Shown piece by piece: positions 1-64,000 of a stretch of 64,000 nt of DNA. The DNA is taken from the NCBI GenBank assembly GCA_017452445.1, contig JAFTMH010000003.1, forward strand, positions 186,001-250,000, given 5' to 3'. The stretch's first letter is position 1; every line of letters begins with the position of its first letter. This DNA comes from Clostridia bacterium (lineage in GTDB: Bacteria > Bacillota > Clostridia > Christensenellales > UBA1242). The position numbers were made by a program, and so were the translations under genes. A model generated the notes under the pieces. It was not told the DNA's origin. It did no database searches and was given only the letters and a program-made list of their open reading frames with translations.

Positions 1-975
1 TCAATTTTTGTTCAAACACCAAAAGGTAAGGTTTTGGAATTTCCTTTGGGGGCGACAATCATTGACTTTGCTTATGCAATCCACTCAGGGGTTGGCAACA
101 CTTGTGTAGGGGCAAAAATCAACGGAAAGATTGTGCCAATCACATCAACAATTTCAAATGGTGATGTCGTTGAAATTTTGACAAACCCAAACAGCAAAGG
201 ACCTTCAAGAGACTGGCTGGCACATATCAAAACATCAAGTGCAAGAAGCAAAATCCGTGCTTTCTTCAAGAGCGAACTTAAAGACGAGAACATTCGTATC
301 GGAAAGTCAATTTTGGAACAAGCAGTAAAATCAAAAAACCTCAACATCACAAAGATTTTGAAGGAAGAATATTTGTTTGACATTGCAAACTCAATGATGA
401 TGGAATCACTCGATTCGCTTTATGCAGAAATCGGTGCAGGCAGTTTGTCAGCAAACAGCATTGTTGGTCGTTTGGTAAACAGATACAACAAAGACAAAAC
501 ATTTGACTTTAAAGAAAACATTATCACAGTCAAGAAAAACAAAGATGGCGTGCTTGTTGACGGTGACAGCGGACTTCTTATCAGATATGCTGGTTGCTGT
601 TCGCCAATTACGGGCGATGAAATCGTGGGTTATATCTCTCGTGGAAGAGGGGTTACAATCCACAGAGCAGATTGTCCAAACTTGAAATATCTTGAGCCAG
701 AACGCCTTATCAAAGCCGAATGGCAAGAAAATGTTGCATCAAGTTTTGTTGCTGTGATCAAAATCCACGCAGACAACGAAAATTCGGTGATAACAACTCT
801 CAACAACATTGCGAGAGATTTGAAAAACAAACTCAAAGGATTTGGTTATAAAGAAATCAAAAACGAACTCGTGTTTGACATAGTTGTGCTTATTTCAAAC
901 AAGAGCGAACTTCAAAGCATCATCAACAGCTTTGAAAGTGTTAAAAAAGTAAGAAGAGTGTATAGGAGTGAATAA
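1..975 (+). CDS. relA: RelA/SpoT family (p)ppGpp synthetase/hydrolase, C-terminal part
   Basis: The gene is already open at base 1, so only the C-terminal regulatory half (324 residues) is visible; the catalytic HD and synthetase domains lie upstream. It begins in the TGS domain (TPKGKVLEFPLGATIIDFAY), continues through a helical region, then a Cys/His element (RYAGCCSPITGDEI ... HRADCPN) typical of the zinc-finger/RIS domain, and ends in an ACT domain of about 75 residues. In the family these parts sense ribosome-bound tRNA and adjust alarmone synthesis and hydrolysis in the stringent response. An internal TTG at 34 could be mistaken for the start, but the reading frame and the TGS match continue upstream of it. 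The stop overlaps the hemZ start by one base, so the two genes are translationally coupled. Confidence 0.93.
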   Translation, partial: SIFVQTPKGKVLEFPLGATIIDFAYAIHSGVGNTCVGAKINGKIVPITSTISNGDVVEILTNPNSKGPSRDWLAHIKTSSARSKIRAFFKSELKDENIRIGKSILEQAVKSKNLNITKILKEEYLFDIANSMMMESLDSLYAEIGAGSLSANSIVGRLVNRYNKDKTFDFKENIITVKKNKDGVLVDGDSGLLIRYAGCCSPITGDEIVGYISRGRGVTIHRADCPNLKYLEPERLIKAEWQENVASSFVAVIKIHADNENSVITTLNNIARDLKNKLKGFGYKEIKNELVFDIVVLISNKSELQSIINSFESVKKVRRVYRSE

Positions 976-2378
976 TGAAGATTGTTTGTCAATCTGTAGA
1001 ATTTGAAAAGGATATGCAAGATCTTGTCAATCTCTTTTATGAAGATGATTGTCCTTTTTCTATCCAACATTCTTCTTCAAGAAACGCAAATCAATTGCAA
1101 AGTTTTTTGAAAGTTGAAATTGATGGACAAGAAAAGCAATATTTCAAGGCATACACTTTGCCAGCTCAAATGACAGTGTTGCAAGAAAAGAGTTTGCTTA
1201 AAAGACATTACAAAAACCATTTGTATGAAGTTTTGAGCACAATTTCTGGCAAAAAATTGCCATGGGGATCGCTTACAGGCGTCAGACCAACAAAGTTTGC
1301 CAGAGATTTGATTGACAGGGGCGAGGTGAAAAGTCACCTTATTTCTGAAATTTTGTCAAAGGACTATCATGTTTCGCAAGACAAGGCAAAACTTGCAGTG
1401 CAAATTTTGAAAAATCAAAGATGCATCATCAAAAATGATAAGTTGATTGATTTGTTTATCAACATACCTATCTGTCCAACAAGATGCAATTATTGCTCGT
1501 TTATTTCAAACGAACTTTGGACAGTTAAGGACAAGGTTGACACTTATCTCGATTGTGTGATCAAAGAATTGGAAGCAGTGAAAAAACTTATTGCCGAAAA
1601 GTATTATATCGTGCGCACAATCTACATAGGTGGTGGCACACCAAGCGTGCTTACTGAAAAACAACTTGAAAGACTTTTGGCTGCAATTGGTTATTGGGTG
1701 ACAGAGTTTACGGTTGAATGTGGCAGAGCAGACACCATCACAAGAGAAAAACTTGAAATCTTGAAAAAATATGGGGTTACTCGCATTTCAATCAATCCTC
1801 AAACATTTTGCGAAAGCACTTTGAAGAAGATTGGCAGAAAGACAACAAATCAACAAGTTTTGGACGCTTATATGCTTGCGATGGAATATGACTTTGTTGT
1901 GAATATGGACATTATTGCTGGGCTTGGCGAAGAAAGATTGCGCACTTTCAAAAGCACAATCAAAATTTTGCTCGAACTTTATCCACACAACATCACCGTG
2001 CACACACTTTCAATCAAAAATGCAGCACAAATCCGTGGTCAAGAAATCAAAAATGCTACAGATGTGCCAAAGATGGTTGATTTTGCACAACAAACATTGC
2101 TTGCAAATGGATATAAACCATATTATCTTTACAGACAAAAACATCAACTTGGTGGACTTGAAAATGTCGGGTATTTTAGAGATGACAATGTATGCATTTT
2201 CAATGTTGACAGCATGGAAGATGTTTCTTCTGTGATTGCAGTGGGAGCAGGGGCAATTTCAAAACGAGTTTTCAATTTGGAAAACCGTATTGAAAGAGAG
2301 CCAAACTGCAAGTTTATCAACGATTATATCGATCGCATTGACGAAATGATTGAAAAGAAAATTAAATTTTTTAGTTGA
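975..2378 (+). CDS. hemZ: HemZ-like radical SAM coproporphyrinogen dehydrogenase family protein
   Basis: 467 residues, close to the HemZ length. The radical SAM cluster motif CPTRCNYCSF (CxxxCxxC) lies near residue 165, followed by the glycine-rich YIGGGTPSVL segment and the TRISINPQTF segment of the HemN/HemZ group; about 160 residues precede the motif, as in HemZ. Known members oxidise coproporphyrinogen III or do related radical SAM chemistry without oxygen. No other haem genes are nearby, so the substrate in this organism is uncertain. The ATG overlaps the relA stop (TAATG), a coupled pair often seen in Clostridia. Confidence 0.85.
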   Translation: MKIVCQSVEFEKDMQDLVNLFYEDDCPFSIQHSSSRNANQLQSFLKVEIDGQEKQYFKAYTLPAQMTVLQEKSLLKRHYKNHLYEVLSTISGKKLPWGSLTGVRPTKFARDLIDRGEVKSHLISEILSKDYHVSQDKAKLAVQILKNQRCIIKNDKLIDLFINIPICPTRCNYCSFISNELWTVKDKVDTYLDCVIKELEAVKKLIAEKYYIVRTIYIGGGTPSVLTEKQLERLLAAIGYWVTEFTVECGRADTITREKLEILKKYGVTRISINPQTFCESTLKKIGRKTTNQQVLDAYMLAMEYDFVVNMDIIAGLGEERLRTFKSTIKILLELYPHNITVHTLSIKNAAQIRGQEIKNATDVPKMVDFAQQTLLANGYKPYYLYRQKHQLGGLENVGYFRDDNVCIFNVDSMEDVSSVIAVGAGAISKRVFNLENRIEREPNCKFINDYIDRIDEMIEKKIKFFS

Positions 2379-2424
2379 TTGCACTAAAAAGACAAAAATC
2401 TAGAAACAAAAAGGGCTAAAATTC

Positions 2425-2550
2425 TTTACTTTTTGTTTTGGGTGTGATATACTTACAAAGTCGATTGATGCCTACGGCACAGTTTTTGGAGAACTTCGAC
2501 CAATTGCTTTGTTTAGGCTATAAAAATTTTAGAAAATGGAGAAAATGAAG
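2425..2550 (+). promoter_or_regulatory. rpsO promoter and candidate S15 autoregulatory leader
   Basis: A promoter is visible: TTTACT at 2425-2430, a 17-base spacer, and TATACT at 2448-2453 with an extended TG at 2445. Transcription should begin near 2460, giving a leader of about 90 bases. The leader can form a small TGCC/GGCA hairpin (2470-2480), and GTCGA at 2461 can pair with a later TCGAC, or CGATTG with a downstream CAATTG. Such alternative pairings are expected of S15-binding leaders. S15 autoregulation is known in other bacteria; applying it here is inference. Confidence 0.55.
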
Positions 2551-2811
2551 ATGACAAAACAAGAAATTATTGCTAAATACAAACAATCTGAAAATGACAC
2601 AGGTTCAGTTCAAGTTCAAGTTGCTCTTTTGACAGAAAGAATCAACCACTTGACAGAACACTTGAAAGAAAATCACAAAGATAACCATTCAAGAAGAGGT
2701 CTTTTGAAGATGGTTGGTAAGAGAAAAGGCTTCTTGCAATATCTTAAAGACAGAGACATCGAAGCTTACAGAAAGCTTATCGCTGATCTTGGAATTAGAG
2801 AAGTTAAATAA
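2551..2811 (+). CDS. rpsO: 30S ribosomal protein S15
   Basis: 86 residues with the S15 signature ([21 protein letters not shown], then [19 protein letters not shown]). S15 binds 16S rRNA early in assembly of the small subunit platform. Three in-frame ATGs are close together at 2536, 2545 and 2551. The GGAG at 2538-2541 sits 9 bases before the third, and the protein from there has the usual length, so 2551 is chosen. The order rpsO-pnp is widely conserved. A terminator hairpin between the two genes suggests only part of the transcription continues into pnp. Confidence 0.96.
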
Positions 2812-2816
2812 TTTTT

Positions 2817-2847
2817 GGGGAGCTGTTTTTTTGCTCCCTATTTTTTT
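2817..2847 (+). terminator. Intrinsic terminator between rpsO and pnp
   Basis: GGGAGC at 2818 pairs with GCTCCC at 2833 around a T-rich loop and is followed by a T run. It lies directly after rpsO and only 31 bases before the pnp start, so it probably attenuates rather than blocks pnp transcription. Confidence 0.8.
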
Positions 2848-2877
2848 AGGTGTGTTTATTATTTAAAGGAGTTTATT

Positions 2878-4992
2878 ATGGATTTTAAGAAATATGTTAT
2901 CAATATTGCCGGCAGAGATGTGACTTTTGAAACTGGCAAACTTTGTGGACAAGCAAACGGTTCTTGCTTGGTGCGTTGTGGTGACACAGTTGTTATGGTC
3001 AATGTAACAATGTCTGCAGCTCCAAAGCCAGGAATTGATTTCTTCCCACTTTCAGTTGAATACCAAGAAAAAATGTATTCAGTAGGAAAGATCCCAGGTG
3101 GATTTAAGAAGAGAGAAGGCAAACCAAGTGACAAAGCAATTTTGGTTTCTCGTCTTATCGACAGACCTCTTAGACCACTTTTCCCAAAAGGATTTTTCCA
3201 TGATGTAGTTGTTGTTGCAACAGCACTTTCTGTTGACCCAGATGTTAGTCCAGAACCATTGGCTATGCTTGGATCATCATTTGCACTTGCAATTTCTGAC
3301 ATTCCATTCCTCGGACCTACAGGTTCAGTTCAAGTAGGATTGGTTGACGGACAACTTATCATCAACCCAAACAACGAACAAAGCGACAGAAGCGACTTGC
3401 ACTTGACTGTAAGTGGAACTGACGAAGCAGTTTTGATGGTTGAAGCAGGAGCAAACGAAGTGCCAGAAAGCGTTATGCTTGATGCAATTATGCTTGCTCA
3501 TGAAGAAATCAAAAAGATTGTTGCAAGAATTAAGGAAATCAAGGCAGAAATCGGCAAGCCTGTAAACCCAAAGATTGTTTACTATACAATCCCAGAAGAA
3601 ATTGACAAGGCTGTAAGAGAATATGCTAGCGAAAAATATGACTATGTTCTTGAAACATTTGTAAGAAAGGAAAGAGAAGCAAGAGAAGAAGCAGCAAAAG
3701 AAGATATCTTTGCTCACTTTGCAGAAATCTATCCAGACAACACAAGAGAAATCAGTGATGTTCTTTACAAAATGAAGAAAGAAAAAGTAAGAGCGAAGAT
3801 TCTCAACGAAGGTATCCGTCCAGACGGAAGAAAACTTGAAGAAATCAGACCAATTTGGTGTGAAGTTGGTTTGCTTCCAAGAGTTCACGGCTCTGCAGTG
3901 TTTACAAGAGGCGAAACACAAGTTTTGTCTGCATTGACACTTGGCACAGTTGGCGAAGTTCAAAAACTTGACGGACTTGATGATGAAGTGGCAAACAGAT
4001 ATGTTCACCACTACAACATGCCACCTTATGCAACAGGTGAAGCAATGATGATCAAGAGCACAGGTCGTCGTGAAATCGGACATGGTGCTTTGGCTGAAAG
4101 AGCTCTCGAACCAGTTGTTCCAAAAGAAACTGTTTTCCCTTATGCTCTCAGAATTGTAAGCGAAGTGCTTTCTTCAAACGGATCTTCTTCTATGGCATCT
4201 GTTTGTGGATCTACACTTGCACTTATGGACGGCGGTGTGCCAATCTCTGCACCTGTTTCTGGTATTGCTATGGGTCTTATTAAAGACGAAAACTCAAACA
4301 AAGTAGCAGTGCTTTCAGATATCCAAGGTCTTGAAGACTTCTTGGGCGATATGGACTTTAAGGTTACAGGTACAGCAAAGGGTGTTACTGCAATCCAAAT
4401 GGATATCAAAATTAAAGGTATTGACAAAGCAATCTTGACAGAAGCACTTGAAAGAGCAAAAATCGGAAGAATGTATATTATGGACAAACTTCTCGCTTGC
4501 ATCAGTGAACCTAGAAAAGAACTTTCTCAATATGCTCCAAAGATTATTACATTTGCAATCAATCCAGAAAAAATCAAAGATGTTATCGGATCTGGCGGAA
4601 AGACAATCAACAAGATCATTGACGAAACTGGTGTTAAGATTGACATTGAAGATGATGGAACTGTTTATATCGCATCAGTTGATGCTGAAATGAACGAAAA
4701 AGCAAAGAAAATCATTCTTTCAATTGCTGAAGATGTTGAAGTTGGCGATGTTTATGATGGAAAAGTTGTAAGAATTATGACTTTTGGTGCATTCGTTGAC
4801 CTTGGTGGTGGAAAAGAAGGTATGATTCACATTTCAAAACTTTCAAACAAGAGAGTTGAAAAAGTTGAAGATGTTGTCAAAGTTGGTGACGAAGTTGAAG
4901 TTGAAGTTATCAAAGTTGACGAAAAGGGAAGAATTGACCTTAAGAGAATCCTTCCAAAAGCAGAACAAACTCCTGCTGAAGAAAACAAATAA
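2878..4992 (+). CDS. pnp: Polyribonucleotide nucleotidyltransferase (PNPase)
   Basis: 704 residues from the ATG preceded by AAAGGAG; a longer frame opens at 2815 but has no ribosome site and runs through the terminator. Two RNase PH-like domains flank a helical linker. The second contains the active-site region (GSSSMASVCGSTLALMDGG, then SDIQGLEDFLGDMDFKV). A KH domain (IGSGGKTINKIIDETGVKIDI) and an S1 domain (GDVYDGKVVRIMTFGAFVDL) finish the protein. PNPase degrades RNA 3' to 5' using phosphate. The length is typical of the family. Confidence 0.97.
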   Translation: MDFKKYVINIAGRDVTFETGKLCGQANGSCLVRCGDTVVMVNVTMSAAPKPGIDFFPLSVEYQEKMYSVGKIPGGFKKREGKPSDKAILVSRLIDRPLRPLFPKGFFHDVVVVATALSVDPDVSPEPLAMLGSSFALAISDIPFLGPTGSVQVGLVDGQLIINPNNEQSDRSDLHLTVSGTDEAVLMVEAGANEVPESVMLDAIMLAHEEIKKIVARIKEIKAEIGKPVNPKIVYYTIPEEIDKAVREYASEKYDYVLETFVRKEREAREEAAKEDIFAHFAEIYPDNTREISDVLYKMKKEKVRAKILNEGIRPDGRKLEEIRPIWCEVGLLPRVHGSAVFTRGETQVLSALTLGTVGEVQKLDGLDDEVANRYVHHYNMPPYATGEAMMIKSTGRREIGHGALAERALEPVVPKETVFPYALRIVSEVLSSNGSSSMASVCGSTLALMDGGVPISAPVSGIAMGLIKDENSNKVAVLSDIQGLEDFLGDMDFKVTGTAKGVTAIQMDIKIKGIDKAILTEALERAKIGRMYIMDKLLACISEPRKELSQYAPKIITFAINPEKIKDVIGSGGKTINKIIDETGVKIDIEDDGTVYIASVDAEMNEKAKKIILSIAEDVEVGDVYDGKVVRIMTFGAFVDLGGGKEGMIHISKLSNKRVEKVEDVVKVGDEVEVEVIKVDEKGRIDLKRILPKAEQTPAEENK

Positions 4993-5005
4993 TAAACACT
5001 AAAAG

Positions 5006-5035
5006 AAACTCTGCCATTTGGTGGAGTTTTTTTTG
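5006..5035 (+). terminator. Intrinsic terminator after pnp
   Basis: A ten-pair stem, AAACTCTGCC with GGTGGAGTTT, is closed by an ATTT loop and followed by a run of T. Confidence 0.85.
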
Positions 5036-5075
5036 TTAAAAATTTATCGGCGATTGGCGATTTTTTCAAATTGTG

Positions 5076-5104
5076 TTGATTGTAGGGGCAAAATATGGTA
5101 TAAT
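5076..5104 (+). promoter_or_regulatory. Promoter of the 5132 gene
   Basis: TTGATT at 5076, 17-base spacer, perfect TATAAT at 5099 with an extended TG at 5096. It is followed by an AAGGAGG ribosome site, so strong expression is expected. Confidence 0.75.
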
Positions 5105-5131
5105 AATTATGTTAGGGACGAAGGAGGAAAT

Positions 5132-5887
5132 ATGGAACTTACACAAAAACAAGCAGAAGATCTTGCATATTTGAGAGGTCTTGAACACATTGTTATTCCA
5201 GATCAATACAACTATTGGGTGCACAACACTTTGTATATCCCAGCAGAAGATCAAGATACTCTTGGCAAAAAGAAATGCTGGAGCGAAATTCCAACTGACA
5301 GATTTGAAGTAAGAGGTGAGATGTCATTTGTTGAAAGGAGAAGAAGAATTCAAGAAGCAGCAGAATATGGCACAACTCCATCAAATCGTTATAAATCTAT
5401 GGATGGTGGATTTCCGTTTCAAATCAGAGTAATCAGACCAAAAATGGAATGTATTAGAGAAGTTTTTGATGATGAAGAATCTCGCAAGAGATATCAATTT
5501 GCAGCAATGGGGCTTGGTGATGGCAGACATCCAAAACTTCCAGGAAAAACAGAATTGGTTGTGATTGGGTTTGCAACAAATGATGAAATTTCCGGCGAAC
5601 CAATCGACATTGTTTATTGTGTGACAGTTGAAGATTTGCCTTTGCTTGCATTAAAAACAAAAAAGATTTTGGCAAACGAACCAAAAATCGCACTCAACAC
5701 AAACATCACAATGGACGGTGTTTATGCAAAAGAAGCAAGAGTGCCAACAGTTTTGCCAAAAAGCAAAAATTTGCAAAGATGGGTGGATATGAAGGTTTCT
5801 TTGACAAAAGATGGACCAACAACAACTATGCTTGCTGGTTATAAGACAGAATATTACAAAAATAAAAATACAACAAAAGCCAAATAA
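5132..5887 (+). CDS. Unrecognised soluble protein (251 aa)
   Basis: No family is recognised. The ATG at 5132 follows AAGGAGG by 5 bases and a near-consensus promoter, so the longer frame opening at 5018, which would cross the promoter, is rejected. The protein has no signal peptide or membrane segment. It is mixed in charge, with arginine-rich stretches (FVERRRRIQEA) and a lysine-rich tail. The middle part (KTELVVIGFATNDEI, then IDIVYCVTVEDLPLLALKTKKIL) looks like beta-strand and helix alternation. It has its own promoter and is followed by another unrecognised gene with an almost identical promoter layout. Function unknown; expression is probably high. Confidence 0.8.
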   Translation: MELTQKQAEDLAYLRGLEHIVIPDQYNYWVHNTLYIPAEDQDTLGKKKCWSEIPTDRFEVRGEMSFVERRRRIQEAAEYGTTPSNRYKSMDGGFPFQIRVIRPKMECIREVFDDEESRKRYQFAAMGLGDGRHPKLPGKTELVVIGFATNDEISGEPIDIVYCVTVEDLPLLALKTKKILANEPKIALNTNITMDGVYAKEARVPTVLPKSKNLQRWVDMKVSLTKDGPTTTMLAGYKTEYYKNKNTTKAK

Positions 5888-5940
5888 GGTAAAAATGCCA
5901 CAGGTTGTAGGTATAAAAATGTGCCTTGCCACAAATAGTA

Positions 5941-5969
5941 TTGATTATTTTTTAAAAATATGTTATAAT
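5941..5969 (+). promoter_or_regulatory. Promoter of the 5996 gene
   Basis: TTGATT at 5941, 17-base spacer, TATAAT at 5964. The -35 and -10 hexamers and the spacer length are the same as those of the preceding gene's promoter. Confidence 0.75.
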
Positions 5970-5995
5970 ACAAACATCAAAGGAGGAAATTGATA

Positions 5996-6712
5996 ATGAA
6001 CGAACAAACAAAACAAGAACTTGCTATGAAGGCAGCTGCCAAAGTCCATGCTGCTTGGTGCGAAGGAGAATTGAAAGCTTTCCACAAAAGATTGGTAGCA
6101 GCATTGGAAGAAGGAAAAACAGTTGCTGAAGCAATGGAACAAGCATGCTTTAAAGGTGACAAGAGAAGAAATGAGTTTGAACTTCACGGCGAAATTGATG
6201 CTTCAAAACTTACAACTTTTGAAGGTTTTATGGAACAAATCAAAAGTGGTGAAATTGAAGTTATGAGATTTACAGGAAGAACTTTGACTGAAGCTGAACA
6301 AGCAAAAGCTGGAAAACATTATGTAAATGGCCAAGAAAACATTTTGAGACCATTTGAAGAGTTGTCAGCAGCAGTTGGCGCAGTTGCAGTTTATGAAGAA
6401 TATGCAAAAAGAGGCGCTACACTTGAAATGCTTTTGAGCAAAGAAGCTCAAAGACCAATTGGTATGTTGATTCATGCAGACTGGATGGAAAGAAACCCAG
6501 TGACAGAAAACAACTCTTATCTCTTTGTTAAGTTTGACAGTTTGGATGACTGGACAAAAGGTCAAGACTTGGATGTTTTCTATGCGGCACTTGGAGTTAT
6601 CATGGAAGATCCAGCAAAGTATGCAGTTGCAAAAGAAGACAACTTGCCTGATCTTAACCCAACAGCAAGAGAAAATGCAGTTCTTGAAGCAAAAGTTAAG
6701 ACAATTAAGTAA
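5996..6712 (+). CDS. Unrecognised soluble protein (238 aa)
   Basis: No family is recognised. A TTG at 5990 is only 3 bases from the AGGAGG at 5981, while the ATG at 5996 is 9 bases away, so the latter is chosen. The protein is mostly helical and acidic. It opens with an Ala- and Lys-rich helix (KQELAMKAAAKVHAAWCEGEL), then a KGDKRRNEFELHGEID segment and a C-terminal part rich in Trp and Asp. There are no membrane segments. A strong promoter, a strong ribosome site and a strong terminator make it a monocistronic, well-expressed gene. Confidence 0.8.
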   Translation: MNEQTKQELAMKAAAKVHAAWCEGELKAFHKRLVAALEEGKTVAEAMEQACFKGDKRRNEFELHGEIDASKLTTFEGFMEQIKSGEIEVMRFTGRTLTEAEQAKAGKHYVNGQENILRPFEELSAAVGAVAVYEEYAKRGATLEMLLSKEAQRPIGMLIHADWMERNPVTENNSYLFVKFDSLDDWTKGQDLDVFYAALGVIMEDPAKYAVAKEDNLPDLNPTARENAVLEAKVKTIK

Positions 6713-6720
6713 AACAAAAA

Positions 6721-6747
6721 AAACTCTGCAATTTGCAGAGTTTTTTT
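6721..6747 (+). terminator. Intrinsic terminator after the 5996 gene
   Basis: A perfect ten-pair stem, AAACTCTGCA with TGCAGAGTTT, with a three-base loop and seven Ts. Confidence 0.9.
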
Positions 6748-6749
6748 GT

Positions 6750-6905
6750 TGTAAATAAATAATTAAATAAATTGATAAATAATAAAAAAATAATTAATTA
6801 AAATATTTTAAAAATAATTCTTCATTCGATATTTAGGGATTTTTATTTATTTTTAATTAATTTAATTAAATAATATTTATTTTTTAATTTCAATAATATT
6901 TTTTA
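6750..6905. repeat. AT-rich intergenic element, copy 1
   Basis: About 155 bases with almost no G or C. The left part is A-rich, the right part T-rich, and a short mixed centre (ATTCGATATTTAGGGATTT, near 6825-6842) separates them. A very similar arrangement recurs at 55,050-55,225. The two halves could pair into a long weak hairpin. It lies between two convergent genes. No coding potential is seen. Confidence 0.5.
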
Positions 6906-6907
6906 AT

Positions 6908-6938
6908 AAAAAAAGACCGAATATTTTCGATCTTTTTT
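6908..6938 (-). terminator. Intrinsic terminator of the ThyX-like gene
   Basis: Read on the minus strand, GATCGAA pairs with TTCGGTC (one G-T pair) around AATA and is followed by a T run. Confidence 0.8.
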
Positions 6939-6946
6939 GTTTATTA

Positions 6947-8125
6947 TTAGATAATTCTTTCGCCTGTGATGCCATCTTTGTATCCACAAGGGCTTGAGCA
7001 TTGATATTCGCCACTCATACAACGAGAACCTTTGAGATATGGCTCGATATTTTCTGCAAGTGGGCTTTCTTGTGCAACAAGAGCAGCATACATTTCTTTT
7101 TTGATTGCTGTTGTTTGTTGGTCGATTTCAAGTTGGGCATCTGCACAGTTTCTTTCTTGAACTTTCAAAATGAAATCATTGATAGATCCGATTTCGTTGA
7201 TGTTGATGATCATACCTTGTGGGAAATTTGCTTCTACCTTTTTGCAGTCAGCAAGCCATTCTTCAACAAGTGCTGGGTTTGATCTGATGATTGGTGGCAC
7301 ATAGAATTCTGCTTCTGGAAGCAATTCAACTGAATAACTCAAAGTTCTGTGTCTTTGTGCTTGTGCAAGTTGTGCAAACGAACCTTTGTATGCAAGTGAA
7401 TAAACTTCGCCAAAGTGCTTGAGAATTGGTTGTTTTTCTCTTCTGAAGAAAGACAATGTTCTGTTTTTCTTGTTGCCAGCAAGTTGTGGGTCATAATATG
7501 GCAATTTTTGATATTCGGTCAAAAATGCTTGAAGTTCGCTTCTCAATCTTGCTGAGAAAGCATCATTATTTTTTGAAAGCAAACCAATTTCTTTTTCAAG
7601 CATTGCATAAATGTTGTTGAATTGTCTGTAAGAAATTGTGTAAAGCATTGTTGTAGGGGTAAACACTGATGTAAGGTATCTTGCATTTTCTTGTGCAAGT
7701 TTTTCAATCTTTTTGTCTGTAAATCTTGCAGGGCAAGTATGTTGGCATTGTGTTGTGATTTCTTGTCTGTAAATTTCAATCCATTTGTTGTAAAGGGCTT
7801 GTTCTTCTTCAGACAAAACCATTTTTGTGTATCTTGCTGACTTTTCGTTTGTTGTATACATTTTTTCGTTGTTGAGTATCATTGCGATGATCTTTGGAAT
7901 GTCTCTAAGTTGCAAAGTGAAACTTCCGTGATCATAAGGGCTGTGGTGTCCACTGCCTTTTGTGAGAGCAACTCTTCTTTGTGTTTTTTCGTCTGCTTCT
8001 GCAAACAATTTTTCCATTGTGTCTGGCAAATAGCAAACACCGGCGCCGAGACCTCCCAATTTGTCCAATTCTTCTTTTGTTGCTTGGTGTCCAAGACTTG
8101 TTGATGCGACAACTGAAATATCCAT
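6947..8125 (-). CDS. Double-module ThyX-like (FAD-dependent thymidylate synthase family) protein
   Basis: 392 residues, against roughly 220-250 for ordinary ThyX. Two ThyX-like modules can be read in tandem. Module one has GHHSPYDHGSFTL (residues 59-71), NEKSARY (93-99) and a later ENARYLTSVF...YTISYRQF segment. Module two has QRHRTLSYSVE (257-267) and MIININEIGSINDF...ADAQLEI. The family motif RHRxxSxNExSxR is therefore divided: the first module keeps NExSxRY but not RHR, the second keeps RHR but not NExSxR. ThyX makes dTMP from dUMP with FAD, and its active sites lie between subunits, so a fused pseudo-dimer is plausible. Whether it is active is unknown. A GGAG ribosome site precedes the ATG. 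Confidence 0.8.
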   Translation of the reverse strand: MDISVVASTSLGHQATKEELDKLGGLGAGVCYLPDTMEKLFAEADEKTQRRVALTKGSGHHSPYDHGSFTLQLRDIPKIIAMILNNEKMYTTNEKSARYTKMVLSEEEQALYNKWIEIYRQEITTQCQHTCPARFTDKKIEKLAQENARYLTSVFTPTTMLYTISYRQFNNIYAMLEKEIGLLSKNNDAFSARLRSELQAFLTEYQKLPYYDPQLAGNKKNRTLSFFRREKQPILKHFGEVYSLAYKGSFAQLAQAQRHRTLSYSVELLPEAEFYVPPIIRSNPALVEEWLADCKKVEANFPQGMIININEIGSINDFILKVQERNCADAQLEIDQQTTAIKKEMYAALVAQESPLAENIEPYLKGSRCMSGEYQCSSPCGYKDGITGERII

Positions 8126-8312
8126 ATTATTCTCCTTTTATTCTGCAAAAAGTTTATCACAGCGAGAGGTTATTGTCAATAGCAAAATTTGAAAAGGTGA
8201 GGCTGGTTTTCAAAATTTTTTTACAAAAAATATTCTTAAAAAATCGCTTTTTTGTTTTTATATTGCAAAGTTTTTATGTATAATAACAATAACGATAAAA
8301 GGAAGGTTTTTT

Positions 8313-10676
8313 ATGGCAAGAGACATTTTTTCAACAAAAGAATATCTTTACAAATTGGACGAATATTTTAGAGCCGCAAACTATTTGTCTTTGGCTCAAC
8401 TTTATTTGTTTGACAATCCTCTTTTGAGAGATCACAAACTCTGCAAAGAAGACATCAAACGAAAATTGGTAGGTCACTGGGGCACAGTGCCTGGACAAAA
8501 CTTTGTTTATGCTCACTGCAACAGAGTTATCAAGAAATACGATCTTGATATGATTTTGCTTTCCGGTCCAGGACACGGTGGAAACTTTTTGACTGCAAAC
8601 AGTTATTTGGAAGGCACTTACAGCGAATATTATCCAGAAATTTCGCTTGACAAAAAGGGTATGACAAGATTGTGTAAGCAATTCTCTTTCCCTGGTGGAA
8701 TTGGCTCGCACTGTGTGCCAGAAACTCCTGGTTCTATCAACGAAGGTGGCGAGTTGGGATACTCACTTGCTCACGGTTTTGGTGCAATTTTTGACAATCC
8801 AAATTTGATTGCAACTGTTGTTGTTGGTGATGGCGAGGCAGAAACTGGCCCACTTGCAACTTCTTGGCACAGCAACAAATTTGTAAATGCAAAAACTGAC
8901 GGTGCAGTGCTTCCTATTTTGCACTTGAATGGCTTTAAGATTGCAAACCCAACCGTTTTGTCAAGAATTTCAAAAGAAGAATTGCAAAAATTGATGGAAG
9001 GATATGGCTATAAACCATATTTTGTTGAAGGTGATGATCCTACAAAGATGCATATTGCAATGGCTAAGGCGATGGATAGTGCAATTTGCGACATTAAAAA
9101 GATTCAAGATGCAGCAAGAAAGCACAATGACACTTCTTACAAAGCATGGCCAATGATTGTTTTGAGAACTCCGAAAGGTTGGACTTGTCCAAAAGAAGTT
9201 GATGGCAAGCAAGTTGAAGGTTCGTTTAGAGCACACCAAGTGCCTGTTACAATGACAACTGACGAACATTTGGCTATCCTTGAAAATTGGCTTAATAGTT
9301 ATAGACAAGACGAATTGTTTGATGAAAACTATCAACTTAGGGCAGATTTGAAAGAAATCTTGCCAACAGGCGACAAGAGAATGACAGCAAGTCCTTATGC
9401 AAACGGGGGATTGTTGCTTAAAGAACTTAAAACTCCAAATATTGACAAATTTGCTGTTAAGTTTAAGGGACACGGAACAACAAAAGCACAAGATATGCTC
9501 GAACTCGGTGGTTATATTAGAGAACTTTTCAAACTTAATGAAAAGAACCAAAATTACCGTATTTTCAGCCCTGATGAAGCAAAAAGTAACAGACTTTACA
9601 AAGCATTTGAAGTTGAAAAGAGAATCTTTAATGCTTTGAGAACAAAAAATGATGAAGATTTGTCAGACAACGGCAGAATTATGGACTCATACTTGTCTGA
9701 ACATATGTGCGAAGGTTGGCTTGAAGGATATCTTCTTACTGGCCGTCACGGAATGTTTGACAGTTACGAATCATTTATGAGGGTTGTTGACAGTATGGTT
9801 GCTCAACATGCAAAATGGATTAAGGTTTGCAACGAAATTTCTTGGAGAAAACCAATTTCTTCTTTGAACTTGATTTTGACAAGTGATGTTTGGCAACAAG
9901 ACCACAACGGATTTACTCATCAAGACCCAGGATTTTTGGATCATATGGCAAACAAGAAATCTGAAATTATCAGAATGTATTTGCCAGCAGATGCAAACTG
10001 CTTGATTTCTTGTTATGACCACTGTGCAAAAAGCAAAAATTATGTCAATGTGATTGTTGCTTCAAAACACCCAACATATCAATGGCTTTCTATGGAAGAA
10101 GCAAAAGAACATTGTGCAAAAGGTGCAAGCGAATGGACTTGGGCTGGGGTTGGAAACTCCAAAAAACCTGACCTTGTTGTTGCTTGCTGTGGCCATGCTC
10201 CAACAACAGAAGCATTGGGACTTATCTCTTTGATTAAAGAATATTTGCCAGAACTCAATGTAAGATTTGTCAATGTTGTCGATTTGACAAAACTTATGTC
10301 AGAAAAAGCACATCCACACGGACTTTCTCATGCAGAATATGACAAGTTGTTTACAAAGGATAAGCCAATTATCTTCAATTTCCACGGTTATGCTCAACTT
10401 ATCCATATGCTCACATACGACAGACACAATCAAAACTTGCATGTGTCAGGTTATATGGAAGAAGGCACAATTACAACTTCTTTTGACATGAAGGTGAGAA
10501 ACCATATTGATAGATATCACTTGCTTCTTAAAGCACTCAAATATGTTGACCTTCCAAAAGAAAAGGTTGCAAAGGTTTCAAAAATTATAAATGCAAAACT
10601 TAAAGCACATGATGCTTACATTAGAGAACATGGTGTTGATATGCCAGAAATCGCTGATTGGAACTGGAATAACTAA
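8313..10676 (+). CDS. xfp: Xylulose-5-phosphate/fructose-6-phosphate phosphoketolase
   Basis: 787 residues, the family's usual size. It shows the thiamine-diphosphate enzyme landmarks: GHWGTVPGQNF near residue 53, GPGHGG, GELGYSLAHGFGA, the cofactor motif GDGEAETGPLATSWHSNKF, and the C-terminal transketolase-like region (HQDPGFLDHM, YDRHNQNLHVSGY). The enzyme cleaves xylulose 5-phosphate (often also fructose 6-phosphate) with phosphate to acetyl phosphate and glyceraldehyde 3-phosphate, giving ATP through acetate kinase. A GGAAGG ribosome site and a TATAAT at 8279 precede it. It stands alone with its own terminator, so it is probably a separately controlled sugar-catabolic gene. Confidence 0.96.
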   Translation: MARDIFSTKEYLYKLDEYFRAANYLSLAQLYLFDNPLLRDHKLCKEDIKRKLVGHWGTVPGQNFVYAHCNRVIKKYDLDMILLSGPGHGGNFLTANSYLEGTYSEYYPEISLDKKGMTRLCKQFSFPGGIGSHCVPETPGSINEGGELGYSLAHGFGAIFDNPNLIATVVVGDGEAETGPLATSWHSNKFVNAKTDGAVLPILHLNGFKIANPTVLSRISKEELQKLMEGYGYKPYFVEGDDPTKMHIAMAKAMDSAICDIKKIQDAARKHNDTSYKAWPMIVLRTPKGWTCPKEVDGKQVEGSFRAHQVPVTMTTDEHLAILENWLNSYRQDELFDENYQLRADLKEILPTGDKRMTASPYANGGLLLKELKTPNIDKFAVKFKGHGTTKAQDMLELGGYIRELFKLNEKNQNYRIFSPDEAKSNRLYKAFEVEKRIFNALRTKNDEDLSDNGRIMDSYLSEHMCEGWLEGYLLTGRHGMFDSYESFMRVVDSMVAQHAKWIKVCNEISWRKPISSLNLILTSDVWQQDHNGFTHQDPGFLDHMANKKSEIIRMYLPADANCLISCYDHCAKSKNYVNVIVASKHPTYQWLSMEEAKEHCAKGASEWTWAGVGNSKKPDLVVACCGHAPTTEALGLISLIKEYLPELNVRFVNVVDLTKLMSEKAHPHGLSHAEYDKLFTKDKPIIFNFHGYAQLIHMLTYDRHNQNLHVSGYMEEGTITTSFDMKVRNHIDRYHLLLKALKYVDLPKEKVAKVSKIINAKLKAHDAYIREHGVDMPEIADWNWNN

Positions 10677-10688
10677 AAATTTTCTATC

Positions 10689-10720
10689 AAAGACAAGCAA
10701 ATTTTGTGCTTGTCTTTTTT
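10689..10720 (+). terminator. Intrinsic terminator after xfp
   Basis: AAAGACAAGCA pairs with TGCTTGTCTTT (11 pairs) and is followed by Ts. Confidence 0.88.
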
Positions 10721-10770
10721 ATTGCAACAAAATGGGCTTTATTTGTTGGACAAATGGCAAAATGATTTGC

Positions 10771-10807
10771 TATACTTATGATGATATAGTTAAAAACTTT
10801 TAACTAT
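10771..10807 (+). promoter_or_regulatory. Promoter -10 and 22-base dyad ahead of the GT4 gene
   Basis: An extended -10 (TGC-TATACT, hexamer 10771-10776) predicts a start near 10783. Immediately downstream lies a perfect ten-base inverted repeat, ATAGTTAAAA-AC-TTTTAACTAT at 10786-10807. It could be a repressor operator or an mRNA hairpin; no T run follows, so it is not a terminator. Confidence 0.55.
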
Positions 10808-10839
10808 CTAAAAAAACAATTTGACAAAAGAAGGTATTT

Positions 10840-12063
10840 ATGATTATTACAGTTGTTTGTGATGTGCTTGGCGAAGAAACAAACGGTCAAACCGTTGCAG
10901 CTATGAATCTTATTAGAACTTTGCAAGCAAAAGGCCACGATGTGCGTATTTTGTGTGCAGATCAAGACAAAAAAGGACAAGAAGGATATTATGTTGTGCC
11001 TGTTTTAAGTTTGGGCAAACTTCTCAACAAGTATATCAAAAAGGTTGGTGTTGTTATTGCCAAAACGGACGAAAAAGTGTTGAGAGAAGCACTTGAAGGG
11101 GCTGATCATGTGCATATTATGGTGCCTCTTATTTTGGGTATTGCTGCAACAAAGATGGCAAAGGAAATGGGCATTTCTACAACTGCTGGGTTTCATATGC
11201 AAGCAGAGAACTTTACTTCGCATATCAAACTCAACAAAGTTGGTTTGGCAAACAAGGCTGTTTACAAGTTTATTTACAACAAATGCTACAAATATATGGA
11301 TTTGATCCACTATCCAACACAGTTTATTTGCGATATGTTTGAAAAAAACATAAAACACAAAACTCCTGCTCGAATCATTTCAAATGGGGTGCACTCTTAT
11401 GTGACAAAAAGAGATGTTGAAAAACCGGAAGAATACAAAGACAAGTTTGTCATTATGATGATTGGCCGTTATGGCAGAGAAAAATCACAAGACACAATCA
11501 TCAAAGCAATTTATCATTCAAAGCATAAGGACAAAATTCAACTTATTTTTGCCGGACAAGGTCCAAAAGAAAAAAAATATCGTAAACTTGCTAAAAAACT
11601 TCCAAATCAACCAATGTTTGGAACTATCCCAAGAGACAAGATTGTTGATGTGATAAATTACAGCGATATGTATTGCCATTCTGCCGAAGTGGAACTTGAA
11701 GGCATTGCGTGTCTTGAAGGCATTGCTTGTGGCAAATTGACTGTTGTTTCTGACTCAAAACTTGCTGCAATCAAAGAGTTTGCAGTTGATGAGAGATGTT
11801 TGTTCAAAAATAGAGATCCAAAGGATCTTGCAAGAGTGATCGACTATTGGATTGACCACCCAGAAGAAAGGGCGGCCGTTGAAGAAAAATATCTTGCAAG
11901 TGCTGGCAAATTTGACCACGATTCTTGTATGGACCGTATGGAACAAATGGTTGTTGAATCACACGAAATCAACAAGCAAAACAAATTGCGACAAGCAGAA
12001 GAAGAAAAAGAAAACAAGTCAAACAAAAAAGACAGAAAAAAAGATAAGAAAAAGAAAAAATAA
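10840..12063 (+). CDS. GT4-type glycosyltransferase (diacylglycerol glucosyltransferase-like)
   Basis: 407 residues with a GT-B fold layout. The N-terminal domain is MIITVVCDVLGEETNGQT... with AGFHMQAENF. The C-terminal nucleotide-sugar domain has IGRYGREKSQDTII, FAGQGPKEKKY, and the ELEGIACLE segment, which fits the E-x7-E signature of GT4 enzymes. Related Firmicutes enzymes add glucose to diacylglycerol to make membrane glycolipids, which is an inference here. The last 30 residues are almost entirely Lys, Glu, Asn and Asp (ending KKDRKKDKKKKK), a basic tail that may bind anionic lipid. It is monocistronic. Confidence 0.85.
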   Translation: MIITVVCDVLGEETNGQTVAAMNLIRTLQAKGHDVRILCADQDKKGQEGYYVVPVLSLGKLLNKYIKKVGVVIAKTDEKVLREALEGADHVHIMVPLILGIAATKMAKEMGISTTAGFHMQAENFTSHIKLNKVGLANKAVYKFIYNKCYKYMDLIHYPTQFICDMFEKNIKHKTPARIISNGVHSYVTKRDVEKPEEYKDKFVIMMIGRYGREKSQDTIIKAIYHSKHKDKIQLIFAGQGPKEKKYRKLAKKLPNQPMFGTIPRDKIVDVINYSDMYCHSAEVELEGIACLEGIACGKLTVVSDSKLAAIKEFAVDERCLFKNRDPKDLARVIDYWIDHPEERAAVEEKYLASAGKFDHDSCMDRMEQMVVESHEINKQNKLRQAEEEKENKSNKKDRKKDKKKKK

Positions 12064-12087
12064 AAGAAGGTTTTACCTTCTTTTTTT
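12063..12087 (+). terminator. Intrinsic terminator after the GT4 gene
   Basis: AAAGAAGG pairs with CCTTCTTT around TTTTA, followed by Ts. The hairpin may also serve the convergent HAD gene. Confidence 0.82.
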
Positions 12088-12111
12088 ATTTTGTATCTAA
12101 ACTGAAAAATG

Positions 12112-12762
12112 TTATTTTGTTCGTTCTGAGACACAGTTTTGTTTTGGGAAAAGTGGTCTAAACAACTTTTTTATTGTGTCGCAAACTTGTGTTGTGTTTT
12201 TGCAACAGATTGGTCTGATGCCAACTCTTTGTGCCGAGAGAAGATTTTTCTTTGTGTCATCAATCAAAATTGTTTCTTCTGGATTGAGATTGTAGTTTTC
12301 AATGGCATGAGCAAACATTGCTTCTTCTGGTTTTTTCATACCGAGTTGGTTTGACAAAAACACTTGTTCAAATGCTGCTGAAAGGTTATAGTTTTTCATA
12401 ACTGCTTCGGTCTCTGGGATTGCATTTGACATAATGAAAGTGCGAATTCCGTTTTTGCGAAGTCTTGCTGCCATTGAAATTACATTTTCGTTGACTTTTA
12501 TGTATTTTGGAAGTCGTTTCAAAAGTTCTGGCACAACATAAGCAGAATTTGGACAAACTTTTTTGGCTTCCAAATACAACTCTTGCGAATCAATCAATCC
12601 TTTTTGATAATAGTTGAATGCACTTTTAAGGGAAGGATTTTTCTTCATTGAAAGGAAAATTCTAAATGCACTTACTTTTTGTGTAATTGGAAGGTCGAGA
12701 GCGAGTTTGACATAGTTTACATCTGCGATAATTCCGATAAAATCAAAGATAACATTTTTCAT
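12112..12762 (-). CDS. HAD-superfamily protein with an altered motif I
   Basis: 216 residues with an alpha-helical cap and Rossmann core, as in HAD-IA proteins. Motif II is TFIMSNA, the motif III lysine region is GMKKPEEAMF, and motif IV is ILIDDTKKNL. Motif I reads VIFDFIGII, so the nucleophilic Asp7 is present but the general acid/base Asp two residues later is Ile. Many HAD phosphatases need that Asp, so this may be a weak phosphatase, a dehalogenase-like enzyme or a binding protein. It is convergent with the GT4 gene. Confidence 0.75.
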   Translation of the reverse strand: MKNVIFDFIGIIADVNYVKLALDLPITQKVSAFRIFLSMKKNPSLKSAFNYYQKGLIDSQELYLEAKKVCPNSAYVVPELLKRLPKYIKVNENVISMAARLRKNGIRTFIMSNAIPETEAVMKNYNLSAAFEQVFLSNQLGMKKPEEAMFAHAIENYNLNPEETILIDDTKKNLLSAQRVGIRPICCKNTTQVCDTIKKLFRPLFPKQNCVSERTK

Positions 12763-12983
12763 TTTTTACTCCTAAAAACTTGGTGATTATAACACGAAAA
12801 ATTTGACTTTGCAACAGATAATTTTTATTTTTTTGAAAAATTTTTATAAACAAACAAAACACATTTGTTGAAGTAATCGTTTTTTTGGAAAAAATGATTT
12901 TAACAATTGTTTTTGCATGTGATATTATATATCTGAAAAAAGCATTTTGACAATTGAAAGTTGGCAAAAAGAGGAGTGTTTGA

Positions 12984-13874
12984 TTGGACAAACTGTTGAA
13001 TTTTTTTCTTAAACCAAAAGTGTGGTTTGCTTGGTTGTGGGTGGCTGTGTCGGTGATTGTGATTGCAGGCACTGTTGTTTTGGCGGCTTTGCAGATTTTT
13101 GATTTTTGGGTGTATATCATTTTTGTTGTAGCTTTTGTTGTGCTTGCATATTTGGTTTATTTGATTGTTTTGTTTGCTCCAAAAATCAAGCAAAAATGTA
13201 TGGACAGTGCAATGAAAAACAAGCATTTTAGAAAATATATCCAAAACTTTGGGTATAGAAGTTTGGTTTCAACTTCTGTCAGTTTTGCAATCAATGTCGC
13301 TTATGCAGTTGGCATGGCAGTGCTTGCGATTTTGGGGCAATCCATTTGGTATGGTGCTCTTGCACTTTATTATGTTTCACTTAGTTGCATTAAAGCGGGA
13401 ATTTTGATAAAATACAACAAGAGAAAGGGAATTGAAGATGAAAAACAATTCTTGATCGACCAGATAAAGTCTTATGGCAGATGTGGTTGGTATTTGGTTG
13501 CTTTGACAGTTGCACTTTCTGGGGCTGTGGCTCAGATGGTGGTGGCAAATCAAGGGTTTGAATATGCAGGCATTATGATTTATGTGATGGCGACTTACAC
13601 ATTTTACAAATTGACAATGTCGATTGTAAATTTTGTCAAGGCAAGAGAAAATCATGATCACACGATTCAGTCGATAAGAAACCTAAATTTGGCAAGTGCT
13701 TTGGTTTCGTTGCTTGCTTTGCAAACAGCATTGTTGCAGGCATTTGGGCAAGGTGTTGACCCAACGCTTGCAAACGCTCTTTCAGGTGCTGGGGTTGCGA
13801 TGTTGATTGTTGCTCTTGGCATTGTGATGATTGCAGGTTCTGCCAGAAAAATTAAATTGCTTAAAGAAAAATAA
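12984..13874 (+). CDS. Unrecognised polytopic membrane protein (296 aa)
   Basis: The start is TTG, 8 bases after GAGGAG; no in-frame ATG fits better. About seven hydrophobic segments are visible, with basic loops between them (APKIKQK, KYNKRKGIEDEK, ARKIKLLKEK). No family is recognised. It heads a tight cluster with the 13889 gene and a cardiolipin synthase-like gene, with 14 bases between the stop and the next start, so it may belong to envelope or membrane lipid functions. Confidence 0.75.
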   Translation: MDKLLNFFLKPKVWFAWLWVAVSVIVIAGTVVLAALQIFDFWVYIIFVVAFVVLAYLVYLIVLFAPKIKQKCMDSAMKNKHFRKYIQNFGYRSLVSTSVSFAINVAYAVGMAVLAILGQSIWYGALALYYVSLSCIKAGILIKYNKRKGIEDEKQFLIDQIKSYGRCGWYLVALTVALSGAVAQMVVANQGFEYAGIMIYVMATYTFYKLTMSIVNFVKARENHDHTIQSIRNLNLASALVSLLALQTALLQAFGQGVDPTLANALSGAGVAMLIVALGIVMIAGSARKIKLLKEK

Positions 13875-13888
13875 AATTGGAGTTGCTT

Positions 13889-14422
13889 ATGGAAGATAAA
13901 GACAATTTGCATTTGTATGCAAAAAAAAGCAAATTGAATCTTGTTGAAGAATGTTATGAGAGTTTGGGTTGGCAAAAAACTGCCCAGGAAGAAAACAAAA
14001 GATACGAAGATTTGGTGGACTTGTCTTTTGAAAGACCACACAAAATCAACAATAAAGATGATTTGCAATTGCTTCAAATCCACATGGAACACCACCTAAA
14101 CAAGTTGGGAAGAATTGAAAGAAGAAAATACTTCAAGTCGTTGATTTTTGGGGTTTCGTTGTGCATTTTGGGGTTGTATATGTTGCTTTCTGGGGTGCTT
14201 ATGCTTGCGTGCTTGCACTATAAGCCAACATTTTTGGCGCTTGGCGTAGGTGCTTGTGTTGTCAGTTTGTGCATTTTGGCGCTGGACGCATATATTGCAA
14301 AGCATTTGATTGCAAAGGAAAAACAACAATTTAAAGAAGAAAATGAAAAAATTCTTCAAGATTTGCAAACAATGAGAAACAAAGCAAAACAATATAGGGA
14401 GGTTGAAGATGAAAGATGTTAA
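13889..14422 (+). CDS. Unrecognised two-TM protein (177 aa)
   Basis: The ATG at 13889 follows GGAG by 6 bases; a TTG frame opening at 13877 is not used because it contains that site. An acidic N-terminal soluble part of about 85 residues is followed by two close hydrophobic segments (SLIFGVSLCILGLYML and LGVGACVVSLCILAL) and a charged coiled C-terminus (KEENEKILQDLQTMRNK). It overlaps the next gene by 14 bases, which indicates translational coupling with the cardiolipin synthase-like gene. Confidence 0.75.
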   Translation: MEDKDNLHLYAKKSKLNLVEECYESLGWQKTAQEENKRYEDLVDLSFERPHKINNKDDLQLLQIHMEHHLNKLGRIERRKYFKSLIFGVSLCILGLYMLLSGVLMLACLHYKPTFLALGVGACVVSLCILALDAYIAKHLIAKEKQQFKEENEKILQDLQTMRNKAKQYREVEDERC

Positions 14423-15989
14423 TGAAGTGAAAATCGGCAAAGTCTCTCAAGCTCCTGGGTTTGATGCTGTAAAAATTAAAACCGAATTTAATGCTTTTGG
14501 TTTTATGAAAACTTGTTGGTTGTTGTTGACAATCTTTTTGCAATTTGTTGTGTTGATGCTGTCGTATATGTATTTGCACGAATTGTTTCAATGGTTGTCT
14601 TTGGCATCAATAATCATCAGTGTTTCGACTTGTATTTATGTGTTGTCTTCTGACAAGAATGGGTTGATCAAGGGTGTTTGGATTTTCTTTTTGCTCGTTT
14701 GTTTCATGTTTGCTTATATCTTGTTTTTTGCATCAGACGAGCACATTTTGTTTGTTCCATCAAAAAAGAGATACAAGAAAATATATGCAAAAACCGACAA
14801 ACATATCGACAAGCAACTTTCGTTTGAAAAAGTGGACAAAAAGGTTGCTTCTGATTGCAAATATTTGCAAAACATAGGCAAATTTGTGGCATACGACGGC
14901 ACAAGGGCGAAGTATTACCCAAGTGGCGCAAAAATGTTTGATGATGTTTTAGAAGATCTTGCAAAAGCAGAAAAATATATCTTTATTGAATTTTATATCA
15001 TTTCAGACGGAGTTTTGCTTGAAAAGACCTTAAAAATTTTGAAAGAAAAGGTTGATCAAGGTGTTGATGTGCGCATTATCTATGATGATATGGGCAGTTA
15101 TGGCACTTTCAAAAGAAAGACAAAGCGCAGAATCAAAAAAATGGGCATCAAACTCAGATCTTACAACAAGATGATCCCTGTGTTTAGTATGGCGCTCAAC
15201 TTCAGAGATCACAGAAAGTTTGTGCTTGTTGATGGAAAAATAGGTTATACTGGTGGCGCTAATTTGGCAGACGAATATGTCAATGAAAAACGCATGCACG
15301 GCTATTGGAAAGATACGGCAATCAAAATTGAGGGAAATGCTGTCAATGCCTTTGTTTTGGCCTTTTTGCGACAATGGGAGTTTTTGACAAAAGAAGAACA
15401 AGATTATGAAAAACACCTAAATCTGGCACAAACATTTTCAAACAAACAAGTGGTCGCTCCATTTGTTGATGGGATTGATTATAAACCAGCGATTGCAAGA
15501 GATGTTTACATCAACATGATTGCAAATGCACAAGAAAAAGTTTGGATTATGACACCATACTTTATCCCAGATGACACAATTTTGGATTTGCTTAAAAACA
15601 AGGCAAGAAGTGGGGTTGATGTAAGGATTGTTTTGCCAGATGTTGCAGACAAAAAATATGTTTACATCGTCTCACGCAACAACGCAGAAAGATTGCTTGA
15701 TGCAGGTGTTAGGGTGTTTACGATGACGCACAGTTTTGTGCACGCAAAAATGTGTTTGACAGAATATAGTGCAGTTGTTGGATCAATCAACTTTGATCAA
15801 AGAAGTTTTTGTCAACAATTTGAAAGTGGGGTATACACCAACGACAATCAAGTTTTGAGCGATATTGAAAAAGATTATCAAGACACATTTGCAAAAAGTT
15901 GTGAAGTGACTGTCAAAAACAGAAGAAGAAACAAGTTGTCAAATCGTGTGCTTGCAGGGGTTTTTAGATTGGCATCTCCATTTATGTAA
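14409..15989 (+). CDS. cls: Cardiolipin synthase-like phospholipase D family protein
   Basis: 526 residues. Two to three N-terminal membrane segments are followed by two PLD domains. The first HKD motif is HRKFVLVDGKIGYTGGANLAD (His near residue 268), complete. The second, HAKMCLTEYSAVVGSINFDQRS (His near 445), has Glu where Asp is usual and is one residue shorter before the GS. Cardiolipin synthases join phosphatidylglycerol molecules at the membrane. The ATG at 14409 follows AGGGAGG by 6 bases and lies inside the previous gene. Family assignment is firm; activity with the altered second motif is not certain. Confidence 0.88.
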   Translation: MKDVNEVKIGKVSQAPGFDAVKIKTEFNAFGFMKTCWLLLTIFLQFVVLMLSYMYLHELFQWLSLASIIISVSTCIYVLSSDKNGLIKGVWIFFLLVCFMFAYILFFASDEHILFVPSKKRYKKIYAKTDKHIDKQLSFEKVDKKVASDCKYLQNIGKFVAYDGTRAKYYPSGAKMFDDVLEDLAKAEKYIFIEFYIISDGVLLEKTLKILKEKVDQGVDVRIIYDDMGSYGTFKRKTKRRIKKMGIKLRSYNKMIPVFSMALNFRDHRKFVLVDGKIGYTGGANLADEYVNEKRMHGYWKDTAIKIEGNAVNAFVLAFLRQWEFLTKEEQDYEKHLNLAQTFSNKQVVAPFVDGIDYKPAIARDVYINMIANAQEKVWIMTPYFIPDDTILDLLKNKARSGVDVRIVLPDVADKKYVYIVSRNNAERLLDAGVRVFTMTHSFVHAKMCLTEYSAVVGSINFDQRSFCQQFESGVYTNDNQVLSDIEKDYQDTFAKSCEVTVKNRRRNKLSNRVLAGVFRLASPFM

Positions 15990-15992
15990 AAA

Positions 15993-16018
15993 AAACGGGC
16001 AAATTGCCTGTTTTTTTG
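15993..16018 (+). terminator. Intrinsic terminator after cls
   Basis: ACGGGC pairs with GCCTGT (one G-T pair) around AAATT, followed by seven Ts. Confidence 0.8.
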
Positions 16019-16107
16019 TTGAAATGTTGCAGATCGAACATATTGTCGTGCTTGTGAATAAAACAAATATAGATGGCAATTATCAACTTGTGAAAAGGAG
16101 AGAAAAT

Positions 16108-17343
16108 ATGAACCCATTTGAAGCGAAATCAAAAGATGTTGAAGATTGTTTTATGAACTGGAAACAGATGTATCCAAAGCCATACGACAAAAACAATGTG
16201 TCGCCATACACAAAAACAAGAATAATTTTGATGAATGGCACGGAGTTTGAATCAAACTGGTTTTTGCATCAATTTGCAAGAAATTGCAATGACAACGATT
16301 TGAGAAGAGTGATTGCTTTGGTGCGAAATCAAGAGCAGCAACAACAAAAGAGGATTGCTGCACTTAAGCCGATTGATGAAAATATTTTGGAAACCACAAT
16401 TGCATACGAGCAACTTGCTGTTGATTTGACTGCAATTTTGGCACAAAATGTTGAAGATCAAAACGCAAAAAATGCACTTGATTTTGCATTGCTTGAAGAT
16501 TTTGATCATTTGTATAGATTTTCAAATTTGCTTAAGATGGATTTTGACATTGATGCAGATGTTATGGTTGGAAAGTTTACGGAGATTATGCCTGGCAGAC
16601 CGACAATAAACGAGCATCGACACCCAATTGACAATGTGAGATTTGCGATGAATGCAAAAAAGGCAGATCCTTACACAAAACTCGTGGGAGGGATTATCAC
16701 AGCGGCAGAACAACAAACGATGAATTATTATATGAATGTGGCGCAATTTTATAAAAACGACTTGGGACGCAAATTGTTTAGTGAAATTGGCATGGTCGAA
16801 GAAGAGCATGTCACACAATATGAAAGTTTGAAAGATCCAACTTGCACTTGGCTCGAACAATGGGTGATGCACGAATATACTGAGTGTTATTTGTATTATT
16901 CGATGATGAAATACGAAACAGACGAGCACATCACAGAGATTTGGAAAGAACATTTTGAAATGGAAGTTGCGCACCTTAAGTTGGCAAGTCAAATGCTTAA
17001 AAAATATGAAAAGAAAGATGCTGAAAGTGTTGTTGGAAGCGGCGAATTTCCAAAACTTTTGAAGTTTGGCGAAAACAAAGAGTATATAAGACAGGTTTTG
17101 CAAACGGTGGGATACACAAGCGTTTGCGAAGAATATGTGCCTGTGTGTGAATTGCCAGAAAACAACCGATTTGAAAAACATTTGAAAACTGTCAATGTGT
17201 CACCAAGCAATGTTGCAAGCCATTTGGTAATTAAAGAATTTGTCGACAGGTTTGGTCAGGATTATCGTTTTGAAGAATGCGAACACCCTATTGAAGAATT
17301 GCAAGACAGACAAAAAGACAACACAAAGGTTGGCACTTGTTAG
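16108..17343 (+). CDS. Ferritin-like helical protein
   Basis: 411 residues from the ATG behind AAAGGAG; the long upstream extension from 15946 runs back through the cls terminator and is rejected. The C-terminal half has spaced Glu/His motifs of a ferritin-like di-iron bundle: EEEHVTQYESL near residue 231, then HEYTECYLYY near 254 and HFEMEVAHLKL near 280. The N-terminal part is helical and carries a Gln-rich stretch (NQEQQQQKR). Such proteins store iron or reduce peroxides; the exact role here is not known. It is monocistronic with a strong terminator. Confidence 0.65.
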   Translation: MNPFEAKSKDVEDCFMNWKQMYPKPYDKNNVSPYTKTRIILMNGTEFESNWFLHQFARNCNDNDLRRVIALVRNQEQQQQKRIAALKPIDENILETTIAYEQLAVDLTAILAQNVEDQNAKNALDFALLEDFDHLYRFSNLLKMDFDIDADVMVGKFTEIMPGRPTINEHRHPIDNVRFAMNAKKADPYTKLVGGIITAAEQQTMNYYMNVAQFYKNDLGRKLFSEIGMVEEEHVTQYESLKDPTCTWLEQWVMHEYTECYLYYSMMKYETDEHITEIWKEHFEMEVAHLKLASQMLKKYEKKDAESVVGSGEFPKLLKFGENKEYIRQVLQTVGYTSVCEEYVPVCELPENNRFEKHLKTVNVSPSNVASHLVIKEFVDRFGQDYRFEECEHPIEELQDRQKDNTKVGTC

Positions 17344-17345
17344 AC

Positions 17346-17371
17346 AAAAGCACCGTTTTGGTGCTTTTTTT
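17346..17371 (+). terminator. Intrinsic terminator after the ferritin-like gene
   Basis: AAAAGCACC pairs with GGTGCTTTT around GTTTT, followed by Ts. Confidence 0.88.
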
Positions 17372-17477
17372 GTTTGGAAATTTTTTTGTGAGTGATATAT
17401 AATAAATAAAGAAGAAGTGTTTTTATGCAACTTTTGACATTGCGAAAAAGTGTTTTAAAAACAAGGGGGGATAGATT

Positions 17478-18677
17478 ATGAATGTTTTTAAGAGGTTTTA
17501 TTGCAGAGTTTATCAAGGGGCTTTTAGGGTTATGTTGCCACTTTTGCCTTACAGACAACCAAAAATCTTGAAGACAGATGACGATGTTGTTGCTGTGTTG
17601 CAAGAAAAGGGGATTGAAACAGTTTTGTTGGTCACTGACAAGGGTATTAGGGGACTTGGTTTGACCAAAGAACTTGAAGACAAAATTGTTGCCTCTGGGG
17701 TGAAACTTTGTGTTTATGATGGCACTGTGCCAAACCCAACAACACAAAATGTTGCAGAGGCTTTGACAATTTACAACGACAACAATTGTGCTGGATTGAT
17801 TGCTTTTGGTGGTGGATCTGTGATGGATTGTGCCAAGGCAGTTGGGGCAAAGGTTGCAAGACCTAAAAAATCCCTTAAAAAGATGAAAGGGGTGCTCAAG
17901 GTAAGAAAAAAAATCCCAACCTTGATTGCAGTGCCAACAACGGCTGGCACAGGAAGTGAAACAACATTGGCTGCAGTGATCACTGACAGCGAAACAAGAC
18001 ACAAGTATGCAATCAATGATTTTCCACTTATTCCAAGTTACGCACTTTTGAAACCAGAGTTGACAGTGGGGCTTCCAAAACATATCACTTCGACAACAGG
18101 CATGGATGCTTTGACACATGCTGTTGAGGCATACATTGGCAGAAGCACAACAAAACAGACAAGAGCGTGTGCACTTTCTGCAACAAAAGCCATTATGGAC
18201 AACCTTGTTGATGTTTACAATGACGGCAAGCAACTTGAAAAGAGAGAAATTTTGCTTAAGGCAGCTTATGATGCTGGTTTGGCATTCACAAGATCATATG
18301 TGGGATATGTGCATGCAATTGCTCACTCGTTGGGTGGGAAATATAATGTTGCTCACGGACTTGCAAATGCAATCATTTTGCCTTATGTTTTGAAAGAGTA
18401 TGGCAAAAAAATTTACAAAAAGTTGTGGAAGATGGGGCTTTATGTTGGATTGTTTGACAAAAACACTAGCAAAGAAGAAGGTGCAAAACTCTTTATTGAA
18501 AAGATAGAAGAGATGAATGCACAGATGAACATACCTAAAAAGATTGCAGAAATCAAGGTTGAAGACATTTCTGAGCTTGCTTATACAGCAGCAAAGGAAG
18601 GAAATCCACTTTATCCAGTGCCAAAACTTTTGGATGCTGATCAGTTGGAATACATATATTACAAAATTTCAAAATAA
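17478..18677 (+). CDS. Iron-containing alcohol dehydrogenase
   Basis: 399 residues. The NAD-binding GGGSVMDCAKAVG motif near residue 116, PTTAGTGSETT near 155, and the metal-ligand segment STTGMDALTHAVEAY followed by HAIAHSLGGKYNVAHGLANA are all intact. The Asp and three His ligands of group III dehydrogenases are therefore present. The substrate could be butanol, ethanol, 1,3-propanediol or similar. An unusually basic stretch (RPKKSLKKMKGVLKVRKK) replaces the usual loop after the nucleotide-binding site. GGGGGGA precedes the ATG by about 10 bases. It is followed 25 bases later by the YhhN gene, probably in one operon. Confidence 0.9.
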   Translation: MNVFKRFYCRVYQGAFRVMLPLLPYRQPKILKTDDDVVAVLQEKGIETVLLVTDKGIRGLGLTKELEDKIVASGVKLCVYDGTVPNPTTQNVAEALTIYNDNNCAGLIAFGGGSVMDCAKAVGAKVARPKKSLKKMKGVLKVRKKIPTLIAVPTTAGTGSETTLAAVITDSETRHKYAINDFPLIPSYALLKPELTVGLPKHITSTTGMDALTHAVEAYIGRSTTKQTRACALSATKAIMDNLVDVYNDGKQLEKREILLKAAYDAGLAFTRSYVGYVHAIAHSLGGKYNVAHGLANAIILPYVLKEYGKKIYKKLWKMGLYVGLFDKNTSKEEGAKLFIEKIEEMNAQMNIPKKIAEIKVEDISELAYTAAKEGNPLYPVPKLLDADQLEYIYYKISK

Positions 18678-18702
18678 AAACAGATTGAAATAGGAGAACT
18701 AA

Positions 18703-19614
18703 ATGAAAAAGACTTTTTATATCGTTGATGCCTTGTTGATTTTGGCAGTGTTGATTGGTGATGCTTGCTATATGGCATTTGGGGGATTGTTGCTTAAAAG
18801 TTTGACAAGTGCTTTGTTTGTTACACTTGGCGCAGTCAATCTTGTTTATGCACTCAAAACAAAAACAAAAGAAAGAATGTTTGCAATCTTTATGCTTGTG
18901 GGATTGTTTTTCTCAATGCTTGGCGACATTTTGCTTAATATCGAATTTATGATTGGTGCTGCACTTTTTGCAGTGGGACATATTTTCTATTTTGTAGCAT
19001 ATTGTTTTGCACAAAAATACAAACTTCTTGATTTTGTGATTTGCGGTTTGTTGGCAATTGTTTCTACACTTATTGTGACTTGTGTCAAAGCGTTTGATTT
19101 TGGATCAAACATGATGGAAGCAGTTGTTGTGATTTATGCGTTTGTTATCTCTACTATGCTTGGAAAGGCAACTGCAAACCTTATCAGAGAAAGAAATCTC
19201 AAAAATATTTTGTTGGTGATTGGAAGCGGATTGTTCTTCTTCTCTGATTTGATGCTTTTGCTTGATGTTTTCTTGCCAACAAACAACATTGTGTTTGATA
19301 TTTTGTGTCTTGTGACATATTATCCAGCGCAATGTTTGCTTGCATCTGCGTTGCTCTTTACAAAAACAAAAGAAGATGCAAAACCTGAAGTTGCCGAAAC
19401 AACAGAAGTTGTTGAAACAGAAACTGAAGCAATCGCAACTGAAGACGAAAAGGTTGAAGATAAAGTTGAAGTCAATGAAGAAAAACTTGAAGAAGCAAAG
19501 GTTGAAACAGAAACAAAGCCAAAAACTTCAACAAGAAAAACTTCAACAAGAAAAACTGCGACAAAGAAAACAACAGCAGCAAAGAAAACAACTTCAACAA
19601 AAACTATAAAATAA
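18703..19614 (+). CDS. YhhN-family (lysoplasmalogenase-like) membrane protein with charged tail
   Basis: About the first 225 residues carry roughly eight membrane segments with YhhN landmarks: FFSMLGDILLN, FAVGHIFYFVAY and LFFFSDLMLLLDVF. TMEM86/YhhN proteins hydrolyse the vinyl-ether bond of lysoplasmalogens; plasmalogens occur in anaerobes, which fits. The last 80 residues are a separate low-complexity tail, first Glu/Val/Thr-rich and acidic, then Lys/Thr-rich with a repeated TSTRK and ending KKTTSTKTIK. The tail is not part of the family and may be an anchor or linker. Confidence 0.8.
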   Translation: MKKTFYIVDALLILAVLIGDACYMAFGGLLLKSLTSALFVTLGAVNLVYALKTKTKERMFAIFMLVGLFFSMLGDILLNIEFMIGAALFAVGHIFYFVAYCFAQKYKLLDFVICGLLAIVSTLIVTCVKAFDFGSNMMEAVVVIYAFVISTMLGKATANLIRERNLKNILLVIGSGLFFFSDLMLLLDVFLPTNNIVFDILCLVTYYPAQCLLASALLFTKTKEDAKPEVAETTEVVETETEAIATEDEKVEDKVEVNEEKLEEAKVETETKPKTSTRKTSTRKTATKKTTAAKKTTSTKTIK

Positions 19615-19617
19615 AAT

Positions 19618-19647
19618 TGAAAGACTGCATCTGCAGTCTTTTTTTTA
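19618..19647 (+). terminator. Intrinsic terminator after the YhhN gene
   Basis: AAAGACTGCA pairs with TGCAGTCTTT across a two-base TC linker (effective loop a few bases), followed by Ts. Confidence 0.85.
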
Positions 19648-19694
19648 ACGAGCAGACCAAATGTGCCTTAAAATGAAAAACAGTAGTGTTTTGT

Positions 19695-19723
19695 TTGACT
19701 TTTTGTTGCGGGGGGGGTATACT
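19695..19723 (+). promoter_or_regulatory. Promoter with an eight-G tract in its spacer
   Basis: TTGACT at 19695-19700 and TATACT at 19718-19723 are separated by exactly 17 bases, of which the last eight (19710-19717) are all G. A G homopolymer of this length is rare in such AT-rich DNA. Slippage by one base would alter the spacer and hence the strength of the promoter, as in known phase-variable promoters. Confidence 0.75.
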
Positions 19724-19752
19724 CAAAAAAATAAACTAGCGAAGAGGTAATT

Positions 19753-21093
19753 ATGGAGTTGCTCAACGAAATCACAAAATGGGTGTTGTACGCACTTGCA
19801 TTTTGTGTTGCATATAAATTTGTATATTTGTTTGTGGGTGTTTTTTGGAAAGCTAAAAGATACAAAGATACTGGCGAGAGAAAGAAATTTGGCATTTTGA
19901 TTGCTGCAAGAGATGAAGAGAAAGTTATTGGCAATCTTGTTGAAAGTTTAAATCAACAAAACTATCCAAAAGAGTTGATAACAGTTTTTGTTGTCGCAGA
20001 CAACTGCACCGACAAAACAGCCCAAATTGCTCGTGAAAAAGGTGCCATTGTTTACGAAAGATTTGACGAAACCAAAAAGAGAAAAGGTTGGGCGCTTGAA
20101 TTTTTGCTTGACAACATCAAAAAAGACTATGGGATTGACAGTTTTGATGCCTATATGATTTTTGATGCAGACAATGTTGTTGACCCAAATTGCGTGCTTG
20201 AAATGAACAACGCTCTCTGTGCAGGCGCAAAAATTTGTGTTGGTTATAGAAGAACTAAAAACTTTGCGACAAACCCATGCACTGCATACAACAGCATTCA
20301 TTTTTGCAGAACATCTTTGATGAGCCATAGACCAAGACAGTTGCTTGGCTTGTCAACGCATATTGCTGGCCCTGGCCACTGCTTTGCGAGCGAACTTTTG
20401 CTTGATGGCTGGAAATATCACCGACTTGCAGAAGATACCGAGGGCACAATGGACATGGTGGCAAAGGGTGAAAAAGTTTGGTATAACGAATATGCAATCC
20501 ATTATGACGAACAACCAACAAATTTGCGCATTGTGCTCAGACAAAGATTGAGATGGATGAGAGGCAGACTTGTTTGTTTTGTCAAAAAGAGTGGTGGGCT
20601 TTTTGCAGGCATGTTTAAGAAAAAACGCACTTTTGCAGACCGTTGGGCATGCTGGGATTGTTTTTGGTATGTTTTCCCTTATCAATTGTTTACAATTTTG
20701 ATTGGGGCAATTTATCCTGTTACTTCAGCAATTGTTTCGCTTGCGCAAGGCGTTCCATTGCCATGGCTTGTTTGGCTTAAAGCAATTGGCATTGGGCTTG
20801 GCACTTTCTATCTTTCTTCGTTTATGACAGGGCTTCTTGTTGCAATCAGAGAAAGAAAAAACTACAAATGTGGCCCATGGAAGATGTTTTTGTATTTGCT
20901 CTGCTTGCCATTTTTTGATTTTGTAAACATTCCAAACTTCTTTATTGGCATTTTTGTGCCTGTAAAATGGAAGAAAATCGAACACAAAGATCAAACAAGC
21001 ATCGAAGCATTTGAAGATCTTCAAACAAAAACTCAAGAAGAAAATGTTGATGGAGTTGTGCTTGACGAACTGGAAGAAGTAAGCAAAGAATAA
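19753..21093 (+). CDS. Membrane GT2 family glycosyltransferase
   Basis: 446 residues. One N-terminal membrane helix is followed by a GT-A catalytic domain with FGILIAARDEEKVIGNLV, VVADNCTDKT, the metal-binding FDADNVV, AEDTEGTMD, and the QRLRW signature of processive GT2 enzymes. Three to four C-terminal membrane helices follow. Such enzymes polymerise or export polysaccharides (hyaluronan, N-acetylglucosamine or similar). The acidic tail (last 35 residues) is cytosolic. The gene is alone behind a promoter with a G8 tract, suggesting a variable surface polymer. Confidence 0.87.
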   Translation: MELLNEITKWVLYALAFCVAYKFVYLFVGVFWKAKRYKDTGERKKFGILIAARDEEKVIGNLVESLNQQNYPKELITVFVVADNCTDKTAQIAREKGAIVYERFDETKKRKGWALEFLLDNIKKDYGIDSFDAYMIFDADNVVDPNCVLEMNNALCAGAKICVGYRRTKNFATNPCTAYNSIHFCRTSLMSHRPRQLLGLSTHIAGPGHCFASELLLDGWKYHRLAEDTEGTMDMVAKGEKVWYNEYAIHYDEQPTNLRIVLRQRLRWMRGRLVCFVKKSGGLFAGMFKKKRTFADRWACWDCFWYVFPYQLFTILIGAIYPVTSAIVSLAQGVPLPWLVWLKAIGIGLGTFYLSSFMTGLLVAIRERKNYKCGPWKMFLYLLCLPFFDFVNIPNFFIGIFVPVKWKKIEHKDQTSIEAFEDLQTKTQEENVDGVVLDELEEVSKE

Positions 21094-21112
21094 AAATAAT
21101 TTTATTGAAAGT

Positions 21113-21141
21113 TTGATTTTGTTGAAACTCTGTGTTATACT
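21113..21141 (+). promoter_or_regulatory. Promoter of the YwaF-like gene
   Basis: TTGATT at 21113, 17-base spacer, TATACT at 21136; GGGAGG ribosome site follows. Confidence 0.7.
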
Positions 21142-21163
21142 GACAGTATAAGGGAGGTTTGCT

Positions 21164-21922
21164 ATGTCTTTTAAAGAATGGCTTTATAGTTCGTATTCGC
21201 CAAACCCAACAATTGATGGTGCGTGGGGCTGGCAACATATTGTGACATTGGCAGTGTGCGCTGTTGCAGTGGTTTTGCTTTCGTTGTTGTTTAGAAAGAA
21301 AAGCGAAAAAGCAAAAAGAATTTTGCTTTGGATTTTTGCAGCAATCATTTTGGCTTTTGGCATTGTAAGAAGAGTTGTTGGATTTATAAATGCACCAAAT
21401 CCTGATTTTACAAAAATTATGTATATCTTGTTGCCAAGACCTGGTTGTGCAATCGCATGCTGGGCTGTTGTCATTGCAGTTGTTTTCAACAAAAAATCAC
21501 TTTACAACTTTGCAAGCATTTTGGGCATTCTTTGTGGAATTATTTTCTTTGCATATCCAGGTGCTGGGTTCAACAAAGAAGTGTATGTTTTTGAAAACTA
21601 TTATTCAATCATCACTCACTCATTGTTTTTTGTTTCTTCATTGCTTTTCATCACTCTTGGTTTTACAGAATTTAGATACAAGGGCAGTTGGAAAGAGGCA
21701 ATTTATTTGATTGCATTGTATATTTATTCAATCTTGCAAATCTATGTTTTGAAGATTTACGCTGACCCTATGTATTTTATGCCAGGTGGCGAAATTCAAG
21801 CAATGATTGGTTTGAATTATACAACTTACATTGCACTTTATGTTGTGTTTATAATTGTTTATTTCAATCTTTTCTATTTGATTGGCGATCGCAAAAGCGT
21901 TTTCAAAAGAAGAAAGAAATAA
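21164..21922 (+). CDS. YwaF-like integral membrane protein
   Basis: 252 residues with about seven membrane segments. The overall plan resembles the TIGR02206/YwaF group: an N-terminal GAWGWQHIVTL segment, RRVVGFIN after the second helix, a Cys-containing LLPRPGCAIACWAVV stretch, and a final FNLFYLIGDRKSVFKRRKK with a basic cytosolic end. YwaF has no established biochemical role. It is transcribed from its own promoter and ends just before the tyrS regulatory region. Confidence 0.6.
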   Translation: MSFKEWLYSSYSPNPTIDGAWGWQHIVTLAVCAVAVVLLSLLFRKKSEKAKRILLWIFAAIILAFGIVRRVVGFINAPNPDFTKIMYILLPRPGCAIACWAVVIAVVFNKKSLYNFASILGILCGIIFFAYPGAGFNKEVYVFENYYSIITHSLFFVSSLLFITLGFTEFRYKGSWKEAIYLIALYIYSILQIYVLKIYADPMYFMPGGEIQAMIGLNYTTYIALYVVFIIVYFNLFYLIGDRKSVFKRRKK

Positions 21923-21931
21923 AAAAAACTG

Positions 21932-21960
21932 TTGACAAGGTTTGAGTTTGGGTGTAACAT
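21932..21960 (+). promoter_or_regulatory. Promoter of the tyrS leader
   Basis: Consensus TTGACA at 21932, 17-base spacer, TAACAT at 21955. Transcription should begin near 21967, about 300 bases ahead of tyrS. Confidence 0.75.
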
Positions 21961-21982
21961 AAAAACATAACAAGGAGAAATT

Positions 21983-22030
21983 ATGAGATTTTTGTTTGCA
22001 CAAACTTCATATTATGGCTACTACATCTAG
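21983..22030 (+). CDS. Tyrosine-rich leader peptide of tyrS
   Basis: A 15-codon ORF, MRFLFAQTSYYGYYI, begins 5 bases after AAGGAG. Four of its last six codons are for tyrosine (TAT TAT GGC TAC TAC, 22010-22024), which is far above chance and matches the amino acid used by the downstream synthetase. The stop at 22028 lies just before the first strand of an attenuator hairpin. When tyrosyl-tRNA is short, a ribosome should stall here. The design is that of classical attenuators such as those of trp and his operons; its use here is inferred from sequence. Confidence 0.85.
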   Translation: MRFLFAQTSYYGYYI

Positions 22031-22031
22031 A

Positions 22032-22157
22032 TTGCTGTATGTAGAAGGTTTTGTCGCAAGAAAAATTTAATCATTCTGTCATACAGCAAGTTTGTTGTGT
22101 GGCAGTTTTCTTTTTATACGAGGGGTCTGCCACCATGCTGTGTGGCAGATTTTTTTT
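22032..22157 (+). promoter_or_regulatory. Transcription attenuator of tyrS
   Basis: Strand 1, TTGCTGTATG (22032-22041), pairs perfectly with strand 2, CATACAGCAA (22080-22089). The terminator is TCTGCCAC (22126-22133) with GTGGCAGA (22142-22149), followed by eight Ts. An alternative pairing joins GTGGCAG (22099-22105) with CTGCCAC (22127-22133) and CATACAGC with GCTGTGTG, which would break the terminator. A ribosome stalled on the tyrosine codons would cover strand 1 and free strand 2 for this anti-terminator. No T-box sequence is present. Confidence 0.82.
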
Positions 22158-22175
22158 GTTTTAAGGAGAATAAAA

Positions 22176-22247
22176 ATGATTTGGTTTAGAAAAATTTATG
22201 CCCTTGTTTTAAGGGCAAATGGTTTAGATATTTTAAAAGGACTATGA
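22176..22247 (+). CDS. Possible 23-residue ORF between attenuator and tyrS
   Basis: It begins at an ATG 6 bases after AAGGAG and ends at TGA, 23 bases before tyrS. It encodes a basic, hydrophobic peptide (MIWFRKIYALVL...). A GCCCTT/AAGGGC hairpin lies inside it. It may be a second regulatory ORF or may aid coupling to tyrS. No homologue is recognised. Confidence 0.4.
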   Translation: MIWFRKIYALVLRANGLDILKGL

Positions 22248-22270
22248 TAAAATAATTAAGGAGAAATATT

Positions 22271-23509
22271 ATGAAATTTGAAAATAATGCTTTTGAACAA
22301 TTGCAAAAAAGAGGGTTTGTTTTTCAAACAACCCATTTGGAAGAAACTAAAAAACTGTTGGCAGAAAAGCCGATAACATTTTACATTGGCATTGACCCTA
22401 CTGCTGATGATTTGCACATTGGGCACTTTTTTGGGCTTCAAATGGCAAGGATTTTACAGGATTGTGGACACAAGTGCATTGTGCTTGTTGGTGGAGCAAC
22501 AGCCTTGATTGGCGATCCAAGTGGCAAAAAAGATATGCGAAAGATGATGAGCAAAGAAGAGGTGGCAAGAAACGCCGAAGAAATCAAAAAATTGCTGTCA
22601 AGATTTGTTAGGCTTGATGGCGAAAATCCGGCGGTGATTGTTGATAATGCTGATTGGCTTAAACCTGTTTCGTTTATCGATTTTTTGCGAGAAGTTGGGG
22701 TGCATTTCAATGTAAACGAAATGCTTGGCAAAGATTTATACAAAAACCGTTTGAAACAGGGTGGATTGACCTTTATGGAAATGGGCTATATGCTTATGCA
22801 AGCATTTGACTTTGTGCACTTAAACGACAAAAGGGATTGTGTGCTTCAAATTGGCGGCTCTGACCAGTGGGGAAACATTGTTGCAGGGGTTGATTTGTCA
22901 AGAAAAATGAACTTCAAAGATGGCTCGCCAAGACCTGTGATGATGGGGCTTACTTGTCCACTTCTTACAAATGCTGAAGGGGTTAAGATGGGTAAAACCG
23001 AAAAGGGAACTTTGTGGGTTTCAAGAGAAAAAACATCATCTTTTGAGTTTTTTCAACACTTTGTCAACTGTCTTGATGCTGATGTTGAAAGGTTGCTCAG
23101 ATTTTTTACAAAACTTGATGTTGGCCAAATTCAACAAATGTGCAAATGCGACATTGTCGGTGCGAAGAAGTTGATGGCTTTTGAAGTTACAAAACTTGTT
23201 CACGGCGAAGAAGAAGCGCAAAAGGCAAAAGAGGCTGCAAATGCTCTTTTTGGGGCTGGTGGCACTGCTGTCGAAAATATGCCTACTGTTGCTGTTAAAG
23301 GCGAAGAAAATGTTGAAATTTTGCAATTTTTGACACAAATCGGCATAACTGCATCAAAATCCGAAGCAAGAAGGCTGATTGAACAAGGTGGAATATCAAT
23401 TGACAACGAAAAAATTGCTGATGTAACAAAAAATATTTGTCTTAAAAAGGCAACTGAAATGATTGTTAAAAAGGGGAAAAAGACATTCTTAAAAGTTGTT
23501 GTAGAATGA
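22271..23509 (+). CDS. tyrS: Tyrosyl-tRNA synthetase
   Basis: 412 residues. The class I signature HIGHFFGL (HIGH) is near residue 55 and KMGKT replaces KMSKS near 237, as in many bacterial TyrRS. DQWGNIVAGVDL is the tyrosine-binding region, and an S4-like RNA-binding domain closes the protein (SEARRLIEQGGISI). It charges tRNA-Tyr with tyrosine in the cytosol. AAGGAG precedes the ATG. Expression appears to be set by the tyrosine leader peptide and attenuator upstream. No strong terminator is seen just after it. Confidence 0.96.
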   Translation: MKFENNAFEQLQKRGFVFQTTHLEETKKLLAEKPITFYIGIDPTADDLHIGHFFGLQMARILQDCGHKCIVLVGGATALIGDPSGKKDMRKMMSKEEVARNAEEIKKLLSRFVRLDGENPAVIVDNADWLKPVSFIDFLREVGVHFNVNEMLGKDLYKNRLKQGGLTFMEMGYMLMQAFDFVHLNDKRDCVLQIGGSDQWGNIVAGVDLSRKMNFKDGSPRPVMMGLTCPLLTNAEGVKMGKTEKGTLWVSREKTSSFEFFQHFVNCLDADVERLLRFFTKLDVGQIQQMCKCDIVGAKKLMAFEVTKLVHGEEEAQKAKEAANALFGAGGTAVENMPTVAVKGEENVEILQFLTQIGITASKSEARRLIEQGGISIDNEKIADVTKNICLKKATEMIVKKGKKTFLKVVVE

Positions 23510-23611
23510 GTTTTGGTTAAATAAAAAAAGTGAACTCTAAGATCCACTCTCCTTTACGAGTATTGTAACATTTTTTTGAAAAAAGTTATACGATTTTGCT
23601 ATTGTTTTTGT

Positions 23612-23639
23612 TTGTGCAATTGAAATTGTGTGTTATACT
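23612..23639 (+). promoter_or_regulatory. Promoter of the lipoprotein gene
   Basis: TTGTGC at 23612, 16-base spacer, TATACT at 23634 with an extended TG. Confidence 0.55.
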
Positions 23640-23653
23640 GATGCTGGGGGATT

Positions 23654-24472
23654 ATGAAAAAGGGAAAATTGTTTTCAACTCTTGCTTTCGTGTTTGTTTT
23701 GTCAATTTGCTCACTTACTGGATGTGGAAATTCGGGGAATAATTCTACCATTTCATTGGCAACGGCAAAAGAAACTATCGTTGAAGCATTGAAAATTGAA
23801 GATGTTTCAGGACAAATGGTTTTGGGAAATAGTGTTGAAAGCCAAGGAAATAGAAATATTTTTGCTAGATTGAAAAATTCCAAAGTTAAAATGGTTGGAA
23901 ATTTTGATTATGGCACTGCAATTGATGGTTATGTGCAAAGGGTAGGGGCTGATTGGACTAAATATTCGTTGGGTTCAAGCGAAAGTGCCGCTTATTATGA
24001 TGGCGAAAATGTTTATCTTAACGATTCTGAAACAATAACAGACTTCCAATCTTCTTATTTTGGATTGATTTTGATGACACTTGATTGTGTTTATGTTGAT
24101 TTGTTGTTCCTTGATGAGGCTTTTGATTCTATTTACAACAGCGAAGTTGCAAAAACTACAACAGATGATGGTTATATTTATACAATGGATGTAAATATGC
24201 CAAATTATGTGGATTATGTTTCTGCGAAGGTTGAAGAAATGGGCATTGGTTCAGAAGGTGTGTTTGGTGAAGGTGACGAACTGCAACGAAACAAAGATGA
24301 AGGAAAAGTGGATTTGAAAATTTATTTTGACAAATCAAATGAAATTACAAAAATTGAAATGACTGTTTCGTGTTGCACTGGCAGTGAACAGTTGTATGAC
24401 ACCATTGTCAATGTTACAAGAGCAGGGGACTTTTCTGCACCAGATTGGTTTAATGCTGAAGATTACGAATAA
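23654..24472 (+). CDS. Putative lipoprotein of unknown function
   Basis: 272 residues. A lipoprotein signal peptide is clear: MKKGKLF, a hydrophobic core, then the lipobox L-T-G-C with Cys at residue 24, followed by a Gly/Asn/Ser linker. The mature part has a beta-rich pattern (alternating hydrophobic residues, YSLGSSESAAYYDGENVYL) reminiscent of LppX/DUF-type lipoproteins, but no family can be claimed. It should be anchored to the outer face of the membrane. The terminator behind it separates it from the tRNA locus. Confidence 0.75.
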   Translation: MKKGKLFSTLAFVFVLSICSLTGCGNSGNNSTISLATAKETIVEALKIEDVSGQMVLGNSVESQGNRNIFARLKNSKVKMVGNFDYGTAIDGYVQRVGADWTKYSLGSSESAAYYDGENVYLNDSETITDFQSSYFGLILMTLDCVYVDLLFLDEAFDSIYNSEVAKTTTDDGYIYTMDVNMPNYVDYVSAKVEEMGIGSEGVFGEGDELQRNKDEGKVDLKIYFDKSNEITKIEMTVSCCTGSEQLYDTIVNVTRAGDFSAPDWFNAEDYE

Positions 24473-24477
24473 AAACA

Positions 24478-24515
24478 AAAACTCTCCAAACTAAAAACAG
24501 TTTGAAGAGTTTTTT
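24478..24515. terminator. Bidirectional terminator between lipoprotein and tRNA-Thr
   Basis: AACTCT-CCAAACT pairs with AGTTTG-AAGAGTT across AAAAAC with a bulge, followed by Ts on the plus strand; the minus strand also has a T-rich exit and would terminate the host tRNA-Thr transcript. Confidence 0.75.
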
Positions 24516-24516
24516 A

Positions 24517-24562
24517 TGGAGCTTATGACGGGACTTGAACCCGTGACCTCCGCCTTACCAAG
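24517..24562 (-). pseudogene. 3' half of the host tRNA-Thr(GGT), split by the island
   Basis: Read on the minus strand this is CTTGGTAAG, the GGCGG anticodon-stem strand, the T arm (ACGGG-TTCAAGT-CCCGT), the acceptor strand CATAAGC, discriminator T and an encoded CCA. It has no 5' half next to it. The matching 5' half, with acceptor GCTTATG and anticodon-stem strand CCGCC, lies 13.1 kb away at 37,662-37,700. Together they give a normal 76-base tRNA. Confidence 0.92.
24554..24562. repeat. Left attachment core (attL)
   Basis: CTTACCAAG, shared with five-prime tRNA halves at the right end (37359, 37460, 37561, 37662). Just inside it, on the minus strand, GAG-TTCAAGT-CTC resembles a decayed T arm. 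Confidence 0.85.
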
Positions 24563-24599
24563 TATTGAATTTTACCCAAACGAGACTTGAACTCAAAGC

Positions 24600-24632
24600 A
24601 CAGGAAACTCTTATATTTCCTGTGTTTTTTGT
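24600..24632. terminator. Hairpin terminator at the left end of the island
   Basis: CACAGGAAA pairs with TTTCCTGTG around CTCTTATA, followed by TTTTTTG on the plus strand. Confidence 0.75.
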
Positions 24633-24639
24633 TACTCCA

Positions 24640-24790
24640 AAATATCTCAATTGTTGTCAATTTTCAAAAATTTGACAACAGTTGACAACAAAAGCCCCAT
24701 TTAAACCCACCAAAGCACCTACTTTTCCCACTTAAAATCATCTAAACTCGCCTAAAACCGAACATCAAGTGTTGTCAGGAAGAAATTTAG
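24640..24790. repeat. Left arm-type integrase-binding region
   Basis: Contains AATTGTTGTCAATTTT and TTTGACAACAGTTGACAACA, then a stretch with CATCTAAACTCGCCTAAAAC. The reverse complement of the right-end region 37108-37250 carries closely related words (TTGACAACAATTGACAACAG; CATCTAAACCC; CCGCCTAAAAT), so the island has imperfect terminal inverted repeats. Directly repeated TTGACAACA words suggest arm sites for the integrase. No gene is seen here. Confidence 0.65.
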
Positions 24791-24844
24791 TTAAATTTGA
24801 TGAAATTATGCAAATTTATGTTATAATGGTTTTGAGGTAAACCT

Positions 24845-25885
24845 ATGAAAAAGAAGTTTGAAACATTTATGGATAAATTTAATACATATTTTGCAATACC
24901 TGTTATTGTTTGTTTTTTATTATCATCATTAAGCATTAAATATGCTCAATCGATATTTGGAGTTATACTAAATGTTGCTATTTGTTTAGTAGTGGTGATT
25001 TTCCTAAGCATTCTTGTTTATAAATTAATTAAAGGAACATTAAAAAATAGTAAATTAATTTGGCCTTTAGTGGTGTCTTTGGTATTGATTATATTATCAT
25101 TAATAGTTTTAAAAACAGACGCAAAGACTGCGGATACTTTATTTATTTCAGGTGTGATTTTTTTTGAAATTTATTCATTATTTGTTATTATTAATGGCTG
25201 CTTATCTGAAAATACAAATATAACAAAAACTATTATATTCTCATTGATTTTTGTTATTTTAGGATACATATCTATTTACGCTAGTTCTTATGGTTTGGAA
25301 GATAATACTATATTTAATTCATTAATTGTGTTGTTTTCGTCCATTATTGGAGGAGGAATAACACTTGTAGGTGTTGCTTGGACTATAAATCATAATAAAT
25401 TAGAAAAAAGAAAAGAAGAAGAACAAAAAGCAAAACCTGTTGTATTTATTTGTGATCCAGAAACAACAGATATAAGGTTGGATAATTCAATAAAAAAGGT
25501 GTTATATAGTAACAATGCTAGAGGATCTTTAAAAAAATCAGAAGCATCGAAATCGGCATATGTTTTGCCTCAAATTTTACTTGATAATTCCGATTATTCA
25601 CATGTGGTAGTAAGAGGATTTAGAGTTAATAATGATTTTCATATATATGATTATGGTCAAGTATTGCCCAAAAATGAATCTCTATCACTATTAAATAATT
25701 TCAGATTTAAGTATGAAGATACAATAAATTATGTGGCAATATTAATGCAAGATATGTTAGATAATATTTATGAACTAGAAGTAAATTTTTCAATAATTAA
25801 AAAAAGAAAAGATAATATTATTTTTATTAATAGTGGAATTGAAATAAAGAAAACTACATTGGGTATTACAGCAAAAGACATTTAA
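24845..25885 (+). CDS. Island membrane protein of unknown function
   Basis: 346 residues. Six hydrophobic segments fill the first 190 residues; the last contains IIGGGITLVGVAWTI. A cytosolic domain of about 150 residues follows, beginning with a Lys/Glu stretch. Proteins of this plan (membrane bundle ending in a glycine-rich helix plus soluble domain) are frequent in mobile islands, but no function is established to my knowledge. It has its own extended -10 promoter (TG-T-TATAAT at 24822). AT-rich codon use marks it as island cargo. Confidence 0.75.
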   Translation: MKKKFETFMDKFNTYFAIPVIVCFLLSSLSIKYAQSIFGVILNVAICLVVVIFLSILVYKLIKGTLKNSKLIWPLVVSLVLIILSLIVLKTDAKTADTLFISGVIFFEIYSLFVIINGCLSENTNITKTIIFSLIFVILGYISIYASSYGLEDNTIFNSLIVLFSSIIGGGITLVGVAWTINHNKLEKRKEEEQKAKPVVFICDPETTDIRLDNSIKKVLYSNNARGSLKKSEASKSAYVLPQILLDNSDYSHVVVRGFRVNNDFHIYDYGQVLPKNESLSLLNNFRFKYEDTINYVAILMQDMLDNIYELEVNFSIIKKRKDNIIFINSGIEIKKTTLGITAKDI

Positions 25886-25906
25886 AAAATAATTTTTGCT
25901 AGTTTT

Positions 25907-26413
25907 TTATGGTTCAACGATGTTTATATCTAATCCTTTTTGTTTTGCTTTTTCAATGGTTTGTTTAGTTCCACCTGGCGAACCGTTATAAACTGCGATT
26001 AACAAAGAAGAATTTTCAATCATATAGTTGTTTCGTTTCATCATACAACCACTAAAATACTTAACCGAAGATACATAAGTAACTTTATCTGCTTTAGATA
26101 ATATGTTTTGATATCTTTTTAAACTGTATCCAAACCATTTTTCGGTTTGATTGGTGCAGGGAATAGCACACTCTAGCTCTATGTTAGAGTGTTTTTTCTT
26201 TAGTTCCAAAATGATTTCTGCACAAATTATATCTGAGCCCAATGCCATGCCTGAGATAAAGTATTTATAACCACTTTTAATTGCTTGTTTTATTGTTTTT
26301 CTTAATCTTATTTTAAACAGCAAAAATTTAACACCCTGTTCATTGTATCTCCATGGCAATTTGCTTAGTCTATGACCTGTAAAGCAACATGTATAGAATT
26401 TTCTATTATCCAT
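25907..26413 (-). CDS. SLOG-family (DUF1273/YpsA-like) protein
   Basis: 168 residues. FTGHRLSKLPW near the start, then SGMALGSDIICAE and AIPCTNQTEKW, and a C-terminal LLIAVYNGSPGGTKQTIEKA with the glycine-rich nucleotide-binding turn, are SLOG features. SLOG domains bind nucleotides or their derivatives and occur often in defence and stress loci. It is divergent from the XRE gene, and the shared 85-base interval carries two palindromes, so the two are probably regulated together. Confidence 0.78.
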   Translation of the reverse strand: MDNRKFYTCCFTGHRLSKLPWRYNEQGVKFLLFKIRLRKTIKQAIKSGYKYFISGMALGSDIICAEIILELKKKHSNIELECAIPCTNQTEKWFGYSLKRYQNILSKADKVTYVSSVKYFSGCMMKRNNYMIENSSLLIAVYNGSPGGTKQTIEKAKQKGLDINIVEP

Positions 26414-26426
26414 AATCCTATTATAG

Positions 26427-26471
26427 TATAGAATATTCTATAGTTCAAGTATTTATATAGAAAATTCTATA
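26427..26471. promoter_or_regulatory. Two palindromic operators between SLOG and XRE genes
   Basis: TATAGAATATTCTATA (26427-26442) is a perfect 16-base palindrome; TATAGAAAATTCTATA (26456-26471) differs only at its centre. Their centres are 29 bases apart. They lie between divergent genes, one of which encodes an XRE repressor, the natural candidate to bind them. Confidence 0.78.
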
Positions 26472-26498
26472 AAATTATAGTGAAAGAGGTGCGATACT

Positions 26499-26702
26499 AT
26501 GGATTTTATAGATATTCTAAAAGATATAATGATAGATTTTGACTTAAATCAATCTCAACTTGCTGAAAAGATAGGGTTAAAGCAAAGTCAAGTTAGTGAG
26601 TGGTTAAAAGGTAAAAGTAAACCTGGATACGACAGTATCAAAGCGATTTGTTTGGCATTAGATATTTCTGCAGATAGATTACTTGGTTTAGATGAAAAAT
26701 AA
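26499..26702 (+). CDS. XRE-family helix-turn-helix regulator
   Basis: 67 residues, a single HTH_3 domain: LNQSQLAEKIGLKQSQVSEWLKG, then PGYDSIKAICLALDISADRLLGL. It is a Cro/CI-like dimeric repressor by family. The two palindromes immediately upstream are likely its operators, giving autoregulation and control of the SLOG gene. AAAGAGGTG precedes the ATG. Confidence 0.88.
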   Translation: MDFIDILKDIMIDFDLNQSQLAEKIGLKQSQVSEWLKGKSKPGYDSIKAICLALDISADRLLGLDEK

Positions 26703-26805
26703 AATGTTTTCTTTTATAAATTTATACAAATTATATAAAAGTGTGTTATAATATATCTAACTTTTATGTTAAATGAGAATATAATCATAAATTAAAGGAG
26801 AAATT

Positions 26806-27492
26806 ATGTCAAAAGGTATAATATATGTATGTTCAACAATAGTCCCGGGGTTAATAAAAATTGGTAGGACTACTAATTTTCAGGCAAGAATGAGGAACCT
26901 AGAAGAAAATGGTTATCGCAATGTCGGTGGATTACAAAGACAATTTGCAATAGAAATAGAAAACCATGAAGACGTTGAACAACTGTTAGATGACATTTTT
27001 GCAAAAAGTCGAGTTGGTAACACTGAGTTATTTTCATTAGATTTAAACAAAACGATACAATTATTATCTTCATTGTCCGGTAAACAAGTTTATCCTACAA
27101 CAGAAACAAAGCAAGAAGTTTTTGAAAAAGCAACAGAGATTGTGCAAAGTCAAATGATTCCAGATGGTGAGTATGTACTAAGTAGAAAAATAAAAGAAAC
27201 AAACCAAACTGTTAATGCTAAAATGACAGTTGCTAATGGTATAATTATTCTTAAAAAGGGTTCAAAAATTGCACCTTATAAAGAATATAAAACTCCAACT
27301 TGGATTTCTGCGAGAAAAACAATGCAGTTAGACGATAGCGGTATTTTACTAGAAGATATTGAATGTTCTGCGCCTTCAATGGCGGCTGCATTAGTTGTTG
27401 GACATGCGGCAAACGGTTGGATAACTTGGAAAAATAAAGATAATCAACCTATAGATGTTTATCGAAAAAAACCTCTTGATGAAAATGATTAA
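26806..27492 (+). CDS. GIY-YIG (T5orf172/MUG113-like) protein with DUF4357 C-terminus
   Basis: 228 residues. The N-terminal part, GIIYVCSTIVPGLIKIGRTTNFQARMRNLE, matches the Y-[I/V]-x10-K-I-G-R-T pattern of the T5orf172 branch of GIY-YIG nucleases. The C-terminal 60 residues (SAPSMAAALVVGHAANGWITWKNK) match DUF4357. Such two-domain proteins are common beside restriction systems and on islands. Nuclease activity is plausible but not shown. A TTATAAT -10 lies near 26740 and AAAGGAG precedes the ATG. Confidence 0.8.
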   Translation: MSKGIIYVCSTIVPGLIKIGRTTNFQARMRNLEENGYRNVGGLQRQFAIEIENHEDVEQLLDDIFAKSRVGNTELFSLDLNKTIQLLSSLSGKQVYPTTETKQEVFEKATEIVQSQMIPDGEYVLSRKIKETNQTVNAKMTVANGIIILKKGSKIAPYKEYKTPTWISARKTMQLDDSGILLEDIECSAPSMAAALVVGHAANGWITWKNKDNQPIDVYRKKPLDEND

Positions 27493-27537
27493 CGCAAAAT
27501 TTTATCATTTAACATAATTTTTAAATATATAAATTTA

Positions 27538-27567
27538 AAAGTCGATATAATTTGTAATATCGACTTT
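27538..27567 (+). terminator. Hairpin after the GIY-YIG gene
   Basis: AAAGTCGATAT pairs with ATATCGACTTT around AATTTGTA. The T run is broken (GTTTTA), so strength is uncertain. Confidence 0.65.
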
Positions 27568-27577
27568 GTTTTATAGT

Positions 27578-27614
27578 AAAATGTCTTGACAATTGTCAAG
27601 ACATTTTGTAATAT
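27578..27614 (+). promoter_or_regulatory. Promoter with a perfect 30-base palindromic operator
   Basis: TTGACA at 27586 and TAATAT at 27609 are separated by 17 bases. A palindrome of 30 bases (27578-27607), with core TTGACAATTGTCAA and flanks AAAATGTC/GACATTTT, covers the whole -35 and spacer. A protein bound there would block RNA polymerase. The first gene downstream encodes a Phd/YefM-like protein, a family that binds palindromes. Confidence 0.82.
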
Positions 27615-27641
27615 AGTTACATGTTTAACGGAGGCGTGTTT

Positions 27642-27839
27642 ATGAAATATAATTACAATGATATGTCAAAAACCTATAGTATAAGAGAATTGAGCAGAGG
27701 TAAAACTTCTGAAGCTGTTACAAGTTCATCTAATCAACCTGTTTTGATAATAAAAAATAGTAAACCTGTCAGCATTGTTATAGATTACAATGAATACCTA
27801 AAAATTAAAAAAATTTTAGAAAATAAAGTAAAAATTTAA
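27642..27839 (+). CDS. Phd/YefM-like DNA-binding protein at the head of the RM operon
   Basis: 65 residues from the ATG 6 bases after ACGGAGG; the frame opening at 27621 contains that site. TYSIRELSRGKTSEAVTSSSNQPVLIIKNSKPVSIVIDYNEY matches the Phd/YefM fold (cf. TAR..L..LL..V....P..IT..G.P.AVL). Family members are antitoxins that repress their own promoters. No toxin gene follows; instead two DNA methyltransferases do, so it may be a controller of the restriction-modification operon acting at the palindrome upstream. Confidence 0.7.
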   Translation: MKYNYNDMSKTYSIRELSRGKTSEAVTSSSNQPVLIIKNSKPVSIVIDYNEYLKIKKILENKVKI

Positions 27840-27875
27840 ATAATATATGTTATAATGAAAATGAAGGAAAAGAAT

Positions 27876-28583
27876 ATGGATAAATTAAATTTTAAAAATG
27901 TTGATTATAAAATTTTAATAAAAGAATTGAAAAAAAATAAAGTTAAAGTTGATGCTGTTATAACAGATCCCCCATATGGAGTTAGTAGGAAACACCAATT
28001 AGGATTTAGTAATATGGGACGTGCAGGTATGGATTATGGTGAATGGGATTATAATTTTAATCAAAAAGAATGGATTAGATTATGTGCTCCACTTATTAAG
28101 GATGGAGGATCTATGATAATCTTTAATGATTGGAAAAACTTTTCATTTATAGTACAAGAATTAGATAAACAAGGTTTTTCAATGAAAGATGTTATTAGAT
28201 GGGTAAAACCAAATCCAATGCCAAGGAACACAAACAGAAGATATGTTGGCGATTTTGAATTGGCAATATGGGCAGTTAAAGATGGTGGTAAGTGGACATT
28301 TAATAAACCAGACGATGTGTCATATTTAAAACCAATATATCAATGTGCAAGTGTTAGTGGTGGAGAAAAGAGAATTCATCCAACTCAAAAGCCTTTAAAG
28401 TTAATGGAAGATATAATTAAAGTTCATACTAACGAAGGAGATATTGTTTTAGATTTATTTGCCGGATCAGCAACTACTGCAGAAGCTTGTTTAAAGAATA
28501 ATAGAATATTTATTGGTTCAGAATTAGATGAAACATATTATAAAAAGGCAATGGAGAGATTAAAATGTTATATTCGCCAATAA
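27876..28583 (+). CDS. DNA methyltransferase, beta class (type II RM)
   Basis: 235 residues from the ATG at 27876, preceded by AAGGA; an in-frame ATG at 27855 is less well placed. Catalytic TDPPYGV (motif IV) is near residue 32 and the SAM-binding LDLFAGSATTAEA (motif I) near 198, so the order is IV then I, the beta class that makes N6-methyladenine or N4-methylcytosine. RIHPTQKPLKLME precedes motif I as usual. It overlaps the second methyltransferase by 19 bases. The pair probably methylates the two strands of an asymmetric site. Confidence 0.88.
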   Translation: MDKLNFKNVDYKILIKELKKNKVKVDAVITDPPYGVSRKHQLGFSNMGRAGMDYGEWDYNFNQKEWIRLCAPLIKDGGSMIIFNDWKNFSFIVQELDKQGFSMKDVIRWVKPNPMPRNTNRRYVGDFELAIWAVKDGGKWTFNKPDDVSYLKPIYQCASVSGGEKRIHPTQKPLKLMEDIIKVHTNEGDIVLDLFAGSATTAEACLKNNRIFIGSELDETYYKKAMERLKCYIRQ

Positions 28584-29443
28584 ATTATCAAGGAAATAAG
28601 TCTAGAATTAGTGAAAAAATAATTAGTTTAATTCCGTCAAATATAGAAAATATACATGAAATCTTTTGCGGAAGTGCTATTATTTCTCTTGCTTCTAATA
28701 TAAAAAATGTTTATCTTAATGATAAAAACACTTATATTCTAGAGTTATTAAGGTATTTTCAAGAGAACAAAGCGGAAAACATAATTAAAATTGCTGATAG
28801 TATAATAAATGAATATGGGTTGACTAATACTTTCTATGAAGGAAAAGAAAAATATCCAGAAAAAAGACATGAGGGTCTTTCTCTATATAATAAAGATTCA
28901 TTCAACAAATTAAAAGAAGATTACAACAAAGATAAAGATATCAATAAATTATTTGTATTATTGATATATGGTTTTAATCATTATTTAAGGTTTAATTCTA
29001 AAGACGAATATAATGTTCCGGTAGGCAAAACTGATTTTGTAGATTCGTTAAGAAAAAGAACTGTTGATTATTGTTTAGCTATACAAAAAAAATCAATAGA
29101 AATAACAAATCTTGATTTTAGAGATAGTTCTCTTTATAAAGATAAAGGACTAAATGATTTATATTACTTTGATCCACCCTATCTTATAACGGTAGCACCA
29201 TACAATAGTTTTTGGTCAGAAAAAGATGAAATAGATTTATTGCATATACTTGACAATCTAAACGACAAAGGACAAAAATTCATGTTGTCAAATGTTATAG
29301 AGTCAAATGGTAAAGAAAACAAAATATTAAAGGAATGGATGAAGAAATATAATGTCCATTATATTAAAAGACAATACCTGAATTCAAGTTATCATAAAAA
29401 AAATCTAAGTAATGCTATTGAGATAGTGATAACAAATTTTTAA
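28565..29443 (+). CDS. DNA adenine methyltransferase, D12 class
   Basis: 292 residues. SAM-binding NYQGNKSRI at the start and EIFCGSAIISL, then catalytic YYFDPPYLITVAPYN near residue 200, are in the Dam/D12 order (I then IV). This class makes N6-methyladenine. A long insertion with a FNHYLRFNSKDEYNVPVGK segment is typical of target-recognition regions of this group. The start lies within the preceding methyltransferase gene, so the two are co-translated. Confidence 0.88.
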   Translation: MLYSPINYQGNKSRISEKIISLIPSNIENIHEIFCGSAIISLASNIKNVYLNDKNTYILELLRYFQENKAENIIKIADSIINEYGLTNTFYEGKEKYPEKRHEGLSLYNKDSFNKLKEDYNKDKDINKLFVLLIYGFNHYLRFNSKDEYNVPVGKTDFVDSLRKRTVDYCLAIQKKSIEITNLDFRDSSLYKDKGLNDLYYFDPPYLITVAPYNSFWSEKDEIDLLHILDNLNDKGQKFMLSNVIESNGKENKILKEWMKKYNVHYIKRQYLNSSYHKKNLSNAIEIVITNF

Positions 29444-29452
29444 GGAGGAATT

Positions 29453-31147
29453 ATGGGAACTAGTGGCGACAGAGAAGGTTTTAAAGTTTTTTCTATAAAT
29501 ACAACAGTTAGAAATCCTAAAAGGAATACTGATTTTTTAAATTATTTTCAAGAGTTTGATGGAAAGCCATTTACATCTGAATTGTCCGAAAAATACTTTT
29601 TTAATTTAATAAAATATGGAATATATAGGGTTTCTGATATTCCTGAAAGTGTAAAGAACAAAATGGAGAACGGAGAAGAATTAACCGCGAAAGAAGTTCA
29701 TGATGCAATACATAATAATCCACAGGCAACAGGTTTGCATGGAAGAGTAATGACTCAATTAAGAGCTATGAAAGATCAAGGTTTTTTGATGTTTGAACCT
29801 GTAAAAAGAGGTTTAAATAAAATTTATATTACTCCGCTCGGCTGGTCGCTAATTAAAGGAGATGAAGATCCAACAGTTGTTTATACTAAAGCAATGCTAG
29901 GAATGCATGCGAATAGTCCAATAAGATCAAAACTATTTAACGAGTCAAGACCATTCTTAAATACTTTGTTTGTTATTGATGGTGTGAATAAAAAATGGAA
30001 GGATCTTGGGAATGAACCTAAAGGTATTCTAAAACATGAATTTGGTACTTTTGTATTAAGTATGAAAGACTGTAACTATAAAACAGCTATAGAAAATATT
30101 ATTAATTACAGAAGAAAATATAAATATGAAGCAAACTATAAAGTTTTGAAAGAGTTTTTAATTCAAAATGATGTTTTGCCAATTAAAGAAGAAAGTTTAT
30201 TAAGTGATTATCCAGACGACGTGTTTAGAAAATTTGAAATGACAGGTTTAATTGTTAAAAGAGGTGCTTTTAATTATATTTATTATGATTTTTCTAAATA
30301 CAATATTGAAAAAATTAATACGATTTTACTTTCATATAAAGATTATAAGTTTGAGCAATTTAATAATGTAAAAGATTATTATAATTATTTAGCAAACATA
30401 GATATTCCTTGGTGTCAAGATGAAAAAATAAGGTCTAAAATTGTTGAATCTAAATCGGCAATTTTAAAGATAAAATTAGAAGATGCTCTTACATTAGAAC
30501 AAAAAGAGTCAATGCTAGATAGGATGTTTTATAACCATGCTTTAGAAAATGCAGTAACATCTTCTAAAATTGAGTTTATTATAAATGAGTTAAAGATTTT
30601 ATCAGGAGCTATTAAGGAATCGTCAAAAATAAACGATATTTCTGAACCTTTAAGATTAGAATATTTATTAGCATTATTATTAGGTAAAAAATACGGAACA
30701 AAAGGACTTGTTTCTAATATTATTTATAATGAAGATGGCAGACCATTACATTATGCTCCATCAAAGAAATGCGACATTATTTATCATCATAAGGAAGGAT
30801 CATACATAATCGAACCAACTATGCAGCGTGGCAAATCTCAGGTGTTAAACAATGAAACTACAAATGTGGCAAGGCATATGAGAGAAGAAAGTAAGAGAGG
30901 TATTTACTATAGGCTATCAATGGTTGCCCCATATGTTCATCCAGATGTTGTAGATTATTTTCAATACAGGTCTGACAAAGAAAAGTGTTGCTTGATACCA
31001 CTAAATATAGATTACATTGTAAAATTGATAATAGAAAGTGATACTATTCGAGAATTAAATATTGCTTTTGACGAGATGAAAGAATTATTATTAAATTTAA
31101 AAGTAGAAGAATATTCTGATTTAATCAATAATTTTAAATTGAAATAA
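29453..31147 (+). CDS. AlwI-like type IIS restriction endonuclease
   Basis: 564 residues; AAGGAGG precedes the ATG. The N-terminal FSINTTVRNPKRNTDFLNYF matches the start of AlwI-family enzymes. The C-terminal third holds a probable PD-(D/E)xK core (KCDIIYHHKEGSYIIEPTMQRGKSQ). Two methyltransferases of different classes directly upstream are what a type IIS enzyme with an asymmetric site needs. The recognition sequence cannot be read from the protein. A terminator closes the operon. Function assignment rests on context plus the N-terminal resemblance. Confidence 0.75.
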   Translation: MGTSGDREGFKVFSINTTVRNPKRNTDFLNYFQEFDGKPFTSELSEKYFFNLIKYGIYRVSDIPESVKNKMENGEELTAKEVHDAIHNNPQATGLHGRVMTQLRAMKDQGFLMFEPVKRGLNKIYITPLGWSLIKGDEDPTVVYTKAMLGMHANSPIRSKLFNESRPFLNTLFVIDGVNKKWKDLGNEPKGILKHEFGTFVLSMKDCNYKTAIENIINYRRKYKYEANYKVLKEFLIQNDVLPIKEESLLSDYPDDVFRKFEMTGLIVKRGAFNYIYYDFSKYNIEKINTILLSYKDYKFEQFNNVKDYYNYLANIDIPWCQDEKIRSKIVESKSAILKIKLEDALTLEQKESMLDRMFYNHALENAVTSSKIEFIINELKILSGAIKESSKINDISEPLRLEYLLALLLGKKYGTKGLVSNIIYNEDGRPLHYAPSKKCDIIYHHKEGSYIIEPTMQRGKSQVLNNETTNVARHMREESKRGIYYRLSMVAPYVHPDVVDYFQYRSDKEKCCLIPLNIDYIVKLIIESDTIRELNIAFDEMKELLLNLKVEEYSDLINNFKLK

Positions 31148-31171
31148 AGAGAGTATATTCTCTCTTTTTTT
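31146..31171 (+). terminator. Intrinsic terminator of the RM operon
   Basis: AAAGAGAG pairs with CTCTCTTT around TATATT, followed by Ts. Confidence 0.85.
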
Positions 31172-31289
31172 AATTTAAAAGCTTATTCTATTGATAATTA
31201 GGGTTAGTAAGCGATGTTTCAATTAAAGATGCACCTCTATTTTTGACAAACAAAGACAAAAATCAACAAAATACGATTGTTTTCGCTAT

Positions 31290-31317
31290 TTGAGATTTTG
31301 GAATGTTGTGCTATAAT
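31290..31317 (+). promoter_or_regulatory. Promoter of the island non-coding region
   Basis: TTGAGA at 31290, 16-base spacer, TATAAT at 31312 with extended TG at 31309. The predicted start, near 31324, coincides with the first base of the closing stem of the RNA below. Confidence 0.72.
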
Positions 31318-31323
31318 GGCAAA

Positions 31324-31431
31324 GGTTAACAAGAAAAAATTTTAATAGTTTATAGAGAAAGAGCTACCAATATCGATAGTTCTTTTTCTTATTTGTAAGA
31401 GATGAATTTAATTCATCTTTATTTGTTAACC
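31324..31431 (+). ncRNA. Three-stem structured RNA domain
   Basis: GGTTAACAA (31324-31332) pairs perfectly with TTGTTAACC (31423-31431), closing a junction that holds two hairpins. The first has 13 pairs (31354-31366 with 31377-31389, two G-U); the second has 8 pairs (31400-31407 with 31411-31418). There is no ORF. The domain starts where transcription should start and is followed directly by the hairpin array. No known RNA family is recognised. Confidence 0.7.
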
Positions 31432-31471
31432 AGAAAAGAAATTAATAATAAAGAAAAGAAACCTTAAATTT

Positions 31472-32164
31472 TATCGGTTTGGAAGATGGTATCAATTCGG
31501 TGGTGATATAATTAAAAACTTTTGCCGCGTGGACAATGGTGTCCATGCGACTGTACTATAATAAAAATATTTCCCGCTGTGACAGACGGTGTCACTGCGG
31601 TGGTTGTATAATGTAAAAAAAATTAGTGTTGCACCAAACGCTGGTACAGCACTTGTATTATAATAAATTAAATTTTCCGATACGACAAACGATGTCGTAT
31701 CGCTTATGATAATATAAAATAAATTTAGTTCGCGGTATCAGATGGTGATACTGCGGTTGTGTTACAATGCTGAAAAGAATTTATTTCCGTTGTAACAGAC
31801 GGAGTTACAGCGAGAGTTGTAAAATATGTAAAAAAAGTTACACCGCTCTACCAAATGGTGGTGAAGCGGTTATGTAATAATATTACTAAAATTAAATGAA
31901 AAGTTTTAGTGATAGGACAGACGGTATCCGAGCGGTAGTGATAGAATCAATTCAGAAAATACAACCGATGTGTCAGATGGTGATATATCACTCGTGTTAT
32001 ATTTACAAAAAATATTTCCCGTTGGGAACAATGTGGTTACAACGGTTATTGTAAAATATTTAAAAAATTTAGAGTGATTGACCAAACGGTGGTAAATCAC
32101 TAATGCTACAATGTATAAAATATTTCTCAGTGTTCAGACGGTGAACATGCGGATATGCAATAAT
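31472..32164 (+). repeat. Array of 13 hairpin/-10 units (undescribed architecture)
   Basis: Thirteen units, 50-66 bases apart. Each has a stem of roughly 8-12 pairs whose sequence differs from unit to unit while staying largely self-complementary, around a loop motif of consensus ARAYGG. Loop hexamers start at 31484, 31534, 31584, 31636, 31687, 31740, 31797, 31853, 31919, 31975, 32029, 32084 and 32136. In every unit a -10-like hexamer (four TATAAT; also TACAAT, TAAAAT, TAATAT, TAGAAT, TATATT, AATAAT) begins exactly 23 bases later, with the extended TG in eight units. The hexamer-to-hexamer gap of 17 equals a sigma-A spacer, yet ARAYGG is no -35 consensus. A-rich linkers, often ending ATTTCC, join the units. 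Example stems: CGATACGACA/TGTCGTATCG and CGCGGTATCA/TGATACTGCG. Confidence 0.9.
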
Positions 32165-32168
32165 AAAA

Positions 32169-32190
32169 AAGGAGGTGTAAGAGAATGTAA
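32169..32190 (+). promoter_or_regulatory. Perfect Shine-Dalgarno leading to an AUG-UAA start-stop
   Basis: AAGGAGGTG (32169-32177), nine bases complementary to the 16S rRNA tail, is followed after 7 bases by ATG at 32185 and at once by TAA. It sits a few bases after the last unit of the array. A ribosome loaded there would hold without making a peptide. The 300 bases beyond it contain no gene. Confidence 0.7.
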
Positions 32191-32310
32191 AGTTAATTTA
32201 TAAAAATCTTGATTGCTATGGAAAATCCATAAAAGTCGATAATATTGGATTGTTTTATAGTAAGCAGGATAAGGATTGTATGCATTTGACCATGTTTTAG
32301 TGCTATAAAT

Positions 32311-32331
32311 GCCCTAAAATAAAGGGTTTTT
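32311..32331 (+). terminator. Weak terminator candidate downstream of the array
   Basis: GCCCT pairs with AGGGT (one G-U pair) around AAAATAA, followed by five Ts. If used, RNA from 31324 would be about 1 kb. Confidence 0.4.
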
Positions 32332-32383
32332 CGCGTATACACTTTTTAAAACCTCATGTTTGCAAATTTGCATACACTCCCCG

Positions 32384-32460
32384 AGTTCCGGCAAGTGGGA
32401 ACCCCACTTCCATTTTGGCTAAATTAAGCCACTTTTACATTGCTCGATGCATGTAAATTT
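32384..32460 (+). other. Hairpin-rich leader of the excisionase/integrase genes
   Basis: Three inverted repeats lie close together: AAGTGGG/CCCACTT around AAC near 32391-32410, GGCT/AGCC around AAATTA near 32417-32431, and TTTACAT/ATGTAAA near 32434-32457. They may regulate excisionase and integrase translation or be protein-binding DNA sites. Confidence 0.4.
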
Positions 32461-32488
32461 TAGAATTTATAGAAAGGAGAAACTGATT

Positions 32489-32503
32489 ATGAAGGAGAAA
32501 TAA
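32489..32503 (+). CDS. Four-codon upstream ORF overlapping the excisionase ribosome site
   Basis: ATG AAG GAG AAA TAA, with its own AAAGGAG upstream. Codons 2 and 3 form the ribosome site of the gene starting at 32508, 4 bases after the stop, so translation of the mini-ORF and of the excisionase are linked. Confidence 0.45.
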   Translation: MKEK

Positions 32504-32507
32504 CTTA

Positions 32508-32759
32508 ATGTTAAAACAAGAAGATTTACAAGCAGAGATGTTGATTTCTGCAGAAGCTAAAAGACTTGCAGATAGATATAACAAAGATTATTTAGACTGT
32601 GAGGATTTAATGAAAATTACAGGTCTTGGCAAAGGCAATGTAAGAACACTTATGAATAGATATGATTTCCCAACAACCAATGTCGGCAAGCGCAAAGTTA
32701 TTAGTGTAATGGCATTCGCAAGATGGGCCTACTTTCAAGACAACAGGAGGAAAAACTAA
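32508..32759 (+). CDS. xis: Excisionase-like small DNA-binding protein
   Basis: 83 residues. The core CEDLMKITGLGKGNVRTLMNRYDFPTTNVGKRKVISVMAFARWAYFQ is a winged-helix/MerR-like fold typical of excisionases next to Tn916-type integrases. It should bend attachment DNA and favour excision. Its stop overlaps the integrase start (TAATG), so the two proteins are made together. A short N-terminal helix rich in Ala and Glu precedes the fold. Confidence 0.75.
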   Translation: MLKQEDLQAEMLISAEAKRLADRYNKDYLDCEDLMKITGLGKGNVRTLMNRYDFPTTNVGKRKVISVMAFARWAYFQDNRRKN

Positions 32760-34210
32760 TGGCAAAGAAAAGAAAAAATTCCAGACGAGCAAATGGCGAA
32801 GGAAGCATTGTTCAAAGAAAAGATGGTCGTTGGTGTGGAGTTGTAACTCTGGGATATAAACCTGATGGCAAGATAAATAGAAAGTCGGTTTACGGGCATT
32901 CACAAGCAGAAGTTTTAGAGAAAATGAGTATACTAAAACATAGACTTGTAACTGGTCCACAAGTATCTTCAACAACAGCTTTGGTTGGTGAAACTATGAA
33001 AAATTGGTTGCGAATATTTAAGAAACCAATGGTATCATCTCGCACATTTGAAAGCAATATTAGAACATTCAAAAATCACATTCTTCCAGCGATTGGAAAT
33101 ATGAAAATTAATGAAGTTAACACAAACATTGTCCAAGCGATTTTGACAAAATCTTTGCAAGACCATAAAGGTAGGTCTAACACACCAAAGAGAATAAAGT
33201 TTTTGTTAAATCAATTTTATGAGCATTTAATTGAGCAAGGACTTGCTTATGATAATCCTACCCTAAAATGTAAAGTGAGTAATAGATATAAAAAGACTTA
33301 CATTGATAGCAAAGGTCAACACAAGAACAATGAAAACTACAAAGCGATTCCTGTTGCTGAAAGAGCAAGATTTATTCGTGCACTTGATGATGGTCCAGAT
33401 ATTATTAAACCACTTTCACTTGTTATGATGTTGGCTTCACTTCGTATTGGTGAAGCACTAGCTTTGAAATGGGAAAATATAGACTTTGAAAAAGGTGCTT
33501 TATTTGTTGAGCAAGGTTTAACCGAAGATGTTGAGTTTGATAACGACCTTAACATTGTTTGCAGAAAGAATATTATTTCAAGCACTAAAACATCTTGCAG
33601 TAAAAGAGCAATTAAAATGCCACAACTAGTAATTGATGCTTTGCTACAATGGCGAAAAATACAATGGTGCAAAGAACAAGTTAAAGGTAAAACTTTAACA
33701 AAGTCCACAAATCTTGTGTTTTGCAACGATGATGGCTCAATACGCAGTTATGACGCAACTCGTCGAGTATTTGATAGGTTTGCCAAGAAACACGGTTTTA
33801 GGCAAGAATTTGGGCTTCATTGCCATATGTTAAGACAAACATTTTCAAACATGCAAATTGAGAATAAAAGAAATATAAAAGATGTTCAGCATTTGCTTGG
33901 ACACAAAGACGCAAAGACTACCCAATTGCACTATAACTCAGTAATCGACCAAGAACTCGACTACGAAGGTGCAGAACTGTTGGATAGTCTTTTTAATGAC
34001 ACAACACTATATGATGGTGAAGAACACATAAAAAAAGATGTCCCTGCCTATCACATAGACAACAACACCTTTAACAACGAAACAGTCGAACAAAAACCAA
34101 TAACCTACGAAGAAATGACCGATGATGAACTCGATCGACAATATGAAGAACTAAAACGCCAACGAGAAGAACGAAGAAAACGCAGAAAAGAAAAAGATTT
34201 TGAGATGTGA
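32759..34210 (+). CDS. int: Tyrosine-family site-specific integrase
   Basis: 483 residues from the ATG behind AGGAGG; the frame opening at 32723 reads back into the excisionase gene and is rejected. The N-terminal arm-binding domain shows GEGSIVQRKDGRWCGVV, followed by a core-binding SAM-like domain. Catalytic residues are visible: Arg in ASLRIGEAL, Lys in STKTSCSKRAIKMP, His-x-x-Arg in HMLRQTF, His in LGHKDAKTTQ and nucleophile Tyr392 in LHYNS. The C-terminal 90 residues are charged and probably disordered. It inserts and excises the island at the tRNA-Thr core sequence. Confidence 0.93.
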   Translation: MAKKRKNSRRANGEGSIVQRKDGRWCGVVTLGYKPDGKINRKSVYGHSQAEVLEKMSILKHRLVTGPQVSSTTALVGETMKNWLRIFKKPMVSSRTFESNIRTFKNHILPAIGNMKINEVNTNIVQAILTKSLQDHKGRSNTPKRIKFLLNQFYEHLIEQGLAYDNPTLKCKVSNRYKKTYIDSKGQHKNNENYKAIPVAERARFIRALDDGPDIIKPLSLVMMLASLRIGEALALKWENIDFEKGALFVEQGLTEDVEFDNDLNIVCRKNIISSTKTSCSKRAIKMPQLVIDALLQWRKIQWCKEQVKGKTLTKSTNLVFCNDDGSIRSYDATRRVFDRFAKKHGFRQEFGLHCHMLRQTFSNMQIENKRNIKDVQHLLGHKDAKTTQLHYNSVIDQELDYEGAELLDSLFNDTTLYDGEEHIKKDVPAYHIDNNTFNNETVEQKPITYEEMTDDELDRQYEELKRQREERRKRRKEKDFEM

Positions 34211-34276
34211 TAAATTTATAAAAAATATAACAATTTTATTAATTATATGCTATACTTATTAAATGGAGAGTTAATT

Positions 34277-36382
34277 ATGAATAATTTAGATAAAAATTTA
34301 CTATTTATAGAATCGGCACAAGATTATCAAAAAGATATTTTGGCACAAGAGTTTATAGATGTTCTTAACGAGAAGGTTTCAAACATAAAAGATGCAAGAA
34401 TTTATTATAATTATCCATTTTCAGTATATGCCGCAAAATTAAATGTCCCAAGCTTTGTGTGCATATCTTCAAAGTTTGGTATTTTGATAGTAAATTGTTT
34501 TACTAATATATCAAAAGAAGAACTTGAAAAAGCGATTTCTAAAACTGAAAAAATGGACAATGAAATTTACTCAAAAATTCTTTCAAAATCCTCGCAAAAA
34601 TTAGTAAAGAAGAAAAGAGAATTGGCGTTTAGTATCCAAAGTATATTATATTCTGACGATGAAAATAATTGGGGAATAGAAACAGATGTCCCAATTTTTA
34701 CAAAAAATGAAAATTTGGTTACATATTTAAACGAACTAGATAATCAATTAACTGAGAGTCAAATTGATGAACTAATGTCTATATTAGATGGCAGTTATAA
34801 TATGTTAAAGACTTCGGAGAGAGAAAATATTCATACTGAAGGAAGTCGTGGTGCAGTATTAAAGAATATTGAAGATAAAATAGCATTGCTTGATAATAAT
34901 CAAAGACATGCGGCAATTTCGTATATAAAAGGACCGCAAAGAATTAGAGGACTTGCAGGTACGGGTAAAACTATTATTTTATGTATGAAAGCTGCTTATT
35001 TACACTATAAAAATCCTAATGCTAAGCTCTTATATACTTTTTCGACTAAAAGTTTATATGATTTAGTTAAGTCTTTAATAACTAGGTTTTATTTAGAGGC
35101 ATCTAATGGAAGTATGCCCAACTTTGATAATATTGATATATTACATGCATGGGGTGGAGTTAATGTGCCTGGAGTTTATTACAATGCGTGTGTAGATAAT
35201 CATTGTGAAGTAAAGAAAGTTAATGATGTAACAACATTTAAAAATCTTGACTATTTTGATATGGTTTGCAGCTCTTTGCTAAGAGATTCTAATGGAAAAT
35301 TACAGCCGAAATATGATCACGTGTTTATTGATGAGGGGCAGGATTTCTTACCATCCTTTTATCAGTTATGTCGATGCTTAACAAAGGAAGACTGCATGGT
35401 ATGGTGTTATGATGATTTGCAAAATATTTTTAATGTGGAAATCCAGGATGCTATAAAGACATTTGAAAATAAAGATTTAGGATTTGAAGGAATTAATTTA
35501 AATAAATTGTCTGAGGATATTGAATTCTTAAATAATGATATAGTATTATCAACAACTTATAGAAATCCTAAAGAAATCTTAGTTTTATCTCATTCAATAG
35601 GTTTTGGCATATACAATAAAGTTTTAATTCAATCTTTAGAGAATAATAGTCTTTGGGAAGATTTTGGTTATAAAGTGTTAAAAGGAGATTGTTCTGAAGG
35701 CTCTCTAATGGAAATTGAGAGACCGTCTATAAACAGTCCTATAACAAGCAATAATATTATTCCTTTAGATGATATGATTATAACAAAATCATGTGAAAGT
35801 ACTAACGATGTTATTAATTACATTTGCGAATCTATTTATAAAAATGTTACAGAGGAAGAACTTCTACCTACTGATATTTGTGTAATATGTATGGATGATT
35901 ATAGTAATAAAAGCTATTTATTAGAGATTGAAAAAAGACTAAATGAAATGAATATTCAAACATTCAATTTGTCTTCAAATAATTATTTAAAAGGATTTAA
36001 AAAAGAAGGCTGTGTATCATTAACTAGTGTGTATAAGGCTAAAGGTAATGAATGTGGCATGGTTTATGTTATTGGTTGTGAAGTTTTTGAAAACAACACT
36101 CAAAATGTAAATATAAGAAATAGATTTTTTACTGCATTTACTAGATCAAAATTATGGCTAAGAATAGTTGGTACTAACATGGAAAATAGTAAATTGTTCG
36201 AAGAAATCCGTAAAACTAAAGAAAATAGTTTTATTTTAAAATTTAAAAATACTCAAAGAAATGTTATAAAAAGAGACAAAGAACGAAAAGAAAAGAAAGT
36301 TAAAAATGCTATGCAAACAATCCTTTCGTCCGGTTTAAGTTTAGATGAATTAAAAAAATTACTAGAGGAAGGTTTGTCTTAA
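34277..36382 (+). CDS. UvrD-like superfamily 1 helicase with N-terminal extension
   Basis: 701 residues from the ATG at 34277 (GGAG 10 bases upstream). Walker A is GLAGTGKT near residue 225, motif II VFIDEGQD near 352, motif III-IV area TTYRNPKEIL, and motifs V and VI are SVYKAKGNE and FTAFTRSKLW. The 200-residue N-terminal region has a VPSFVCISSKFGILIVN core like a NERD/nuclease fold, but the usual acidic and Lys residues are not evident. The DUF2290 gene starts one base after its stop. Such islands often carry helicase-based anti-phage modules; that role is inferred. Confidence 0.82.
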   Translation: MNNLDKNLLFIESAQDYQKDILAQEFIDVLNEKVSNIKDARIYYNYPFSVYAAKLNVPSFVCISSKFGILIVNCFTNISKEELEKAISKTEKMDNEIYSKILSKSSQKLVKKKRELAFSIQSILYSDDENNWGIETDVPIFTKNENLVTYLNELDNQLTESQIDELMSILDGSYNMLKTSERENIHTEGSRGAVLKNIEDKIALLDNNQRHAAISYIKGPQRIRGLAGTGKTIILCMKAAYLHYKNPNAKLLYTFSTKSLYDLVKSLITRFYLEASNGSMPNFDNIDILHAWGGVNVPGVYYNACVDNHCEVKKVNDVTTFKNLDYFDMVCSSLLRDSNGKLQPKYDHVFIDEGQDFLPSFYQLCRCLTKEDCMVWCYDDLQNIFNVEIQDAIKTFENKDLGFEGINLNKLSEDIEFLNNDIVLSTTYRNPKEILVLSHSIGFGIYNKVLIQSLENNSLWEDFGYKVLKGDCSEGSLMEIERPSINSPITSNNIIPLDDMIITKSCESTNDVINYICESIYKNVTEEELLPTDICVICMDDYSNKSYLLEIEKRLNEMNIQTFNLSSNNYLKGFKKEGCVSLTSVYKAKGNECGMVYVIGCEVFENNTQNVNIRNRFFTAFTRSKLWLRIVGTNMENSKLFEEIRKTKENSFILKFKNTQRNVIKRDKERKEKKVKNAMQTILSSGLSLDELKKLLEEGLS

Positions 36383-37051
36383 ATGAACAGGTCAAAATAT
36401 TTAACAAATATTGAGGAATGTTATAACCTTTTAAAATCATTTAGTATACTGAGTGATAAAACATTTCATTATAAACAAACTAATGATAGGAAATTTAGTG
36501 TTGAATTTTATCAAAATATCCATTGTGATTGCAACATAACAAAGTATCGTTCTATTTTAAAAAATTATGATTATGATTTTATATTAAAAGATAATTCAAT
36601 TTTTTCGTTTAGCGTTTTATTTTCTGATAATAAAGTTTCAAAAATATCAATGTATTATTATCAAAATCCTTATTCTTTCCCATCCGTTGAAGACTATGAT
36701 AAATATAAAGAAAATCCAGAATATTTTGAACAAAAGTGTGATGAAGCGGAACTAACTAATAATTGGACGATTATAAGATATGACTATTCTGAAAGTGAAG
36801 AAGATTATAAGGAATTAATTCATTACCCCGCGCACTTACATATAGGAAACAACAATGAAATTAGGTTACCATTTAATATGCTTATAACGCCATTAAGCTT
36901 TATAAATTTTGTTGTTATGCAAGTTTATCCTAATATTTGGACTAAGTATTATCAGAGTCATAGTGATTTGATAAATCTAAGGAATTATGATGAAGATATT
37001 TTGTTAAACTTTATAAGTGCAAATGATGATAGGATATATAAAATAAAATAA
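36383..37051 (+). CDS. DUF2290-family protein
   Basis: 222 residues. The C-terminal HYPAHLHIGNNNEIRLPFNMLITPLSFINFVVMQVYPNIW matches the conserved H-x-H and R-x-P core of DUF2290. The function is not established. The start codon directly follows the helicase stop (TAAATG), so the two are co-translated and probably act together. The gene ends in a terminator just before the right end of the island. Confidence 0.75.
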   Translation: MNRSKYLTNIEECYNLLKSFSILSDKTFHYKQTNDRKFSVEFYQNIHCDCNITKYRSILKNYDYDFILKDNSIFSFSVLFSDNKVSKISMYYYQNPYSFPSVEDYDKYKENPEYFEQKCDEAELTNNWTIIRYDYSESEEDYKELIHYPAHLHIGNNNEIRLPFNMLITPLSFINFVVMQVYPNIWTKYYQSHSDLINLRNYDEDILLNFISANDDRIYKIK

Positions 37052-37078
37052 AAAGACTGATTAATTTCAGTCTTTTTT
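37050..37078 (+). terminator. Intrinsic terminator after the DUF2290 gene
   Basis: AAAGACTGA pairs with TCAGTCTTT around TTAATT, followed by Ts. Confidence 0.85.
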
Positions 37079-37107
37079 CTTGCAAAAATCATTAAATTTT
37101 ATGAAAT

Positions 37108-37250
37108 AAATGTTGTACTACAAATTTGACAACAAACAGGGTGATTTTAGGCGGTTTTTGAAGGGTTTAGATGAATAATTTTTTGAGTTGGAAATTTGAG
37201 TTAATTTTAAGAGTGAATTTTTGTGAAAACTGTTGTCAATTGTTGTCAAA
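37108..37250. repeat. Right arm-type integrase-binding region
   Basis: TTTGACAACA near 37126 and ACTGTTGTCAATTGTTGTCA near 37229, with GGCGGTTTTTGAAGGGTTTAGATG between. Reverse-complemented it resembles 24640-24790. A sequence ATAG-TTCGAAT-CTAT near 37260 resembles a decayed T arm. No gene is present. Confidence 0.65.
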
Positions 37251-37291
37251 AATGCAAAATAGTTCGAATCTATCCCAAGAATTGAACATTG

Positions 37292-37319
37292 AAAAAACCC
37301 TAATAAAATAAGGGTTTTC
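37292..37319 (-). terminator. Terminator of the island tRNA-Thr
   Basis: On the minus strand AAAACCCT pairs with AGGGTTTT around TATTTTATT and is followed by Ts, directly after the tRNA CCA end. Confidence 0.82.
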
Positions 37320-37321
37320 TA

Positions 37322-37397
37322 TGGAGCTGTTACCGGGATTCGAACCCGGGACCTCCACCTTACCAAGGTGGTGCTCTACCTACTGAGCCATAACAGC
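37322..37397 (-). tRNA. tRNA-Thr(GGT), intact, carried by the island
   Basis: 76 bases with encoded CCA. Acceptor GCTGTTA/TAACAGC is perfect; D arm GCTC..GAGC; anticodon stem CCACC/GGTGG with loop TTGGTAA (anticodon GGT); T arm CCGGG-TTCGAAT-CCCGG. It differs from the split host gene in acceptor and anticodon stems, so it is not simply reconstituted host sequence. It has no promoter just upstream: the next 300 bases are tRNA 5'-half repeats. It is most likely transcribed from the host tRNA promoter near 37,750 through the array. Confidence 0.93.
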
Positions 37398-37701
37398 ATG
37401 TGCTAAATATTGAGTTGTTTTTGCTAATTTTTTTGTTTGTTTTTGAGTGTCAACCAAGTCTTACCAAGGTGGTGCTCTACCTACTGAGCCATAACAGCAA
37501 GTGCTAAATATTGAGTTGTTTTTGCTAATTTTTTGGTCGGTTTTTAAGTGCCAACCAAGTCTTACCAAGGTGGTGCTCTACCTACTGAGCCATAACAGCA
37601 TGTATTAAATTTTGAGTAATTTTTGATGATTTTTAAGTCGGTTTTCGAGTGTCAACCAAGTCTTACCAAGGCGGTGCGCTACCTGCTGCGCCACATAAGC
37701 A
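37359..37701. repeat. 101-bp tandem array of tRNA-Thr 5' halves and att cores
   Basis: CTTACCAAG occurs at 37359, 37460, 37561 and 37662, exactly 101 bases apart. Each is followed by a 5' tRNA half (minus strand) of about 39 bases, then about 61 bases of AT-rich spacer ending CAACCAAGT. The first belongs to the intact tRNA, the second and third are identical orphan halves, and the fourth is the host tRNA 5' half. This looks like stacked attachment sites left by repeated insertion or duplication. Confidence 0.9.
37662..37700 (-). pseudogene. 5' half of the host tRNA-Thr(GGT), split by the island
   Basis: Minus strand: acceptor GCTTATG, D arm GCGC..GCGC, anticodon stem CCGCC and CTTGGTAAG. Its 3' partner is at 24517. 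The half gene still has its own promoter on the right side, but now reads into the repeat array. Confidence 0.92.
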
Positions 37702-37724
37702 TTTTGCTTTTGTTGACATATAGA

Positions 37725-37753
37725 AAATAACACATTTTGTCTAGTTGTGTCAA
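37725..37753 (-). promoter_or_regulatory. Host tRNA-Thr promoter
   Basis: On the minus strand TTGACA (37748-37753), 17-base spacer, TTATTT (37725-37730), about 25 bases ahead of the tRNA 5' end. It now drives the orphan halves and probably the island tRNA. Confidence 0.6.
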
Positions 37754-37885
37754 TCTTATTTTTTGGTTTGGTTCGATTTTTTTGCCACTGGTAAAAATTC
37801 TTTTGAAACTTCTTTATTTTGCTTTATGTTTTTGTTGGGTTTATGCTAGAATATTTTTGATTACAAAGGAAAAGGAGATTTTATT

Positions 37886-38875
37886 ATGAGTCCAGTAGGT
37901 ATTGCTTTTTTGGTGATTGGAATTGTTGCTTTTTTGCTTCTTATTTCATCAATCAGAATTGTTAGACAGGCGACTGCAGTTGTTGTTGAAAGACTTGGAA
38001 AATACAAGAAAACTATGGAGACTGGTATCCATATGGTGATTCCATTTGTCGACAGATGTTTGCCTGCAATTTCGTTGAAGGAAATCGTTGCTGATTTTAT
38101 GCCTCAACCGGTTATTACAAAGGATAATGTTACTATGCAAATAGACACTGTTGTGTATTTCCAAGTAACAGATCCAAAGTTGTATAGTTACGGAGTTGAC
38201 AAACCTGTTAAGGCCATTGAAAACTTGACTGCTACAACACTTAGAAACATCGTTGGTGAACTCGAACTTGACGAAACTTTGACTTCAAGAGACACAGTTA
38301 ACTCTAAAATGAGAGCGATTCTTGATGAGGCGACAGATCCTTGGGGAATCAAAATCAACCGTGTCGAACTTAAAAACATTCTTCCTCCAAAAGACATTCA
38401 AGATGCAATGGAAAAGCAAATGAGAGCCGAAAGAGAAAGAAGAGAACAAATTTTGAAGGCTGAAGGTGAAAAGAGATCTAGCATTTTGGTTGCTGAAGGT
38501 GAAAAAGAATCTCAAATTTTGAGAGCCGAAGCAGACAAAGAAACAAAGATTTTGCAAGCCGAAGCAGAAAAGGCTGCAACAATTGCAAAGGCTGAAGCAG
38601 AAAATAAGGCCATTGAACTTATCAACAAGGCAAATCCAAGTGCTGCATATATCACTTTGCAAGGTTTTGAAGCATTGAAGGTTTTGGCTGATGGAAATTC
38701 TACAAAAATCATTGTTCCAAGCGAAATTCAAAATGTGTCAGGACTTCTTACAAGTTTGACAGAAGTTGTTAAGGGTGACAAAAATGTTGCTGCAAAAGAA
38801 ACAAAAAAGGTTGTAACAACAGCAAAAACAACAGAAAAAGCCGCTCCAAAAACAACTAAACCTGCAAAGAAATAA
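37886..38875 (+). CDS. SPFH/band 7 (stomatin/QmcA-like) protein
   Basis: 329 residues. One N-terminal membrane helix is followed by the band 7 domain (IRIVRQATAVVVERLGKYKKTMETGIHMVIPFVD), then a long coiled coil rich in Ala, Glu and Lys (AEGEKRSSILVAEGEKESQ) and an Ala/Lys/Thr tail. SPFH proteins form ring-like membrane assemblies and often partner with membrane proteases; no NfeD partner gene is adjacent. GGAG precedes the ATG by 8 bases. Confidence 0.9.
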   Translation: MSPVGIAFLVIGIVAFLLLISSIRIVRQATAVVVERLGKYKKTMETGIHMVIPFVDRCLPAISLKEIVADFMPQPVITKDNVTMQIDTVVYFQVTDPKLYSYGVDKPVKAIENLTATTLRNIVGELELDETLTSRDTVNSKMRAILDEATDPWGIKINRVELKNILPPKDIQDAMEKQMRAERERREQILKAEGEKRSSILVAEGEKESQILRAEADKETKILQAEAEKAATIAKAEAENKAIELINKANPSAAYITLQGFEALKVLADGNSTKIIVPSEIQNVSGLLTSLTEVVKGDKNVAAKETKKVVTTAKTTEKAAPKTTKPAKK

Positions 38876-38884
38876 CAAAGTAAA

Positions 38885-38918
38885 AAAAAGAAAACTAGAC
38901 GAATTTGTCTAGTTTTTT
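38885..38918. terminator. Bidirectional terminator
   Basis: AAAACTAGAC pairs with GTCTAGTTTT around GAATTT, with T runs on both strands, serving the SPFH gene and the convergent pyruvate kinase gene. Confidence 0.85.
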
Positions 38919-38971
38919 GTTTTTTTATTAAATTTTGTGATAGTGTAAAAAAACTTCAAATTGCAGGTGAA

Positions 38972-40369
38972 TTACAACTTTTTGATAAGCATAAGATTTG
39001 AACCACTCTTTCCTGCGACGAGTCCACTTACAAGCACGACTTTGTCGTTTTTCTTTACGATGTTTGTGGCAAGTGCTTTTTCAAAAGAACTTTGATTGAG
39101 TTGGTTGATGTCTTTGTATGTTTTATCCATAACAGGAACAACCCCATACATTATGCTCATTTTATGGAAAGTTTTTTCGTTTGGTGTGCAGGCGATGATA
39201 GGTACATTTGGTCTAAATCTGCTGATATTTTCGGCTGTAATGCCTGTTCTTGTCACGGCAACGATTGCAGTTACATCTTCGGTCTTTGCGAGAGAATAAA
39301 CGGCATATCCCAAACTTTTTGATGTGTCGTGGGTTTTGATGATTTTGTTTGGGCAAGGTTGATAACTTTCGCTTTCGAGAGCAATGCGTTTCATTGTTTT
39401 GATTGTTTCGACAGGGAAGTTTCCTGATGCAGTTTCGCCAGAAAGCATAATGCAAGTTGAACCATCAAAAACAGCATTTGCAACATCGCTGATTTCTGCT
39501 CTTGTTGGGCGAGCGTTTTGAATCATGCTTTCAAGCATTTGTGTTGCAGTGATGACAATTTTGCCTGCTTGATTGCATTTTGAAATAAATTCTTTTTGCA
39601 AAATTGGGATTTTGACAAAGTCAATTTCGACGCCAAGATCGCCACGAGCAACCATAATTCCATCAGAAAGTTTGAGAATTTTGTCAAAGTTTTTTACGCC
39701 TTCTTCGCTTTCGATTTTTGAGATAATTTGAACATTTGTAAATTTTATCTCTCTGAGATAATTTCTTACATCTTGCACATCTTGTGCAGAATTTACAAAT
39801 GAAATAGCAATAAAATCAGCATCCATTTCTTTGGCAAACAAAATGTCTTGTTTGTCAGTTTCGCTCAAATATGGCATATCTGTTTTGATGCCTGGAATAT
39901 TGATAGATTTGTTGTTTGAAAGTTCGCCACCATGCACAACAAGACAGCTGATTTCTATGGCTGTTGTTTTTTGAACTTTAAGTTCGATATTTCCATCATT
40001 GAGTAAGATTTTTGCGTCTTTTTTGATGATTTTTGGCAAGTTTTTGTAGGTGATTGAAACCTTTTCTGCTGTGCCAGCAACATCTTTGCTTGTCAAAACA
40101 AAAGTGTCATTGTCTTTAAGGACAACTTTGCCTTTTTCAAATTGCTTTACTCTGATTTCTGGGCCTTTTGTGTCAATCAAAATGCCGACTGATGCACCTT
40201 TGTTTTCTCTTGCTGTTTTTACAGCATCAATCATTGTTTTGTGAGAGTCGTGAGTGCCGTGACTCATGTTGAAACGAGCAACGCTCATGCCGGCATCAAT
40301 CATTTGTTCGATTGTTTCGACTTTGCAACTTGCAGGTCCGATTGAGCATACAATTTTTGTCTTGTTCAT
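38972..40369 (-). CDS. pyk: Pyruvate kinase
   Basis: 465 residues from the ATG at 40369, which follows AGGAGAAAATGT; a frame opening at 40399 runs past that site. Substrate and metal motifs are present: SVARFNMSHGTHDSH, DTKGPEIRV, the signature IISKIESEEGVKNFDKIL and MVARGDLGVE, and ATQMLESMIQNARPTRAE. It converts phosphoenolpyruvate and ADP to pyruvate and ATP, the last step of glycolysis. The extra C-terminal PEP-utiliser domain found in some Bacillota enzymes is absent. Confidence 0.96.
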   Translation of the reverse strand: MNKTKIVCSIGPASCKVETIEQMIDAGMSVARFNMSHGTHDSHKTMIDAVKTARENKGASVGILIDTKGPEIRVKQFEKGKVVLKDNDTFVLTSKDVAGTAEKVSITYKNLPKIIKKDAKILLNDGNIELKVQKTTAIEISCLVVHGGELSNNKSINIPGIKTDMPYLSETDKQDILFAKEMDADFIAISFVNSAQDVQDVRNYLREIKFTNVQIISKIESEEGVKNFDKILKLSDGIMVARGDLGVEIDFVKIPILQKEFISKCNQAGKIVITATQMLESMIQNARPTRAEISDVANAVFDGSTCIMLSGETASGNFPVETIKTMKRIALESESYQPCPNKIIKTHDTSKSLGYAVYSLAKTEDVTAIVAVTRTGITAENISRFRPNVPIIACTPNEKTFHKMSIMYGVVPVMDKTYKDINQLNQSSFEKALATNIVKKNDKVVLVSGLVAGKSGSNLMLIKKL

Positions 40370-40573
40370 ACATTTTCTCCTATGACAAAATGATAGCAAT
40401 TTGCAACAAAAAAGGCAAATTTTTTGCTTATATTTATTTGGTTTGTTTCAACAAAAAACAACTTTGAGTTTGAAAAAGAACAAAAAATCTCAAAAAATGT
40501 CTTCTTTTGGACTGAAAAAGGTTGTTTTCTGCAATAAAATATGCTAAAATTAACTTTGTTAAAGGAGATGTGT

Positions 40574-40810
40574 ATGAAATCAATGATGTTGAGTCTTTGG
40601 GACGATTTTAGAAAACTTATTTCTGTTGATATGAGCCAAACGACATATATCATCATCGCTTGTGTGCTTGGTATTTGTGGTATGTTGGCTTTGTTGTCAT
40701 TCTTTAAGGGCAACTACAACAAAGGAAAATCAGTAAAATGGGGCAAAATTGTTGTCGCATTGTTGATGTTTGGAATCTTGGCATTGCTTTCAGCCGTCAG
40801 ATTTGCTTAA
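40574..40810 (+). CDS. Small two-TM protein upstream of secG
   Basis: 78 residues from ATG 40574 after AAGGAG; the frame opening at 40541 is rejected. Two hydrophobic segments (TTYIIIACVLGICGMLALLSFF and WGKIVVALLMFGILALLSAV) flank a basic loop. Not recognised. It is 23 bases before secG in the same direction and may be co-transcribed. Confidence 0.7.
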   Translation: MKSMMLSLWDDFRKLISVDMSQTTYIIIACVLGICGMLALLSFFKGNYNKGKSVKWGKIVVALLMFGILALLSAVRFA

Positions 40811-40833
40811 AAGGTAGGAGGTTTTAGATAGTT

Positions 40834-41136
40834 ATGAATAGTATGTTGCTTGACAAAGTTGTCGCACCATGGATTGCTAGTTCTTTCCCAGTTATCAGAA
40901 TTGTTTTGTTTTGTTTGGTAGTTGTGGGCGCAATCATTTTGATTTTGACAACACTTTTCCAAAACGAAGATGCAAACTCTGCAGATGTTGTTACTGGAAA
41001 ACAAGAAAGTTATTATTCACAAAACAAGGGTGGTTCGAGAGATTCTAAGTTGAAACTCATCACAATCATCACAGCAATCGCTGTTGTAGTTTGCGTTGTT
41101 TTGTATTTGGTTAGTCTTTTGATTTATAAAGGTTAG
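40834..41136 (+). CDS. secG: SecG-like preprotein translocase subunit
   Basis: 100 residues with two membrane helices and a conserved central loop (NEDANSADVVTGKQESYYSQNKGGS) similar to the SecG family; the second helix begins KLITIITAIAVVV. SecG joins SecYE and helps export. The order secG-rnr-smpB-ssrA supports the call, since it is common in Bacillota. The loop sequence is somewhat divergent. Confidence 0.75.
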   Translation: MNSMLLDKVVAPWIASSFPVIRIVLFCLVVVGAIILILTTLFQNEDANSADVVTGKQESYYSQNKGGSRDSKLKLITIITAIAVVVCVVLYLVSLLIYKG

Positions 41137-41144
41137 GATAATTA

Positions 41145-43232
41145 ATGAGCAAGAAAAAATTAATTTTAGAACTTATCAACAAGAATAGCTTGGTTTACAC
41201 AGATGTAAGCAAGCTATTCTTGTTTCTCTCTTCAGCACTTGACATGGATTTGGAAGAAACAAAAAAACTTTTCTATTCGCTTGTCAACAATGGAGATTTG
41301 TATGAAATAAGAAAAAACAAATTTATCGCAATCCCTTCTCATGGATATGTTAAGGGTGAGTTTTTTGGCACAGCAAAAGGGTTTGGTTTTGTAAAGGTTG
41401 AAGGTTTTGAAAACGACATCTTTATCCCTGCAAACAAAACAAATGATGCACTTGATGGCGAATTTGTTATCGTGAAGATTTTGCAACAATCAAACGATGG
41501 CACAGATGGCGAAGTTGTGCATATTTATAAAGAGCTTGAAAATATTGTTGGTGCTGTAACCGTGGTTGGTGGAAACTATTTTCTTGATCCAGACAACAAG
41601 AAGATTCCACAAGAATTTTCAATCATCAAAACAGGGCTTAAACTTCAACAAAATATGAAGGTGTTGGCAAAGGTTGTAAGGACTGACAAAGGTCGCATCA
41701 AATGCAATGTTGTTGAAATTTTGGGTTTTGAAGATGATGTTAAGGCACTTGAACTTTCTATCATCAGAGAACACAATCTTTTTGAACACTTCCCAGGCAA
41801 TGTTGTTGAAGCAGAAGCGAAGTTGCCAAAAGAAGTTTCTGCTGAACAAAAGAAAGGCAGACTTGATTTGACAAAAGAAATCATTTTTACAATTGATGGT
41901 GCTGATGCAAAAGACCTTGACGACGCAATCAACATTAAGAGGATAGACAAGGGTTATGAAGTAGGTGTGCATATTGCCGATGTTGGCGAATATGTAAAAC
42001 ACAACAATGTGTTTGACGAAGAAGCTTTCAAGAGAGGCACAAGTGTTTACTTCCCAACATCAGTGCTTCCAATGCTTCCAAGAGGACTTTCAAACGGAAT
42101 TTGTTCGCTCAACGAAGGCGTTGAAAGATTGACACTTTCTTGCATTATGAAAGTTGACAAAGAGGGAAGAGTTTTTGACTATGAAATCTGCGAATCTGTT
42201 ATCAAGAGTGTTGCCAGATTGACTTACAAAGAAGTTTATGCAGCTCTTCAAGGTGAAACAAACGAAAAAACTGCACCACTTCAAGAACATTTTGTTTTGA
42301 TGAGAGAACTTTGTGACATTTTGGAAGCAAACACAACTGCTCGTGGAGCACTGGATTTGGATATTCCAGAAGTTCAATTTATTTTTGACGAAAACGGCAT
42401 GGCTGTTGATTTGACAAGAAGAGAAAGAAACGAAGCTCACAGACTTATCGAAGATTTTATGGTGCTTGCAAACGAAACAGTTGCTCGTCATTTTGATAGA
42501 CTTGGTGTGCCATTTGTTTACCGTGTGCACGAAGCTCCAACAAAAGAAAAAGTGCAATCGGTGTGCGATTTCTTGAAGGGTATTGGCGTGCCATTCCCAC
42601 AAATTCCAAACGAAATTAAACCTGCATATTATCAAGGCATTTTGAATAGTGTTGAAGAAAACGCAGCAAAAGATGTTGTAAACAAAGTCGTTTTGAGAAG
42701 TGTGCCAAAGGCAAAATATCTCAACAGAAACCTTGGACACTTTGGTATGTCACTTGTTGACTATTGTCACTTCACTTCTCCAATCAGAAGATATCCAGAT
42801 TTGACAATCCACAGAATTATCAAAGAATGGCTTCACAATGGCAGAAAGTTTGAAGAGGCAAGAAAAGAAGAACTTGATGAGTTTGCTTTTGAATCAGCCG
42901 AACAATCTTCAAGTTGCGAAAGAAATGCAGATTATGCAGAAAGAGATGTTGATGATCTTTGGAAAGCATATTTGATGAAAGATAAAATTGGCGAAGTGTT
43001 TGATGCAACCATTTCTTCGGTAACAAATTTTGGTATTTTTGTTGCCCTTGAAAACACTGTTGAAGGGTTGATCAAGATTGAAGATTTGCCAGATGATGCA
43101 TATTTGTTCTTGGAAAAACAACTCAAACTCAAAGGTGGCCAACATGTTTATTCGTTGGGCGACAAGTTGAAAGTTGTGCTTACAAGCGTGCATTTGCAGG
43201 CTAGAAAGATTGATTTTAAAATTGCAGATTAA
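41145..43232 (+). CDS. rnr: Ribonuclease R
   Basis: 695 residues. An N-terminal winged helix and cold-shock domains (GYVKGEFFGTAKGFGFVKV) precede the RNB catalytic domain with TIDGADAKDLDDAINI near residue 249 (the four Asp of the active site) and HFTSPIRRYPDLTIHR near 545. An S1 domain (GEVFDATISSVTNFGIFVAL) closes it. RNase R degrades structured RNA 3' to 5' and takes part in trans-translation with SmpB and tmRNA, encoded next. It starts 9 bases after secG. Confidence 0.96.
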   Translation: MSKKKLILELINKNSLVYTDVSKLFLFLSSALDMDLEETKKLFYSLVNNGDLYEIRKNKFIAIPSHGYVKGEFFGTAKGFGFVKVEGFENDIFIPANKTNDALDGEFVIVKILQQSNDGTDGEVVHIYKELENIVGAVTVVGGNYFLDPDNKKIPQEFSIIKTGLKLQQNMKVLAKVVRTDKGRIKCNVVEILGFEDDVKALELSIIREHNLFEHFPGNVVEAEAKLPKEVSAEQKKGRLDLTKEIIFTIDGADAKDLDDAINIKRIDKGYEVGVHIADVGEYVKHNNVFDEEAFKRGTSVYFPTSVLPMLPRGLSNGICSLNEGVERLTLSCIMKVDKEGRVFDYEICESVIKSVARLTYKEVYAALQGETNEKTAPLQEHFVLMRELCDILEANTTARGALDLDIPEVQFIFDENGMAVDLTRRERNEAHRLIEDFMVLANETVARHFDRLGVPFVYRVHEAPTKEKVQSVCDFLKGIGVPFPQIPNEIKPAYYQGILNSVEENAAKDVVNKVVLRSVPKAKYLNRNLGHFGMSLVDYCHFTSPIRRYPDLTIHRIIKEWLHNGRKFEEARKEELDEFAFESAEQSSSCERNADYAERDVDDLWKAYLMKDKIGEVFDATISSVTNFGIFVALENTVEGLIKIEDLPDDAYLFLEKQLKLKGGQHVYSLGDKLKVVLTSVHLQARKIDFKIAD

Positions 43233-43335
43233 AACAATCAAAAGTGCAAAAAACCTCGATTTTTTGCAAAAAAGTGTGCTTTTTTTGAAAAAGTATATTG
43301 AAATATATTAAATATAATGCTATAATGAGGTGGAA

Positions 43336-43776
43336 ATGAAGATTATCTCAAACAACAAAAAAGCGTTTTTTGATTACTTCGTTTCAGACTTGGTTGAAGC
43401 AGGAATTGTTCTTGAAGGCAGTGAAGTCAAGTCAGTTAGAGCAGGTGGGGCAAGTTTGCTTGACAGTTTTGTGCTTGTTAAGGGCGGCGAAATGTTTTTG
43501 AAAAATGCCTACATCAAACCTTACGAAAAGGCTACATCTTTCAAACCAGACGAAAGAAGATCTCGCAAGTTGCTTCTCAACAGAAGTGAAATTGCAAAGT
43601 TTGAACGCATGGTTAAAGAAAAAGGTTGCACAATCGTTGCCACAAAACTTTATATCAACAAAGCCGGAAAGGTGAAAGTTGAAGTTGGTTTGGCAAAAGG
43701 TAAAAAACTCTACGACAAACGACAAACCCTTAAAGAAAAAGCAATTAAGCGTGATATCGAAAGATATTCCGTTTAA
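43336..43776 (+). CDS. smpB: SsrA-binding protein SmpB
   Basis: 146 residues, of usual length: KIISNNKKAFFDYFVSDLVEAGIVLEGSEVKSVR, NAYIKPYEKAT and the C-terminal KGKKLYDKRQTLKEKAIKRDIER are SmpB signatures. SmpB carries tmRNA into stalled ribosomes. GAGG at 43327 is 5 bases from the ATG, whereas a GTG at 43330 overlaps that site. A TTGAAA-17-TATAAT promoter (43298-43326) would start RNA at about the start codon, so this gene may also be made from a nearly leaderless message besides the rnr readthrough. It is directly followed by ssrA. Confidence 0.96.
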   Translation: MKIISNNKKAFFDYFVSDLVEAGIVLEGSEVKSVRAGGASLLDSFVLVKGGEMFLKNAYIKPYEKATSFKPDERRSRKLLLNRSEIAKFERMVKEKGCTIVATKLYINKAGKVKVEVGLAKGKKLYDKRQTLKEKAIKRDIERYSV

Positions 43777-43782
43777 TCTTAT

Positions 43783-44181
43783 GGGGACGATTTTGGTTTC
43801 GACGGGGATTTGAGCAAAGTATGTAAAGCATGTGGTGGTGCCCAACCACCTAAAAAATGAGCAAAGCGAATAAACGCAGAAAATGACAATGTTGTTTCTA
43901 TGAACACAGTAGCTGTTGCTGCCTAACTCATAGCAAATGACGCTTTTTGATTGAACAATTTCAATCTGCTCGCCTTTTGACTTGCCATCAAAAGAGACGG
44001 GTATCATCTTAGGCAAAACCTTTGTGATGAGTTGCTCTTGTAGTCGCAAAGAAATTTAAGAGATAGTTTTTGGAGCTTGTTTATGGGCCAACCAAAAGCG
44101 AAACCTAATCATAAACTAAACATGTAGAAAAGTGCTGTGCTGGATTTTCGGACGAGGGTTCAATTCCCTCCGTCTCCACCA
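43783..44181 (+). ncRNA. ssrA: tmRNA (SsrA)
   Basis: Begins GGGGACGATTTTGGTTTCGA and ends GGGTTCAATTCCCTCCGTCT plus CCACCA, the tRNA-like ends; GGGGACG pairs with CGTCTCC. The tag ORF resumes at GCA 43876 and encodes AENDNVVSMNTVAVAA before TAA at 43924. The tag ends AVAA rather than the common ALAA. 399 bases, one piece. It rescues stalled ribosomes and lies 6 bases after smpB. Confidence 0.95.
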
Positions 44182-44252
44182 AAATTTTAAGTCTGAAGAA
44201 GTTTTTCAAAAATTGAGAAATTTCACAAACTAAGAAAAGGAAGGTAATTGAT

Positions 44253-45485
44253 ATGATTGATTCTCTCTTGAATGCTGGAAAAGGTCTTGTTACAAACTCA
44301 TTGATTTTGGACATCTTTATCATTATTGGTGTGGTTGTTGCAGGAGCTTTGATTGTTTACTTTGTGTGGGAAGCTATCGCCGCAGCAATGAGCAAACAAA
44401 AGAAAGAAGGAAACAAAGAACTTAAACTTGACGACTCTAAGGTTGAAGATTTCAATCTTGATGATGTGCCTGTAAGACAAGAAGTTGTGGTTGAACAAGA
44501 ACAAAAACTTCTTGAAGTTGACGAAGTTAAGGCACAAGAAGAAGCTGTTGAAGTGCAAAAAATGGCTGATGACGAAGAAAGAGCAAATGCCGAAAGAAGA
44601 GCATATCTTGAAGCAAGAAGACAAGAACTTCTTCGCAGAATGCAAGAAGATATGGAAGAAGCTGAAGCTGAAACTCCAGCAGAAGAACCTGCAGTTGAAG
44701 AGGCAACAGAAGATGTTGTCGTTGCTCCACTTGTTGCAACAGAAGCTGAAGAAGTGGCTGAGGCTGAAGAAGTTGAAGAACCAATTGCTGAAGTTGCTCC
44801 AATTGAAGATCCTGTAGTTGACGAAGAAATTTCTGATCCAGGCGAAGAAGCTGAACAAGTAGAAGACGCTGCTGCTGAAGATGCTTTGCAAGAAGAAAGA
44901 AAAGCTTTGGAAGCAGAAAAAGACAGATACGAAGCAATGGTTAGAGAATTGGAAGAAGCAAAGAAAGCTTTGGCTGCTCAAACTGCAGTTGCTGCTGCAG
45001 CAGCTGTTGTTGCTGCTGAAACTCCAGCACAAGAAGGATCTGCTTATACTTTGGACGAACTCAAAGAAAAACTTGCTGCTGCTGAAGATAGATTGAAAGC
45101 AACAGAAAAAGAATTCAAACAATGCAAGAAGGAATACCTTCCACTTCATAGAGTTTGGACAACACACGAAAAAGATGAAAAGAAACTTCGCAGAAAAGAA
45201 GCACTTGTTGCAAAACAAAAAGTTTTGCTTTATGGTGTAAACAACTATGCAGACATCGATCAAGAAAAGGCGAAGAAACTTGCTGAAGATCTTGACCTCT
45301 TGGACGGACTTAAGCTTTCTGTTCAACATTGCGAAGAAGTTATGAAAAACAACGAAGAAAGATATCCTCTTCTTCAAAAAATGTACAATGTGCTTAAAAC
45401 TAGAAATGACGAAATTAAGGCTGACATCGAAGCATACAAGGCTGAAATTGAAAAACTTGAATCAGAAAGCACAGATGCAGAATAA
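44253..45485 (+). CDS. Single-TM coiled-coil protein of unknown function
   Basis: 410 residues. An N-terminal hydrophobic segment (LILDIFIIIGVVVAGALIVYFV) is followed by an extended acidic, Glu/Ala-rich coiled coil from about residue 80 to 270 and a charged helical C-terminal domain (residues 280-405) with a HRVWTTHEKDEKKLRRKEAL stretch. No family is recognised. It has an AAGGAAGG ribosome site and its own terminator. The plan resembles membrane-anchored scaffold proteins, but this is only a description. Confidence 0.8.
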   Translation: MIDSLLNAGKGLVTNSLILDIFIIIGVVVAGALIVYFVWEAIAAAMSKQKKEGNKELKLDDSKVEDFNLDDVPVRQEVVVEQEQKLLEVDEVKAQEEAVEVQKMADDEERANAERRAYLEARRQELLRRMQEDMEEAEAETPAEEPAVEEATEDVVVAPLVATEAEEVAEAEEVEEPIAEVAPIEDPVVDEEISDPGEEAEQVEDAAAEDALQEERKALEAEKDRYEAMVRELEEAKKALAAQTAVAAAAAVVAAETPAQEGSAYTLDELKEKLAAAEDRLKATEKEFKQCKKEYLPLHRVWTTHEKDEKKLRRKEALVAKQKVLLYGVNNYADIDQEKAKKLAEDLDLLDGLKLSVQHCEEVMKNNEERYPLLQKMYNVLKTRNDEIKADIEAYKAEIEKLESESTDAE

Positions 45486-45487
45486 TC

Positions 45488-45519
45488 TTGAAAGAGAACC
45501 GGTTTGGTTCTCTTTTTTT
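45488..45519 (+). terminator. Intrinsic terminator after the coiled-coil gene
   Basis: AAAGAGAACC pairs with GGTTCTCTTT around GGTTT, followed by Ts. Confidence 0.88.
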
Positions 45520-45592
45520 ATGCACTTTTTGCAATATGCTGAAAAAAGTCGACAAAATCTGCAAAGTTGAAGTGTTGTTTGATTAAATCTTT

Positions 45593-45620
45593 TTGAAATA
45601 GTCGGTTTTTTTGCTAAAAT
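45593..45620 (+). promoter_or_regulatory. Promoter of the hydrogenase operon
   Basis: TTGAAA at 45593, 16-base spacer, TAAAAT at 45615 with an extended TG; GGAGG follows. Confidence 0.65.
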
Positions 45621-45644
45621 AAAAAAGAATATGTGGAGGGCTTT

Positions 45645-46130
45645 ATGTGTGAATGTGTAAGACTTGGCACTGAAAACCAAGTTGCAGAATTTGAAGCAGT
45701 GCTTGAGCAAAACAAGGGCAATGGCGAAAATGTTATGGAGGTTTTGCAAAAAACGCAAGGCATTTTTGGTTATATCCCAGAATTGACTGTTGCAAAAATT
45801 GCAAATGCTTTGCAGATTGCTGAAAGCAAAGTTTATGGAATTATCACTTTTTATAGTCAATTTTCACTCACTCCAAAGGCAAAATACAACCTTGATATTT
45901 GTCTTGGGACTGCTTGTTTTGTTATGGGAGCACAAGAAGTTTTGGACAAAATTTTGGCAAAACTTGGTGTTCGTGTCGGAGAAATGACAAAAGATGGCAA
46001 ATGGATTGTCACAAGTTGCAGATGTCTTGGTTGTTGTGGACTTGCGCCAGCAATCACAATCAATGGCGAAGTTTATGGCAAGGTAAAAGTTGAAGATGTC
46101 GACAAAATTATTGACAGTTTTGAGGACTAG
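45645..46130 (+). CDS. hydC: [FeFe] hydrogenase NuoE-like subunit (HydC type)
   Basis: 161 residues from the ATG 6 bases after GGAGGG; the GTG frame at 45633 is too near that site. Thioredoxin-like [2Fe-2S] ligands are CLGTAC and SCRCLGCCG. FGYIPELTVAKIANAL is the family's helical N-terminus. It passes electrons between NADH and the other subunits. It is the first gene of the three-gene hydrogenase operon. Confidence 0.93.
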   Translation: MCECVRLGTENQVAEFEAVLEQNKGNGENVMEVLQKTQGIFGYIPELTVAKIANALQIAESKVYGIITFYSQFSLTPKAKYNLDICLGTACFVMGAQEVLDKILAKLGVRVGEMTKDGKWIVTSCRCLGCCGLAPAITINGEVYGKVKVEDVDKIIDSFED

Positions 46131-46138
46131 GTGAATAT

Positions 46139-48001
46139 ATGAACATTTGTGAATTGGAAAAGATTAAACAACAATTTATCAAAGAGATAAATTTTAGAAA
46201 ACTTGGCGACACTTCTGGTGTTGAATACAAATATGATGTCATGGTTTGCGGTGGAACGGGTTGTCGCAGTTGCAAGAGCAAAAAAGTGCAAGACGCTTTG
46301 GAAGAAACCGTAAAAGCAAAAGGGCTTGAAAACCTTGTTAAAGTGCATGGCGTTGGCTGTTTTGGACTTTGTGTGAATGGACCAATTGTGTTGATCTATC
46401 CAAATGATGCGCTTTATGAAAAAGTGGCTGTAGAAGATGTTGAAGAAATTGTTTCTTCGCTTGCAGAAGACAAACTTGTTGAAAGATTGTTGCATCACGA
46501 AGATGGAAAAGCAATTGAAAAGAAAGATGAAATGAGTTTCTGCAAAAAGCAAAGATATATTGCCAGAAACAACTCCGAATTTATGTGTTTGGAAAACATT
46601 TTGGAAGATTATATTGCGCTTGACGGATATAGAGCGTTGCATAAAGTCGTAAGCGAAATGAAACCAGAAGAAGTTGTCAAAGTGATTTCTGACAGTGGAC
46701 TTCGAGGAAGAGGTGGGGCTGGTTTTCCTACCGGCAAAAAGTGGGAGTTTACAAGAGTTGTAGAGGCAGAGCAAAAGTATGTTATTTGCAACGCAGATGA
46801 AGGTGACCCGGGGGCTTTTATGGACAGAAGCATCATCGAAAGCAATCCACACGCAATCATCGAAGCAATGGCAATTTGTGGTTATGCAATTGGGGCAAAC
46901 AAAGGATTTGTTTATTTGCGTGCAGAATACCCATTGGCTGGCGAAAGATTGCAAAAAGCGATTGATGATGCAACTGCCCGTGGACTTTTGGGAGAAAAGA
47001 TTTTTGGGACAGATTTTTCGTTTGAACTTGAAATCAAATATGGTGCAGGTGCTTTCGTGTGTGGTGAAGAAACTGCACTTATGAGAAGCATTGAAGGCAA
47101 TCGTGGAGAGCCAACTCTCAAACCACCTTATCCTGCAACAAAAGGGCTTTATGGTTGCCCAACAGTGATAAACAATGTTGAAACTTTGGCAAATGTTGCT
47201 CAAATCATCAACAATGGTGCCGAATGGTACAACCAAATCGGCACACCAGACAGCAAAGGAACAAAAGTTTTTGCGCTTACTGGCAAAATCAACAACTCTG
47301 GGCTTATTGAATTGCCTATGGGCACAACAATCAGAGAGATAATTTATGAAATTGGTGGTGGTATCCCAAATGGTAAAAAGTTTAAGGCTGTGCAAATGGG
47401 AGGACCAAGTGGTGGTTGTATTCCAGAGCAACATCTCGACACGCCAATTGATTACAAGAGTTTGAGCGAACTTGGATCAATGATGGGCTCTGGTGGAATG
47501 ATTGTTGTTGATGAAGACACTTGTATGGTGGATTTGGCGAAATTTTTCTTGCAATTTACAAGAGATGAAAGTTGTGGAAAGTGTACTCCTTGTCGCATTG
47601 GAAACAAGCGTATCCTTGAAATTTTGACAAAAATCACTGATGGTGAAGCAACAATGGATGATTTGGACGAATTGGAAAAACTTTGTCATTATGTCAAAGA
47701 CAATTCGCTCTGTGGACTTGGTCAAACAAGTCCAAATCCGGTGCTTAGCACATTGAGATATTTTAGAGACGAATATATCGAACATATCAAGGATCACAAG
47801 TGTCGTGCTGGTGTGTGCAAAAAACTTTCTAAATATGTGATTACTGACAAATGTATCGGCTGCAGTGCTTGTTCTAGACAATGTCCTGTTGGTGCGATTT
47901 CTGGTGAAATTAGAAGCAAATTCAACATTGACCAAGAAAAATGCATCAAGTGTGGCAAATGTTGTGAAACATGCAGATTTGGTGCGATTGTCAAGGAGTA
48001 A
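46139..48001 (+). CDS. hydB: [FeFe] hydrogenase NuoF-like subunit (HydB type)
   Basis: 620 residues. An N-terminal thioredoxin-like [2Fe-2S] domain (CGGTGCRSCKSKK, GVGCFGLCVNGP) precedes the NuoF core with the NADH site GRGGAGFPTGKKW, the FMN site CNADEGDPGAFMDR and the [4Fe-4S] ligands ESCGKCTPCRIGN. Two C-terminal [4Fe-4S] ferredoxin motifs follow (CIGCSACSRQCP, CIKCGKCCETC). This full domain set is that of electron-bifurcating hydrogenases, which couple NADH and ferredoxin oxidation to hydrogen evolution. Bifurcation itself is inferred from homology. Confidence 0.95.
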   Translation: MNICELEKIKQQFIKEINFRKLGDTSGVEYKYDVMVCGGTGCRSCKSKKVQDALEETVKAKGLENLVKVHGVGCFGLCVNGPIVLIYPNDALYEKVAVEDVEEIVSSLAEDKLVERLLHHEDGKAIEKKDEMSFCKKQRYIARNNSEFMCLENILEDYIALDGYRALHKVVSEMKPEEVVKVISDSGLRGRGGAGFPTGKKWEFTRVVEAEQKYVICNADEGDPGAFMDRSIIESNPHAIIEAMAICGYAIGANKGFVYLRAEYPLAGERLQKAIDDATARGLLGEKIFGTDFSFELEIKYGAGAFVCGEETALMRSIEGNRGEPTLKPPYPATKGLYGCPTVINNVETLANVAQIINNGAEWYNQIGTPDSKGTKVFALTGKINNSGLIELPMGTTIREIIYEIGGGIPNGKKFKAVQMGGPSGGCIPEQHLDTPIDYKSLSELGSMMGSGGMIVVDEDTCMVDLAKFFLQFTRDESCGKCTPCRIGNKRILEILTKITDGEATMDDLDELEKLCHYVKDNSLCGLGQTSPNPVLSTLRYFRDEYIEHIKDHKCRAGVCKKLSKYVITDKCIGCSACSRQCPVGAISGEIRSKFNIDQEKCIKCGKCCETCRFGAIVKE

Positions 48002-48004
48002 AAG

Positions 48005-49693
48005 ATGGAAATTATTGTTGATGGCAAAAAATATATTGCCGAAAATGGCGAAACAATTTTGCAAGTTGCAAGAAGAAACGGGATTGAAATCCCAACCCTT
48101 TGTTTTTTGAAAGGGGTAAACGAACCTGCAAGTTGCAGAGTTTGTGTTGTCGAGGTTGAAGGTGTGAAAAACCTTTGCACAGCTTGTTCTACAAAAGTTT
48201 TTGATGGAATGGTTGTCAAAACAAACACAAATAAGGTGATTAGAGCAAGAAAAAACGCAATCGAGCTTTTGCTTAGCAATCACAACCAAAACTGTTTGAG
48301 TTGCCCTAAAAATTTGCAATGTCAATTTCAAAAATTGTGCAATCAATTTCAGTGCACAAACAAATTTAAGGGCGAAATGAATGAGTTTGCATATGATGAC
48401 ACAAATCACGCAATTGTAAGAGATGAAAGCAAGTGTATTTTGTGTGGCAAGTGTGTTGCAGTGTGTGCAAAAAGACAAGGTTGCAGTGCAATAGGAAAGG
48501 TTGGTCGTGGGTTTGAAACAAAGGTTTCAACTCCATTTGACAGAGATATGCAACATTCTGCATGTGTAGGCTGTGGACAATGCGTGCTTGTTTGCCCAAC
48601 CGGTGCACTTACACAAAAAAATGACACTTCAAAAGTGATGGACATTTTATGCGAAGATGATGTGGTTAAGATTGCACAAGTTGCACCGGCAGTGAGAGTT
48701 TCGCTTGGCGAAGCATTTGGCAATGAGATTGGCACTTTTGTCGAAGGAAAGATGGTTTCTGCACTTAAGGAACTTGGTTTTGATTTTGTGTTTGATGTAA
48801 ACACAGGCGCTGATTTTACGGTTGTTGAAGAGGCGGGCGAACTTCTTGAAAGACTTGAAAGAAAAGAAAATTTGCCACTCTTTACAAGCTGCTGTCCTGC
48901 ATGGTTTAACTATTGCGAAAAGTTTTATCCGGAATATGCAAACAATATGTCAACTGCAAAATCTCCAAACGAAATGCTTGCAAGTTTGGTGAGATATTAT
49001 TTTGAAAAACAAGGCAAAAAAGTGAAGATTGTTTCAGTTATGCCTTGCACGGCGAAAAAGAGAGAAATTTTGACGCATGGAGTGATTGATCAATGCATCA
49101 CAACGAGAGAACTTGCTGACTTGATTAAACTTAAAAGCATCAACTTTAATACGCTTGAAGACAAGAAATTTGATGACCCTTTTGGCGAAGCAACAAGCAG
49201 TGCGCTTATTTTTGGGGTAACAGGTGGTGTGACAGAAGCGGCACTTCGTTATGCAGTGTTTAAGACAACAGGCAAAAAGCAAGGCATTGTTGAAGAAGTT
49301 AGATTTTCTGATGGAGTTAAAGAGGTTTCGGTTGACCTTGCAGGAAAGAAGTTGAACCTTGCAATTGTGCATGGACTTACAAATGCAAAAGCAGTTATGG
49401 AAGAAATCAAATCAGGCAAAAGAAAATATGACTTTGTTGAAGTTATGGCTTGCCCTGGTGGTTGTGTGAATGGTGGTGGTCAAATTTATGTTGACTATGA
49501 CAAAGTTGATGTCGAAGAAGTGATAAAGAAAAGAAGCGCTTCTATCTACAAAGTTGACGGCGATTGCAAATTTTCTGGCAGTGAAGAAAACAAGAGTGTT
49601 GCAAAAATCTATGATGAATTGCTTGGAAATGACAAACACCTTATTCACGATTTGTTGCATTATAAAAGAGCCGACAAAAACTTTTATGAATAA
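48005..49693 (+). CDS. hydA: [FeFe] hydrogenase catalytic subunit
   Basis: 562 residues. A [2Fe-2S] ferredoxin-like domain (PASCRVCVVEVEG, CTACST), a His/Cys accessory motif region with CLSCPKNLQCQFQKLC, and two [4Fe-4S] motifs (CILCGKCVAVC, CVGCGQCVLVCP) lead to the H domain. The H-cluster motifs are TSCCPAW (L1), MPCTAKKRE (L2) and MACPGGCVNGGGQ (L3), all with their Cys. The enzyme makes or uses hydrogen in the cytosol. HydE/F/G maturases are not in this window. A ferredoxin partner probably exists elsewhere. Confidence 0.96.
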   Translation: MEIIVDGKKYIAENGETILQVARRNGIEIPTLCFLKGVNEPASCRVCVVEVEGVKNLCTACSTKVFDGMVVKTNTNKVIRARKNAIELLLSNHNQNCLSCPKNLQCQFQKLCNQFQCTNKFKGEMNEFAYDDTNHAIVRDESKCILCGKCVAVCAKRQGCSAIGKVGRGFETKVSTPFDRDMQHSACVGCGQCVLVCPTGALTQKNDTSKVMDILCEDDVVKIAQVAPAVRVSLGEAFGNEIGTFVEGKMVSALKELGFDFVFDVNTGADFTVVEEAGELLERLERKENLPLFTSCCPAWFNYCEKFYPEYANNMSTAKSPNEMLASLVRYYFEKQGKKVKIVSVMPCTAKKREILTHGVIDQCITTRELADLIKLKSINFNTLEDKKFDDPFGEATSSALIFGVTGGVTEAALRYAVFKTTGKKQGIVEEVRFSDGVKEVSVDLAGKKLNLAIVHGLTNAKAVMEEIKSGKRKYDFVEVMACPGGCVNGGGQIYVDYDKVDVEEVIKKRSASIYKVDGDCKFSGSEENKSVAKIYDELLGNDKHLIHDLLHYKRADKNFYE

Positions 49694-49761
49694 ACTTATT
49701 TTGGGTGGAAGCAAGAATGCTGTTTTGGCTGAAAATGTGGCAAAATCTAATTTTTGAGAAT

Positions 49762-49798
49762 AAAAAAGAAGACATATCAAGCTGATATGTCTTTTTTT
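49762..49798. terminator. Bidirectional terminator between hydA and the PIN gene
   Basis: AGACATATCA pairs with TGATATGTCT around AGC, with T runs on both strands; it is shared by convergent units. Confidence 0.87.
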
Positions 49799-49808
49799 GT
49801 TTGTAAAT

Positions 49809-50609
49809 TTATTTTTTGCCACCCTTGTCTGTTGACTCTTTGACAAATGGAGGTTTTCCAATCAAAGCTTTTTCAAGTTTGTGGATTTTTGTTTCTACCG
49901 CGATTGAAAGGAAGTCACCAAAGTATGCTTCGGCCATTCTTTCTTTGCGAGCATCTGCGTGCATAAGTTGTTCGGCTGATTTTGGAAGTGCTTGACATTC
50001 GCTGTAAATTCCACCGAGAACTCTTTGATTGATGCGACGAATGATTTCTCTGTGTGGTGAAGATGATTTTTTTGGTGATTGATTTCTTACAATGTGGTGG
50101 TCGTTTGAAATGACCATCATGTTGAAGATTGACGCTTGTGCAACAATAAATGCGTCGTAAGTTGGGTTGCCTTCGCTGTCGCAGAAAATGCCTCTTTCTG
50201 CATAAGCAAATGCAAGTTTTGCAACAAGTTTTTCAAATTGTTTTTCTTTAAATTGATCAAGTTCCAACGCAATAGTTCTGTTTTGAACAAAGTTTTTCAT
50301 AACATTGTGAAGTTGGTGATTTGGGTTTGAGATTTCTTCCATAACTGTTGGAAGAACGCAAAATATGTATTTTCCATCGATATTGATTGTGCCATCTTTG
50401 CGAAAAACGCTCTTGCTTAAAAGATTTCTCAATGCAATGTAGTAAGGTGATTTTTTGTTTACTTTCGAATTTGGGTCAATCAACTTGAGAAAGTCAATCA
50501 AAATGCAAGAATCGAGTGCCAAATATGTGTATGGTGCTGGCTCGAAAGGTGCTTTGTTTGGGTTTTGTGTTTTGACTGTGTATCTTTCAATTCTTCTTTT
50601 CTTAGACAT
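49809..50609 (-). CDS. PIN-domain-like protein
   Basis: 266 residues. A conserved acidic scaffold fits the PIN nuclease fold: LALDSCILIDFL near residue 32, TVMEEI near 88, YDAFIVAQASIFNMMVISNDHHIV near 150. About 80 further residues follow the domain (ALPKSAEQLMHADARKERM). Ordinary VapC toxins are about 130 residues, so this is a larger relative. Its start overlaps the small upstream gene by 8 bases, an arrangement often seen in toxin-antitoxin pairs, but function is not certain. Confidence 0.68.
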   Translation of the reverse strand: MSKKRRIERYTVKTQNPNKAPFEPAPYTYLALDSCILIDFLKLIDPNSKVNKKSPYYIALRNLLSKSVFRKDGTINIDGKYIFCVLPTVMEEISNPNHQLHNVMKNFVQNRTIALELDQFKEKQFEKLVAKLAFAYAERGIFCDSEGNPTYDAFIVAQASIFNMMVISNDHHIVRNQSPKKSSSPHREIIRRINQRVLGGIYSECQALPKSAEQLMHADARKERMAEAYFGDFLSIAVETKIHKLEKALIGKPPFVKESTDKGGKK

Positions 50610-50832
50610 CTTCCACCTCCGATTCTTCTGCTTTCAACAGTTTGATTTTTGTGAGCAAGGCACGCTTTGTTTCAATCAATTTTTCGTATGCCTTGAGATT
50701 GATGTTTTCTTTGTTCATCAACAAATCAAGTTCGGCGATTTTGTCGCCAAGATAAGTTATCTTCTTGTCATTTGGAAGATTTTTGATTGCCAAAAAGCAT
50801 TCGTCTTTGAATTCTTGAAAAATATTTTCCAT
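50602..50832 (-). CDS. Small partner of the PIN-domain gene
   Basis: 76 residues, acidic and helical with a probable coiled coil (KIAELDLLMNKENINLKAYEKLIETK). It is the first gene of the unit, overlaps the PIN gene by 8 bases, and has GAGGG before its ATG. It has no recognisable DNA-binding fold. If the pair is a toxin-antitoxin unit, this would be the partner. Confidence 0.65.
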   Translation of the reverse strand: MENIFQEFKDECFLAIKNLPNDKKITYLGDKIAELDLLMNKENINLKAYEKLIETKRALLTKIKLLKAEESEVEDV

Positions 50833-50945
50833 AACTATCCCTCTTATGGTTTTATATTACAACACTTTATGTCGAAAATCAATAGCAAAAAGCAAAAAAA
50901 ACACGATTTATTTTTGTTTTTTGTTTTGTAATATTTTGTCAAATT

Positions 50946-50953
50946 GATATAAT
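50946..50953 (+). promoter_or_regulatory. Extended -10 promoter abutting the P-ATPase start
   Basis: TG-A-TATAAT (hexamer 50948-50953) lies only 8 bases before the ATG, so RNA should begin at or within two bases of it. No -35 match at 17 bases, and no ribosome site, is present. Confidence 0.6.
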
Positions 50954-50961
50954 AAATTTGT

Positions 50962-53733
50962 ATGAGCAAATTTTACACTAAAACAACTGAAGAAGTGTTT
51001 AAAGAGGTTGAAAGTTCGACCCTAGGTCTTTCGCCGAAAGAAGCAAAAACACGACTCGAAAAAAATGGTAAAAACGAACTCGCAGCAAAAAAGAAAAAGA
51101 GTGGTTTTGTCAAATTTTTAGGGCAGTTTAAGGATATTTTGATTCTGGTTTTGATTGCAAGTTGCATCATTTCTGTTGTGTTTGCAATCATTGAAAAAAA
51201 TTACGAAGATTTTATTGATGCAGGGATTATCGTTGCGATTGTTTTTGTCAACGCAATCATTGGTTTTGTGCAAGAGCGAAACTCTGAAAAAGCAATGGAA
51301 TCGCTGCAAAATATGACCAAACCTTATTGCAAGGTGTTGAGAAATGGCAAAACAATCAAGGTTAAGTCGGAAGAACTTGTTGTTGGTGATGTTGTTGTGC
51401 TTGAAGCAGGCGATATTGTGCCAGCAGATTTGAGATTGATTGAAACAAGCAGTTTAAAGATTGAAGAAAGTGCTTTGACAGGAGAAAGTGTTGCCGTTGA
51501 AAAAGACGCGTCACAACTTTTGGGAGAAAATGCAGCACTTGGTGATCGTGTAAATATGGCGTTTATGGGCAGCATTTGCTCTTATGGCCGTGGAACAGGC
51601 GTTGTTGTGGCTTGTGGAATGAACACAGAAATCGGCAAAATTGCCACAGCCCTCAATGAAATGGAAGACAATGTAACTCCTCTTACAAAGAGAATCAAAG
51701 CAACAAGCATTATCATTACAATTGTGGTTTTGGCTGTTTGTGCAACAATTTTTTTGGTAGAAATTTTGAGAGGTGGAAACATCTTTACTGCATTTTCGAT
51801 GGCAATTGCAATTGCTGTTTGTGCTGTGCCAGAGGGACTTCCTGCATGCAACACTGTGACTATGTCAATTGGTGTAAAAAACATGAGCGAACAAAGGGCG
51901 ATTGTCAAAAAATTGCCTGCTGTTGAAACTTTGGGAAGTACAGAAGTTATTTGCTCGGACAAAACGGGCACCTTGACGCTCAACCAAATGACAGTGAAAA
52001 AAGTGTTCTATTTGGGAGAATTGTGCGAAAAACTCAACAAGTTGAAAGATGAGGAGTTGCCAGCGTCTGTGACTTTGACTTTGGATGAAGTTGGCGAAAA
52101 AATGGCAGAATACAGCGGCGAGAAAACACTTGTCGAACTTATGAGATGTATGTTGCTTTGCAACGACACTAAATCAAAAATCGAAAACAACAAATTGGAA
52201 TCTATAGGAGATCCAACAGAAATTGCTTTGGTGCATTATGGATACAAATTTGGCATCACAAAAGAAAACACTGATGGACAATTTCCAAGATTGAACGAAA
52301 TTCCATTTGACAGCGACAGAAAGTTGATGACAACTTTCCATAAAGTTGGCGACAAACTCACAGTTTATACAAAGGGTGCTGTTGACAACATTTTGTCTAG
52401 ATGTAATCGCATTTTGGACAATGGTAAAATAAGAAAGATTACAAACGCAGACAAAGAATTGATTTTGCAAAAAAATACAGAATTTGCTTCAAAAGCATTG
52501 AGAATGTTGGCTTTTGCAACAAAAACTGTTGAAAAAATCGGCAAACCAACGAGCGCCAACACAGAGTTTGATTTGTGTTTTATCGGCCTTGTAGGCATGA
52601 TTGATCCACCTAGAGAAGAAGTAAAAGATGCAATCAAAACTTGCAAGCAAGCAGGGATCACAACTGTTATGATCACAGGGGATCACAAAGATACAGCATT
52701 TGCTATTGCTAAAGAACTTGGCATTTGTGGTGACCCTAAAAAAGTTATCACAGGACAAGAACTTGATGAAATTTCAGATGAAGCATTTGCCACAAAAGTA
52801 AACAACTATCAAGTTTATGCGAGAGTAAGTCCAGAGCACAAGGTAAGGATTGTCAAGGCATTGAAAGCAAACGACAAGATTGTCGCCATGACAGGTGACG
52901 GGGTCAATGATGCGCCAAGCATCAAGTCGGCAGACATTGGGGTCGGCATGGGCATTACAGGCACTGATGTTACAAAAGAAGCTGCTGATATGATTTTGAC
53001 TGATGACAATTTTACAACAATTGTTGGTGCAGTCAAAGAAGGAAGAAGAATCTACAACACAATTTTGAAGATTTTGGTTTTCTTGATCGGCACTTCTATG
53101 GCAGAGTTGTTTATTATGACAGTCACAACACTTGTGTTTAGAGATTATCAATTCTTCTCGCCAGCGCTTTTGCTTTGGATCAACTTTGTTTCTGACACTT
53201 TTGTAGGTTTGGCATTAGGTTTTGAAAAGGCAGAACCTGATATCATGAAAAAGAAACCTATAAAGACAAGAGGAAACTTGTTTAAAGGCGAGGCAGGATT
53301 TAACATTTTTGTTTCGGCTGTGTTTGTTGCAGCGATGACCCTTGGACTTTATGCAATTGGCAGATTTGTGTTTGGACTTGCAGCTCCACAATACACAACA
53401 ATGTGCTTCTTGTTTATTTGCTTTGCTGAATTGTTGCATGCATACAACTTGAAAAGTCAAACAACCACTTTGTTTAACAGAAACATTTTTAAAAACAAGA
53501 TTTTAAACTGGTCATTTTTAGGATCAGCGCTTTTGACAGTGTTGGTTGTGATTTTGCCACTTGGACCAGTTCAAGTTGCGATGGGACTTGGAAATATCAC
53601 TTGGTGGCAATGGTTGATTTCACTTGGTATGGCGACATTGATTGTGCCATATATCGAACTTGTTAAGTGGATCATTAGATTGAAAGAAAAAAGGAAATTA
53701 AAGGTTGGCAATGACAAAAAGAAAGAAATGTAA
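50962..53733 (+). CDS. Calcium-type P-type ATPase
   Basis: 923 residues with the layout of P2 ATPases: N-terminal cation-ATPase domain, TGESVAV, the PEGLP ion-binding helix (AVPEGLPACNTVTMSIG), the phosphorylation site CSDKTGTLTLNQM, KGAVDNILSRC, and the hinge TGDGVNDAPS. About ten membrane segments are visible. The IAVCAVPEGLP and NFVSDTFVGLALGFEKAEP segments fit calcium or manganese export pumps. No ribosome site precedes the ATG and a -10 element sits 8 bases upstream, so the mRNA is probably leaderless. The MFS gene overlaps its end. Confidence 0.93.
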   Translation: MSKFYTKTTEEVFKEVESSTLGLSPKEAKTRLEKNGKNELAAKKKKSGFVKFLGQFKDILILVLIASCIISVVFAIIEKNYEDFIDAGIIVAIVFVNAIIGFVQERNSEKAMESLQNMTKPYCKVLRNGKTIKVKSEELVVGDVVVLEAGDIVPADLRLIETSSLKIEESALTGESVAVEKDASQLLGENAALGDRVNMAFMGSICSYGRGTGVVVACGMNTEIGKIATALNEMEDNVTPLTKRIKATSIIITIVVLAVCATIFLVEILRGGNIFTAFSMAIAIAVCAVPEGLPACNTVTMSIGVKNMSEQRAIVKKLPAVETLGSTEVICSDKTGTLTLNQMTVKKVFYLGELCEKLNKLKDEELPASVTLTLDEVGEKMAEYSGEKTLVELMRCMLLCNDTKSKIENNKLESIGDPTEIALVHYGYKFGITKENTDGQFPRLNEIPFDSDRKLMTTFHKVGDKLTVYTKGAVDNILSRCNRILDNGKIRKITNADKELILQKNTEFASKALRMLAFATKTVEKIGKPTSANTEFDLCFIGLVGMIDPPREEVKDAIKTCKQAGITTVMITGDHKDTAFAIAKELGICGDPKKVITGQELDEISDEAFATKVNNYQVYARVSPEHKVRIVKALKANDKIVAMTGDGVNDAPSIKSADIGVGMGITGTDVTKEAADMILTDDNFTTIVGAVKEGRRIYNTILKILVFLIGTSMAELFIMTVTTLVFRDYQFFSPALLLWINFVSDTFVGLALGFEKAEPDIMKKKPIKTRGNLFKGEAGFNIFVSAVFVAAMTLGLYAIGRFVFGLAAPQYTTMCFLFICFAELLHAYNLKSQTTTLFNRNIFKNKILNWSFLGSALLTVLVVILPLGPVQVAMGLGNITWWQWLISLGMATLIVPYIELVKWIIRLKEKRKLKVGNDKKKEM

Positions 53734-55033
53734 AATTTTTGATTTAAGTGCTATTTCTATCATTGCCTGCAACTGTTTGCAGGCGGTGATATGTATTTTT
53801 GTCGACTTGTTTTTGATTTCAAGAATTTTCAAAAATGGTTTTGACATTTCGCAAGGGATAGACAAATTGCAAATGTCAAAAAATATTGTAGATATTGGCA
53901 TGTTTTATGCAATTTTTTATTTGGTTTTGTCTAGCGGCTACGCTTTTACGGGTTATGCACTTAGAAAAATCAACAAAAGCATTTTTGTTTCTATTGGTTC
54001 TGTCCTTTTGACAGGCGTTGTGGCAATGATTTACTTTATGGGCGACAAAATCTTTGATTTTATTCCACTTATTGCTGTGTGTTATGGTTTTGGTTTTACA
54101 TTTTTCTCATCAGGCTTCAACAATCTTACATCAGAAACAATTAGCAGCAAGCATCAAGTTAGATTTTTTGCTGTAAATAGAATTATGTTTCAACTTACAT
54201 ACATAATCTTCCCTGTTGTTTTGGGATTTGTTGTTACAAAAGCAGGGTTTGCTGTTTTGGCATTGATTATTTTGGCTGTTTGTGCAGCACTTATCACTTT
54301 CTCATTTTTGATAAGACCAAAGCAACATTATGAACTCAGTTTTAATGTCGCAAAATTTGTCAAAAAATTGAGAGAAAAGAAAGAAGAAACAAAACCTCTC
54401 AAATCAATGTATTGGAGTTTGTTTTTTAGAGGGGCATCTTATGACTGCTTTACAACTTTGACAACAATTTTTGTTGCATTTGTGTTTGCAGGATCTGACT
54501 CTACATTGGGCACTTTGCAATCTGTGTTTACAGTGTGCTCACTTATCACAATGTTTTTCTATTTGCGTTATTACAGAAAAAAGAGAGCAACAGGATTTAT
54601 CGCTCCGACAATTGCACTCGTGTTTGCTGCTGTGATTGGCATTATTTGTGCGACAAACAAAATTACAATCATTTTGTTCTATGCAGTGTATGTCATTTTG
54701 AATGTTATTTTGATGTCAATTTCCGATTCGAGAAAAGCAGGCGTAGTGAGAATGTTGTCGTTGCACTCGCACATCCTTGACAGCAATGCAGTCGCAGAAT
54801 TTTATTTGGGTGCAGGAAGAATCACATCTTCAGTCGTGCTTTTGCTTGCAGGTGTGTTTGACGGATTGCTTGGTGGTGGAATGCTTTTCTTGAAACTTGC
54901 CCTTGGATTTGTTGGCGTGATGTATATTTGCTTTGGGCTTAGCATTATCATTATGGAAAAACGACTTATCAAACAAGATGAGGACTTTAAGAAAGTGCAT
55001 ATCGCAGAAAATATTGAAAAGACAGAGGATTAA
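53711..55033 (+). CDS. MFS-like membrane transporter
   Basis: 440 residues from the ATG at 53711; a TTG at 53705 is nearer the AAAGG site. About 12 hydrophobic segments are separated after six by a charged loop (KFVKKLREKKEETKPLKS), as in major facilitator proteins. No substrate motif is recognised. It overlaps the P-ATPase stop by 23 bases, so the two are co-translated. It ends with a terminator. Confidence 0.7.
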   Translation: MTKRKKCKIFDLSAISIIACNCLQAVICIFVDLFLISRIFKNGFDISQGIDKLQMSKNIVDIGMFYAIFYLVLSSGYAFTGYALRKINKSIFVSIGSVLLTGVVAMIYFMGDKIFDFIPLIAVCYGFGFTFFSSGFNNLTSETISSKHQVRFFAVNRIMFQLTYIIFPVVLGFVVTKAGFAVLALIILAVCAALITFSFLIRPKQHYELSFNVAKFVKKLREKKEETKPLKSMYWSLFFRGASYDCFTTLTTIFVAFVFAGSDSTLGTLQSVFTVCSLITMFFYLRYYRKKRATGFIAPTIALVFAAVIGIICATNKITIILFYAVYVILNVILMSISDSRKAGVVRMLSLHSHILDSNAVAEFYLGAGRITSSVVLLLAGVFDGLLGGGMLFLKLALGFVGVMYICFGLSIIIMEKRLIKQDEDFKKVHIAENIEKTED

Positions 55034-55046
55034 TTCTCTGTTTTTT
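55018..55046 (+). terminator. Intrinsic terminator after the MFS gene
   Basis: ACAGAG pairs with CTCTGT around GATTAATT, followed by Ts. Confidence 0.82.
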
Positions 55047-55049
55047 TGT

Positions 55050-55225
55050 TGAAAAATAATTAAAAATATAATAAAAAAAACAAATTAATAAAAAAATAAA
55101 TAAAAAAATATTAAAAATGCCAAATATTCGTATTTATGGAATTTTTGGGGATTTATTTTTATTTATTTTTTAATTTATTTAATATATTTTCAATATATTT
55201 TTGAGATTTTAATTTATTTTAATAT
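55050..55225. repeat. AT-rich intergenic element, copy 2
   Basis: The same layout as 6750-6905: an A-rich left part, a mixed centre (CAAATATTCGTATTTATGG at 55121-55139), then GGGGATTTATTTTTATTT and a T-rich right part. It fills most of the 312-base gap before prfB. No coding potential is seen. Confidence 0.5.
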
Positions 55226-55345
55226 TTAGTTGTTTTTATTGTCAAAATTGGCAAGCGAAAAAGACAATAAAAATCGGTTATTTCTTTTCTTTACTTTTTT
55301 GTTTGTTTAAGTTATAATATAGTGTTTATAAATAGGAGATGTTTT

Positions 55346-56453
55346 ATGATTTTGGATACACAAAAAGAAAAGTTGTCGCTTTTGGCGCAAGAATTTGATT
55401 TTATCAAGGAGTGTCTTTGACCCGGCTGGGCTCAATAAGCAACTTGACACTCTCAAAGCAGAACAACTTGAAGATGGATTTTTTAGTGACCCTAAAAAGG
55501 TTTCAAAAGTGGGCAGAGAGGTTAAGTTTTGCGAATATAAACTTGAAACAATCAAGAAATTGCAAACAAACATCGAAAATGCACAAGCAAGCATAGAGTT
55601 GTTGGAAGAAATTGATGACGAAGGCATTTATGCAGAACTTAATGACACTTTGGTCGTCCTTGAAAAAGAAATTGAAAATGCAAAACTCGAAACTTTGCTT
55701 TCTGGCAAATATGACAATTACAACGCTATTTTGACTTTGCATGCAGGTGCTGGTGGAACAGAGGCGCAAGATTGGACCGACATGCTTTATCGTATGTATA
55801 GCATGTATGCAGAAAAAAATGGTTTCAAAATCAAAGTGCTTGATGTGCTTGATGGTGATGAAGCAGGGCTTAAATCAATTTCGTTTGTTGTTTCTGGCGA
55901 ATATGCTTATGGATATTTGAAAGCAGAAAAAGGCGTGCACAGATTGGTGAGAATTTCGCCTTTTGACTCAAATGCAAGAAGACACACAAGTTTTGCATCG
56001 CTTGAGGTTATGCCTGAAATTGAAGAAGCACCAGACATTGTTATTAGACCTGAGGATTTGAAGGTGGACACATTTAGAAGTTCGGGCGCTGGTGGACAAC
56101 ATGTCAACAAAACAGAATCAGCTATCAGAATCACTCACATTCCATCAGGAATTATTGTTGCATGTCAAACAGAAAGATCGCAAATTCAAAACAGAGAAAC
56201 TGCAATGAAAATGCTTTACTCAAAACTTGTTGAAAAGCAAGAGTTGGAAGAAATGGAAAAACTGGCTTCTATCCGTGGTGATGTCAAGAAAATTGAGTGG
56301 GGAAGCCAAATTAGATCTTATGTTTTCTGCCCTTACACATTGGTTAAGGATCACAGAACAAACTTTGAAAACAGTGATGTGCAAGCTGTTATGAATGGTG
56401 ACATTCAGGATTTTATCAACGAATATCTTAAAAGGACAAGTGTGAAAAACTGA
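55346..56453 (+). CDS. prfB: Peptide chain release factor 2, with programmed +1 frameshift
   Basis: The first 24 codons end at an in-frame TGA (55418-55420) in the setting AAGGAG-TGT-CTT-TGA-C. The ribosome shifts +1 at CTT and resumes at GAC 55419, giving about 368 residues. The internal Shine-Dalgarno is 3 bases ahead of CTT, as in the classic site. The GGQ motif (SGAGGQHVNKTES) and the SPF region (RISPFDSNARR) for UGA/UAA recognition are present. RF2 thus limits its own synthesis, and UGA is a normal stop in this organism. ATG follows AGGAG. Confidence 0.96.
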
Positions 56454-57511
56454 TGACTTATATGGAAGAAGCAAAAGTAAAATTTGATGCTTTGAAGGGC
56501 AAAGAAAGTGTCCTTATTCTTTCTGTGGAATCATCTTGTGACGAAACTTCTATTGCGCTTGTTGAAAATGGAAGAAATGTGCTTGCAAACATTGTTTCTT
56601 CGCAAATAGACATTCACAAACTTTATGGTGGGGTTGTGCCTGAAATTGCTTCGCGAAATCACATCAAAAACATTTCTGGTGTTTTGGAAGAAGCACTTGC
56701 TGTTTCTGGCAAAACTTTGCAAGATATTGATGCTGTGGCTGTGACTTATGGTGCAGGGCTTATGGGGGCACTTCTTGTAGGTGTAAACTTTGCAAAAACT
56801 TTGGCTTATGCACTCAAATTGCCTTTGATTGCAGTAAGTCATGTGCATGGTCACATTGGAGCAAATTATATCTCATATCCTGACCTTAAACCACCTTTTT
56901 TGTGCTTGATGGTCAGTGGCGGACACACTGCAATTGTGCAAGTTGAGGATTATTGCCGTTTTAAACTTGTAGGATCGACTGTTGACGATTCTGTAGGCGA
57001 ATGTTTTGACAAGGTGGCAAGGGTTTTGGGACTTGCTTATCCAGGTGGGCCAAACATTGACCGTTTGGCAAAAGAAGGAGAAAATGTTGTTAAATTCAAC
57101 TATAAAACGCCACTTAAAGACACTTGCAACTTTTCGTTTAGTGGGCTTAAGACAGCAGTTGTAAACTTTGTTCACAACAAAGAGCAGAAAAACGAAGAAT
57201 ATTGCAAGGAAGACATTGCTTGCTCATTTCAAGAGCTTGTGACTGACGAACTTTGCACAAAAACAATGAAGGCGTGCAAGGATTTGGGCGAAACAAAGTT
57301 GGTGATTGCTGGTGGAGTTGGCGCAAACAGCAGACTTCGTGAAAAAATGGGACAATATTGCCAAGAAAATGGCGTGCAACTTTTTGTGCCTGTGTTGAAA
57401 TATTGCACAGACAATGCTGCAATGATTGGGGCAATTGCTTATTATTATATTTTGGCTGACAAGGGTCTTGCAGATTTGTCTTTGACAGCAAGACCAACAG
57501 TGGGGATTTGA
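56453..57511 (+). CDS. tsaD: tRNA N6-adenosine threonylcarbamoyltransferase
   Basis: 352 residues. Metal and nucleotide motifs SCDETSIALVENGR, SHVHGHIGANY (HxxxH), VSGGHTAIVQV, and DDSVGECFDKVARVLGLAYPGGP are all present. TsaD adds the threonylcarbamoyl group to A37 of ANN-decoding tRNAs with TsaB, TsaC and TsaE. The ATG overlaps the prfB stop (TGATG), linking two translation genes; an alternative ATG at 56462 is possible. Confidence 0.95.
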   Translation: MTYMEEAKVKFDALKGKESVLILSVESSCDETSIALVENGRNVLANIVSSQIDIHKLYGGVVPEIASRNHIKNISGVLEEALAVSGKTLQDIDAVAVTYGAGLMGALLVGVNFAKTLAYALKLPLIAVSHVHGHIGANYISYPDLKPPFLCLMVSGGHTAIVQVEDYCRFKLVGSTVDDSVGECFDKVARVLGLAYPGGPNIDRLAKEGENVVKFNYKTPLKDTCNFSFSGLKTAVVNFVHNKEQKNEEYCKEDIACSFQELVTDELCTKTMKACKDLGETKLVIAGGVGANSRLREKMGQYCQENGVQLFVPVLKYCTDNAAMIGAIAYYYILADKGLADLSLTARPTVGI

Positions 57512-57512
57512 T

Positions 57513-58268
57513 ATGAAGGTTGCACAAGCGATTAAAAACTCCATTAAACACATCAAATGGTATGAATGGACATACTCTGCCATTTTTTTGGTGGCAACAA
57601 TCGTGCTTGCAATTGTGTTTTGCTCGCCAGCGCTTGTGATTGTCAACTCGATTGTTGGGATTATCTCAATTTCAATCGTCTCTAAAGGGTTTTTCCTTGG
57701 GGCTTTCACAAACATTGTTTCGGCAGTTATCTATGCGGCGTTGTCGTATGTAAACAAATATTATGGAGAGGCTTTGGTAGGGCTTTGCATAACACTTCCA
57801 ATGTCTTTGGCAAGAATCTTTTTGTGGTATAAAAACCGTCAAAAAGGGGGATTTATTCAAATTGCCGAAAAAACTAAATGGCAAGAACTTGCTGTGCTTG
57901 GCAGTGTAGCTTTGGCTTCTTCGGTTGGATTTTATTTTATGCTTAAAGCTTTCAACACAAGCAATTTGATTTTTAGCACAATTTCTATGACGCTTGGTTG
58001 CGTGGCTGGATATTTGCAGTTGCGCAGATATGCATACAATTTTGTGATTTACATCATAAACAACATCATTTGCATCTGTTTGTGGGTGCCTGTGATGATG
58101 GGAGATATCGCAAACTTGCCAACGGTGGTGAGTTATGTGATGTATACAGGGCTTAACTTTTTTGGCATTGTCAATTGGTTTTCGCTCAAGAAAAAACAAC
58201 AAACTTTACAAACAGAAGTTGCATCTGAAAACGCAACAGAAAATCAATCTAATGATAAGGAGAACTGA
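57513..58268 (+). CDS. pnuC: PnuC-like nicotinamide nucleoside transporter
   Basis: 251 residues with about seven membrane segments. The family pattern is visible: WYEWTYSAIFLVATI at the start, IVNSIVGIISISIVSKGFFLGAF, SYVNKYYGEALVGLCITLPMSLARIFLW and a later LQLRRYAYNFVIYIINNII. PnuC proteins take up nicotinamide riboside or related vitamins. It begins 2 bases after the tsaD stop. A charged tail of about 25 residues ends the protein. Confidence 0.82.
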   Translation: MKVAQAIKNSIKHIKWYEWTYSAIFLVATIVLAIVFCSPALVIVNSIVGIISISIVSKGFFLGAFTNIVSAVIYAALSYVNKYYGEALVGLCITLPMSLARIFLWYKNRQKGGFIQIAEKTKWQELAVLGSVALASSVGFYFMLKAFNTSNLIFSTISMTLGCVAGYLQLRRYAYNFVIYIINNIICICLWVPVMMGDIANLPTVVSYVMYTGLNFFGIVNWFSLKKKQQTLQTEVASENATENQSNDKEN

Positions 58269-58269
58269 T

Positions 58270-59457
58270 ATGGAACTTTTGGCACCTGCAGGAAATTTTG
58301 AGAAATTTTTGACAGCGATCCATTTTGGTGCTGATGCAGTTTATATGGCTGGTGGCAAATATGGACTTCGTGCTTTTGCTGGCAATTTTGACGAAAACGA
58401 AATGAGAAAAGCTGTTGAAATTGCTCACGAAAAAGGTCGCAAGGTTTATGTTACACTCAACATTATTGCAAGAGATGAAGATTTTGAAGAATTGCCAACT
58501 TATTTGCAATTTTTGCAAGAAATCAAAGTTGATGCTGTGATTGTTGCTGATGTGGGAATGGTTAGATTTATTCGTAAAAATGCACCAAATCTTGATGTGC
58601 ATGTGAGCACTCAAGCAAACATTATCAACTCACAATCGGCACTTCTTATGGCTGATATGGGCGTCAAAAGAGTGATTTTGGCGAGAGAATTGACACTCGA
58701 ACAAGTGGCAAACATACGCAAAAGCTTGCCAAAAGAAGTTGAAATTGAAGTGTTTGTGCATGGGGCTATGTGTATGGCTTATTCTGGAAGATGTTTGCTT
58801 TCAAACTACCTTACAGGCAGAGATGCAAACCGTGGCGAATGTGTGCAAGCGTGCAGATGGAAATATATGGTCAGAGAAGTTTCTCGTGATGAGAGTTTGG
58901 AAGTTGAAGAAGATGAGAAAGGATCTTATATTTTCAACTCTAAAGATTTGAACATGATTGAACACTTGCAAAAACTTAAAGATGCCGGTGTTGATAGTAT
59001 CAAGATTGAAGGCAGAATGAAATCACCATATTATGTTGCGACAGTTGTCAACGCATACAGAAAGGCGCTTGATATGTTGCCAAATCCACCAACTGAAGCG
59101 TTGTGCAGCGAACTTTGCAAGGCAAGTCATCGTCGTTATACAACAGGATTTTATTTCAAAGATGAAGAAAAGATTTACACACAAGATTCTATGCCTGTGC
59201 AAGAAAGCGAATTTGTTGCTGTTGTGACAAAAGATGTTGAAAATGGTATGGTAGAACTTGAGATGCGAAATAAATTTTCTGTTGGCGATCAACTTGAAAT
59301 GCTTTGCGTTGATGGCGATGCTTTTGGAAAGAAAATCGAAATTGAAAAAATTGTCAATTCAAAAGGTGAAGAAGTGGATTCTGCAAAAGTTGTGCAAGAA
59401 AAGGTTGTTGTGCCTTGCAAATTCAATTTAAAGGCAGGAGATATTTTGAGAAGATAA
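58270..59457 (+). CDS. Peptidase U32 family protein (TrhP-like)
   Basis: 395 residues from the ATG after AAGGAG; the frame opening at 58162 lies within pnuC. ELLAPAGNFEKFLTAIHFGADAVYM, VHGAMCMAYSGRCLLSNYLTGRDANRGECVQACRWKY and MKSPYYVATVVNAYR are U32 motifs with conserved Cys. Members such as TrhP hydroxylate tRNA uridine-34 using prephenate, which suits the neighbouring tRNA-modification gene tsaD; others were called proteases. The C-terminal beta domain of about 80 residues is present. Confidence 0.88.
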   Translation: MELLAPAGNFEKFLTAIHFGADAVYMAGGKYGLRAFAGNFDENEMRKAVEIAHEKGRKVYVTLNIIARDEDFEELPTYLQFLQEIKVDAVIVADVGMVRFIRKNAPNLDVHVSTQANIINSQSALLMADMGVKRVILARELTLEQVANIRKSLPKEVEIEVFVHGAMCMAYSGRCLLSNYLTGRDANRGECVQACRWKYMVREVSRDESLEVEEDEKGSYIFNSKDLNMIEHLQKLKDAGVDSIKIEGRMKSPYYVATVVNAYRKALDMLPNPPTEALCSELCKASHRRYTTGFYFKDEEKIYTQDSMPVQESEFVAVVTKDVENGMVELEMRNKFSVGDQLEMLCVDGDAFGKKIEIEKIVNSKGEEVDSAKVVQEKVVVPCKFNLKAGDILRR

Positions 59458-59509
59458 AATTTGTTTGACTGAATTTTGTTTTTGTGCTAATCTAAAATAG
59501 GAGTTAAAA

Positions 59510-60004
59510 ATGGCTAAATTGAACATTAACAACATTGAAAATGTTGAAGGAAAATATCATTTGATGTTTCTTGAAGGCAAAAATGCTGTCGAAACTGCAA
59601 AAAACGACTTGCGCTTTGCCAATTTTTCTATGCTTTTGTTTGCAACATTTGTTTTGTTGTTTGTGATTGTTTCAGGATTTAATATTTATTATCTTGCATT
59701 TTTGCTTATCTTTTTGATTGTTTTTGCTGTAACTTTGGGCTGTTTGTTTAGAGTGAAGAGAAAAGCAACTAAAAAGTGTGTTTATGCAGTGCAAAATTCA
59801 AAAACAACAGATATTGTGGCAAAGCAAGTTGACAATCGTGGCGCAGGAAAGGCACTTGTTAAATCTATGTCTAGCACTGTCGACAGATATGCTGCAAAAG
59901 AAAAATATCCTTCAGTTTTGCAAAAGTTTAAGAGAAAAAGAAAGCATATGCATCTTGTGGGGATTATCAACGAATTTGAAAAAGAAGACAAAAAGAGCAA
60001 GTAA
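59510..60004 (+). CDS. Unrecognised two-TM protein (164 aa)
   Basis: 164 residues. An acidic N-terminus is followed by two membrane helices (FSMLLFATFVLLFVIVSGF, YYLAFLLIFLIVFAVTLG) and a basic cytosolic C-terminus (KFKRKRKHMHL). Not recognised. It is between the U32 and alaS genes with its own GGAG site at 59501. Confidence 0.7.
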   Translation: MAKLNINNIENVEGKYHLMFLEGKNAVETAKNDLRFANFSMLLFATFVLLFVIVSGFNIYYLAFLLIFLIVFAVTLGCLFRVKRKATKKCVYAVQNSKTTDIVAKQVDNRGAGKALVKSMSSTVDRYAAKEKYPSVLQKFKRKRKHMHLVGIINEFEKEDKKSK

Positions 60005-60108
60005 GCTCTTTTGTTTTTTTAATAAAAACAATTTTATTTGGGCAATTGCTTGTTTTTTGACTTGTTTTTTGGTATTATATTTACATTGATTTAGGGAGAT
60101 TAAAAAAA

Positions 60109-61935
60109 ATGATTACCAGCAAAGAATTGAGAGAAAAATGGATTAATTTTTATAAACAAAGAGGACATGTTGACATTGGTGCTGTTTCGCTTATTGGTGA
60201 TGGCACAACAGGTGTTATGTTTAATGTTGCGGGTATGCAACCATTGATGCCTTATCTTTTGGGAGCAAAACACCCACAAGGCACAAGACTTTGCAATGTG
60301 CAAGGTTGTGTGAGAACTGTTGACATCGACTCTGTTGGAGATTCTAGTCACTGCACATTTTTTGAAATGATGGGAAACTGGAGTTTGGGAGATTATTTTA
60401 AAAAAGAAAAGACTGCTTGGTCTGTTGAATTTTTGACAAAAGAACTTGGTTTTGACATCAACAAGCTCTGCACAACAGTTTTTGCAGGAAACAAAAATGT
60501 TGAAAGAGATGACGAAATCGTTGAATATTTGATTGATGCAGGCATCAAGAAAGAAAATATTTTCTTCTTGAAAGACAACTGGTGGGATTTGCCAGGCACT
60601 GTTGACACACCATGTGGCCCAGACAACGAATGGTTTTATCCTCGTCACGACACACCATGTGGAGAAAATTGTGATGCAACTTGCGAATGTGGCAGATGGG
60701 TTGAAATTGGAAACGATGTTTATATGCAATACAAAGTGTTGGCAGATGGCAGTGTAGAACCATTGAAAAACAAAAATGTTGACACTGGATTTGGTTTTGA
60801 AAGATTGCTTATGTATGTAAACGGTCTTAGTGATGTTTATATGACAGATGTCTTCTGCGATGTAATCAAATATATGGAAAACACTTTGGGTGCAACATAT
60901 GGAGCAGATGAAAAACAAACAAAATCAATGAGAATCATTGCTGACCATATGAGAACTTCTGTTATGTTGATTGGTGACCAAAATGGAATTTTGCCAAGCA
61001 ATGTTGGTGCAGGTTACATTTTGAGAAGAATTTTGCGCCGTGCAATCCGTCACGCAAGAGAAATCAAACTTTCGACAGAAGATTTGCTTGAAATTGCAAA
61101 AATTTATATCGAAAAGGTTTATGACAAAGCATATCCACTTTTGGTTGAAAAAGAAGAATATATCCTTTCAAACCTCAAACTTGAAAGCGACAAATTCAAC
61201 AAATCAATTGAAACTGGCATCAAAGAATTTGAAAAACTTGTTGCTGGACTTGGCAGAAAAGTTGAATTTATGACAAAAAACAATCCTGATTATGTGCCAA
61301 CAGAGGCTGACAAAACAATCAGTGGCAAGGCAGCTTTCAGACTTTATGAAACATATGGTTTCCCTATTGAAATGACTGTTGAAATGGCTGAAGAAATTGG
61401 TTTTGCTGTTGATCAAGAGGGTTATCAAAAAGCATTTGTAGAACACCAAGAACTTGCAAGAAGCACAAGCCAAGTGGCAAAGAGTGGTCTTGCTGGATCA
61501 GGCGAAATGGAAACAAAATATCACACAGCAACACACCTTCTCAATGCAGCACTTAAGAGAGTTGTTGGCGAAACATCTCACCAAATGGGATCAAACATCA
61601 CAAGCGAAAGACTTAGATTTGACTTTGCTTGCGATCACAAACTTTCGCCAGAAGAAATTGCTCAAACAGAAGCTTTGGTAAACGAATGGATCAAAGCAGA
61701 CATCAAAGTTGTCAGAGAAGAAATGGCAAAAGAAGAAGCTGTTAAGCAAGGTGCAGAACATCAATTTATTGAAAGATATCCAGATGTTGTTTCAGTTTAT
61801 ACAATCGGTGATGTTTCAAAAGAAATCTGCACTGGACCTCATGTTGAAAACACTGGCGTGCTTGGTCAATTTAAGATCAAAAAAGAAGAAGCGTCTTCTA
61901 GTGGTGTAAGAAGAATTAAGGCGATTTTGGCATAG
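60109..61935 (+). CDS. alaS: Alanyl-tRNA synthetase, short form without C-Ala domain
   Basis: 608 residues, against about 870 for most bacterial AlaRS. The class II core (MITSKELREKWINFY, NVAGMQPLMPYL, FEMMGNWSLGDYF), a Cys cluster (CGENCDATCECGRW), the tRNA-binding helical domain, and the editing motifs HTATHLL and ICTGPHV are intact. It stops cleanly after the editing domain with GVRRIKAILA, so the DHHA1/C-Ala region is missing. The following sequence is a new promoter and gene, not a decayed remainder. It charges tRNA-Ala; short forms are known in some lineages. Confidence 0.93.
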   Translation: MITSKELREKWINFYKQRGHVDIGAVSLIGDGTTGVMFNVAGMQPLMPYLLGAKHPQGTRLCNVQGCVRTVDIDSVGDSSHCTFFEMMGNWSLGDYFKKEKTAWSVEFLTKELGFDINKLCTTVFAGNKNVERDDEIVEYLIDAGIKKENIFFLKDNWWDLPGTVDTPCGPDNEWFYPRHDTPCGENCDATCECGRWVEIGNDVYMQYKVLADGSVEPLKNKNVDTGFGFERLLMYVNGLSDVYMTDVFCDVIKYMENTLGATYGADEKQTKSMRIIADHMRTSVMLIGDQNGILPSNVGAGYILRRILRRAIRHAREIKLSTEDLLEIAKIYIEKVYDKAYPLLVEKEEYILSNLKLESDKFNKSIETGIKEFEKLVAGLGRKVEFMTKNNPDYVPTEADKTISGKAAFRLYETYGFPIEMTVEMAEEIGFAVDQEGYQKAFVEHQELARSTSQVAKSGLAGSGEMETKYHTATHLLNAALKRVVGETSHQMGSNITSERLRFDFACDHKLSPEEIAQTEALVNEWIKADIKVVREEMAKEEAVKQGAEHQFIERYPDVVSVYTIGDVSKEICTGPHVENTGVLGQFKIKKEEASSSGVRRIKAILA

Positions 61936-61942
61936 TTTCGTG

Positions 61943-61971
61943 TTGACAAAAAGCTTTTTAGTATGTTAATA
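61943..61971 (+). promoter_or_regulatory. Promoter of the DUF4097-like gene
   Basis: TTGACA at about 61943, 17-base spacer, TTAATA, then AAAGGAG ahead of the ATG. Confidence 0.6.
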
Positions 61972-62002
61972 TATTGATATAAACTTAAAAGGAGAGTTTG
62001 AT

Positions 62003-63472
62003 ATGGCTCAAGGGGGAATTAAAAAAGGATTTTTCTTCTATTTCGGTTTGTTTGTATTGCTCTTGATTTCCGTGTTTTTGATTTGTTTGGTTATCATGAT
62101 GTTCAATCCTGGCAAAACTGTGCTTTGGATGCAATACTTTACAGCTGACACAGAAATTCATCACACAAAAACTGATGATGGAAGTGTGATCGATTATTCT
62201 ACAATCAACAAAATTGAAATTGAAGCAACTTATGCAAATGTTTCAGTGCAAAAGAATGCAGAATACACAGAAAAACAAGAAGGTTTGATCATCATCAACA
62301 AAGCAAAAGGTTTTGCTTCTGCAAAAAAAGCAGTTCACTATGATGTAAGCATTACAAAATCTGGTTCTACATTGAAAGTTAAGGTTACAGAACCAACAGG
62401 ATTTTTGTATTTCTCAAAAAATATTGAAATCATTTTGAATGCAAACCATGAAACTGCAACAAACTGGGCAAATGTTGACTTTGTTGCAAGAACAACAAAT
62501 GGTGACATTGAAATTGGTGGTGTAAATCACTTGAAAGCAAAAACAGTTCACTTGAAATCTATCGACCTTAAGGCAACAGGAAAAGGCGATATCACTTTGG
62601 AAAAAATGTTGGATGTTTCAAATGCAAACAGCGTGAAACTTTCTACAAACAAAGGTGACATTTCTTCTTCTATGGATGTTGGTGGAAAGGTTGGCATCTC
62701 TTCAAACAGCGACACAATCCTTGAAACAAATTCAGGTGTTATCAAATTTGAAAGATTGACAGTTGCTTCTGGCAGATCTCTTCACATTTTGTGCAGATCT
62801 GGAGATGTTAAGATTGGCGAAATCACTGCAGACAAGGTTGATGTAAGTTGTGTTCAAGGAAACTATGTTTTTGACACAATCAACGGAAATTTGAGTTATA
62901 CAAACTCAGAAGACACAATCATCTCTCCAAACATTTTGGTGACAAAACTTGTTTCTGGAGATTTCACTTTGACAACTGATGGAAACAGCAATGCAAATCC
63001 AGATGTTGAAATCAAAGAAGTTGGTGGAGACATCACAGTTATTGCAGACAAGGGACACCTTGAAGTTGCAAAATCTCACGGAGCTGTTTCTGTAAACTCT
63101 AAAGACAACTTGTATGTTGGCATTATCTTTGCAGACACTTCAGCATCAAATGCAATCACAATCAGCAATGTTAAGGGTGATGTAGATCTTGGTTTCTTGG
63201 GATCAATGGCTGGCACAGTTGAAGTAATCACAAATGGTGACATCGAAATCAAAGTTACATCTGCTGCAAAATTTGTTTCTGAAGCACTTGTAAACAATGA
63301 TTCTGGAGACCGTGTGGCTGATTCAAAAATAAAGGTTAGCACAAACTTGGCTGAAGGAAGAGAGTTGAACCCATTGTCAGTAAACGGAACTTCTGCAAAC
63401 TCTTGGGCTATGACTCTTAAGACAAACGCAAAAATTAAATATACACTTGTTGAAGCATCTGCTTTGGCATAA
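62003..63472 (+). CDS. Membrane-anchored DUF4097-like beta-solenoid protein
   Basis: 489 residues. One N-terminal hydrophobic helix (YFGLFVLLLISVFLICLVIMMF) without a lipobox is followed by an extracytoplasmic domain of about 430 residues made of repeated short beta strands, with recurring GDI/GDV turns (TTNGDIEIGGV, GKGDITLEKM, RSGDVKIGEI, GGDITVIADKG, KGDVDLGFLG, NGDIEIKV). This is the DUF4097 pattern of a right-handed beta helix. Function unknown, probably cell surface. Confidence 0.8.
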   Translation: MAQGGIKKGFFFYFGLFVLLLISVFLICLVIMMFNPGKTVLWMQYFTADTEIHHTKTDDGSVIDYSTINKIEIEATYANVSVQKNAEYTEKQEGLIIINKAKGFASAKKAVHYDVSITKSGSTLKVKVTEPTGFLYFSKNIEIILNANHETATNWANVDFVARTTNGDIEIGGVNHLKAKTVHLKSIDLKATGKGDITLEKMLDVSNANSVKLSTNKGDISSSMDVGGKVGISSNSDTILETNSGVIKFERLTVASGRSLHILCRSGDVKIGEITADKVDVSCVQGNYVFDTINGNLSYTNSEDTIISPNILVTKLVSGDFTLTTDGNSNANPDVEIKEVGGDITVIADKGHLEVAKSHGAVSVNSKDNLYVGIIFADTSASNAITISNVKGDVDLGFLGSMAGTVEVITNGDIEIKVTSAAKFVSEALVNNDSGDRVADSKIKVSTNLAEGRELNPLSVNGTSANSWAMTLKTNAKIKYTLVEASALA

Positions 63473-63483
63473 TGTTGAAAATT

Positions 63484-63517
63484 AATAAAGTCGGCTGTTG
63501 TCGGCTTTATTTTTTTG
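63484..63517 (+). terminator. Intrinsic terminator after the DUF4097-like gene
   Basis: AAAGTCGGC pairs with GTCGGCTTT (two G-T pairs) around TGTT, followed by Ts. Confidence 0.78.
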
Positions 63518-63573
63518 CAAAAAGTTTTGCTTTGAAAAGGCGATTGTTATATAATATGTGAAAGGAGAAAATT

Positions 63574-64000
63574 ATGGTCGTTTTGTATATTTTGGTCGCA
63601 ATCAGCATTTTGACTTCGGTTGTTGGAATTGTTGTAAGTTTGAAAACAAGAAGCGAAACAAAGATGTCTGAAAGTGACAAAAAAGACATTGTAGACAGTT
63701 TTGGAAACAATGTGAATGTGATTGCACACACTTTGCTTACAGGGCAACAAACTGCAAATGTTGGTATGAATGAAACTATAAAAAACTTTAAGGAAGATTT
63801 GATCAGAAGTCACGAAGCTCTTGAAAAAAGGGTTACAAACTTGGTTGAGAGAATTGACGCAAGAATGTTGCAAATCAGCAAGATGCAAGAAGACAAGTTG
63901 GAAGCAATCAGACAGTCAAATGATCAAAGCATCAAATCTTTGCAAGAAGACAACAACAAGCAACTTGACAAGATGAGAGAAACTGTTGACGAAAAATTGT
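63574..64000 (+). CDS. rmuC: RmuC family DNA recombination protein, N-terminal part
   Basis: Only the first 142 residues are in the window and the frame runs off the end. A membrane helix (VVLYILVAISILTSVVGIVV) is followed by a long coiled coil (ISKMQEDKLEAIRQSNDQS) ending with LDKMRETVDEKL, the RmuC hallmark just before its nuclease-like domain. AAAGGAG precedes the ATG. RmuC limits inversions and rearrangements in E. coli. Confidence 0.8.
   Translation, partial: MVVLYILVAISILTSVVGIVVSLKTRSETKMSESDKKDIVDSFGNNVNVIAHTLLTGQQTANVGMNETIKNFKEDLIRSHEALEKRVTNLVERIDARMLQISKMQEDKLEAIRQSNDQSIKSLQEDNNKQLDKMRETVDEKL

Follow-up and report, generated by a model that had tools for sequence, protein, structure and literature searches.

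The question raised by this locus is what may read a tandem series of promoter-like units, each of which carries a different palindrome. In the window, by which we mean the whole 64,000-nucleotide stretch of Clostridia bacterium DNA analysed in this study, 13 such promoter-operator units of about 50 bases each lie at 31465..32166 on the plus strand (Table 1). Behind this stands a broader open question, namely how satellite elements depend on helper elements that keep changing their regulators; if the interpretation proposed here is true, this locus answers it by placing promoters in tandem, one for each helper specificity. Based on sequence comparisons, we assign a probability of roughly three in four to the following interpretation: the 13 units are extended -10 promoter-like elements, their palindromes are likely bound by the dimeric HTH5 regulators of different helpers, and any active helper would switch on the genes encoding the likely excisionase (xis) and the integrase (int). 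HTH5, as well as sm62, sigR4, acc2, WH10, and sm85, are names coined in this analysis.

Each unit begins with an A/T stretch (AAAnTTTT in the wider unit set), continues with a palindrome in which 10-12 paired positions flank a five-base RAYGG centre, and ends with a -10-like hexamer (TANAAT-like). An earlier reading of the same DNA, made from the sequence only, had described a hexamer at a fixed distance from a near-constant loop motif despite variable spacing, and both points were confirmed: in 13 of 13 units the hexamer begins 22 bases past the first R of RAYGG (23 past the A of ARAYGG), the start-to-start spacing is 50-66 bases, and the centre departs from the motif in units 4, 5, and 11, which end in C, A, and T, respectively. 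Three bases 5' of the hexamer a T is found in all 13 window units, and the TG of an extended -10 element precedes the hexamer in eight of them. The left half of unit 2 carries a one-base deletion (covariance-model match of 49 bases). That the stems differ and are largely self-complementary also held, with 79.5% paired cells in the 13 units compared to 58.9 ± 2.7% after shuffling and a covariation score of 0.571 compared to 0.209 ± 0.036; none of the 500 shuffles reached the observed values, and slid registers paired only 31-45%. The centre had been judged not to be a -35 element, in agreement with the lack of a -35 box in all 13 window units, where the best match is ≤3/6; across all 292 array units the match is also ≤3/6 and below shuffled values, with two bases at this position fixed by the scan outside the window. 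A two-hexamer promoter scan of the array region gave 13 sites compared to 7.5 ± 3.0, and no plus-strand site uses the -10 of a unit. Among the 13 units, unit 6 alone was flagged by a terminator scan of the plus strand.

Table 1. Features of the array and of the element carrying it (window positions; centre start, first base of the five-base RAYGG centre).
Feature	Position	Strand	Palindrome	Centre start	-10-like hexamer	Remarks
Unit 1	31475..31512	+	31475-31499	31485	TATAAT 31507-31512	no close known ICE operator
Unit 2	31525..31562	+	minus one left base	31535	TATAAT 31557-31562	
Unit 3	31575..31612	+	31575-31599	31585	TATAAT 31607-31612	
Unit 4	31627..31664	+	31627-31651	31637	TATAAT 31659-31664	
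Unit 5	31678..31715	+	31678-31702	31688	TAATAT 31710-31715	perfect 10-bp palindrome
Unit 6	31731..31768	+	31731-31755	31741	TACAAT 31763-31768	ICE operator L152 at 1/16 mismatch
Unit 7	31788..31825	+	31788-31812	31798	TAAAAT 31820-31825	ICE operator L163 at 2 mismatches
Unit 8	31844..31881	+	31844-31868	31854	AATAAT 31876-31881	
Unit 9	31910..31947	+	31910-31934	31920	TAGAAT 31942-31947	symmetry weak
Unit 10	31966..32003	+	31966-31990	31976	TATATT 31998-32003	ICE operator L160 at 2 mismatches
Unit 11	32020..32057	+	32020-32044	32030	TAAAAT 32052-32057	
Unit 12	32075..32112	+	32075-32099	32085	TACAAT 32107-32112	
Unit 13	32127..32164	+	32127-32151	32137	AATAAT 32159-32164	ICE operator L151 at 1 mismatch
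Satellite element (IME), rough extent	24647..37250	.				short repeats TCAATTGTTGTCAA and AAATTTGACAACA near both ends; weak evidence, boundaries approximate
Satellite backbone (array, xis, int)	31238..34260	+				93.6% identity with L038; flanking genes on either side do not align
Likely excisionase (xis)	32508..32759	+				position before int; homologues likewise placed; first recognised mobility gene past the array
Tyrosine integrase (int)	32723..34210	+				Phage_integrase PF00589
Cargo: type II restriction-modification genes	27855..31147	+				N6_N4 methylase, D12 methylase, AlwI-type endonuclease

Searching relatives with a covariance model, as had been proposed from the sequence, revealed homologous units. 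The model built from the 13 units (R1) matched only those 13 in the 1.1-Mb genome at E ≤ 1 and gave matches in 20 of 101 genomes (own included), one of which, G090, lies outside the family, matched weakly (E 0.006), and was discarded after the unit scan found no unit there. A model of 68 units (R2) matched 33 of 112 genomes of the genus and, across the family of small-genome bacteria, 59 of 309 genomes in 15 of 42 genera, own included in both cases. Complementarity is kept in these homologues, the covariation score of the 68 units being 0.672 compared to 0.177 ± 0.016 after shuffling. A unit scan recorded 170 distinct units in 852,869 bases and none in mononucleotide-shuffled loci. Outside the window, the matrix used to find array units includes the -10 and fixes two bases of the centre, and the looser scan gives preference to a +22 distance, so that these features are partly built in by the method. 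Left out of the counts were L118 (by hand), units outside the window scoring below 22, minority-strand strays, a stray match at window position 59230, and L090 as a near copy of L085.

The window array lies in an integrated element of approximate ends, with int and a likely xis and with no conjugation machinery of its own found in it. Neither a T4CP nor a relaxase was present among the ten scanned proteins (24845-37051) or the window's protein-cluster members, a MobL relaxase was not found in the element by Pfam or protein clusters, and HTH5 was not found in the window's own genome. The likely xis gave no match in Pfam and NCBIfam searches. The integrase shares 93% identity across residues 1-442 with that of L041 and 97-98% with those of four relatives, of which L038 carries an array and L039, L040, and L042 carry none in the stretch examined; L042 is recorded as Candidatus Caccovivens, and several integrase-relative records come from animal guts. 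The array-bearing element is likely mobile. Defence-type cargo flanks the backbone on both sides (26806-37051), comprising a PDC-S57-like gene (T5orf172), the AlwI-type restriction-modification genes, and a UvrD-like helicase with a DUF2290 gene, and in L038 a type I restriction enzyme is encoded upstream of the array. As the window element carries restriction-modification defence genes, the interpretation proposed here, if true, would bear on how such genes spread.

A single unit of the same kind is found in ICEs of related genomes, where it directly precedes HTH5, a winged-helix regulator gene with a ribosome-binding site, and the conjugation operon. The typical gene order is a LexA-like S24 gene, sm62, one unit, HTH5, sigR4, acc2, MobL relaxase, T4CP, and a 1500-aa gene; exceptions are L085 and L090, which are without the later genes, and L083, L152, and L155, which are without a recognised sigR4. 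Pfam analysis of L076 assigned HTH5 to HTH_11 and other helix-turn-helix models, sigR4 to Sigma70_r4, MobL to PF18555, and T4CP to PF02534. Of the 15 HTH5 genes in the genus, 11 are preceded at a distance of 30-71 bases by a single unit that the scan detected. With the flanks of 31 of the 47 listed HTH5-like matches examined, 17 homologues showed one unit by the scan and 10 more by the looser scan (shuffle p ≤ 0.013 each), the unit of L159 was weak and not above shuffles (p 0.21), and three homologues (L100, the plus-strand HTH5 of L158, and L164) had no clear unit. Visual inspection gave the initial placement of the units of L097-L099, and the looser scan gave that of the units of L156, L157, and L159-L163. 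Palindromes of more distant HTH5 proteins have centres such as CCCAT and GGCAT, with a -10-like hexamer at +22 (a distance favoured by the scan); since these regulators have other centres, the RAYGG "loop" looks clade-specific. The looser scan of array gaps yielded 18 extra candidate units against a shuffle expectation of 1.75; some candidates contain CCCAT, GACAT, or GGCGT, and three have the common centre; those in L113 and L185 may be no units, and the one in L115 closely resembles, by eye, the ICE operator of L099.

In the ICE L153, the genes that follow the unit, down to xis and INT, share its strand, and given this and the 93% identity of the window integrase with that of L041, a contig equal in length to that of L153, the satellite genes look as if they were taken from such an operon. 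MobL relaxase is present in the ICEs as well as in other array-bearing IMEs. In several ICEs, a hairpin followed by a T run was seen by eye just upstream of the unit; the terminator scan of ICE L076 did not report it, the loop being longer than the scan allows. Querying the phage and plasmid collections with the HTH5 protein of L076 returned no hit at E 1e-5. The predicted HTH5 fold (pLDDT 75, pTM 0.50) had no match in the PDB below E 0.001, the best being BirA, with DriD, a WYL activator, ranking lower; such matches of a modelled fold would indicate a winged helix only and provide no evidence on activation versus repression.

Distances between ICE palindromes (inner 8 bases of each arm) were compared with distances between the eight recognition-helix residues of HTH5, a helix which varies visibly (VSxxTVxRH). 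Over 26 ICE pairs, the palindrome follows the HTH5 helix (rho 0.579, p 5e-4), the p-values given here being generous because some of these pairs are closely related. The correlation of the helix given the rest of HTH5 was 0.541 and that of the rest given the helix was -0.043, whereas whole HTH5 (0.279) was no better than LexA (0.335, p 0.005). Among the other genes (15-20 loci each, also for LexA), sigR4 reached 0.285 (p 0.019), sm62 0.156, acc2 0.149, T4CP 0.137, and MobL 0.118. An earlier set of 13 gave a helix rho of 0.726; in a sliding window along HTH5 in that set, SITADILS came first (0.695) and the recognition helix reached 0.651. For the seven loci with all genes, the values were 0.718 for the helix, 0.635 for MobL, 0.551 for T4CP, 0.524 for acc2, and 0.31 (p 0.12) for whole HTH5.

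Individual helices match individual arms: SKMTVRRH pairs with GTGTTCA (4/4), SRSTVKRH with GG(G or T)TCA (4/4), SRKTVVRH with GGGACA (2/2), and I at helix position 3 with TATCA (5/5). The minus-strand HTH5 of L158, outside the 26 pairs, has the helix CSKTVYRH and the palindrome CGTATGGACA with GGACA, which is what K at position 3 (as in SRKTVVRH) would suggest; L158 fits the link. A natural exchange was found between L077 and L099, in which HTH5 is 43.1% identical and the palindrome wholly different, with neighbours that are nearly the same (LexA-like protein and sm62 100%, acc2 98.6%, MobL 94.7%, and T4CP 96.0% identical); at the DNA level, identity is 99.4% as far as the unit start and, over the final 36 bases of HTH5 and beyond, 90.6%. 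The LexA-like protein was rejected as the reader of the arms because it is identical in these two loci though their palindromes differ, and sigR4, acc2, and MobL were likewise set aside after the coevolution and exchange comparisons. The sequence-only reading held that structure rather than arm sequence is selected, which made a dimeric operator seem unlikely. It was right in that arm sequence is not fixed; paired arms, however, do not prove a single-strand structure, since a protein site with two-fold symmetry whose specificity changes produces this pattern as well, and the doubt about a dimeric operator is not supported, as the arms in relatives follow the recognition helix of the regulator next to single units. 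Judging from these comparisons, covariation of the arms is likely due to their being read by a dimer: the palindrome of a symmetric dimer must change in both arms upon a change of specificity, which explains the covariation without a hairpin.

Units other than those of ICEs occur in satellites (IMEs), for which we recorded 64 loci, partly related, with 292 units; seven loci have one unit and 57 have two to thirteen. In the flanking sequence examined, HTH5 was found within 3.5 kb of the array in none of the 64 loci, nor was a mobility gene found within 3.5 kb upstream in any of them. Downstream, a recognised mobility gene lies within 3.5 kb in 46 of 64 loci and is on the same strand as the array in all 46, the loci being partly related; the first such gene is sm85 (14), acc2 (13), WH10 (10), xis (5), INT (2), or MobL (2). 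Of the 18 loci without one, 14 end within 650 bases of the array, and L074, L081, L181, and L186 do not. Array-bearing elements include tyrosine integrases and, in L068, a CcrB-like serine recombinase, so the array serves elements with different recombinases. The latter gene, encoding a CcrB-like large serine recombinase (L068:5300-6880), matched the NCBIfam model NF047343 below its cut-off.

The units of one array differ from each other more than expected. In 15 non-homologous arrays, none of the 301 within-array pairs agree (≤2 mismatches in 16 arm positions) compared to 6.64 expected when units are dealt out anew among arrays (p 6e-4); in all 46 arrays of at least three units, 1 of 797 pairs agrees compared to 35.8 expected, a figure inflated by related arrays. 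Copies produced by mere multiplication of units would agree. At the same time, array units resemble ICE operators. Of the 21 distinct ICE palindromes, arrays contain six without any mismatch (null 1.6% each), 12 when one mismatch is allowed (null 5.4%), and 15 when two are allowed (null 24%). Among the 292 array units, 41 are identical to a known ICE operator, 101 differ from one at no more than one position, and 145 at no more than two. Four of the 13 window palindromes (units 6, 7, 10, and 13) are ≤2/16 mismatches from a known ICE operator, and the other nine have none close. A tentative extension, which we consider somewhat less probable than not, is that satellites gain operator units, centre and arms together, by copying the master promoters of the ICEs they encounter and never take one specificity twice, in which case the array would be an OR gate and also a heritable record of the conjugative elements in circulation, with an arms race between regulators and operators that can be read from the sequence.

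According to the proposed mechanism, an active ICE would raise its HTH5 level, and an HTH5 dimer would bind the one matching satellite unit at about -44 to -20, replace the absent -35 contact, and activate transcription. RNA polymerase would start at the extended -10 and read through the remaining array into xis-int, after which the satellite would excise and be mobilised. The ICE presumably drives its own operon from one such promoter, and a satellite with many units may act as an OR gate detecting whichever helper is present. Such a gate makes sense given differing operators of absent regulators, with each -10 aimed at xis-int, as one helper would suffice. HTH5 would thereby act as an activator rather than a repressor.

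The principle of a helper activator is known from SGI1 and AcaCD. In the available part of that report (PMC5058578), the helper's master activator switches on satellite xis at SGI1 Pxis and other AcaCD-responsive IME promoters, which are without an obvious -35, have a -10 located 22-24 bp past the site, and show a class II-type profile. The window element is likewise an integrated int/xis element, with a unit without a -35 that is the same as in ICE promoters, and HTH5 would take the activator role. Unlike AcaCD, which is FlhDC-like and has a relative in SGI1 itself, HTH5 is a winged-helix protein and not FlhDC-like, and the part of that report available to us describes no array of differing specificities, in contrast to the up to 13 tandem sites found here (PMC5058578). 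Similarly, SetCD of SXT ICEs induces the int and RDF genes of MGIVflInd1, which is quiescent without a helper; this concerns one helper family, with no array described in the accessible portion of the source (PMC5704250). Among staphylococcal plasmids, as stated in the accessible sections of another study (PMC8136818), some have captured two or three oriT mimics that mostly belong to different subtypes and correspond to helper specificities, with a DNA-binding protein determining the specificity and a single residue switching it; those are oriT sequences, two or three in number, whereas the arrays described here are tandem promoters, up to 13. By analogy, our system likely works like SGI1/SetCD and collects like the oriT mimics, except that its regulator is of a different family and that as many as 13 inputs lie in tandem. 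The ICEs and many IMEs analysed here also carry MobL (PF18555) with a small upstream gene, as in pLS20 and other MOBL systems; that work, in the parts available, concerns oriT and the relaxosome and not a promoter unit (PMC5313138, PMC5675868). No MobL was found in the window element. No array of helper-responsive promoters was found among the top-ranked matches of literature searches for it or for MobL and Caccovivens, and the array of up to 13 different inputs appears to be new. The 21 natural operator variants with their recognition helices are material for reading a DNA-binding code, and, if the main interpretation is true, unseen helpers can be predicted from the DNA of a satellite, and the array points to an OR gate with many inputs that arose in nature.

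Among other explanations, two seem improbable to a similar degree. The array could be a decoy, in which the units titrate the regulators of incoming ICEs and damp the helper rather than sense it, as might be expected of many differing sites in an element where the regulator was not found. However, a decoy needs neither a -10 nor any particular orientation or placement by mobility genes, whereas the hexamer is kept in 13 of 13 window units and all 46 arrays with a recognised mobility gene downstream point at it; in addition, titration by a single site for each specificity would be slight. Alternatively, HTH5 or the LexA-like protein could repress through the palindrome; the site covers the -35 region and an S24 protein is encoded upstream in the ICEs, but the -35 is absent rather than covered, 13 promoters each with a different absent repressor would be always on, and the exchange between L077 and L099 leaves LexA identical while the palindrome differs.

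We consider it even less probable that the array is a set of oriT mimics as in the staphylococcal plasmids, with each palindrome allowing the relaxosome of another helper to mobilise the element. That explanation has the same logic, a known precedent, and the location of units before relaxase genes in many IMEs in its favour. In 15 of 19 ICEs, acc2 is preceded at a distance of 28-94 bases by a conserved GAAGGGGCA-type motif (pattern picked by eye), for example at about 2340 in L089 and about 3860 in L039, and this motif is a candidate oriT of MobL elements. The motif is separate from the unit, about 1 kb away, which would argue against oriT mimicry; its occurrence near only 4 of 14 sm85 and none of 13 acc2 genes of array-bearing IMEs counts in the other direction. 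By the pattern used, it was not found in the window element. Moreover, the ICE palindrome follows the HTH5 helix more than MobL or acc2, and the -10 geometry would have no role in an oriT.

Hairpins formed by RNA or single-stranded DNA find little support in the data, and we regard them as scarcely probable. The sequence-only reading had listed promoters with hairpin-shaped -35 regions, a long multi-hairpin RNA, and single-strand recombination sites; of the first, the promoter-like array stands and the hairpin is not supported, as the arms follow the recognition helix of a protein, and the other two found no support, the Rfam 15 scan of the window having returned only tmRNA and a tRNA and no match to the array. 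The strong covariation is what a hairpin would produce as well. Pairing within one strand, as in attC-like sites or N4-like hairpin promoters, should favour G.T over A.C mismatches, and such an excess is present in window-type arrays (window, L038, L066, and L186, which are related; 30 vs 10, p 0.002) but is seen neither among the remaining arrays (78 vs 65, p 0.32) nor among the ICE sites (2 vs 3). Least probable of all is neutral divergence, in which duplicated units drifted and identical copies were lost by recombination, since, even if it would likewise leave few identical units per array, it leaves unexplained the kept complementarity, the recurrence of palindromes in unrelated arrays, and their equality with ICE operators.

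Several short features surround the array. Just upstream, at 31290-31431, a sigma-A-like promoter (TTGAGA, 16, TATAAT) precedes a segment whose two ends form an inverted repeat (GGTTAACAAG... / ...TTGTTAACC), in a stretch that L038 also has; the segment is perhaps a small RNA or a leader. Right after unit 13, at 32170-32190, AGGAGG is followed by the start-stop pair ATGTAA, and another short frame (ATGAAGGAGAAATAA) lies at 32489-32503, just 5' of xis.
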